Source: Terriglobia bacterium (GTDB lineage: Bacteria; Acidobacteriota; Terriglobia; UBA7540). Taken from it: a stretch of 32,499 bases of DNA. The stretch's first letter is position 1. Each line of letters opens with the position of its first letter. The notes below the pieces were generated by a model that saw nothing but the letters and a program-made list of their open reading frames with translations, ran no database searches and had not been told where the DNA came from. The translations under genes and the position numbers were made by a program. The stretch is taken from assembly GCA_020072925.1 (NCBI GenBank), contig JAIQGA010000017.1, positions 1 through 32,499 of the forward strand, written 5' to 3'. Of the stretch, positions 1 through 32,499 are shown one piece after another.

Positions 1-1157
1 GCGCGCACCGTGGCGACGAGATCGGCCCAGCCGCGGTAGCCCACCGAATGGTCGACCGCCGTCAGCCAGACCCTGATCTCCCGGCGGGTCGTCCCGGGCC
101 TGCGCATTCCGCCCGTGGCGCTCGCGCGAAACGGGGTCATCCAGCGAGACGTGTTGGCCCTGCTGCTCGCCAACGTCCGCACGCCGCGCGAGCGCGAAGG
201 CGATCTTATGGCACAGGTTTCGGCCTGCCGGCTCGGCGAGCGGCGCCTGCAAGAATTGCTGCAGAGGTATGGCGCCGCGAGGACGACAATCTACCAGCAG
301 GCGCTGCAGGATTATTCGGCGCGGCTGATGCGCGCGGCGCTGGCAAGAGTACCGGCGGGCATTTACGAGGCCGAAGATTTTCTGGATGACGACGGTTTCG
401 GTCGAGAGCCCGTGCGCTTGCGCGTGGCGATACATATTCGGCGCGACCGCGCCGTGGTGGATTTCGCCGGCAGCTCACCCGCATGTCGTGGCAGCGTGAA
501 TGCGGTGTTTGCCATCACGGTGTCCGCGGTCTTCTATGTCTTTCGCTGCCTTTTGGGCGAAGACGTCCCGGCCTGCGCCGGGCTGATGGAACCCATCGAG
601 GTGCGCGCGCCGGAAGGCAGTGTTGTGAATGCGTCGTCGCCCGCGGCGGTGGCCGCCGGGAATGTCGAGACCTCACAGCGCATCGTGGACGTACTGCTGC
701 GGGCGCTGTCCCGGGCGTTGCCGCAGCGCATCCCCGCGGCCAGCTCGGGAACCATGAACAACCTCGCGTTCGGGGGAATCGATCCTCGCCGCCAAGAGCC
801 TACATGACCAATTCCCTTAACACACCCCTCGAGGCGCTCGAGGCTGCATACCCCGTGCGCGTGCGCCGCTATTCGCTCCGACGCGGTTCGGGCGGCGCCG
901 GACTTTTTCGAGGCGGCGATGGCATTGTACGAGAAATTGAGTTTCTCACCGACGTGCACGGGAGTATCCTCTCTGATCGCCGCCGCTTCCCGCCTTACGG
1001 CCTGGCGGGCGGAGGTCCAGGGCACGCCGGAAAGAACCAGTTGCGGAAACGAGGAATAGCCCAGACGCTTCCATCAAAAACTGCTTTCGAAGCTCCGGCA
1101 GGAAGCGTCCTCAAAATCGAGACACCGGGCGGAGGCGGCTGGGGCAAGAAGCTGTAG
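1..1157 (+). pseudogene. hyuB: Hydantoinase B/oxoprolinase family protein, broken by frameshift and internal deletion
   Basis: This is the C-terminal two thirds of a HyuB-type subunit; the family opens hydantoin or 5-oxoproline rings in the cytoplasm with an HyuA partner. The gene runs off the left edge. Family blocks seen are LRIPPVAL, LLANVRTPREREGDL, VDFAGSSPACRGSVN, AGNVETSQRI and AASSGTMNNLAFGG in the frame open from 40 to 807. The expected next blocks, MTNSLNTPLEALEAAYPVR, RRGSGGAGLFRGGDGIVRE and the terminal TPGGGGWG, continue in another frame to 1157. The roughly 25-30 residues that normally lie between FGG and MTN, including the YYETxGGGxGA-like segment, are absent, so the join near 775-807 is a deletion plus frame change. 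A second break is likely near 20-60: AHRGDEIGPAA, resembling the family's AHxxDxGG motif, is in a third frame, and a TAG at 37-39 closes the main frame. An assembly error is the alternative. The family call is firm; real decay is less certain. Confidence 0.75.
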
Positions 1158-1206
1158 CACGGGTGTCTCGCCCGTGAATCGCACCACGGCCAGCATGGCC
1201 GTGCAC
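1151..1206. repeat. Dispersed two-hairpin palindromic element (CTGTAG-headed)
   Basis: Directly after the hydantoinase B frame two hairpins follow each other. The first has stem CACGGG (1158-1163) with CCCGTG (1171-1176). The second has stem CACGGCC (1185-1191) with GGCCGTG (1197-1203). The leading CTGTAG contains the TAG that terminates the upstream reading frame. Similar architecture is seen at 22385-22467, and a shorter relative at 12125-12154. It could act as a transcript-stabilising or attenuating structure; no terminator T-run follows. Confidence 0.6.
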
Positions 1207-1223
1207 CGTCAGGGGGAGAGGCA

Positions 1224-2201
1224 ATGGAACCTGTCGATCGTCGAGACTTCATGAAATCAGTAGCAGGGAGCGCAGCGCTGGCAGCGTTTGACGCCAAGCC
1301 CGGCGTCGCGCAAGGGTCGGATTCAGGGCCCGTGTTTCTGGCCACCTGGACGTGGGGCCAGTCAGCGGTGAACCGTGCCGCGGAAGTCTTCAAGGGCGGC
1401 GGCAGTCTTCTCGACGCTGTCGAAAAAGGCATCAATGTTCCCGAGAGCGATCCCAAGGTGACGACCGTCGGTTACGGCGGATATCCCAACGAGGAAGGGA
1501 TCGTGGAGCTGGACGCGGGGATCATGGATGGCACTCGGCATCGCGCCGGGTGCGTTTACAACTTGCATATGATCAAGAATCCTATCTCCGTGGCGCGGCT
1601 GGTGCTCGAGAAGACGCGCCACACGCAGATGGCCGGCGAGGGCGCGTTTCGCCTCGCGCTCAAGTTCGGGTTCCAGCTGGAGCAGTTGCTTACTCCCGAG
1701 AGCCTTCAGGCGTGGCTCAAGTGGAAGGCCGACCCCAAGCACGAAACGTTCTGGGTCACAACGGAGAACCACGACACCATCGGCTTCGTGGCTGCGGATG
1801 GGAAAGGCCATGTGGTCTCGGGATGCTCGACCTCCGGTCTGGCCTGGAAGGTTCCGGGGCGCGTGGCGGATTCGCCCATCGTCGGTTGCGGCATCTACGC
1901 CGACGACAACGTGGGCGCGGCCTCCGCGACGGGCGATGGCGACCTGATGACAAATTATTGTACAAGTATTTCCATCGTTCATAATATGGCGCGAGGCGCC
2001 TCACCGCAGGATGCCTGCGTCGACCTGCTCCAGCATATGGCCAAAACCGATCCCAGAAACAAGCAAGCCGCCGTCGCGGTGATTGCCATCAACAACCGCG
2101 GAGAGATCGGCGCGGCCTGCATGCAAAAGGGCTTTCACCTTAAGTACGCGCTGTGGCGGAACGGCGAAGGCAAGTTGCTGGATGCGGTGGAGGTGTATTG
2201 A
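1224..2201 (+). CDS. N(4)-(beta-N-acetylglucosaminyl)-L-asparaginase (glycosylasparaginase), Tat-exported
   Basis: This Ntn-hydrolase of the type 2 asparaginase family cleaves the GlcNAc-Asn bond of glycoasparagines, or a related beta-aspartyl amide. The 325 residues match the usual family length. The autoprocessing site is visible as HDTIG: cleavage would fall between Asp184 and Thr185, making Thr185 (codon 1776-1778) the N-terminal nucleophile of the beta chain. Other family blocks are TVGYGGYPNEEG, ELDAGIMDG, VSGCSTSGLAWK and GDGDLMTNYCTS. The N-terminus reads DRRDFMKSVAGSAALAAF, a twin-arginine signal, so export in folded form is likely. The ATG is preceded by GGGGGAGAGG, a good ribosome site. 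The gene stands alone, with a hairpin element upstream and convergent with the protease gene downstream. A plain isoaspartyl peptidase is a less likely alternative. Confidence 0.92.
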   Translation: MEPVDRRDFMKSVAGSAALAAFDAKPGVAQGSDSGPVFLATWTWGQSAVNRAAEVFKGGGSLLDAVEKGINVPESDPKVTTVGYGGYPNEEGIVELDAGIMDGTRHRAGCVYNLHMIKNPISVARLVLEKTRHTQMAGEGAFRLALKFGFQLEQLLTPESLQAWLKWKADPKHETFWVTTENHDTIGFVAADGKGHVVSGCSTSGLAWKVPGRVADSPIVGCGIYADDNVGAASATGDGDLMTNYCTSISIVHNMARGASPQDACVDLLQHMAKTDPRNKQAAVAVIAINNRGEIGAACMQKGFHLKYALWRNGEGKLLDAVEVY

Positions 2202-2240
2202 GAAGACAGGAGTCAGAAGACAGAAGTCTGAAGAGGGCGT
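2199..2240. repeat. Low-complexity degenerate repeat tract (GAAGACAGGAGTCAGAAGAC type)
   Basis: A purine-rich tract of loosely repeated 7-10 base words (GAAGACAG, GAGTCAGAAGACAG, GAAGTCTGAAG) begins at the TGA stop codon of the glycosylasparaginase gene. It fills the gap before the convergent protease gene. It resembles in style, though not in exact sequence, the tracts at 5642-5680, 5776-5820, 6299-6425 and 32174-32222. Confidence 0.5.
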
Positions 2241-2282
2241 GGCCCTGCCTGATCGAACGACCAAAGTGGCTGCGTGTTGAGC

Positions 2283-5200
2283 CTACGAAGAAGCGGGGGG
2301 CGAAGCAGTTGAGTCTCCGCCGGGAAGAAAGAGCCAGCCGAGCAGGAGGGCGAGCAGGACCGCGAGCAATAGCCCGTTCCCACGGAAGAATGGCGCAGGT
2401 GACGAGAACAGGGTGACTAAGGGTTCGACTTGAGGCAAGCAAACCGCTGCGGCCAAGTAGGCGAGAACATTGTCGCGGAAGAAAAGCGCTATGAGCACTA
2501 ACCCCACGAGGAGTGGGACAAAGCTCTGGACCCAACCGGCGAGAAACTCCCGCGCGGAGTGCGCGCCCGACGGCCCAAGGGTGATCAGCAGCAGGATAAT
2601 TCCCGCCCAGAGCCACCACGCCCGGCGAGACCAGCCTAAGCGAATCGCGTAAAGAACAAGTCCCACCAACGAGGCGTAAACCACGCCCCATGCCAGTCCG
2701 CGCAGGAAGAATCCCGCGCCCGGCAAAGCCGCATTCAGGTAACTCGGGAAAAGATCGAGACTGATGGGAGCGTAAGCATGAAAGCGGGCGGTGAAAAGCG
2801 CATCAAAGCGGTTCAACGCCACGCTCGCCGCCACGCTTGCAAGGACTGCCAGGGCAGCATCGCGCCGCCAGGCGCGGCGAGCGGACTTCGCGAAAATTCC
2901 CCAGACCTGGGGATAGATGCTGGCCAGCAGGGCCACCAGCACCCAAGCAACGCCCCCGGCCAGCAAAGGCACAATCACCAGGGTGACAGCCAGATACACC
3001 TTGAAGGTCATCAGGGGAATGGAAGTCATGTAACGGCTGAGGAGGAGCGGATACAGATTCGCCTGCGCCAGGAGGACCAACACCGCGAGGCCGACGCCCA
3101 CCTTGAGCGCGCGCCGCCAGGGCAGGCCCCAGCCGCGTACTTGCTTGACCAGAAGGAGAATCGCGCCGCCGGCCAGGAGCATGAGGAACACGACGTACAA
3201 GCCGATGAGGACGGCGTTCACAAGTCCGGACGCCTGGCGCTGCCGCACCCATTCCTCCGGAAGCTTGAAGGAACGCGCGAAGCCCACCACCTGGTCGCCG
3301 GCAATGTCCACGGCAAGGCGATAGTGCGCATCCGCGACGTTCCTCGAGTCACCCGCCCGCGCCTGCCAGGTGAGTCGATAGTCCTCACGGGCCTTCTTCT
3401 TCTCGGCCTCGGAGTTTTGGAGATCGAAATCGTTCAGGCGATAACCGTATTGCTGGAGAGCCTGCGCGGCGAGCGCTTTGGCCTGTTCGGGCGTGAGTGA
3501 CGCCCCCGGCGCATCGTCGTCCAGAATGTGAACAAACCCAAATACCTGGCCGCTAGTCGGATCTACAAAGACGAGATACTCTTCCTTCTCGAGAGGGCGA
3601 AAATAGCGGACCTGCCACAGCCCCAGGCGGGTCGCCTGCCGATAGATTTGGTCGGTGCTTTCCACCGTGTCGTGCTGCAGCAAGTAGCGGACAGCCAGGG
3701 GATCGACGTTTTCCTGAATCCATGCCGCGCGATGGTAGGAGTCAGGATTCACGCCTCGTTGCTTGAGAAAATCATCCGCAGCGCGCATCGCCTGCGGCCG
3801 CACGATCCGCAGTGCAATATCCTCGCCAAAGCGCTTGACCGGAACCAGCGCCACTGCGATGAAGACTACGGTCAGCACGCCCGCGAGCGCCACGCGCTCC
3901 CGCGAAAAGGGCTGGTAGACGACGGCGGCTTCCGCCTTTACCGCCTCCTCGCGCGGCGGCCTCGAAATGCCCTCGCTGGCGTTGGTGAGCGGGGTTTCCT
4001 CGCTGAAAGTCCCGGAGCGCCAGTAAGCCACCGCCGCGACGACCAGCGGAACCAGCATGATTCCCGCCGAGAGGCCGCCGGAAATCATCAGGTAGTGGTT
4101 CGGCGAGCGCAGGAGCAGGAACGCCGTGTACAGCGCGTCCACGGAATAGTGCCAGATCAGCGTGGCCAGGATGCCGAAGCGGAGCATGATGAAGCCGATG
4201 ATGATTCCACCCACGCCGACTTCCACGCCGCGAATGAAGAACGGCTGATTCGGATAGGCGGAATGGAGAAAGCCCCAGATAAAGGCCGGCAGGATTACGG
4301 CAGCGGGAACTGACCGCAGGATCTTTCTGAAGAATGGGATGCCGAAAGCACGAAATTGTGTCTCCTCGGAAACGGCGGGGAAAAATCCGATGAACAGCAC
4401 GGTGACCCAGGGAATGCGCGTGTTGAGGAGGTCGCTGAATGGAACGTCCGCGGGCGCCCACGCGCCCAGCTTATCGGCCGCGAGGTAGAAAACCGTTTGA
4501 TAGGCGAAGAAGAAAAACGTGAGCGCCATCCCAACCACGTTGGCCATGAAAAACGAGCGCGTGCGCAAGCCTTGCCAGGAAAAATAGCGCCGCAGAGAAA
4601 CAAGGTTTGGAAAGCCCTCGCGATAGATGGGCTCGGAACTGGCCACCAGCAGGAAGACGAAGGTGGCAATTCCAAACGCGGCGAGCAGATTCTGCATGAC
4701 GTAGTTCGAAACGAAGCTTGAGTAAGAGTCCGTGGTGGAATAGTTGAACTGGGCCTGTGAGAAGCTGTTCAGTTGCCCGAGGAAATAAAGCACTCCGGCC
4801 ACGGCGCCGAAGGCCAGCGAGAGCCGCAGAGGCACGTCGCGATCGCGCAGGCGCTGCACCAGCAGCACGAGCATGGCCAGGCTGAGCAGCACGAAAAAGA
4901 CTTGATCGACGTATTGAGTAACATTGTTCCGCGAGCGGAGTCTTTCGTAATCGCGCGACCATTGCTCAGGCACCTTGATGAACTCGCGATAGCCCGCGAC
5001 CTGATCGCCGTCCACCTCGACTTCCACGCGCAGGCTGCCGTCGCCGAGATTGACGCTCTTCTGCTTCCAGGTGAAGGAATGGTCCGTGCGCGCCGGGCGC
5101 TTCTCGGTGTCTGCCTCGAGAAATTCCAGGTCGGAAAGATCGCGGCGCATGATTTCGACGAGGAACTTCTCCGCCATCGCGCGCGCCGCGGCTTGATCGA

Positions 5201-5630
5201 GACTGGCGCCGGGGGCCGATTCCGCAATCTCGTGGCCAAAGCCCACCACCTCACCCGACGGCGCGACGGCGACGCGGAATTCCTCCTTCTGCTGCGGTTT
5301 GAACCAGCGGTGCGACCAACGCCACAGGTGAATGGGTCCGCGCGTCAGGCGGTTCATCCGTTCGAGTCCCTGTGTCCGCTCCAGATAAGTCTTCGCCTCG
5401 TCGTCAAACTCGAAGGCGGCGGCATGACGATAGCCCTCGAGGTTCAAGCCCCGCGCGGCCAGGAATTTCTCCGCCGCGGGCATGGAATCATCGCGGTTGA
5501 CGCGGAAATCAATCGCCGCTTCGGGGAATGCCCGCGAAAAGTACTTCACACCGATGGCCAGCGAAGCCGCAGCCACCAGGATGCCGATGGCGATGATCTT
5601 GTATTCGCGCGAGGTGAGTCTGAGAGACAT
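2283..5630 (-). CDS. CPBP-family intramembrane metalloprotease (CAAX/Abi type) with duplicated extracytoplasmic-plus-membrane module
   Basis: A 1,115-residue polytopic membrane protein, about four times the usual CPBP length. One N-terminal helix (13-30) is followed by a soluble domain (about 33-225) and a membrane block (about 240-535) holding the CPBP motifs. These are EETQFR (Glu422, Glu423, Arg427), FLHS (His456) and HYSVD (His494, Asp498), the expected glutamate/histidine active site of the Rce1/CPBP fold. A second copy of the soluble domain (about 605-795) and another membrane block (about 805-1103) follow. The copies share APGASL, FKPQQKEEF versus FRPLEKEEY, and GDQVAGYREFIKVPEQW versus GDQVVGFARSFKLPEEW. 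The starts of the two membrane blocks also align (LLLVxxxRxxxxP). The second block lacks EExxxR, so it looks like a decayed duplicate. The substrate is unknown; family members process prenylated proteins or bacteriocin-like peptides. It is convergent with the gene before it. Confidence 0.85.
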   Translation of the reverse strand: MSLRLTSREYKIIAIGILVAAASLAIGVKYFSRAFPEAAIDFRVNRDDSMPAAEKFLAARGLNLEGYRHAAAFEFDDEAKTYLERTQGLERMNRLTRGPIHLWRWSHRWFKPQQKEEFRVAVAPSGEVVGFGHEIAESAPGASLDQAAARAMAEKFLVEIMRRDLSDLEFLEADTEKRPARTDHSFTWKQKSVNLGDGSLRVEVEVDGDQVAGYREFIKVPEQWSRDYERLRSRNNVTQYVDQVFFVLLSLAMLVLLVQRLRDRDVPLRLSLAFGAVAGVLYFLGQLNSFSQAQFNYSTTDSYSSFVSNYVMQNLLAAFGIATFVFLLVASSEPIYREGFPNLVSLRRYFSWQGLRTRSFFMANVVGMALTFFFFAYQTVFYLAADKLGAWAPADVPFSDLLNTRIPWVTVLFIGFFPAVSEETQFRAFGIPFFRKILRSVPAAVILPAFIWGFLHSAYPNQPFFIRGVEVGVGGIIIGFIMLRFGILATLIWHYSVDALYTAFLLLRSPNHYLMISGGLSAGIMLVPLVVAAVAYWRSGTFSEETPLTNASEGISRPPREEAVKAEAAVVYQPFSRERVALAGVLTVVFIAVALVPVKRFGEDIALRIVRPQAMRAADDFLKQRGVNPDSYHRAAWIQENVDPLAVRYLLQHDTVESTDQIYRQATRLGLWQVRYFRPLEKEEYLVFVDPTSGQVFGFVHILDDDAPGASLTPEQAKALAAQALQQYGYRLNDFDLQNSEAEKKKAREDYRLTWQARAGDSRNVADAHYRLAVDIAGDQVVGFARSFKLPEEWVRQRQASGLVNAVLIGLYVVFLMLLAGGAILLLVKQVRGWGLPWRRALKVGVGLAVLVLLAQANLYPLLLSRYMTSIPLMTFKVYLAVTLVIVPLLAGGVAWVLVALLASIYPQVWGIFAKSARRAWRRDAALAVLASVAASVALNRFDALFTARFHAYAPISLDLFPSYLNAALPGAGFFLRGLAWGVVYASLVGLVLYAIRLGWSRRAWWLWAGIILLLITLGPSGAHSAREFLAGWVQSFVPLLVGLVLIALFFRDNVLAYLAAAVCLPQVEPLVTLFSSPAPFFRGNGLLLAVLLALLLGWLFLPGGDSTASPPASS

Positions 5631-5641
5631 GGGAGCTCGGG

Positions 5642-5680
5642 AAAGTCGACCGTTAGCAGTCGACAGTCAAAAGTTAAAGC
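5642..5680. repeat. Low-complexity degenerate repeat tract (GTCGAC/CAGTCAAAAGTTAAAG type)
   Basis: Just upstream of the protease start codon is a tract of similar short words (AAAGTCGAC, AGCAGTCGACAGTC, AAAAGTTAAAG). It lies in the 5' leader of that gene. It belongs in style with the tract at 5776-5820, which carries AAAGTCGAAAGTC-like words on the opposite strand. Confidence 0.45.
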
Positions 5681-5717
5681 ACAGCAGAAAGCGACGGAGT
5701 TCCTCCAGCGCTGTGTA

Positions 5718-5746
5718 ATTCAACTAGAGTGTCGCCCGGAAGTCAA
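5718..5746 (-). promoter_or_regulatory. Possible sigma-70-type promoter for the CPBP protease gene
   Basis: On the minus strand TTGACT (5746-5741) is followed after 17 bases by TTGAAT (5723-5718), about 90 bases upstream of the protease start. The -35 match is good and the -10 is weak, so this is only a candidate. Confidence 0.3.
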
Positions 5747-5775
5747 CCGGTGCAAGACTTTTGTTTGAACGCCGA

Positions 5776-5820
5776 ACTCAGCGGTCAACTTTCGACATTC
5801 GACCGCCGACTTTCGACTTT
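5776..5820. repeat. Low-complexity degenerate repeat tract encoding the acetyltransferase tail
   Basis: On the minus strand, words of the form AAAGTCG, AAAGTCGGCGGTCG and AATGTCGAAAGTTGACCG run through the last codons and the TGA stop of the acetyltransferase gene. They give its tail KSKVGGRMSKVDR, a Lys/Arg/Ser-rich extension without family similarity. Confidence 0.5.
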
Positions 5821-6266
5821 TCCTCCAGCCACTTGACCATCACCCAGGCTGCCGCGCCGTCGGTGTAATAGTGCTCGAGTTTCTCGTGCTTCACGTAACC
5901 TCGCGCTGCGTAGAATTTCTGCGCGGGCCGATTGTGCTCGGCGGTTTCGAGGGCCACCGCCTTCAGGCGTTGCTCGCGCGCCCAATTTTCCGCCGCGTCC
6001 ATGAGCGCCCGTCCGACGCCGCGTCGCCGCCAGGGCTCGATCACATCGATGGTGATGATGTGGGCAAGGGGTTGCATGGGATGACGATTGGCAATGAGGA
6101 AACCCACAATCTCCCGGCCGTCTTCGGCCACCCACGTCCGCGACTGGCGATGGGCGATAAAGCGGCCCAGTTCTGTGCGCGAGTACGAAATCCCCGGCGG
6201 AAAACACGCCTGGTCAATCAAGCAAAGCGTGTCCAGGTCGGAGATGCGAAACGGACGCAATTGCAT
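5778..6266 (-). CDS. GNAT-family N-acetyltransferase (RimI-like)
   Basis: A cytoplasmic acetyl-CoA-dependent acetyltransferase. The chosen start (ATG at 6266) gives 162 residues beginning MQLRPFRISDLDTL, the typical first strand of the fold. The acetyl-CoA loop is RRRGVGRAL (residues 80-88), preceded by ITIDVIEPW and followed by AENWAREQRLKAVALET. The late motif NRPAQKFYAARGYVKHE is the usual N-x(5)-FY-x(2)-GY helix. The frame stays open upstream to 6371, but that part is translated from the low-complexity repeat and is not credible protein. The last dozen residues also come from a repeat tract. The substrate cannot be told; RimI-like ribosomal-protein acetylation and small-molecule acetylation are both possible. 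It lies between the epimerase and protease genes on the same strand. Confidence 0.85.
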   Translation of the reverse strand: MQLRPFRISDLDTLCLIDQACFPPGISYSRTELGRFIAHRQSRTWVAEDGREIVGFLIANRHPMQPLAHIITIDVIEPWRRRGVGRALMDAAENWAREQRLKAVALETAEHNRPAQKFYAARGYVKHEKLEHYYTDGAAAWVMVKWLEEKSKVGGRMSKVDR

Positions 6267-6298
6267 AAGAACCGAAGTGAGTCTCAGATGGTCAACGG

Positions 6299-6425
6299 AA
6301 ATTATGAATTCTGAATTATGAATGCTGAATGGCGAACCAAAATTCGCATCCGGACTTCGTTTACCGTTCATTGGTTATTGGTGTTGCTAATTCAGAATTC
6401 AGCATTCATAACTCAGCATTCAAAA
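6299..6425. repeat. Low-complexity repeat with inverted arms (TTATGAATGCTGAAT)
   Basis: A/T-rich words such as GAATTATGAATGCTGAAT are repeated at both ends of this gap. TTATGAATGCTGAAT at 6316-6330 is perfectly inverted at 6397-6411. Base composition is far from the flanking GC-rich genes. On the minus strand the right arm codes the last residues (LLNAEL) and the TGA of the epimerase gene, so the gene end lies inside the repeat. Confidence 0.65.
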
Positions 6426-7413
6426 GTCCTACTTCGCGGCACCACGACTCGGTGCGCCGCAGTCCTTCTTCCAGAGTGACGCGCGAGCGATGGCCGAGCG
6501 TCCGCTCGATGTGCGTCTGGTCGAAAATGGCTTTGGACACCAGAAAGCCCAGGCCGTTGGGATGAATCCGGTAGGGCTCATGTCGCAACACCGCCCGGAG
6601 ATTGCGATAGCGCACCCAAAAGCGGGCGGCCCAGAGCGGAATCGACGGCACCTTCTTCTTGCCCGCCATGCGCGCGTAGGCGTCGAAGTATTCCCGCCAG
6701 GTCGAGGCGCCGTCGTTCACGATGAAAGCCTCGCCGAGCGCCCGCTCGTCCTCCGCCGCCAGAAGAATCGCATCCACCAGGTTGTCGATGTACACGTAGT
6801 TCAGGCGCCCGCGCCCGCCATCGAAGAGCAGCATGCGCCCCTTCTTGATCCGCTTCAAGGGGATGATGGTCCAGTGCGTCGAGCCGGGGCCATACACCGA
6901 CGAGGGGCGGAGGACGGTAGCGGGCACGCGGCCCTCGCGATGATAGCGAAAAACCAGCTCCTCCGAATCCACTTTGGTATCACAGTAGGGATCGCCCGAG
7001 TGCGCACGCGCAGCCTGGTCGGTGACGTTGCCCTGGGCGGCGAGGCCGAACACCGCGACGCTCGAGAGGTGAACGAAGCGCCGCACACCCGCCGCCTCAC
7101 TCGCCCGAAGAATATTCTCCGTGCCCGCCACGTTCGAGTCGACAAATGTCTGGCGGTCTGGAACAGACGAGACTTGCGCCGCCGCATGAATCACCACCGA
7201 GCAGCCTTCCACGGCACGCCGGAGAGAAGCCGCATCGCGCATGTCTCCTTGCACGATCTCGATTCCCGTCTCCGCCAGGCTGCGCGCTTTGGCGGGATCG
7301 CGGGCTAGCCCGCGCACCACGGCGCGCTTTTCGCTCACCAGGCGTAAGGCGAGGCGGCCGCCGATAAACCCGGTGACCCCGGTCACAAGAATCTTCTCAT
7401 CTGCGAGGTTCAT
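6406..7413 (-). CDS. NAD-dependent epimerase/dehydratase family protein (extended SDR)
   Basis: A 335-residue extended short-chain dehydrogenase/reductase, probably acting on a nucleotide sugar, steroid-like or hydroxyaldehyde substrate with bound NAD(P). The Rossmann glycine motif TGVTGFIGG is at residues 11-19. IVQGDMRD (54-60) is the expected NAD-adenine-contacting segment, and HLSSVAVFG (115-123) carries the catalytic-serine strand. Tyr143 and Lys147 of PYCDTK form the YxxxK pair. VLRPSSVYGPG follows, as in UDP-sugar epimerases and 3-beta-HSD-like members. Its start lies 45 bases after the aminotransferase stop on the same strand, so the two may be cotranscribed. The C-terminus (LLNAEL) and stop codon lie in a low-complexity repeat, suggesting the original end was replaced. 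The precise substrate cannot be assigned. Confidence 0.88.
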   Translation of the reverse strand: MNLADEKILVTGVTGFIGGRLALRLVSEKRAVVRGLARDPAKARSLAETGIEIVQGDMRDAASLRRAVEGCSVVIHAAAQVSSVPDRQTFVDSNVAGTENILRASEAAGVRRFVHLSSVAVFGLAAQGNVTDQAARAHSGDPYCDTKVDSEELVFRYHREGRVPATVLRPSSVYGPGSTHWTIIPLKRIKKGRMLLFDGGRGRLNYVYIDNLVDAILLAAEDERALGEAFIVNDGASTWREYFDAYARMAGKKKVPSIPLWAARFWVRYRNLRAVLRHEPYRIHPNGLGFLVSKAIFDQTHIERTLGHRSRVTLEEGLRRTESWCREVGLLNAEL

Positions 7414-7458
7414 CGGATTGATCCGTCGCGGGACTTCCCTCTCTGCCCTCCGGCGCGC

Positions 7459-8586
7459 CTACCCCACAACGGCCACCAGCCGGTGAATATCCACCTCACT
7501 GTTGAACAGATACGGCGACACGCGAATCATCCCGTGGCGCAAACTCACGGCGATCTGGTGAGCGCGCAACTTCTCATAGACCCGCTGTGTTGCTTCGAGC
7601 GAGGGCGCCTGAAAACCCAGAATCGTCGAAGCGTGTTCCGGGTGGGCGGCGCCGGAAAGCGTGTAGCCCTTCCGCCGAAGTTCTTCCGCCAGCAGGTCGA
7701 GAAGGAGGCGACAGTGCTCCGTCACGGCGTGGACCGTGGCGCGCTCCAGGAATTCCAGCGAGGCTTCGAGCGCTGACATATTCAGAAAATTCGCGGTCTC
7801 CGGAACGTCGAACACGCGCGCTCCTTTGGCCAGGGTGAACTGATCCGTGGGCAGCGCGTCGAAATTCTCCGCGCCTTCGACCGCGGACCAGTTCACCACA
7901 GGAACGTCGAGCCGCCCCTGGAGCGCGTGGCTCAGGAATACAAAACCCGTACCATACGGCCCCAGAAACCACTTGTAGGTGGCGACGGCCAGAGCGTCCA
8001 CGGGCAGCGCGTGCAGGTTTAGCTCCAGGGCGCCGGCGCCCTGCGTGCCATCCACAACGAAAATGGCTCCCGCGTTGTGCGCTCGCTCGCCAAACGCGCT
8101 CAGGTCGATCCGGTAGCCCGTCGAGTAATTCACCCAGTCCAGCGCCACGACGCGCGTGCGTGCGCTGAGCGCGGCGTCAAGCGATTCCGGCGCGACCTCG
8201 CCACCCGCAGGCTTCAAAACCTTTGCGCATATTCCGAGACGCCGCAGGTGCAGCCAAGTGAAAAGGTTCGAGGGAAAATTCGAATTGGCGATCACGACTT
8301 CGTCACCGGGTTTGAGGCCGAGCCCCGTTGCGATGGCGCCTATGCCCTGCGTGGCACTGTTGGTGAGAGCGATTTCAGAAGTGTCGGCCCCCACAAGCCG
8401 GGCGATGCGAGCGCGCACGCGGTTGGGTAAATCAAAATATTCCGGCGCCTCCAGGCGTTCCGGATGGCACTTCAACTCGATCGCTTGCTGAAGGCGCGCC
8501 ACCGTCGTACGCGGAAATGGCCCCTGGTGGGCCATGTCGAGATATACGCCGGAAGTGAACTGGGGAAACTCGCTGCGATAGTCCAT
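7459..8586 (-). CDS. Class V aminotransferase (cysteine desulfurase/isopenicillin epimerase-like fold)
   Basis: A 375-residue PLP-dependent fold-type I enzyme. Diagnostic blocks are LTNSATQGIGAIATGL (phosphate-binding turn), FVVDGTQGAGAL with Asp179 contacting the pyridine nitrogen, and ATYKWFLGPYGTGF with Lys205 as the Schiff-base lysine. The C-terminal IAVSLRHGMIRVSPYLFN is the usual small-domain signature (SxRxGxxRxSPHxYN in relatives). No cysteine in a desulfurase-like mobile loop stands out, so it more likely belongs to the isopenicillin-N-epimerase/kynureninase-like branch than to IscS/SufS. It precedes the epimerase gene by 45 bases. Upstream lies a large hairpin repeat and no clear ribosome site, so start and promoter are not independently supported. 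Confidence 0.88.
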   Translation of the reverse strand: MDYRSEFPQFTSGVYLDMAHQGPFPRTTVARLQQAIELKCHPERLEAPEYFDLPNRVRARIARLVGADTSEIALTNSATQGIGAIATGLGLKPGDEVVIANSNFPSNLFTWLHLRRLGICAKVLKPAGGEVAPESLDAALSARTRVVALDWVNYSTGYRIDLSAFGERAHNAGAIFVVDGTQGAGALELNLHALPVDALAVATYKWFLGPYGTGFVFLSHALQGRLDVPVVNWSAVEGAENFDALPTDQFTLAKGARVFDVPETANFLNMSALEASLEFLERATVHAVTEHCRLLLDLLAEELRRKGYTLSGAAHPEHASTILGFQAPSLEATQRVYEKLRAHQIAVSLRHGMIRVSPYLFNSEVDIHRLVAVVG

Positions 8587-8615
8587 GGTCGGAAACGAAG
8601 TCTTCTGGCAGCTTC

Positions 8616-8727
8616 AACACAGAGGGCACTGAGAAGTAGAAAACACAGAGGCCACAGAGAAATAGCAGCGCATTTTGATTTCTCTTTCTCCGGTCGCTCT
8701 GTGGCGCGCCTCAGTGCCCTCTGTGTT
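8616..8727. repeat. Long hairpin repeat with ACACAGAGGGCACTGAG arms
   Basis: AACACAGAGGGCACTGAG at 8616-8633 is perfectly inverted at 8710-8727 (18 bp). Inside, GCCACAGAG (8651-8659) pairs with CTCTGTGGC (8697-8705). The left half carries loosely repeated ACACAGAGGCCACAGAGAAA-like words. The element fills most of the gap between the sigma-like gene and the aminotransferase. Comparable ACACAGAG-rich palindromes are, from general knowledge, widespread in environmental genomes; their function is not established here. Confidence 0.8.
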
Positions 8728-8779
8728 AAATCTTCTTACGTCCTCTCTATCATATCACCGTCTACATGAATGACCCGGT

Positions 8780-9604
8780 CTATGCAAAAAGCCGCTTGAA
8801 GAAGGGCTTCTTCTCCTTCACGGCCTCATTCAAGGGAAGCGCGGAGAGTAACGCGTCCACTTGTGGATCGCGCAATGGCTGGGCGCGCTTCGCCCAACCG
8901 ACCACTTCCAGCACCGCCGTCCAATGCTCGAGACAGGAAAGGCAGTGGGCCCGGTGCTGTTCGATGGGCTCCTTCTCGTACCAGGAAATCTGCCCGTCGA
9001 GCACCCGAATCAGTTGGCGTAAGGCAGGACAGTCCGGCTTCCTCGCCTCGCGCGCCGCATGGGTGATCGCCAGCCACGCTGCAGGCCAGGGGCATTGATC
9101 CTCCGCGCGCTCCAGCACCGCGGCGTAGTCGGCCCTCAGCCGCTCCAGGCCTGCCTTGCCGACACTCGGCGAAATCCTCAGCAACTGTTCAAGGGTCGCG
9201 TCCGAATAGCCCGCGAGTTTCAGGAACATGATTTCCTGGTGCAGCAATGGCGCGCCTTCAAGAAGTGCGGCGATCTTTTCGGCTGTGGGCGCAGACGTGC
9301 CTATGGAATCTTTCGATGGGTCAAGCAAAGGCTGCGCGCGCTCGAAGAGAAACGTCCGCAACTCCACCAGGAATTCCCGCTCCGCCTGATGAGGAAACGC
9401 GCGCAGGCGCTTGAAATCCTCGCCGCTGAGCGCCAGCAGCGCGTCGCGCCAGAATGCCCCGCGCCGCTCGGAGGTCCAGGGAGCATACACATTGAGAAGC
9501 TCGAACGCGACGGGCGAGTATTGGCTCAAGAAGGCGTGCCATGCCCCGGCCCGCCCTTCTTCGCAGGCAGGGAGAATCCTCTGGAAGGTTAGTAGTTTCG
9601 ACAT
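8780..9604 (-). CDS. Sigma-factor-like protein with C-terminal anti-sigma zinc motif (putative)
   Basis: A 274-residue soluble protein of no firmly recognised family. Residues about 8-95 (CEEGRAGAWHAFLSQYSPVA onward) resemble the helical region 2 of ECF sigma factors. Residues about 108-165 (IAALLEGAPLLHQEIMFLKL, then GYSDATLEQLLRISPSVGKA) have the layout of sigma region 4: a helix ending in a hydrophobic run, then a helix-turn-helix. The C-terminal part has His217-x3-Cys221-x2-Cys224 (HRAHCLSC), the zinc-binding pattern of ZAS anti-sigma domains, followed by the amphipathic helix LEHWTAVLEVV. One chain therefore seems to join a degenerate sigma core to its own inhibitor-like domain. No membrane helix is seen. 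No clear ribosome site precedes the ATG. A DNA-free regulatory role is possible, because basic residues in the recognition helix are few. Confidence 0.65.
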   Translation of the reverse strand: MSKLLTFQRILPACEEGRAGAWHAFLSQYSPVAFELLNVYAPWTSERRGAFWRDALLALSGEDFKRLRAFPHQAEREFLVELRTFLFERAQPLLDPSKDSIGTSAPTAEKIAALLEGAPLLHQEIMFLKLAGYSDATLEQLLRISPSVGKAGLERLRADYAAVLERAEDQCPWPAAWLAITHAAREARKPDCPALRQLIRVLDGQISWYEKEPIEQHRAHCLSCLEHWTAVLEVVGWAKRAQPLRDPQVDALLSALPLNEAVKEKKPFFKRLFA

Positions 9605-9628
9605 ATTTTGGAAATTGATGCCCCGTTC

Positions 9629-9656
9629 AAAACGACCCTCGCGAAGGGCGCGGTCG
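9629..9656 (-). terminator. Possible rho-independent terminator
   Basis: On the minus strand, CCCT-TCGCG-AGGG, extended by an outer CGAC/GTCG pair, is followed by TCGTTTT. It lies after the stop codon of the small exported protein ending at 9682 and just before the sigma-like gene. The stem is short, so support is moderate. Confidence 0.35.
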
Positions 9657-9681
9657 CGCTCCGATCCTCCGGCGAGACCGG

Positions 9682-10188
9682 CTATTGCCCCTCCGCCGTT
9701 CGGATGCTATCCGTCAGGTGCTGGACCACCAGCAAGGCCGTATCCTCCACGGCTTTCTGCAGCGCCGGAGGATTATAAGGGCGATATAAATCGTCCTGCC
9801 AGACCGAAGCGCCGTTGCGGTCCGCGATGAAGACTTCCGAGTGCACGCGCTTCAGCCGCCGCGATTCAAGGCAGGATCCGCGCATCACCGCGTCCGCTCC
9901 TTTGGCTGCGGTCACGATCCGAATACGCCCCATTTTGGCAAGGTTTTCCAAGAGCCTGTCACTCAGCGAATTGTCCATTCGCTGGACGTAGAGGGTGCGG
10001 ATCCGCAGTAGTTTGCGCGCATCGTTGGTGGTTGCTGTGCGAGGCCCACCTCCCAGGGACGGGCCGGGCTGGGGGTTCAGCGTCGGCGGCTTCTGTTCTT
10101 GCGGTGGCTGGGATTGGTCGGCCTCCTGGCCCCAGCCGAAACCTGCCAAAACCAATACCGCCGCCAGACACCCCACGGCCATTCGCAT
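9682..10188 (-). CDS. Exported protein of unknown function, possibly CsgG/TolB-N-like fold
   Basis: The start at 10188 is chosen because GGGAGGG sits a few bases upstream and a signal peptide follows at once (MRMAVGCLAAVLVLAGFGWG, cleavage probably near residue 20). A longer frame up to 10287 has no ribosome site and hides the signal. The mature part starts with a Gln/Pro-rich linker and then a compact alpha/beta domain. This contains RTLYVQRMDNSLSDRLLENL, IRIVTAAKGADAVMRGSC and EVFIADRNGASVWQDDLY, ending in a helix AVEDTALLVVQHLTDSI. The pattern 'minimise to a single strand, then GADAVxxG' recalls CsgG/LptE-like periplasmic domains, but this is only a fold-level impression. It lies 217 bases downstream of the coiled-coil protein gene. 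Confidence 0.65.
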   Translation of the reverse strand: MRMAVGCLAAVLVLAGFGWGQEADQSQPPQEQKPPTLNPQPGPSLGGGPRTATTNDARKLLRIRTLYVQRMDNSLSDRLLENLAKMGRIRIVTAAKGADAVMRGSCLESRRLKRVHSEVFIADRNGASVWQDDLYRPYNPPALQKAVEDTALLVVQHLTDSIRTAEGQ

Positions 10189-10405
10189 GATGCCCTCCCG
10201 AGGTGCAAACAAACCAAATCTGGGGAAAAGGATCGGGAGTCGGGGAGTGTATTGTCGCGTCAAGGACCGGAGAACCGCAGCCGGCAACGCCTGAATTTCG
10301 GCGCGGCGCCGGGCATTCGAACCATCCGTGAGACACCCTGCAGCGCGAGGCCGAACGCCGCAACCCTCTCGCCGTCACCTTCGCCCGCTGACGGCATCGC
10401 CCGGA

Positions 10406-10735
10406 TCACTGGCCGTAGAGCTTTTCACCCTCTTTGAGCATCTGCTGGCGGTCTTTCAGGTCCTGGCGTTCGTTCCGCTGCCGCTCGCGGAGTGCGCGCC
10501 TTTCCTGCTCCATCTGGTGCTTCATCTGGGTGCGCGCGGGCTTGCTCACGTCTGCGCTCTTCCAGGACGCCTTCGCATACTTCTCTTTCAACTTCAGGGT
10601 CTTCAGCTCTTGCTTTTGACGCGCCTTGAGCTGCTGCCGCTCCAGTTTCGGGCTGTAGTCCTGCCCCGCGCACCTGGGCGCGGACGCGATTCCCAACAGG
10701 ACCGCCGCGACCATCAAGATGAGAAGGTTCCGCAT
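10406..10735 (-). CDS. Small exported Lys/Arg/Gln-rich coiled-coil protein
   Basis: This 109-residue protein was not recognised as a family. A clear signal peptide (MRNLLILMVAAVLLGIASA) is followed by an almost purely helical, highly charged body. The body is rich in Lys, Arg, Glu and Gln, with runs such as LERQQLKARQKQELKTLKLK and QERRALRERQRNERQDLKDR. There is a short Ser/Ala/Pro break in the middle (KSADVSKPART). It has no cysteine after the probable cleavage site and no transmembrane helix, so a periplasmic or secreted coiled coil is expected. GGAGAAG is well placed before the ATG. A periplasmic chaperone-like, Spy-like or cell-envelope spacer role would fit the composition, but nothing proves it. 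Confidence 0.7.
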   Translation of the reverse strand: MRNLLILMVAAVLLGIASAPRCAGQDYSPKLERQQLKARQKQELKTLKLKEKYAKASWKSADVSKPARTQMKHQMEQERRALRERQRNERQDLKDRQQMLKEGEKLYGQ

Positions 10736-10870
10736 TCGCTTCTCCTCGATTTCGGAATCACCGCGCTGGTGGCTGCGAGGGCGAACTTCGGTCTTCCCCC
10801 CGGACGATCCCTCTCCACGCGCATCTTACCGGGAAAGCTGCCTCAGTACAACCGATTTCCCTGCCCGGTA

Positions 10871-11698
10871 TCAATTGAACCCCGCAGCGGACCATTTCCG
10901 CAGCGTGTCCTTCACCAGGCCTGCGACGCAGGCGTTGACCTTGTGGAAATATATGTCCGCCTTCTTCTGGTCGAAGTCGCGCGGCGCGCCCTCGCCGGCC
11001 TTGTAGAGGATGATCGGCGAAGGGAAGGGCGTCGCCGACCAGGTGCCCGGCGCCGGCGCGGGCGTCGTGGTCACGGCGGAGTAGCGGTCTTTAACCACCA
11101 GCTTCGGGTTGATCGCCTGGATAAAGGCCGTTTCGTTTTCTCCCGCGTGCCCGCCCGTGTTGCCGAAGACTTCGACGGCCGCGTCGGAACATGCCGACCA
11201 CCAGTTCACTACCAGTGTGTTGACCTTGCTTTCCAGCCCCACGTCTTCGGCGAGCTTGTTCAGGATCTGCGTCTGCGGACCGCCATGGCCGTTGATGATG
11301 ATGATGTTCCTGAACCCGTTCCGCACCAGCCCTGCGAGCACCGCGCGCACGTAGGGCGCATAAGCCTCGGCGGGAATGTTCGTGGCGCCGGGATAAGCCG
11401 CCAGCGAGCCCGTCACGCCGTAGGGAATGTGCGGCGCGATGAGGGCGTTGACCTCCGGCGCGATTGCCTCCGCGATCTTCACAGGGGCGAGATTATCCGC
11501 GCCATTATTAACCACACCGTGCGGCTCGAGCGTCCCCGTCGTCAGCAGCACCGTCTTCACCTTCGCGGGAACGAGCTCGCGGAATTCCATCCAGTTCAGG
11601 TCGTCCATTTGGCGCGAGGGAATCTCCTGCGCGAAGCCGTTCGAAAGCCCCGCGCCTGTCACCACCAGCCAGCCAGCAAGCCACAATCGTCGCATCAT
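10871..11698 (-). CDS. Creatininase-family amidohydrolase, exported
   Basis: A 275-residue metal-dependent amidohydrolase of the creatininase fold (the family includes creatininase and the MftE and FAPy-deformylase types). An N-terminal signal peptide (LWLAGWLVVTGAGLSNGFAQ) places it in the periplasm, unlike cytoplasmic relatives. Metal-site candidates are Glu58 and His60 in GTLEPHG, Asp68, His138 in IINGHGG, and the HAGENET segment at 184-190. The usual GSxEQHGPHLP loop is replaced by GTLEPHGVVNNGAD, as in many exported acidobacterial-type members, so the substrate is probably not creatinine. GGGAGGTGG precedes the ATG. It is the first gene of a minus-strand run, with a 450-base gap upstream. 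Confidence 0.9.
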   Translation of the reverse strand: MMRRLWLAGWLVVTGAGLSNGFAQEIPSRQMDDLNWMEFRELVPAKVKTVLLTTGTLEPHGVVNNGADNLAPVKIAEAIAPEVNALIAPHIPYGVTGSLAAYPGATNIPAEAYAPYVRAVLAGLVRNGFRNIIIINGHGGPQTQILNKLAEDVGLESKVNTLVVNWWSACSDAAVEVFGNTGGHAGENETAFIQAINPKLVVKDRYSAVTTTPAPAPGTWSATPFPSPIILYKAGEGAPRDFDQKKADIYFHKVNACVAGLVKDTLRKWSAAGFN

Positions 11699-12151
11699 CG
11701 CCCACCTCCCGCGGCATTCTACGCGTCGACCCCCGACAAAGCGAGCAGTTCCCGCGCACTGGGTCCCGTGTTAGGAACAAATCGTGCCGGCTTCATAGGG
11801 ACACATAGTCAATCGGACTCCACGCCAAGAACGGACAACAAGTCGCGCCGAATTTGCAACAGGTTTGCACTTCACAGGGCCATCTTGGCCGCCTCTTTGG
11901 ACCGAGGGCGAACCTCTGGTGCGTCAAAAAGGAGACAGTCAACATAGGCGGAAACAGCCCCTGAAACTTGCCCCAAAATTCCTCCGCAAACCCCTATTTT
12001 GTGCATTTTTGCCACACTAAGTACGCTTTCTGCATACCCTCTGAGACTATAGCCTACATATGGTGCCACCTTCGCGAAGGGGACGCGGCGAGCAGGATGT
12101 CGGCGGTAAGGAGTAGAACGAAGGGCCGGCAGGATGGCGGCGCAACCGCCG
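11699..12151. other. Intergenic region upstream of the creatininase gene
   Basis: No convincing gene. Small open frames on both strands show no family motif or signal peptide. The middle part (about 11940-12060) is less GC-rich than the genes around it and could hold a promoter for the creatininase gene, but no good paired -35/-10 was found. The right end holds a short hairpin element at 12125-12154. Confidence 0.5.
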
Positions 12152-12154
12152 CTA
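12125..12154. repeat. Short hairpin element overlapping the oxidase subunit stop codon
   Basis: On the minus strand CATAGCGGCGGTTGCGCCGCC contains a GGCGG/CCGCC hairpin (12136-12140 with 12146-12150) followed by CCTGCCGGCCC. The TAG at 12154-12152 is the stop codon of the second oxidase gene. The layout, a TAG followed at once by a GC hairpin, matches the elements at 1151-1206 and 22385-22467. Confidence 0.45.
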
Positions 12155-13228
12155 TGTGGCGCGGGGGGCGGGGTGGAAGAAGGCGCGGAGCATCCAGGCG
12201 ACGGTGGCGAGGCCGCCCACCAGAAGGAGGGCGAACAGGACAAACACAAACCATTGCCCCTGGACGGGCAGCGTGCGGGGATCGAAATAGGGCCGCAGGT
12301 AAGCGACGCGCACCAAGTGGCGAATCACGGCCATCAGGCTGAGGGTTCCGACAATGGCGACGCAGGCGGCCGCCAGGCTTCGCTTCGCCGCCACCATGGC
12401 AAGCATCGCCAGCACAACGGCGATGACGAGCAGCGCGGTGGCCAGGCGGTCGCCGCCCAGAAACATCGCGCGGATGTCTTGCGGCAAGCCGAAGAGAAAC
12501 CACAAGCCGACCAGAAACTCGACGCCGGTCCCGGCCATGAACCACTTCACGCCGTAGGCGCGCGCCCACACCGCGAGCTCCGGGGCCTCCGTGCGCCACG
12601 TGCGCGCGAGCAGCGCAACACCCAACCCCGCCACGGCCGCCGCGCCCACCAGAAAGTGCAGCAACCGCGCTAGCCCCGGCGCCGTCACGGGGCCCAGCAC
12701 CGAGCCCACTTCGTGCCGCAGATGCAGCGGGTAGAAATCCTGCGGCCGCAGCATCAAAGTCATGTTGCGGGAAAAGATGAAGGCCACGAAGACGAAAAGC
12801 ACGGTCGTCGCCAGGATGACCCAGGGAGCGCGCGCGCCCAGTTCATCCTGCTGCAGGCTGAACCAGTAGACACCGTAATAGCCGAGCAGGACGAAGAACA
12901 CCACCGCCAGCCACGACCAAGCCATCAGCACGGACGAGGTATAAAACAGTTGCCCGTAAACCAACTGGAGGAAAAGCAGCGGCGCCACTCCCAGAGTAAT
13001 CGTGAAGGCCACGACGGGCGGCATGGCGCGCGCCGCGCGCCGCGCAAACTCACGATGTTGCAGGTCGTGCCGGCCCAGAAAACTCGAGAGGGTAAGCATC
13101 ATCACGCCGCCCGCCAGGAAATTCATCGCGACGACGTGCAGGACGAACGTGAACACCAGGAGAAACTCGAGCAACCACACGGGCGCGGGCAGTGGAATGG
13201 GGACGGGAGCGGGAATTACCGGATTCAT
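12152..13228 (-). CDS. Membrane subunit II of a divergent cytochrome bd-like oxidase, paralogous to subunit I
   Basis: A 358-residue protein with about eight hydrophobic helices. The start ATG (13228) overlaps the TGA of the upstream gene (ATGA), so the two are translationally coupled. The frame extends further upstream only inside the other gene. Helix 1 carries LHVVAMNFLAGG (His31), matching LHVFVSHFAIGGG of subunit I. A 32-residue gapless segment (228-259, KWFMAGT...GLW...LP...R...GG) aligns with subunit I residues 218-249 with 13 identities. His191 in LARLLHFLVGAAAVAG sits where canonical CydA has its FVHT haem-b558 histidine helix. It therefore looks like a CydA-type paralogue rather than CydB. 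Likely role: the second integral subunit of a terminal oxidase in the cytoplasmic membrane. Confidence 0.75.
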   Translation of the reverse strand: MNPVIPAPVPIPLPAPVWLLEFLLVFTFVLHVVAMNFLAGGVMMLTLSSFLGRHDLQHREFARRAARAMPPVVAFTITLGVAPLLFLQLVYGQLFYTSSVLMAWSWLAVVFFVLLGYYGVYWFSLQQDELGARAPWVILATTVLFVFVAFIFSRNMTLMLRPQDFYPLHLRHEVGSVLGPVTAPGLARLLHFLVGAAAVAGLGVALLARTWRTEAPELAVWARAYGVKWFMAGTGVEFLVGLWFLFGLPQDIRAMFLGGDRLATALLVIAVVLAMLAMVAAKRSLAAACVAIVGTLSLMAVIRHLVRVAYLRPYFDPRTLPVQGQWFVFVLFALLLVGGLATVAWMLRAFFHPAPRAT

Positions 13229-14589
13229 GGTTTGGATTCTCCCGAACTTGGCGCGGGTTGGACTTGCGCTTTCTCTCCCGGTGGCGGCGGTTCGATCTCG
13301 ACCGTCGCCGGCGTGGGGTTGAGCGTCGCCAACCAGGCGCCCAGGGCTTTGCGCTCCTCTTCCGTGCCCACAAAGGGCGGCATGAAGCCTTTCACCTCGC
13401 TCAGGTGGCTCAGTTGATAGTCGATCAAGATCCATCGCCAGCCCTTCACGGCAAACCGCACGCTGTTGTAGCCGTTCACGGTGTGGCAACTGGCGCACTG
13501 GGCGCGAAAGATTTCCTGCCCGGTCGACTCCAGCGCTTTCGGATCGACCTCGCGATGGCGTGCCCACAAGGCCGACTTCAGGATACCCTCCTGGCGGAGC
13601 CGCGGAAGGTCGTCGACCCGCACGCCATTCGCGAGCATGTAATCGTAAATGATGTAGGGCTTGCGCACCGCCTCTCGGACCCATTCGGTGACGCCCGTGC
13701 TCGAGAGCGCCATCACCGCCAGCAGAAACGCGAAGGTCAGGTTGAAGTGCCGCGGACGTTGGTAAGGTCCGAAGTACGTAAAGATCACCACCGCCGCCGA
13801 GAAGAAAATGGAGAGGCCGGCAAAGATCGTGACGGCGGGCGCGCCGCCCATGGAGATGTCGCGCGCGGCGGGAGGCAGCGTGGAAATGTACCAGAGCCCC
13901 GCAATCGGAATTGCCGCGGTCCCCGCCAACAGCCACTTCGCGGCGTACTGGACGACCTCGCTGCGCAGCGCCACGTCGCGCACCGTGGAGGCCGTCACGA
14001 GCGCGTACACGCCCGCCAGCGCGACCGCGACGGCTGTGCGCGCCACGCAGGAAGGCAGCATGCCGGGATTGAAAAACGCCGCGGCGAAGCTATGCGTCTC
14101 CAGCCACCGCCCGGGCGTGAGCATGAAAGTCAGGATGCCGTTGATCACGAACAGGCTCGCCCACGCCGCGCCGAAATAGATCCATCCGACGATCAAATGC
14201 GTGCGTCGGTCGAGGCGGTCCCAGCCGTGGTAATAAATAAAGGCCGCGGCGATCTCCACGATGAAGAAAACCCATTCAATCGCCCAGCCCCAGACGAAGA
14301 CGTGGATCAGCGTCGCGGTAGCTTCGGGATTCACCAGGGCGATGCTCCACCAAATACCCACGCCGCTCACCGCGCCGAAAACCAAAACCACCAGCACGAA
14401 GAATCGGGAATGCGACCGCGCGTACTCCAGCAGCGCGGGATTGTTCTCCCGATAAGCCTTGCGCTCCGTCACGGGCAAAAAGAGGCCGCCGCCAATCGCG
14501 AAGTGCGAGACGAAGACGTGCAGGATGGCGATAATCCCAATGATCATTCCCCCACCCAGGATGGGCGGGGTCCAGACCGGATAATTCAT
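13225..14589 (-). CDS. Cytochrome bd-like oxidase subunit I with C-terminal cytochrome c domain
   Basis: A 454-residue polytopic protein. The N-terminal 320 residues follow the CydA pattern: helix 1 with His24 and His29 (ILHVFVSHFAIGGG), a helix with Glu105 and Glu112 (AIEWVFFIVEIAAAFIYYHG) where E. coli CydA has its conserved Glu99/Glu107 pair, and TEWVREAVRKPYIIYDYM at the place of the GRQPW motif. There is no long periplasmic quinol loop. Residues about 355-435 form a monohaem cytochrome c domain with CASCH (Cys365, Cys368, His369) and a candidate axial Met403 in GFMPPF. Electron entry through haem c rather than quinol is therefore inferred. c-haem-bearing, Q-loop-lacking branches of the bd superfamily have been described. 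The helix matching the canonical b558 His186 helix (FNPGMLPSCVARTAVAVALA) has no histidine. The tail is Pro/Glu rich. The gene overlaps subunit II by 4 bases. Confidence 0.82.
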   Translation of the reverse strand: MNYPVWTPPILGGGMIIGIIAILHVFVSHFAIGGGLFLPVTERKAYRENNPALLEYARSHSRFFVLVVLVFGAVSGVGIWWSIALVNPEATATLIHVFVWGWAIEWVFFIVEIAAAFIYYHGWDRLDRRTHLIVGWIYFGAAWASLFVINGILTFMLTPGRWLETHSFAAAFFNPGMLPSCVARTAVAVALAGVYALVTASTVRDVALRSEVVQYAAKWLLAGTAAIPIAGLWYISTLPPAARDISMGGAPAVTIFAGLSIFFSAAVVIFTYFGPYQRPRHFNLTFAFLLAVMALSSTGVTEWVREAVRKPYIIYDYMLANGVRVDDLPRLRQEGILKSALWARHREVDPKALESTGQEIFRAQCASCHTVNGYNSVRFAVKGWRWILIDYQLSHLSEVKGFMPPFVGTEEERKALGAWLATLNPTPATVEIEPPPPGEKAQVQPAPSSGESKP

Positions 14590-14906
14590 CGGCGGACCGT
14601 GGCGAGGGGATTGCGGGCCGCGCAGAGAACCCTTATGCTAGCCTCACTTACCTGCCGATGCAACCGAAATCATACCCGCCACGGCTGCACTCGTGTCAGT
14701 GGGGCACCGCCGGCTCAGTTCAAACAGAATCGGCTCGAGGCGCCCGCCGGGGCAACAAGAGGCGGTCTCGCAGTGCACCACTCGACGAAGGCGCATCCTT
14801 TTTCCTGCTTGCTCCCGTCCCCCAATGCTCCTAAGATACCTCGCCGTAAGGCGGGCCGGCCCGGTGGCTGAAGCCCCCGCGACAACGGCCGGCCCCGGAG
14901 GAGCGC
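14590..14906. other. Intergenic region between divergent oxidase and M2 peptidase genes
   Basis: This gap separates two diverging genes and should hold both promoters. GC-rich palindromic stretches (for example GGCCGGCCC-type words near 14850-14900) are present. No convincing -35/-10 pair or gene was seen. The right end carries GGAGGAG, the ribosome site of the peptidase gene. Confidence 0.4.
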
Positions 14907-16745
14907 GTGAAGTCCTGGTCACGACCAGTTCTGCTTCCTGTCGGCATTTTGTTCCCGTCGTTTATTTTGGCAACACTTATCTTCGGAGCGGAGAAGAAAA
15001 CCATGCCCCCCAAGGCGCCAACCGTCGCAGAAGCCCGAGCCTTCGTGGAAAAGGTGGAGGCGCGTCTCTTGGAAGCCAATGTGGAGGCGAGCCGCGCCGA
15101 TTGGGTGAAATCAACTTACATCACCGACGATACGGAGGCTCTGGCAGCGAAGGCGGACGAGCGCGCCATCAATGCGCAAGTCGAACTGGCGAAAGCCTCC
15201 ACTCGCTTCGATCGCCTGAAGCTTCCCGCGGACCTAGCGCGGAAATTGAAGCTCTTGAAAATATCGCTGACCCTGGCGACGCCCGCCGATCCGAAGGCCA
15301 GCGAGGAACTCACCCGCATCGTTTCTGGAATGGAAGGCGCGTACGGCAAGGGGAAATGGTGCCCGCCGGGGAGCGACAAGTGTCTGGATATCGAAGACCT
15401 CTCGCGGCTGATGGCCGAGAGTCGCGTCCCGAACCAACTGCGCGATGCCTGGGTGGGGTGGCACCGGATCTCGCCGCCTATGCGCCCGGATTTCGCGCGC
15501 TACGTGGCGCTCGCCAATCAAGGTGCGCGAGAATTGGGCTTCGCTGATACCGGCGCGCTCTGGCGCTCGAAATACGATATGCCGCCCGACGACTTCGCGC
15601 GGGAGATGGACCGGCTTTGGGAACAGGTCCGGCCGCTCTACCTGCAGCTCCACGCCTACGTGCGCAACCGGCTGCGCGAGAAGTACGGGGACGATGCGGT
15701 GCCCGCCACAGGCCCCATCCCGGCGCACTTGCTGGGCAACATGTGGGCGCAGACTTGGGAGAATGTCTACTCGCTCGTCGCCCCGCCGAACGCCGACCCG
15801 GGTTATGACCTCACGGAGATACTCAAGGGCCGCAAGACGGACGCGCAGCAGATGGTTCGTTACGGCGAAGGATTTTTCACTTCCCTGGGCTTTGCTTCCC
15901 TTCCCGAGACGTTCTGGCAACGCTCCCTATTCACTAAGCCGCGCGATCGCGAGGTGGTCTGCCACGCCAGCGCCTGGGACGTGGATTTTGCGGACGATCT
16001 GCGGGTGAAGATGTGCATCGACATCACCGGCGAGTACTTCGCGACGATTCATCACGAGCTCGGGCACAACTTCTACCAGCGCGCTTACAATCGCCAGCCG
16101 TATCTCTTCCGCGACAGCGCGAACGACGGCTTCCACGAGGCGATTGGCGACACCATCGCCCTGTCGATCACACCCGAGTACCTGGTGAAGCTTGGTCTGC
16201 TCGACAAGGCCCCTGACCCTTCGAAGGATATCGGCCTGCTGCTCAACCAGGCGCTCGATAAGATCTCCTTCCTGCCATTCGGCCTGCTGATCGACCAGTG
16301 GCGCTGGAAGGTTTTCTCGGGCGAGGTCCCACCCGAAAAATACAATGAGTCCTGGTGGGCGTTGCGGCGGAAATATCAGGGCGTGACGCCGCCCGTGGCC
16401 CGCAGCGAGGAGGACTTCGACCCCGGCGCCAAGTACCACGTGGCCGCCAACGTTCCCTACGCGCGCTATTTTCTCGCCGACATCCTGCAATTCCAGTTTC
16501 ACTGCGCGCTGGCGCAGGCAGCGGGATGCACGGAACCGCTTCACCGCTGTTCGATTTACGGAAACAAGGAAGCCGGGCGCCGCCTGAACGCCATGCTCGA
16601 AATGGGCCAGAGTCGTCCGTGGCCCGACGCGCTCGAGGCGCTCACCGGGGAGAGGCAGATGGACGCCACGGCCATCCGCGACTACTTTGCGCCCCTCGAA
16701 AGGTGGCTGGAAGAACAGAACCGCGGGAAGCCGGTCGGCTGGTGA
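14907..16745 (+). CDS. M2-family metallopeptidase (peptidyl-dipeptidase A, ACE-like), exported
   Basis: A zinc dipeptidyl carboxypeptidase that removes C-terminal dipeptides. The 612 residues match bacterial ACE homologues. It starts at GTG (14907) five bases after GGAGGAG. An N-terminal hydrophobic stretch (LLPVGILFPSFILATLIFGA) gives a signal peptide or anchor, so the enzyme is periplasmic. The zinc site is complete: HHELGH with His383 and His387 as ligands and Glu384 as catalytic base, plus Glu411 in GFHEAIGDT. Other M2 blocks are LLGNMWAQTWENVYSLV, FWQRSLF and VCHASAWDV, together with TPPVARSEEDFDPGAKYHV and YARYFLADILQFQFH near the C-terminus. The GH106-like gene follows 76 bases later on the same strand and may be cotranscribed. 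Confidence 0.95.
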   Translation: MKSWSRPVLLPVGILFPSFILATLIFGAEKKTMPPKAPTVAEARAFVEKVEARLLEANVEASRADWVKSTYITDDTEALAAKADERAINAQVELAKASTRFDRLKLPADLARKLKLLKISLTLATPADPKASEELTRIVSGMEGAYGKGKWCPPGSDKCLDIEDLSRLMAESRVPNQLRDAWVGWHRISPPMRPDFARYVALANQGARELGFADTGALWRSKYDMPPDDFAREMDRLWEQVRPLYLQLHAYVRNRLREKYGDDAVPATGPIPAHLLGNMWAQTWENVYSLVAPPNADPGYDLTEILKGRKTDAQQMVRYGEGFFTSLGFASLPETFWQRSLFTKPRDREVVCHASAWDVDFADDLRVKMCIDITGEYFATIHHELGHNFYQRAYNRQPYLFRDSANDGFHEAIGDTIALSITPEYLVKLGLLDKAPDPSKDIGLLLNQALDKISFLPFGLLIDQWRWKVFSGEVPPEKYNESWWALRRKYQGVTPPVARSEEDFDPGAKYHVAANVPYARYFLADILQFQFHCALAQAAGCTEPLHRCSIYGNKEAGRRLNAMLEMGQSRPWPDALEALTGERQMDATAIRDYFAPLERWLEEQNRGKPVGW

Positions 16746-16821
16746 CAGCGTCGGCGCAACCTCACGTGCTTTGCGGACCCGAACCTTCACTCGCTAATTG
16801 GCAGAAGAAAGGAACACTCGC

Positions 16822-19800
16822 ATGCTCCCCATCACGCGTCGGCATTTCTTGGGTATCACTGCCACCGGCCTCGGAGGCCTCTGGCTGGGAGAGCCGTGGC
16901 CTGCGCGGGCCAACACCGCGCCGAGCGCCGCGGCGTTCGAGGAACTGCACAAGCGCTTTCAAGACCCGGAGCGCAAATACAGCATTCGGCCGTTCTGGTT
17001 CTGGAACGGCAAGCTCGACGGCGAAGAGTTAGGAAAACAGATTCGCCAAATGGTCGAGCACGGCGTGTACGGCGCCTACGCGCACAACCGCGATGGGCTC
17101 GAGACGCCGTACCTGTCCGAAGCCTGGTGGCAGGCTGTGGGCGAAGCGCTCCACGCGGCGCGCGAAGCCGGTTTCTCCTTATGCATGGTGGACGAATTCG
17201 AGTGGCCGAGCGGCGAAGCGCGCGACTACTGGCTTCCGGGAACCAACAAGAGCCGGGTCGTGGCCGCTAACCCCGATTTTCGCATGCGCTGCCTGCGCCC
17301 TCACGAAACCGAGGCGGCAGGCAATCAGCCTCTCAACCTTTCCCTCCCTGCTCACACCGCGTTGGTGGTTGCCGGACGGCTGCTGGGGCCGGGTCGCCTT
17401 GACGGGGAAAGCTTGCGGACCCTGGATTGGGACCGGGGAACTCAGAAGCTTTCCTGGACGGCCCCCGAAGGCAAATGGTTGGTTTCCGTTTATGGCCTGG
17501 AAGAAACCCAGAGCCCCGACGGCGGAACCGTGGATTTGATGAGCTCAGAAGCCGTTCGGAAGTTTATTGATATCTACTACGAAGAGTTCTATCAACGGCA
17601 TAAAGACTATTTTGGGAAAACATTCGTAGCGACCTTTGCCGACCACGAAGGCTCTTACGGAGCCACGATCGGCTGGACCCCGCGCCTGTTTGAAACCTTC
17701 GCCCAGCAAAAGGGCTATCGCCTGGAGGCGTATCTTCCCGCGCTCAAATACGACATCGGCCCAAAGACGGAAAAGCTCCGCTGCGATTATCAGGACGTCG
17801 TCAGCGAGCTCTATTCACGAAATTTCTTCGGGCAGGTGAGCGAATGGTGCCGCGCTCACGAGCTCGCCTATTCGGGCCACGTTTGGGAGGAATCGCTCTA
17901 TTTCGGCCCCTGGGTGCAAGGGGATTTTTTCCACATCCTGCGCGCGCTTGGAAATCCCGGCTGCGACACACTGGTGGAGTGGGGGCGGCAATCGGTGTGG
18001 CTGAAGGAGGTGGCGTCGGTGGCGGATTTCGAGGGCCGTCGCGCGGTCTGCGAAAACCAGGGGGTGCAGGGCAGCGATTCCTACCTTTCGCCCGAGCGCA
18101 TGCGGCGCGTCTCAAATTGCCTGGGCGCGTGGAACATCGCGGAGTTCATCCCGCACGCCTTTGATTACGATCTCAACCGCATCAATTTCCCGCCCGACTG
18201 GTTCCGCAGCCAGCCTTTCCTTTCGCAGTTCCACTCTTACGCGGACCAGATGCGGCGCATCAGTTTCATGAATTCCGAAAGTCGCCACGTGGCCGACCTG
18301 CTTCTCTACTATCCGCAGGTCTCGATCTGGGGGCAAAGCGCCACGGCGTTCCGCGACCAGAATTTTGAGTCGATTCTCTCGGATGCCGCCTGGACCGCGG
18401 ACGCTACCGACACCAACACCACTTATGCTCTGCTGAAGCTTCGCCTAAGTGAAGAGCGTTTCGATTACAAATGCGCGGACGACTATTATCTCAGCCAGAG
18501 CCGCATCGAGGGCAACTCGCTGCGTATCGGCGATTCAAGTTCTCAAATTCTGATTTTGCCGCCCATGTCCACGCTTCGTCGCGCGGTTGCCGAGCGGGTG
18601 CGCGATTTCTTTCAGGCCGGCGGAACCGTCATCGCCCTGCACCACCTGCCGATGAATTCCGTCGAAGACGGCCGTGACGATCCCACGCTGAGGACGCTTT
18701 GGGGAACCATGTTCGATACGCGGCCCACGGCGGCGTCATTTACGGAGCGCACCAACGCGCAGGGCGGCCGCGCCTACTTTGTTACCGGCTCGGTCGAAGA
18801 CGTTCTGAGCTTGTTACCGAAGCTTGGTGACCGCGACGTAGAAGTCGTGAGTGGCCCGGCGGAACAGCTTTACGTCCTCCACAAGCAAAAGGACCGCCTG
18901 GATTTCTACTGGGTGGTGAACGATACGCCGTCGCCGCGGACAAACGTTCTGCACCTTCGTGCTACGGGCCGCGCCGAGCGCTGGGACGCGGCTACAGGAA
19001 AACGTCTGCCGGTTTTCTGCCAGACCGCCGACAAGCACTCCCTGGTACGGCTTTCGCTCGAGGCCTGGGATGCGGCGTACATAGTTTTCGACCCGTCGGG
19101 ACCCGGTCAACCGCTCGAACTCAAAGCCACGAACCTGGATGACCTCCACATCCTGAAAGCCGAATCCGATCACGCGATGGTCCAGGCGCGACGCCTCGTC
19201 ACCGCTGAGCCTGCTTTTGTTGAACTCACTCAGCGCGGCAAGGTCTATCGCGGCGAGTACAAACCTGCGCCGGCCACACCGCTCGAGATTACAGGGGCGT
19301 GGGAAGTGACTGTCGGCGCGCCTGCCATTTCGCTGCCCTATGCGCAGGTCCGCGACGATCCAAGTGAGCAGGGCGTGCGCGAGCACTGGTTTGCGGCTGA
19401 AACGGAAGAGCCCTGGGCAAGATTGTGGCTCTCGCCCATGAACTGCTCGATCCGCGAGTGGAACTTCATCGGGCCCTTCGCCAACCCTGGCGATCGCGGA
19501 CTCGAGGAGAGCTTTCCTCCCGAGCACCAAATCAATTATGAAATGGTGTACACGCTCGAGGGGGGGCGCGAAGTGCGCTGGTGCGCTTCCAACTCAGCAG
19601 AGGAAATCATGGAACGTCCGCAGGGAGGATGGAGCCTGGGCACGGTCGTTCTGGGCGGCGGCCCCTACGCGCCCCGCGCCAATATCGTCGATTACGGCAA
19701 AGTCCTGCGCATGAGTTCTCCGCTGGCCGGAACGGTCTTTGCGCAAACCCATCTCCACGTTCCTGAGGCGCTTGACGCCGTGGTAGTCCTATCCACACCC

Positions 19801-20658
19801 AACCCCGCAGCGGCGTGGATGAATGACCGGCAGGTTTATTCGCGGTGGCTACGTCCGCTCTACCACGAGCTCACCGATGGTTTCGCGTTTCGAATCCCGG
19901 TGCACATCGAAGCGGGATGGAACAGCCTGCTGCTGAAGTTCCTCCACAACCCCGTGAGCGCAAAGGCCGGCGTGTTTACGTGCCGCCTCGACGGCGCCGA
20001 CCAGCGCCCACTACAAGACTTGACAATCACCACACGACGAATTCCCGCTGATCGAATGCACGGGGCGACCGGTTTTCGCTGGCTGCGTTTTCCTGTGCCG
20101 CCGGTTGCCGGCGCCTTGCGCGTCCCGGCGCTCCGCGCTTCCTGGCTCGCGTTCGTGGACAGCAAGTCTGCGCCCGCGGCGAGCGAGATTACACTGCCCC
20201 GCGGCACGCGCGTTGTGGCGCTGCGGGTGGCGGCGAGCGAGGTCCTCGATCAACCCTTCGAGTTTGTTGCAACGCGCGCGTCAATGCCGCTTGGGACCTG
20301 GAGCATACCCGGCCTCGAGCACTTTTCCGGCTACATGACCTATGAGAAAACCATCGACGTCCCAGGGGCGTTAGTGAAGGAGCGATTGCTGCTCGATTGC
20401 GGCGAAGTCGGTGTGGTGGCAGAAGCCTGGATCAATGGCGCTTACATCGGCGCCCGGCCCTGGCAGCCATTTGTTTTCGACGTCACCGAGCACGTGCGGC
20501 CCGGCACGAATCATCTCAAGCTACGCGTCGCGAACACCGCCGGCAACGCGCGCGCCGTCGGGACGTGGCTTGACGATCTGAAAAACATCGACCTGAATGG
20601 CTGGCTGGGCCCGGCGCGCCTGGTGCCGTATTTCGACCGCGAAATCCGCTGCGGGTAG
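16822..20658 (+). CDS. GH106-like glycoside hydrolase (alpha-L-rhamnosidase type), Tat-exported
   Basis: A 1,278-residue exported enzyme. The start at 16822 is preferred because the Tat signal ITRRHFLGITATGLGGLWLG then lies at the N-terminus and AAAGGA precedes the ATG; an earlier TTG at 16798 is possible. The first catalytic-region block SIRPFWFWNGKLDGEELGKQ, with IRQMVEHGVYGAYAHNRDGL after it, is the GH106 opening strand and helix of the TIM barrel. VDEFEWPSG and SGHVWEESLYFGPW carry the most plausible acidic active-site residues. Several beta domains follow. Near the C-terminus, SGYMTYEKTIDVPG and AWINGAYIGARPWQPFVFDV match a GH2-type sugar-binding jelly roll. The probable role is release of rhamnose from plant or bacterial polysaccharides in the periplasm. 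It ends 53 bases from the convergent SGNH gene. Confidence 0.85.
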   Translation: MLPITRRHFLGITATGLGGLWLGEPWPARANTAPSAAAFEELHKRFQDPERKYSIRPFWFWNGKLDGEELGKQIRQMVEHGVYGAYAHNRDGLETPYLSEAWWQAVGEALHAAREAGFSLCMVDEFEWPSGEARDYWLPGTNKSRVVAANPDFRMRCLRPHETEAAGNQPLNLSLPAHTALVVAGRLLGPGRLDGESLRTLDWDRGTQKLSWTAPEGKWLVSVYGLEETQSPDGGTVDLMSSEAVRKFIDIYYEEFYQRHKDYFGKTFVATFADHEGSYGATIGWTPRLFETFAQQKGYRLEAYLPALKYDIGPKTEKLRCDYQDVVSELYSRNFFGQVSEWCRAHELAYSGHVWEESLYFGPWVQGDFFHILRALGNPGCDTLVEWGRQSVWLKEVASVADFEGRRAVCENQGVQGSDSYLSPERMRRVSNCLGAWNIAEFIPHAFDYDLNRINFPPDWFRSQPFLSQFHSYADQMRRISFMNSESRHVADLLLYYPQVSIWGQSATAFRDQNFESILSDAAWTADATDTNTTYALLKLRLSEERFDYKCADDYYLSQSRIEGNSLRIGDSSSQILILPPMSTLRRAVAERVRDFFQAGGTVIALHHLPMNSVEDGRDDPTLRTLWGTMFDTRPTAASFTERTNAQGGRAYFVTGSVEDVLSLLPKLGDRDVEVVSGPAEQLYVLHKQKDRLDFYWVVNDTPSPRTNVLHLRATGRAERWDAATGKRLPVFCQTADKHSLVRLSLEAWDAAYIVFDPSGPGQPLELKATNLDDLHILKAESDHAMVQARRLVTAEPAFVELTQRGKVYRGEYKPAPATPLEITGAWEVTVGAPAISLPYAQVRDDPSEQGVREHWFAAETEEPWARLWLSPMNCSIREWNFIGPFANPGDRGLEESFPPEHQINYEMVYTLEGGREVRWCASNSAEEIMERPQGGWSLGTVVLGGGPYAPRANIVDYGKVLRMSSPLAGTVFAQTHLHVPEALDAVVVLSTPNPAAAWMNDRQVYSRWLRPLYHELTDGFAFRIPVHIEAGWNSLLLKFLHNPVSAKAGVFTCRLDGADQRPLQDLTITTRRIPADRMHGATGFRWLRFPVPPVAGALRVPALRASWLAFVDSKSAPAASEITLPRGTRVVALRVAASEVLDQPFEFVATRASMPLGTWSIPGLEHFSGYMTYEKTIDVPGALVKERLLLDCGEVGVVAEAWINGAYIGARPWQPFVFDVTEHVRPGTNHLKLRVANTAGNARAVGTWLDDLKNIDLNGWLGPARLVPYFDREIRCG

Positions 20659-20681
20659 TTGGCACCTCGGCCAATCGTGGC

Positions 20682-20705
20682 AGACCCGGACTCGGCATCC
20701 GGTCT
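20682..20705. terminator. Possible hairpin between convergent genes
   Basis: AGACCCGGA (20682-20690) pairs with TCCGGTCT (20698-20705) apart from one bulged base, in the short gap between the GH106-like and SGNH genes. It could end both transcripts, but there is no T-run on either side. Confidence 0.3.
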
Positions 20706-20710
20706 CGACG

Positions 20711-21475
20711 CTACTGGAGTGCTTTCTCAAGCGCCACCTCGGCCACCGGCGCCATCAGTTCGTAGCCGCGCGCGTTGGGATGCAGGCCGTCATCCGAGGA
20801 ACCTTCCTTCAACATCCCGCGGCTGTCCACGAGAGCCGAATAATAATCGGCGACCTGCGCGTGGATCTCGGCCGCGTAGCTGCGCAGCCAACCATTCAAC
20901 TGGATTATATCGGCAGGCGGCCGGTGCGGCGTCTGCTTGGATTTCGTGTAGTCGCTCACCGGCGTCAAAAGGCATAGAACAACCTTGATGTTGTGTCGGG
21001 CAGCGAGCTCGCACATGCCGCGGAAATTGTCTTCAATCATCTGGAGAGTCTCGGGGCCAGTATTCCTGGCGACATCGTTAGTGCCGGCGAGAATGATGAT
21101 GGCGGAGGGTTCGAGACGTATCACGTCGGGATACATTCGCACCAGCATCTGCGGCGTCGTCTGTCCGCTGATTCCGCGATTGACGTAAGGCTTGCCGGGA
21201 AAATACTTTGCCAGGTCCCAGCCGTCCGTGATGGAATCGCCCATGAAGACCACGCGGCCCTTCACGGCGCCCGCCGCTACCAAGCGCGCGTCGTCCGCGT
21301 AATAGCGACCCAGTTGATTCCAGTCCTGCAACTCATCCGCCAGACGTTGCGCGGAAAATTGCAGGCAGCAATCTGCCTTTGGCGGTTGAAACTCCTGCAC
21401 CAACTGCGCCCGCGCCGTGGCGGGGGCGAGAATTCCCAAGGCGAGCAAGAACGAAAGACTCCGGGTGGTCGTCAT
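20711..21475 (-). CDS. SGNH/GDSL-family hydrolase, exported
   Basis: A serine esterase/lipase-like hydrolase of 254 residues. The four conserved blocks are visible: GDSITDGW with nucleophile Ser81, the oxyanion glycine in RGISGQTT, GTND at 131-134 with Asn133, and DGLHPN with Asp229 and His232. The N-terminus (LSFLLALGILAPATARAQ) is a signal peptide, so the enzyme acts outside the cytoplasm. Bacterial relatives remove acetyl groups from xylan, pectin or other glycans, which would fit the neighbouring GH106-like enzyme, but the substrate is inferred from context only. GGAGGGAAC is well placed before the ATG. It is convergent with the GH106-like gene and follows the DUF1501 remnant on the same strand. 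Confidence 0.92.
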   Translation of the reverse strand: MTTTRSLSFLLALGILAPATARAQLVQEFQPPKADCCLQFSAQRLADELQDWNQLGRYYADDARLVAAGAVKGRVVFMGDSITDGWDLAKYFPGKPYVNRGISGQTTPQMLVRMYPDVIRLEPSAIIILAGTNDVARNTGPETLQMIEDNFRGMCELAARHNIKVVLCLLTPVSDYTKSKQTPHRPPADIIQLNGWLRSYAAEIHAQVADYYSALVDSRGMLKEGSSDDGLHPNARGYELMAPVAEVALEKALQ

Positions 21476-21605
21476 TGTTCCCTCCTGGAGCGGAGTTATA
21501 TCCGAGGATAGTACCTGGAGTCAAAGGCCGAAGGATCAGTGCGCGGCACTATAGCGCGGCCCTCGATGCGATATCGCCCGCCTGCTTGTACCGGGGCCGC
21601 TGCCA

Positions 21606-22000
21606 TCAGCCCAGGAAGCCGCGGAACCGTTCGGGAGAAAGGTTGAATCCGGGAAAAATGGGCGCGGAATTTCGCGCGCCCAGGTGGCGCACGACGACTT
21701 CCGCAAAGACGTCGCGGAAATCCGTGGTAAGGGCCAGGTCGCGGTCCTCGTTGAGTTGACCTGGTTTCAGGCCGGGCCACTGGCCGTAGACCTTGCCACC
21801 TCTGACCGGCCCGCCGAGGACAAACATGGCGTTGGCGTGGCCGTGGTCGGTGCCGCGGTTCCCGTTCTCGCGCGCCGTGCGGCCGAACTCCGACATGGTG
21901 AGCACCACGACGTTCTCCATGCGGCCGCCCAAATCCTTGTGGAATGCCGCCAGCGCGTCGCCGAACAGGCGGAGGTTATTGGCGAGTTGGCCCTGGACGC
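21606..22000 (-). pseudogene. DUF1501 family protein, C-terminal fragment only
   Basis: The last 130 or so residues of a DUF1501 protein, a sulfatase-like-fold family usually exported and paired with DUF1800. The fragment starts at GQLANNLRLFGDALAAFHKD and contains the highly conserved SEFGRTARENGNRGTDHGHA, AMFVLGGPVRGGKVYG, LALTTDFRDVFAEVV and IFPGF blocks, ending normally at LSPERFRGFLG. Everything N-terminal, roughly 300 residues with the signal peptide and the first metal-site motifs, is missing. Reading upstream leads straight into the start of a DUF1800 gene in another frame, with the join near 21990-22005. The frame stays open to 22142, but that part has no family similarity. It is surely non-functional if the join is real. 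Confidence 0.8.
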
Positions 22001-22215
22001 GGGCCGAAGGTAGCACGGTTAAGGAGGTGTAGACTCGCTTGGTCAGCGGAAAGCGGGACTCTCCAGGCCCGCTCTGTCGTCGCCTTTGAAGCGGGTTCGG
22101 CAGCGTCGGCCGCCGGCATCGGTCCCGTGGAGGCTGTGTCACCTCGCGCGCCGCGCGGCACGTCGGCCTCGCCTTTCCACCGAACCTCGCGGTCCCTGGA
22201 AACCTCTGCGCCCAC
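21990..22215 (-). pseudogene. DUF1800 family protein, N-terminal fragment only
   Basis: The beginning of a DUF1800 protein. Its signature WRVPLSADQASLHLLNRATF followed by GPRPG lies just before the junction with the DUF1501 fragment. The full family is about 450-600 residues, so over 400 are missing. After GPRPG the frame runs three or four residues to a stop. Upstream the frame reads to an ATG-equivalent start at 22215 without an obvious signal peptide. DUF1800 normally precedes DUF1501 in the same operon and direction, exactly the order here, so one deletion of about 2 kb explains both fragments. A misassembly across the operon is the alternative. Confidence 0.65.
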
Positions 22216-22384
22216 TTTTCAAACCCTCTTGGAAGAAATAGCCCTGTTGTCTAAGCTCTCGTGCCATCAACACTTCTGGACGCGTTACTGGGAGGACACG
22301 CCGGAATGCCTATCGCCCTGGGACGGCCCCACAAGCCGTCCCTTGATGATAAACCCATCGCGCGCTGAAAAGTCGCGCCTCGGC

Positions 22385-22467
22385 GGTGGGGCAATTTGAT
22401 GCTGTAGCGGCGAGCTTACCTCGCCAAATGGCGGCATAAAGCCGCCCCTACATCAAATTGACCCACC
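22385..22467. repeat. Dispersed palindromic element with two inner hairpins
   Basis: The outer arms GGTGGGGCAATTTGATG (from 22385) and CATCAAATTGACCCACC (to 22467) are inverted with one mismatch. Inside, CTGTAG precedes hairpin GGCGAG (22409-22414)/CTCGCC (22420-22425), and hairpin GGCGGC (22430-22435)/GCCGCC (22441-22446) precedes CCCTACA. The CTGTAG head and the two-hairpin layout match the element at 1151-1206. It could be a non-autonomous palindromic repeat; no target duplication was recognised. Confidence 0.75.
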
Positions 22468-22485
22468 ACCCGCGCCTCACGCGTG

Positions 22486-22515
22486 TTGACACTCTTCCCT
22501 GCCGGATGTTACAAA
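22486..22515 (+). promoter_or_regulatory. Sigma-70-type promoter of tRNA-His
   Basis: A perfect TTGACA (22486-22491) is followed after 18 bases by TACAAA (22510-22515), about 38 bases before the mature tRNA 5' end. Spacing and position fit a housekeeping promoter. Confidence 0.6.
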
Positions 22516-22552
22516 GGTATGAAGGCTGCTTCACAGCGACGTACGCGGAGAT

Positions 22553-22629
22553 GGTGAGCGTAGCTCAGCTGGTAGAGCGCCAGACTGTGGATCTGGACGT
22601 CGCGGGTTCGAATCCCGTCGCTCACCCCA
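22553..22629 (+). tRNA. tRNA-His (anticodon GTG)
   Basis: A full cloverleaf. The acceptor stem GTGAGCG (22554-22560) pairs with CGCTCAC (22619-22625). The D-arm is GCTCAGCTGGTAGAGC. The anticodon arm CCAGA-CTGTGGA-TCTGG carries anticodon GTG. The T-arm is GCGGGTTCGAATCCCGT. The discriminator is C (22626), and CCA is encoded at 22627-22629. The base before the acceptor is G (22553), giving the G-1:C73 pair that is the identity mark of tRNA-His. Confidence 0.95.
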
Positions 22630-22687
22630 ACTTCTATCCTGGCCAAGTTTTCGATCGCCTGACATTGCCACGAGGAAGATCAATCGC

Positions 22688-23587
22688 TCATGCGATTTCC
22701 AGGGACAGCCCCTCGAAAGCGACGGTACAGCGGAGGCGACAACCCCTTGCCTCGAACCACTGACGCGCGTTCTCCTGGATGGAATCCAGCTCGCCGTCCG
22801 TCCGGTCCGGGTCGTGGTGATAGAGGATGAGGTGCTTCACCTCCGCGGCCTGCGCCAGGTTGCACGCCTGGTGAACCAGGCTGTGCCCCCATCCATGTTT
22901 GTGGGGCATGTCTCGCTCCACATACTGAGCGTCATGGATCAGCACATCGGCGTGGCGGGCGAAGGCAGCGAATTCCTCGAACCGGGTGACCTTCGGATAA
23001 GGCGGTTCCAATTCGTTGTCGGTCAGGTACACGAGCGATCCGCCGTTGTGCCGGACCTTGTACCCAAAAGCGCCGCCGGGATGGTTCGCGGGGATTCTGG
23101 CGACTTCGAACCCCTGGTCCCGCAGGAAGCACATCTCGTCCTGAGTTATGCATTTCGGCTGCGAGGGCACGTCCTCCACTCTCACCGGAAAGCGTTCGCC
23201 ATCCATCTGGTCGAGGAGAGGACATATGGAAGGTGGGCTCCCCTGCTCCCGCAGGGCCAGGCATCTCCCGCACGGCGAGCCCGTGCTCAAGCGTGTGGGA
23301 AACATAGTGATCTTCCGGCCAGCCTCGTAAAGAGGCGTAAAGAAGGGAAAGCCCTGCACGTGATCCCAATGAGCATGTGACAGAAGAATGAATACCTTTT
23401 CGTTACCACCAGCCAGGGTCTTGCCCAGTCCCCGAATGCCAGTTCCGGCGTCCAGTACGAGGATTCCCGCGTCTGCGATGTGAATGCTGACGCAAGAAGT
23501 GTTGCCGCCATAGCGCGCCGTGGACAGACCAGGGCTGGCAATCGAACCGCGCACTCCCCAGAATCGCGCAATCATCGGGGGTGTCAT
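22688..23587 (-). CDS. MBL-fold metallohydrolase (PhnP/phosphodiesterase-like)
   Basis: A cytoplasmic metallo-beta-lactamase-fold enzyme of 299 residues. The metal-binding motif is SHAHWDHVQG (His71, His73, Asp75, His76). WGVRGSIASPG and YGGNTSCV at the N-terminus are typical of the COG1235-like branch with phosphodiesterase members such as PhnP. LDAGTGIRGLG, YLTDNE and DVLIHDAQY supply the bridging-aspartate region, and LILYHHDPDRTD supplies the last histidines. A Cys-rich insert (CGRCL to CPLL, about residues 106-122) is unusual and could bind an additional metal or be structural. The start at 23587 is followed by a second Met four codons later that could serve instead. In other bacteria such proteins often stand beside signalling genes; here it sits alone between two tRNA genes. 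The substrate is unknown. Confidence 0.88.
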   Translation of the reverse strand: MTPPMIARFWGVRGSIASPGLSTARYGGNTSCVSIHIADAGILVLDAGTGIRGLGKTLAGGNEKVFILLSHAHWDHVQGFPFFTPLYEAGRKITMFPTRLSTGSPCGRCLALREQGSPPSICPLLDQMDGERFPVRVEDVPSQPKCITQDEMCFLRDQGFEVARIPANHPGGAFGYKVRHNGGSLVYLTDNELEPPYPKVTRFEEFAAFARHADVLIHDAQYVERDMPHKHGWGHSLVHQACNLAQAAEVKHLILYHHDPDRTDGELDSIQENARQWFEARGCRLRCTVAFEGLSLEIA

Positions 23588-23968
23588 GACCAGGCCTCGC
23601 CTTCACCTCCAACTTTCAGAAGCACATATACCGCAACATCAGCCTCGACAGCTCGACGTCGAAGCAGGTTTCGACTGTGCGAGGGGCATTCGGCGGCCAC
23701 GCGTCGCCGGCCGGATCTTTCGCCCGCGGGGGCGAAGACTCAAGAAACTGAAGGCATCTTAGGCGTGCTTCGGAAACAAGTCAACCCGCGGACCGATGCC
23801 GCTTCGGATTCCCGCCGGCTTCATGGTATATTCGCTCAGGTGGTCGCAGCGCACTGGGTGCGATGTGCAATGCGCTTTCGTGCAGCATTCCCCGAAGGCG
23901 CAGTGAGGAGCCTGCAATGACCGGGCCGGAAGACTCAGTGGGGACATCCAGGACGCGCTCCTCCAAGC
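23588..23968. other. Intergenic region between MBL hydrolase and tRNA-Arg
   Basis: No gene is supported. Open frames here have no motif, and those on the minus strand near 23960-24060 are merely the tRNA read backwards. TATATT near 23830 could be a -10 box for a plus-strand transcript, but it lies about 140 bases before the tRNA. Confidence 0.45.
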
Positions 23969-24045
23969 GGGGGTGTAGCTCAGCAGGATAGAGCATCGGA
24001 TTTCTAATCCGACGGTCGGGGGTTCGAGTCCCTCCACCCCTGCCA
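23969..24045 (+). tRNA. tRNA-Arg (anticodon TCT)
   Basis: The acceptor stem GGGGGTG (23969-23975) pairs with CACCCCT (24035-24041), the first pair being a G-T wobble. The D-arm is GCTCAGCAGGATAGAGC. The anticodon arm TCGGA-TTTCTAA-TCCGA carries anticodon TCT, reading AGA/AGG. The T-arm is GGGGGTTCGAGTCCCTC. The discriminator is G (24042), and CCA is encoded at 24043-24045. Confidence 0.93.
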
Positions 24046-24097
24046 TAGTCCAAAGGGGCGCCAATTTCCTTTTTCGCCCCAGCCATCAACCCCTCAG

Positions 24098-26827
24098 TCA
24101 CGAAGGCGGGCGTGTGGTCGGGCTCACGGTGAACAACAAGTTTTCGGTCGGAAGTGGCGGCGTTTGGTCCGCGGTGGGATTAGCCTGCTTGATGCGGACG
24201 ATTTCCTTCAATTCCGCAATGGACTTCTCTTTGTCGCCGAGGGCCTTGTAAACGCCGCTCAGCGTCTGTCGCGCTTCGACCATGTCCGGCCAAAGGCGCA
24301 GCGCCGCCTGAAGGTGTTCCAGGGCGGTACTGTAATCCTTCCGCATGTAGGCGATTTTCCCGGCCAACGACTGAATGTAAACGTCGTCCGGGTTCAGCTT
24401 GAGGGCTTGCTGGATCGCCTCTTGCGCGCCGTCGTGATTATCGGGCTGGTGGTGAGTGATGGCTGAGGCAAGATAGTAGTACACGTTCGGATCACGAGCG
24501 CCCAGGGAGATGGCAGTTTCGAGCAGCGGCCGTGCCTGCGCCGACCGCGTGCGAGTCTCCAGCGAAATTCCCTGGAGCTCGTAAGGCAGGCTCCACTCCG
24601 GCCAGCGCGATTCAATCTGGGCAAAGAGCCGCCCCGAGTCGTCGTATTGCTGGACCATATCGTAAGCCATGGCCAGGGTTAGTTGCAGTTCCGGGGCGTC
24701 CGGGAGGACCCGGCTGGCTTTCTCCAGAAGCCGAACGGCGCGGTGATATTGTTTGTGCTTGATCAGGAACAGGGCGGCCTCGAAATAGAGGTCCGGACGC
24801 GTGGGGGCAGCATCAAATCCGCGGTTCAAGGCTTCTGCCGCCGCCTCGGGCTTCTGCATGGCGTCCAGAATCTGGGCGCGCAATAGAAAGTAGTCACCTT
24901 TACGCTGGCCCTCAGGAGTCACGTCCAGAACTTTGAGCGCGTCCGCGGCGCTGCCGGAGTGGAAGACCGCGATCGCCAGGTCCAGGCGCAGATCCGTGGC
25001 AGAGGGATTGGCGGCCACCGCAGGTTCCAGAAACTGGCGCGCTGGCGCATACTGCCTGGCGTCCAGGAGGGCCTTCCCGCAAGTGGTCAGCAGTTGCGGG
25101 TCGGAAGTCAGCTTGAGCACGGTGCGTAAAGCCGCGACTGCTTCTTCAGTTTTACCCTGGCGGAGAAGCGTCTTGCCTAATTGCACGCGCAGGGTCGGAT
25201 CCTCAGGGTGAGTGGTGATGGTCCGCTGGAGGTTTTCCATGTACTTGGCGTACTGTTGCTCCGGCGGAAGATTGAGAAAGTCAAACAGCCCGCCGTAAGG
25301 CCGCCGGCGGCCTTCCTCCGGACCTAGAGCACGGAAGTCCGCCATGAGCTTCTCCGCCTCTTCTTTTCGCCCCAGGCGCAAGAGCGTGCGACTGTAATGC
25401 GTGAGGATCTTAGGATCTTTAGGCGCGAGTTTGTAAGCCCGCGCCAGAACTTCGCCAGCTTCCTGGATTTTTCCGAAGCGCATGTAGTCCTGTCCGAGCG
25501 CATCCAGGGCGCGGAAGTCATTCGGGGACGTCCTGAGCACCCGCTCCAAATCCGCGGCGGACTCCTGGGTCCGGCCCATCTGGTAATACAGGACGGCGCG
25601 AGCGTAACGGGCAGCGTTGAAATCGGGATCGAGCTTTACCGCCTGGTCGAGATGCACGAGGGCCTTGTCCGACTCGCGCACGGTCTCACCGATGGCAAGC
25701 TCGTACAGCCCGCGCGCGACCTTAGGATGTTTCTGCACGTACCAGCGGAGGTCCTCAAGGCCCTTATCAAGTTGTGCCGAGCGGATTAAGCAGAAGCCGC
25801 GCTCGCGGCGGGCAATGTCATCCTGAGGTTTCAATTTCAGATACTGGTCGATGGCGGTCACCGCGTCGGCGTAAAAACCCAGGTCCTGACTGGTTTGGGC
25901 GAGGGCTAGAAGAATATCGGCGCGCTGCGGAGCCGCGTTGTGCGCTGCCATCAGCGGCAGGATCGCCTCGTCCGAGTGCCCGGTTTGCGTATAGATGCTC
26001 GCCAGATTGAAGAGGCAATCAGCATCGTGAGGACGCTGCTGGAGCGCCACCCGGTACACTGATACGGCGCGTTCCAGATGGCCGGCGTGTTGCGCCGCCA
26101 GCCCCAGGTTGTATAGAATGTCATAGTTGGTGGGGTCCGCATCCAAGGCGCGGGTGAAGGCGTTTTCCGCCTCGGCGTAATGCTTCCCTTCCACATATGC
26201 CATGCCCAAAGAGAAACTCACACGGGAGTCTTGGGCGGCGCCCTTCTCGACTTCGTGGAGTAAATCCTCCGCAGCCTTGTTCTGCCCGCTCAATTCCAGC
26301 GCCTGCGCGCGCAGGATGACGACGGGCAATGAAGCCTGGTCATCAGGGGACAACCGGCTGAGGTACTTCAGCGCGGCGGCGCCTTGCTTTGCCGCCACAC
26401 TCAGCCGCGCCAACTGGAGATTGGCGTTGGGATGCTTGGGCTCCGTAGCCGTCACTTTCAGGAATGCCGCGCGCGCCTCTTCGGGTTTGCCCTCCGCGAT
26501 ATAGTGATTGCCCAGGTTGTTCAACAAGGCGAGTGAGTTCGGCGCGACCGCCAGAGCCTGTTTGTAGGCTTTCTCCGCCTCCCCGTAGCGCTTCTGGGCG
26601 TCCAGGATAACGCCCAGCAGGCCCAACGCCGCGGGATCGTTGGGAGCCTGCTTCAGCGCCTCGCGCAGGGTCTTTTCCGCATCGGCAACTTTGCCTTGCT
26701 GGAACTCCCCGGCGCTCTCTTGGAGCACGCTGCGCGGGACCTGTCGCGGCACGCTTTGCCCGGACGCGTTTGTAGCAAAGGGGAAACTGGCAGCAAGGAG
26801 AACCGGAATAATCCAACGGCAGGACAT
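24098..26827 (-). CDS. Large exported tetratricopeptide-repeat protein
   Basis: A 909-residue protein with a signal peptide (IIPVLLAASFPFATNASGQ) and then almost continuous TPR units. About 22 can be counted at a 34-residue period, for example LALLNNLGNHYIAEGKPEEA, SFSLGMAYVEGKHYAEAENA and YIQSLAGKIAYMRKDYSTAL. The repeats run from about residue 60 to 890, and a short non-repetitive tail follows. No enzymatic domain is present. Such solenoids act as scaffolds for protein complexes; export suggests a periplasmic role. It lies just downstream of the TonB-dependent receptor on the same strand, a pairing common in Acidobacteriota. A good terminator lies between them, so coexpression would need read-through or its own promoter. 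No clear ribosome site is seen before the ATG. Confidence 0.9.
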   Translation of the reverse strand: MSCRWIIPVLLAASFPFATNASGQSVPRQVPRSVLQESAGEFQQGKVADAEKTLREALKQAPNDPAALGLLGVILDAQKRYGEAEKAYKQALAVAPNSLALLNNLGNHYIAEGKPEEARAAFLKVTATEPKHPNANLQLARLSVAAKQGAAALKYLSRLSPDDQASLPVVILRAQALELSGQNKAAEDLLHEVEKGAAQDSRVSFSLGMAYVEGKHYAEAENAFTRALDADPTNYDILYNLGLAAQHAGHLERAVSVYRVALQQRPHDADCLFNLASIYTQTGHSDEAILPLMAAHNAAPQRADILLALAQTSQDLGFYADAVTAIDQYLKLKPQDDIARRERGFCLIRSAQLDKGLEDLRWYVQKHPKVARGLYELAIGETVRESDKALVHLDQAVKLDPDFNAARYARAVLYYQMGRTQESAADLERVLRTSPNDFRALDALGQDYMRFGKIQEAGEVLARAYKLAPKDPKILTHYSRTLLRLGRKEEAEKLMADFRALGPEEGRRRPYGGLFDFLNLPPEQQYAKYMENLQRTITTHPEDPTLRVQLGKTLLRQGKTEEAVAALRTVLKLTSDPQLLTTCGKALLDARQYAPARQFLEPAVAANPSATDLRLDLAIAVFHSGSAADALKVLDVTPEGQRKGDYFLLRAQILDAMQKPEAAAEALNRGFDAAPTRPDLYFEAALFLIKHKQYHRAVRLLEKASRVLPDAPELQLTLAMAYDMVQQYDDSGRLFAQIESRWPEWSLPYELQGISLETRTRSAQARPLLETAISLGARDPNVYYYLASAITHHQPDNHDGAQEAIQQALKLNPDDVYIQSLAGKIAYMRKDYSTALEHLQAALRLWPDMVEARQTLSGVYKALGDKEKSIAELKEIVRIKQANPTADQTPPLPTENLLFTVSPTTRPPS

Positions 26828-26917
26828 AAATCTGGTCTAATGCCAGGGGCCGGCTCATGGTCATCCGGCGTCAGCTATCTTACCTTACCCGCTTGTTATC
26901 CCGCAGGGGTTTCGAAA

Positions 26918-26953
26918 CAAAAAGAAAAGGGAGGAGCCCGTCGCCCCTCCCTT
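26918..26953 (-). terminator. Rho-independent terminator after the TonB-dependent receptor gene
   Basis: On the minus strand AAGGGAGG (26953-26946) pairs perfectly with CCTCCCTT (26934-26927) around an 11-base loop. It is followed at once by TTCTTTTTG. It lies about 20 bases after the receptor stop codon, the classic layout. Confidence 0.85.
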
Positions 26954-26974
26954 GAGACCTGCACTCGAATGGCT

Positions 26975-29900
26975 TCAGAAATAGAGCTTCAGAGCCAACT
27001 GAACTTCACGAGGCGTGTTCACCTGACTCTGAACGTTTCCAAAACCACCCTGGTTAAAGGTTGTGGCGATCTTTCCGAACTGCGGGTGGTTGAGGGCGTT
27101 GAAGCTTTCTACCCGGAATTCGAGCCGCGAACCCTCGCGCATCTTGGCCAGAGAGATTTCCTTGAACAAAGAAAGCGCGGCGTTCTGGGTTCCCGGCAGT
27201 CGCACGTTGGGCTGCATGCGTGAGGCGTTGCCGATCGTCCAATTGGGCGGAACGGACAGCACGTCGTTGGCGTTTGCGAAATACCCCATGCTGAACCAAT
27301 TTTGACTGGGGTTGATGAGGAGTTTGCCAGTCTGGTTGGGCGACCCACCACTATATGTGTCCGGAGCCACCCCGCCGCTAAGGCCGATCGAAATCGGCTG
27401 GCCGTTGTCAAACCGCCAGATACCATTGGTCTGCCAGCCGCCCAGGAAGGCGTCGAGCACGGGATTCCAGTTGGCGCCCCACCGCTTACCTCGTCCGAAG
27501 GGGAGTTGATAGAGGTAGCCGATTTGGAGCACTTGAGGGATATCCCATTCGGAAAGCGACCTCTCCAGTTTCAGGTTATTGGGGTCGCGCATTTTGCCAA
27601 ATCCGCCCAGCCATTCCGTGCTAGTGGAGACTGACGCGTCGTCGAGGGACTTGGAGTTCGTGTAGGTGAACAGCATTGCTAGCCCATTCGACATGCGCTT
27701 CTCAATTCTCAACTGGAACGCGTGGTAGATGGAGTTGGCCCAGGGGGGATTGGGCTGAGAGAGGCCGGAGAATTGCGGGTAGGGCAGCAGGAGGTGGGAG
27801 GCGGAAATTTTCGGACCGCACATGCCACAACCTGGTGAACTGATAACGCCGTAATAGGGGTTGGGGACATAGGTCCCGAGCGCCTCCCGGAGCGCCGGGT
27901 CGTTAGCTTCATTTTCAATCCATTTTCCAAAATACTGCATCGTGCCGGCGGAGTGATAATACAGATGCGTGCCCTTGGTGCCGAGGTAATTGGCATCGAT
28001 CATCCAGTTGCCCGGAAATTCGTACTGGAAGCCAGCGCTCCAGGTCTGTGTATAGGGGGGGATGTTCGAGTTACGCAGCGGCTCGGTAATACTAAGACCC
28101 AGGTTGGTGAGGTTACCTTGCACCGAGCCCATAGGAATTATAGGTCCGCCCGGGAAAGGATCGCTGAGGCGACCCCAAGGGGTCACACCGTCCCCGTCCT
28201 TGGTTGTGAGCCAGTTCGTAACCGCCTGGAACCCTTCATTGCCGGTCGGTCCTGCCCCCGTGGTACCCCATTGGGTGGGGTTGTAGAACAAGCCGTACCC
28301 GGCACGAAAAACCAGGTCATGCTTGAGCCGGTAGGCGAGGCCGATACGCGGTCCGAAGTCCTTGTGGTATGTGTCCACGATATGGCGTTGTTTGTCGCTC
28401 AGGAACACCAACCCACCCATGGGACTGGTCACGTTGGGTAAAGGCAGGGCGGAAGGCCAACTTGCTGCATCAACCGCCGCAGGATGGATGGGGATGGACA
28501 TTGTGGGATCGAACCAACCCCCGCGGTTGTACCGTTCGGTGCGTGGAATCTCCAGGTCGTAGCGCAAACCGATGTTGACGGTGAGCTTATCGGTGGCGCG
28601 CCAGTTGTCCTGGACGAATCCGCCCCAGCGGTGGTTCTGGGTGCTGAAGTGAGAGGCAATTTCGTACTCACCCCATGTGTTGGGAGTTCCGGTTCCGGTG
28701 AGGAAGCTGGCCATGGCATCGCCGCCGGCCCACCAGGGGTACTGGGAGGTGCTGTATTGGTCGTAAATGTAAGTCCCCTCGGGAACACCCACTTGGTACC
28801 AGTTCATCTGGTTGATTCGCCACTCGCCGCCGAACTTGAGTTCGTGCCGGCCCTTCATGTGAGTGAGGGTGGAAAGCAGGTGATAAACCTGATTGCCGTT
28901 CTTATAGACCGACCAAGCCTGAGCGCCGATTGCTTCTCCGGAGGCCTGTGCGTACCCACCATAAATGTACACCACGGGCGACGCGACGGTTCCGGAAGCA
29001 AGCATGTACGACGGAAGGCCCAGCGTCGTAACGGGATTGAAGTCCGGGTAATCCGCGGCAATTCCCTTCGTGTCGGAAAGCCCGCGCGTGAAACCCAAGG
29101 ATATATTGAGAAGTGTGGTAGGACTGAAGGTGTGGTTCAGGCTCAGAGCCACGGCTCGCGACCCGCCCACTCCCGGGCCTTGCGTGCACGGATCGAGCGC
29201 GTTCCCGAAGCAGTTCCAGTTGTGATAGGTGCCCTGCGCATGAGAGTAGCGGGCGTTGAAGGTGGTCGCGTCGGTGAACCGGTGATCGATTCGGACGTCA
29301 AACTGGTCGTTGGTATTGATACCAATGCCGGAGCCAGACCAGTTATTGAAGCGGTCATAGCTTGACAGCGGGTTGCCCTGGCTATCGACACCTACGTTGG
29401 GATTGGGGTAGTACTGGATCATCTTCATGGCTACAGGGTCAATCAGATTCCCCGGTGTGGCAGGGACTTGGTAGCCTGTGCCATTAAGATTGAGGTTGCC
29501 GGCACTCTGGAACGTGGCGAGGTTGTTGTAGGGAATGGGCACGGTCAACTCGCGCCCGATTCCGGCCACGTACTTTCCGGAGTAAGGATCCCAGAGCTGA
29601 TGGTCGCTGTTATTGCATAAGCCGCTGCCGTTAAATCCCTCCGGGCAAATCTCCGCGAAGTTGCCCTCGCGCATCGCTGCGCTGGGAACGCCGGCATTGT
29701 GGGTCACCCCGTAGTGCTCCCGTGTGGCGTCCCAGTCCACGAAGAAAAAGGTCTTGTCCTTTCTGATGGGACCGCCGAATGTCAGCCCATACTGATTGCG
29801 GCGCAGGGGGGGAATCTTTCCATTAGCCCTGTTGCTGAACCAGTTGTTGGCATCCAGCTTGTCGTTGCGCAGAAAGTCATACACGCTGCCGTGGAAGGAA

Positions 29901-30679
29901 TTGGTTCCTGAACGCAGTACCATGTTGATGTACGTATTGCCCGTGAACCCTTCCTCCGCCGTGTAGTTGTTCTGCATCATCTTGAATTCCTGCACGGCGT
30001 CCACAGAAGGCGTGTAGAGCACCGTGTTGATGGCGGTGTTCGGCTCATAGCTGGTGGCCGCCACGCCATCGATCAGGACTTCGGTGATAGCGTTGCGCCC
30101 GCCGTTGGACGCGAAGTTGTTGCCGTTGTTCGAGGGTCCGAACGTGGCGCCCGGCGCCTGGACAACACCCGGCGCCAGGAATGCCAGGTCGAAGACCGCG
30201 CGACCCACCAGAGGAAGGTCGTTGATCATGCCGCGATCAATTTCCTGCCCCGTGACCGAGTCCTGGGTGGATAGGATCGCCGCGGCGCCCACCACCTCGA
30301 CCGATTGCGTGGCCGCACCAAGTTGCATGTGAACGTCCACTGATATCCTGCTGCCCACATCCAGCATGATATTGGCCTGGATGAAATCCTTGAACCCTGG
30401 CGCCGAAATCGTGAGCTTGTAGGCGCTCGGGGGAAGGTTGGTGACGAGATACCGGCCTGTCGCGTCTGTGGTGGCCGGGAAGTCATACCCTTTGTGCATA
30501 TCAGTTACAGTCACCTTGGCCCCAGGGATGACCGCACCACTCGGGTCCGAAACGACGCCCGTTAGAGAACCGGAGGTGACTTGTCCCCAAGCCAAGGATG
30601 TAAATAGAACCGCGAGGCAGAGCGCAAGAAACGAGAGCGGCAACCAATCGCGCCCGCCCCTAGCTCGCGAGAAGTTCAT
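26975..30679 (-). CDS. TonB-dependent receptor, Oar-like, with N-terminal carboxypeptidase-regulatory-like domain
   Basis: A 1,234-residue outer-membrane beta-barrel transporter. A signal peptide (LPLSFLALCLAVLFTSLAWG, cleavage near residue 33) is followed by a CarboxypepD_reg-like beta sandwich (about 36-118; SLTGVVSDPSGAVIPGAKVT, ATGRYLVTNLPPSAYKLTIS). A plug domain (about 125-240; INDLPLVGRAVFDLAFLAPG, VLIDGVAATSYEPN) and a large barrel rich in aromatic strands follow. The last residues QLALKLYF end in Phe, the outer-membrane insertion signal. This Oar/SusC-like architecture is greatly expanded in Acidobacteriota and presumably imports oligosaccharides or peptides with TonB energy; the ligand is unknown. 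AGGAGGAGGT is a strong ribosome site. A likely promoter lies 160 bases upstream, and a terminator follows the gene. Confidence 0.93.
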   Translation of the reverse strand: MNFSRARGGRDWLPLSFLALCLAVLFTSLAWGQVTSGSLTGVVSDPSGAVIPGAKVTVTDMHKGYDFPATTDATGRYLVTNLPPSAYKLTISAPGFKDFIQANIMLDVGSRISVDVHMQLGAATQSVEVVGAAAILSTQDSVTGQEIDRGMINDLPLVGRAVFDLAFLAPGVVQAPGATFGPSNNGNNFASNGGRNAITEVLIDGVAATSYEPNTAINTVLYTPSVDAVQEFKMMQNNYTAEEGFTGNTYINMVLRSGTNSFHGSVYDFLRNDKLDANNWFSNRANGKIPPLRRNQYGLTFGGPIRKDKTFFFVDWDATREHYGVTHNAGVPSAAMREGNFAEICPEGFNGSGLCNNSDHQLWDPYSGKYVAGIGRELTVPIPYNNLATFQSAGNLNLNGTGYQVPATPGNLIDPVAMKMIQYYPNPNVGVDSQGNPLSSYDRFNNWSGSGIGINTNDQFDVRIDHRFTDATTFNARYSHAQGTYHNWNCFGNALDPCTQGPGVGGSRAVALSLNHTFSPTTLLNISLGFTRGLSDTKGIAADYPDFNPVTTLGLPSYMLASGTVASPVVYIYGGYAQASGEAIGAQAWSVYKNGNQVYHLLSTLTHMKGRHELKFGGEWRINQMNWYQVGVPEGTYIYDQYSTSQYPWWAGGDAMASFLTGTGTPNTWGEYEIASHFSTQNHRWGGFVQDNWRATDKLTVNIGLRYDLEIPRTERYNRGGWFDPTMSIPIHPAAVDAASWPSALPLPNVTSPMGGLVFLSDKQRHIVDTYHKDFGPRIGLAYRLKHDLVFRAGYGLFYNPTQWGTTGAGPTGNEGFQAVTNWLTTKDGDGVTPWGRLSDPFPGGPIIPMGSVQGNLTNLGLSITEPLRNSNIPPYTQTWSAGFQYEFPGNWMIDANYLGTKGTHLYYHSAGTMQYFGKWIENEANDPALREALGTYVPNPYYGVISSPGCGMCGPKISASHLLLPYPQFSGLSQPNPPWANSIYHAFQLRIEKRMSNGLAMLFTYTNSKSLDDASVSTSTEWLGGFGKMRDPNNLKLERSLSEWDIPQVLQIGYLYQLPFGRGKRWGANWNPVLDAFLGGWQTNGIWRFDNGQPISIGLSGGVAPDTYSGGSPNQTGKLLINPSQNWFSMGYFANANDVLSVPPNWTIGNASRMQPNVRLPGTQNAALSLFKEISLAKMREGSRLEFRVESFNALNHPQFGKIATTFNQGGFGNVQSQVNTPREVQLALKLYF

Positions 30680-31305
30680 GGATATCTACCTCCTCCTGAA
30701 ATACCCGACGCTTGTGAAAACCGGGGATTCAGCACTACCCAAGGCGAGACGACGCAATTCAAGAACAATGACGTTCCTAATACGCCGCGTAAAGGACTAG
30801 TGCTCCACGTGCAGCGCGCGGCGCTCAATGATGGCGCTACATTACACAAAGCAATTAGCCCATGTCAAGTCCCAATATTACAGGCACCGGAAATGAATAC
30901 CATAACAGACAGAATATCTGATTATCTCTTCGTATATGGGTTCGAACGTACATTTGAGGAATACGTCCTGGGAAAAAATTCACACGCCTCAAGTCCCGGC
31001 GCGGGAATAGGCGGATGCCCACAGCGCCGTCATTCAATCGAGGGTCGCGCACCAGATACGTCAAAGATTCCTCCCTGACGTCAGCGATGATGGGGAAGAA
31101 AGCGGAGACCTTCAGTGGAGACAGAACGCGGCGGCGAGGGACACGGAGATTTGCGCGGCCCGGCTCACCGGGCGCGAAAAAAGCCTTCCCTCTTTCGGCG
31201 CAAATTGCCACCCTGCAGGATGGGAACCCGCTTCGCCCTCAGCACGAGTGGAAGCGGCTTCAACACTCCGTCATTAGGAGGCACGCTTTATGGTGTACTG
31301 AGTTC
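30680..31305. other. Intergenic region upstream of the TonB-dependent receptor
   Basis: No gene is supported; several open frames lack motifs. The part at 30840-30985 is clearly more A/T-rich than the flanking genes and holds the candidate receptor promoter. Further right, ATTTGCGC (31149-31156) is inverted at 31198-31205 around an inner hairpin GCCCGG-CTCA-CCGGGC (31158-31173). This large stem-loop lies downstream of the cold-shock gene. Confidence 0.5.
30839..30868 (-). promoter_or_regulatory. Sigma-70-type promoter candidate for the TonB-dependent receptor
   Basis: On the minus strand a perfect TTGACA (30868-30863) is followed after 18 bases by TAATGT (30844-30839) inside an A/T-rich stretch. 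This would leave a leader of about 150 bases before the receptor ATG. Confidence 0.55.
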
Positions 31306-31518
31306 TCAAGAAGCTTGTCGGAGGCTGGGGCGCACCGTCGTCGCCCTCGGCCCCTTTTCACCGCGCTCCATTTCAAACTCTACGGCTTCACCTTCCTTCA
31401 ACCCGTCGAAGTTCAACTGCTGGAGGCTGCTGCGATGAAAGAAAACTTCCTGCCCATCCGCGGAACGGATGAATCCGAACCCGCGATCACGGATAACACG
31501 TTTGATTGTGCCTTGCAT
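31306..31518 (-). CDS. Cold-shock-domain protein, divergent
   Basis: A 70-residue single OB-fold RNA/DNA chaperone of the CspA family. The start at 31518 follows GAGGTGG by a few bases; the frame is open further upstream but non-homologous. RNP1 is RGFGFI (residues 12-17) and RNP2 is VFFHRSS (25-31). LKEGEAVEFEMERGEKGPRA is the usual late part. The canonical GTVKWFN segment here reads GTIKRVI, so the conserved Trp and Phe that stack on nucleic-acid bases are replaced by Arg and Val. It is preceded on the same strand by the STAS gene, 174 bases upstream, with a palindrome in between. It probably binds single-stranded nucleic acid in the cytoplasm, perhaps with lower affinity than CspA. Confidence 0.9.
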   Translation of the reverse strand: MQGTIKRVIRDRGFGFIRSADGQEVFFHRSSLQQLNFDGLKEGEAVEFEMERGEKGPRATTVRPSLRQAS

Positions 31519-31663
31519 AGCCACCTCAACTCTGCGCAGGAGCGATCTCATGGCGGGTCGGGACCTAATTGCTGGACTGCCAGAGAGACTACCACTCGCA
31601 CGTGGGCGCCACTCTACCAAGAGGCTAGGGCAAACGCAAGCCGAAGTTTTAGGAAAAGGTACA

Positions 31664-31676
31664 GGACATAATGTCC
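31664..31676. promoter_or_regulatory. Perfect palindrome GGACATAATGTCC, possible operator
   Basis: Six-base arms around one central base, lying between the end of the STAS gene and the cold-shock gene. Its size fits a dimeric regulator site, but one copy is weak evidence. Confidence 0.3.
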
Positions 31677-31692
31677 GACGCGCCCGCCTAGC

Positions 31693-32049
31693 CTATGATG
31701 CCGCTTCCTGAAAGGATTGCCGGGCCTTGGTCACATCATCGTAGATTTCGAAGACCGTGCTGAGGCGGGTGATTTGCAGGAGCTGATGCACACCCCGAGG
31801 CAGGTGCAGCAACTTCACGTCTCCGCCCTGCTTGCGCGCCGAGGTGTAGCAGGCCACCAGCGTCGAGAGCCCGACGCTGTCGATGTAACTGACCTCGCCC
31901 AGGTCCAAGAGGATCCATCTCCGGCCCGCCGCGAGCAGATCCCGGACCTTCGACCGCAGAGCTTCCGTTTCCGAGCCCAGTATGACGCGCCCGCGGATAT
32001 CGAGCAGCGTGACATCGCCCAGGGCCTTTTCGACAATGTAAATCGCCAT
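31693..32049 (-). CDS. STAS-domain anti-sigma factor antagonist (SpoIIAA/RsbV-like)
   Basis: A 118-residue cytoplasmic partner-switch protein. In this family the unphosphorylated form binds an anti-sigma kinase and frees its sigma factor; phosphorylation of a conserved serine reverses this. The phospho-site is seen in YIDSVGLSTLV, with Asp57-Ser58, the same number as in Bacillus SpoIIAA. VTLLDIRGRVILGSETEALR and WILLDLGEV provide the first strands of the fold. The start at 32049 is set by GGGGGAGAGG a few bases upstream; the frame extends to 32298 only through repeat DNA. No kinase or phosphatase partner is in the window. The gene precedes the cold-shock gene on the same strand, so stress-related regulation is plausible but inferred. 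Confidence 0.92.
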   Translation of the reverse strand: MAIYIVEKALGDVTLLDIRGRVILGSETEALRSKVRDLLAAGRRWILLDLGEVSYIDSVGLSTLVACYTSARKQGGDVKLLHLPRGVHQLLQITRLSTVFEIYDDVTKARQSFQEAAS

Positions 32050-32173
32050 GCGAACCTCTCCCCCGCGAGGCCGTCGGGTCCGGCTGGCGACAGCGGTCAG
32101 CACACCACCGTCGAGTGGCCCAAATCCTAACACGTCGCGCCAATGTTTGCGAGGAGAAGGCGCATGATCGATC

Positions 32174-32222
32174 TGTGATTGACGATGGCTGATTGCTGAT
32201 TGCTGATTGACGATTGAAAAGC
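32174..32222. repeat. Low-complexity repeat tract (GATTGCTGATTGACGATTG type)
   Basis: Seven-base words GATTGAC, GATGGCT, GATTGCT, GATTGCT, GATTGAC, GATTGAA follow each other in near-perfect 7-base register upstream of the STAS gene. This is the most regular of the low-complexity tracts in the window. Confidence 0.65.
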
Positions 32223-32247
32223 AAAACCAAAAAGGCAAACACACGAA

Positions 32248-32342
32248 CCTGTCATTCTGAGCGAAGCGAAGAATCCCCGCAGTTGGAGGTTCCAGCAAAT
32301 GCGGAGATCCTTCCTCGCCTGCGCCTCCTCAGGATGACAGGC
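32248..32342. repeat. Imperfect palindromic element (CCTGTCATTCTGAGCGAAGCG arms)
   Basis: The left arm from 32248 (CCTGTCATTCTGAGCG, then AAGCGAAGAATCCCCGCA to 32281) is matched by an inverted, partly diverged right arm from 32300 (TGCGGAGATCCTTCC...) to 32342 (...TCAGGATGACAGG). Elements with TCATYCTGAGCGAAGCGAAG arms are, from general knowledge, common in environmental genomes. A transposon-derived or REP-like nature is inferred. Confidence 0.7.
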
Positions 32343-32389
32343 TGCTGGGCTTTTCGTCGTCCTGCTAGTTTTACTCTGTTAAGTAGTTC

Positions 32390-32419
32390 TTGACTTTTGT
32401 CCTCTCTCGGGTGTAAGTT
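32390..32419 (+). promoter_or_regulatory. Possible promoter of the right-edge gene
   Basis: TTGACT (32390-32395) is followed after 18 bases by TAAGTT (32414-32419), only 8 bases before the ATG at 32428. The leader would be almost absent. The -10 match is weak. Confidence 0.35.
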
Positions 32420-32427
32420 TTCAGGGC

Positions 32428-32499
32428 ATGAAATGGAATGCCCGACTTTGGAAGAATAGCGTAGCGCATTTCGCAAAGTTCATGACTCCCTTGGTGGCG
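32428..32499 (+). CDS. N-terminal fragment of an unidentified protein, cut by the window edge
   Basis: An open frame starting with ATG at 32428 runs without a stop to the right edge (24 codons, MKWNARLWKNSVAHFAKFMT...). The basic, mildly hydrophobic beginning could be the start of a signal sequence, but too little is visible to name a family. Support comes from the candidate promoter just upstream and from the position after a repeat-filled gap. It may be a chance frame. Confidence 0.35.
   Translation, partial: MKWNARLWKNSVAHFAKFMTPLVA

Follow-up and report, generated by a model that had tools for sequence, protein, structure and literature searches.

Two overlapping genes in a Terriglobia bacterium (GCA_020072925.1, contig JAIQGA010000017.1) encode paralogous CydA-type proteins, the first of which carries a C-terminal cytochrome c domain, and together they likely form a heterodimeric, bd-type O2 reductase fed by a periplasmic cytochrome c and not by quinol. 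The original prediction had described a bd-like oxidase built from two CydA-type paralogues, one of them with a c-type haem domain; its main point is correct, the pair being real, widespread and probably a member of an already named family. As far as we can tell, the new elements are a strict partition of the haem ligands over the two proteins and the spacing of two ligands in helix 3.

Sequence and fold of the two subunits

The window, i.e., the whole stretch of DNA analysed here, comprises 32,499 nucleotides. The two genes overlap by 4 bases, as predicted beforehand, and are located as follows:

13225-14589, minus strand: open reading frame of subunit I, 454 aa, a CydA homologue with a C-terminal cytochrome c domain
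12152-13228, minus strand: open reading frame of subunit II, 358 aa with an ATG start, a CydA-like paralogue with nine helices and no CxxCH
13225-13228, minus strand: ATGA overlap of 4 bp, in which the stop of subunit I is the start of subunit II, read directly from the sequence

Pfam assigns residues 18-225 of subunit I to Cyt_bd_oxida_I (PF01654; 7e-12, above cut-off) and residues 355-420 to Cytochrome_CBB3 (PF13442; 1.6e-8). Subunit II by itself matches neither Pfam nor NCBIfam, and its PDB sequence matches do not rise above chance, which could speak for a common CydB or for a membrane protein of unrelated origin whose motifs resemble those of subunit I by coincidence. The profile comparisons, however, leave this explanation with a practically negligible probability. 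For these, four alignments were built, one for each of the two subunits, one for canonical CydA with 54 rows and one for CydB with 51; the rows of the last two were drawn from Acidobacteriota loci. In HHalign, subunit II matched subunit I over its whole length (E 2e-19; reversed control 0.13) and CydA at 1.3e-10, and subunit I matched CydA at 7e-19. Against CydB, subunit II reached only 0.058, which is no better than reversed CydB (0.031) and falls among the reversed controls for this subunit (0.03-0.18; 0.008-0.48 across all comparisons). Moreover, phmmer searches with subunit I recovered subunit II at other loci, with E values down to 2.9e-13. The comparison with CydA and CydB had been set beforehand as the one that could refute the claim of a CydA-like partner, and it returned a CydA match, with CydB at the level of the reversed controls. 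Judged by sequence profiles, subunit II is hence a CydA paralogue, chance is excluded as the source of the likeness, and both CydB and an unrelated membrane family are ruled out. A membrane-anchored urate oxidase, which also combines helices with a cytochrome c (PMC4562309), was considered as a further candidate and dropped, the Pfam scan having shown nothing of this kind at E values up to 1.

The AF2 models, with a mean pLDDT of 90 for subunit I and 93 for subunit II, match cytochrome bd subunits in the PDB, which make up all top 20 fold matches of subunit II and the top 19 of subunit I. PDB matches of subunit I are to CydA chains, the best being 9r2g_A (2.7e-6). Because subunit II also fits the CydB fold (9r2g_D, TMt 0.73), the fold comparison was not used to tell CydA from CydB.

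Regarding the motifs proposed to be common to both proteins, LHVxxxxF...GG is present in helix 1 of each, and the gapless block of residues 218-249 (subunit I) and 228-259 (subunit II) with 13 identities is real, BLASTP aligning 14 of 35 positions at E 6e-6 (residues 215-249 versus 225-259). A third motif, RxxxRPY/RKPY, turned out to be out of register, with R309 of subunit I pairing with R307 of subunit II and not with the later RPY (R312). The CASCH cytochrome c domain had been recognized correctly but misplaced: it follows helix 8 and replaces helix 9, whereas the quinol loop, located between helices 6 and 7 in CydA, is simply missing from subunit I according to both AF2 model and alignment.

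Haem ligands and the proposed route of electrons

The ligand columns were numbered by E. coli CydA via the common motifs, using 40 rows for subunit I and 37 rows for subunit II; the E. coli residues serve as haem ligands in established cytochrome bd structures. The relevant features are:

13663-14556, minus strand: membrane core of subunit I with eight helices, residues 12-309, from AF2 secondary structure and charge count
14518-14520, minus strand: H24 of subunit I, equivalent to the haem ligand H19 of CydA, 40/40 in the alignment
14254-14277, minus strand: E105 to E112 of subunit I, equivalent to CydA E99 and E107, 40/40 each, 7 apart and without a Leu101-type insertion
13663-13674, minus strand: E306-A-V-R309 of subunit I, equivalent to CydA E445 and R448, E in 38/40 and R in 40/40
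13321-13542, minus strand: cytochrome c domain of subunit I, residues 350-423, predicted periplasmic, from Pfam and the AF2 helices 350-364 and 410-423
13483-13497, minus strand: CASCH haem-c motif, residues 365-369, with C365, C368 and H369 invariant
13381-13383, minus strand: M403 in GxMPPF, probable distal haem c ligand by analogy with class I cytochromes c, 99% conserved
13136-13138, minus strand: H31 of subunit II, equivalent to CydA H19, 37/37
12656-12658, minus strand: H191 of subunit II, equivalent to the b558 ligand H186 of CydA, 36/37

With eight membrane helices, subunit I should have both its N-terminus and its C-terminal c domain in the periplasm, and the positive-inside count agrees, the four cytoplasmic loops carrying 11 K+R and the short periplasmic ones 2. 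This predicted topology puts E306 and R309 at the end of helix 8 that faces the periplasm, directly ahead of the c domain. The haem-c residues are invariant across 84 sequences and CxxCH occurs in every subunit I row, although the number of motifs varies: the window protein has one, many Acidobacteriota have two, a few have three, and two loci (L069 and L087) have eight.

According to the alignment, subunit I has the core that defines the bd superfamily, with equivalents of the ligands H19, E99, E107 and E445-R448; the E445 equivalent is missing in two of the 40 rows (L077 and L081). Its H186 column holds no conserved histidine (L, M, F or V, and A183 in the window protein). Conversely, subunit II combines the H19 and H186 equivalents with that of R448 (R307, 35 of 37 rows), mostly has D or H in the E445 column (32 of 37) and lacks equivalents of E99 and E107. 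M393 has an equivalent in neither subunit, its column in subunit I not being conserved as M, and the Q-loop columns (E257 region) are gaps throughout (40/40 rows for subunit I, 37/37 for subunit II). The di-haem ligands in subunit I and the H19 and H186 equivalents in subunit II together suggest that the ligand set of a single CydA has been split over two proteins. Such a strict partition would offer a simple mutagenesis handle on the haems needed for bd-type O2 reduction.

The spacing of the E99 and E107 equivalents is 7 in all 40 subunit I rows and 8 in 13 of 14 canonical CydA sequences (alignment count). An additional residue in helix 3, which is Leu101 in E. coli and has no counterpart in Geobacillus, has been linked to the question of which haem binds O2 (PMC8951039). 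Since subunit I has no Leu101-type insertion, we predict by analogy a Geobacillus-like arrangement with the O2 site at the E306-ligated haem.

In the scheme that we infer, the two proteins would assemble into a heterodimer and bind haems as follows. Electrons would enter subunit I via its fused haem c in the periplasm and pass to two active-site haems, of b or d type, that are bound by helices 1-4 and E306 of the same subunit; there, O2 and protons from the cytoplasm would yield water. Subunit II would be a CydA derivative that takes the place of CydB and has lost the O2 site, with H31 and H191 probably holding one or two b haems that would serve either electron transfer or the structure of the protein. 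Consistent with a cytochrome c-linked enzyme, the di-haem ligands are retained, H186, M393 and the Q-loop are gone, and the c domain is predicted on the periplasmic side where E306 and R309 lie. Furthermore, the genome encodes cytochrome c assembly, NrfD-type proteins and cytochromes c that could feed the enzyme, and for bd superfamily members without a quinol site cytochrome c is the probable donor (PMC10839748). Speaking against it are L077 and L081 with their missing E445 equivalent, the lack of an M393 equivalent as second ligand of any haem b558, and the position of the gene pair in the window away from respiratory genes. Our literature search found no biochemistry or activity report for such a pair.

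A reverse or non-oxidase role, i.e., cytochrome c-linked electron transfer to quinone or the detoxification of peroxide or NO, appears improbable. Reverse electron flow was proposed for some bd-like genes of Nitrospira (PMC6606698), and at one locus (L083) the pair is flanked by a NapA-like gene and multihaem cytochromes. Subunit I, however, retains every ligand of the O2-reducing di-haem site, and the loss of the quinol loop and of the b558 ligands argues against a quinone as partner.

Within the preferred reading of a cytochrome c-fed O2 reductase, the role of subunit II could be understood in two ways. We tentatively propose, with somewhat less than even confidence, that the ligands of a three-haem CydA ancestor were divided, leaving subunit I with the two active-site haems and haem c, and subunit II as a haem-b subunit (H31, H191) without an O2 site; the absence of the Leu101-type insertion would then place O2 reduction at the E306 haem, beside the point of entry from haem c. 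If true, both subunits of this bd-type cytochrome c oxidase would contain haems, an arrangement for which we found no solved structure. It is also quite possible, although we would not expect it outright, that the enzyme is the same but its subunit II binds no haem and, like CydB, has a structural role only, the conserved histidines being part of the fold or of a quinone pocket. CydB indeed contains no haem despite the common fold (PMC8951039), CydB folds fit subunit II as well, and the E99, E107 and M393 equivalents are absent from it. Yet distant phyla share H31 without exception and H191 almost without exception, both falling exactly on two haem-ligand columns of CydA, and subunit II has kept R448 and mostly D or H in the E445 column.

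Relation to described bd families

Within the bd superfamily, the window pair presumably corresponds to the family OR-C. Murali, Gennis and Hemp, in ISME J 15:3534 of 2021, reportedly described OR-C as a bd-type core without a quinol site, with a C-terminal cytochrome c domain and with paralogous a and b subfamilies. The pair shares with this description the missing quinol-binding loop, the C-terminal fusion of a cytochrome c domain to subunit I and the CydA-type partner instead of CydB, and it therefore probably belongs to OR-C, a named and biochemically uncharacterised family with whose description it was compared. The ligand partition, the Geobacillus-like helix 3 spacing, tandem operons of two subunit I genes and one subunit II gene, and octahaem forms are traits read here from sequence. 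No OR-C structure was present among the PDB sequence or fold matches.

The families qOR, OR-C and OR-N differ in their subunits and in their quinol and haem sites (PMC10839748). The CydAA' proteins of OR-N from Nitrospira and Nitrospinota also consist of two CydA-type paralogues without a quinol site and with cytochrome c as presumed donor (PMC10839748, PMC12342949), a likeness drawn from the published description. In Acidobacteriota, a bd-like protein adjoining complex III-type genes (L149/L172 and L150/L173) branches apart from the window family in the tree. These CydA-like proteins of 621-639 aa have no haem c, retain H186 and lack E99 and E445; in L173, the gene lies beside one for a protein of ~1018 aa and cytochromes c resembling alternative complex III. 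Our guess is that they represent OR-N.

With the archaeal CydAA' (qOR4a), the window pair has the heterodimer of CydA and a CydA paralogue in common. The abstract of the 2021 classification is said to describe archaeal CydAA' as a quinol oxidase without haem c. The window pair differs from qOR4a in having a fused haem c and no quinol loop, the archaeal enzyme being a terminal quinol oxidase (PMC12542729). Canonical CydAB (qOR) resembles the pair in the fold and di-haem ligands of subunit I, but the Q-loop, H186 and M393 in subunit I and the CydB partner are all missing here.

Distribution, evolution and genome context

The original prediction had suggested that the combination of a CydA-CydA' pair with haem c would be worth describing. 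While the combination itself is real, it is not rare and probably corresponds to OR-C. In a sample of one genome per species, 128 stretches were confirmed and 80 kept as loci, covering at least ten phyla, among them Acidobacteriota, Armatimonadota, Ignavibacteriota/Bacteroidota, Eisenbacteria, Latescibacterota, Bacillota, Calditrichota, Thermodesulfobacteriota, Krumholzibacteriota, Omnitrophota and Planctomycetota. Subunit II adjoins subunit I or is near it in all 73 loci with room for it, the remaining seven ending at or shortly past subunit I; at one locus (L078) ~1.5 kb lie between the two genes, and in a few lineages the order is reversed with subunit II first. Weak PF01654 matches in Acidobacteriota are mostly due to this pair, and the subunit II profile matched in 51 of the 199 Acidobacteriota genomes sampled. 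If our reading is right, many uncultured soil and sediment bacteria would possess a bd-type cytochrome c oxidase that is missed by CydA/CydB and quinol oxidase labels, the window subunit II falling into no Pfam or NCBIfam family, and the genome-based reading of oxygen respiration in such bacteria would change.

In a maximum-likelihood tree of 93 rows, subunit I, subunit II and CydA each form one clade with full support, the long branch of subunit II possibly distorting the deepest branching order and hence which paralogue split first. The distances of subunits I and II correlate across 37 loci (r = 0.84), a value reached by none of 999 permutations (maximum 0.24). Such mirror trees are most simply explained by one old pairing that was inherited or transferred jointly.

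Several variants of the pair were observed. At three loci (L018 5378-9087, L020 6001-9719 and L021 6001-9726), two differing c-type subunit I genes stand in tandem before one subunit II gene, both copies having the full di-haem ligand set. Two loci from Calditrichota and Bacteroidota (L069 6001-8658 and L087 6001-8682) encode a subunit I of ~890 aa with eight CxxCH motifs and subunit II upstream; this octahaem extension could take electrons from outside. A more divergent sister pair, whose subunit I has ~500 aa and one haem c (L168, L169 and L170), occurs in Acidobacteriota genomes that also have the window type. In L083 (4588-9141), the genes after the pair encode a protein with seven haems, a molybdoprotein resembling NapA and a small cytochrome c, which suggests that the lineage concerned links the pair to nitrate reduction.

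In the window, the neighbours of the pair are a creatininase-like gene, an M2 peptidase gene and a GH106-like gene; as no respiratory genes surround it within the window, the pair stands alone. This is mostly the case at other loci, too, where the neighbours for the most part give no functional clue. The same genome contains canonical CydA and CydB (L001, L114) and haem-copper oxidase genes, and the pair would therefore be one of several terminal oxidases. The cytochrome c assembly genes and the NrfD-type (alternative complex III-like) genes of this genome are accompanied by many other cytochromes c. The remnant of a second subunit II is found in this genome on contig 132 (L009 1531-1776, minus strand), comprising only the C-terminal ~49 residues with 63% identity and a stop codon. 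Divergently oriented from the oxidase operon, window positions 14907-16745 encode an intact bacterial homologue of angiotensin-converting enzyme (Peptidase_M2, 1e-229). Window positions 16798-20658 encode a protein of 1286 aa with a match to GH106 alpha-L-rhamnosidase and a galactose-binding-like domain.
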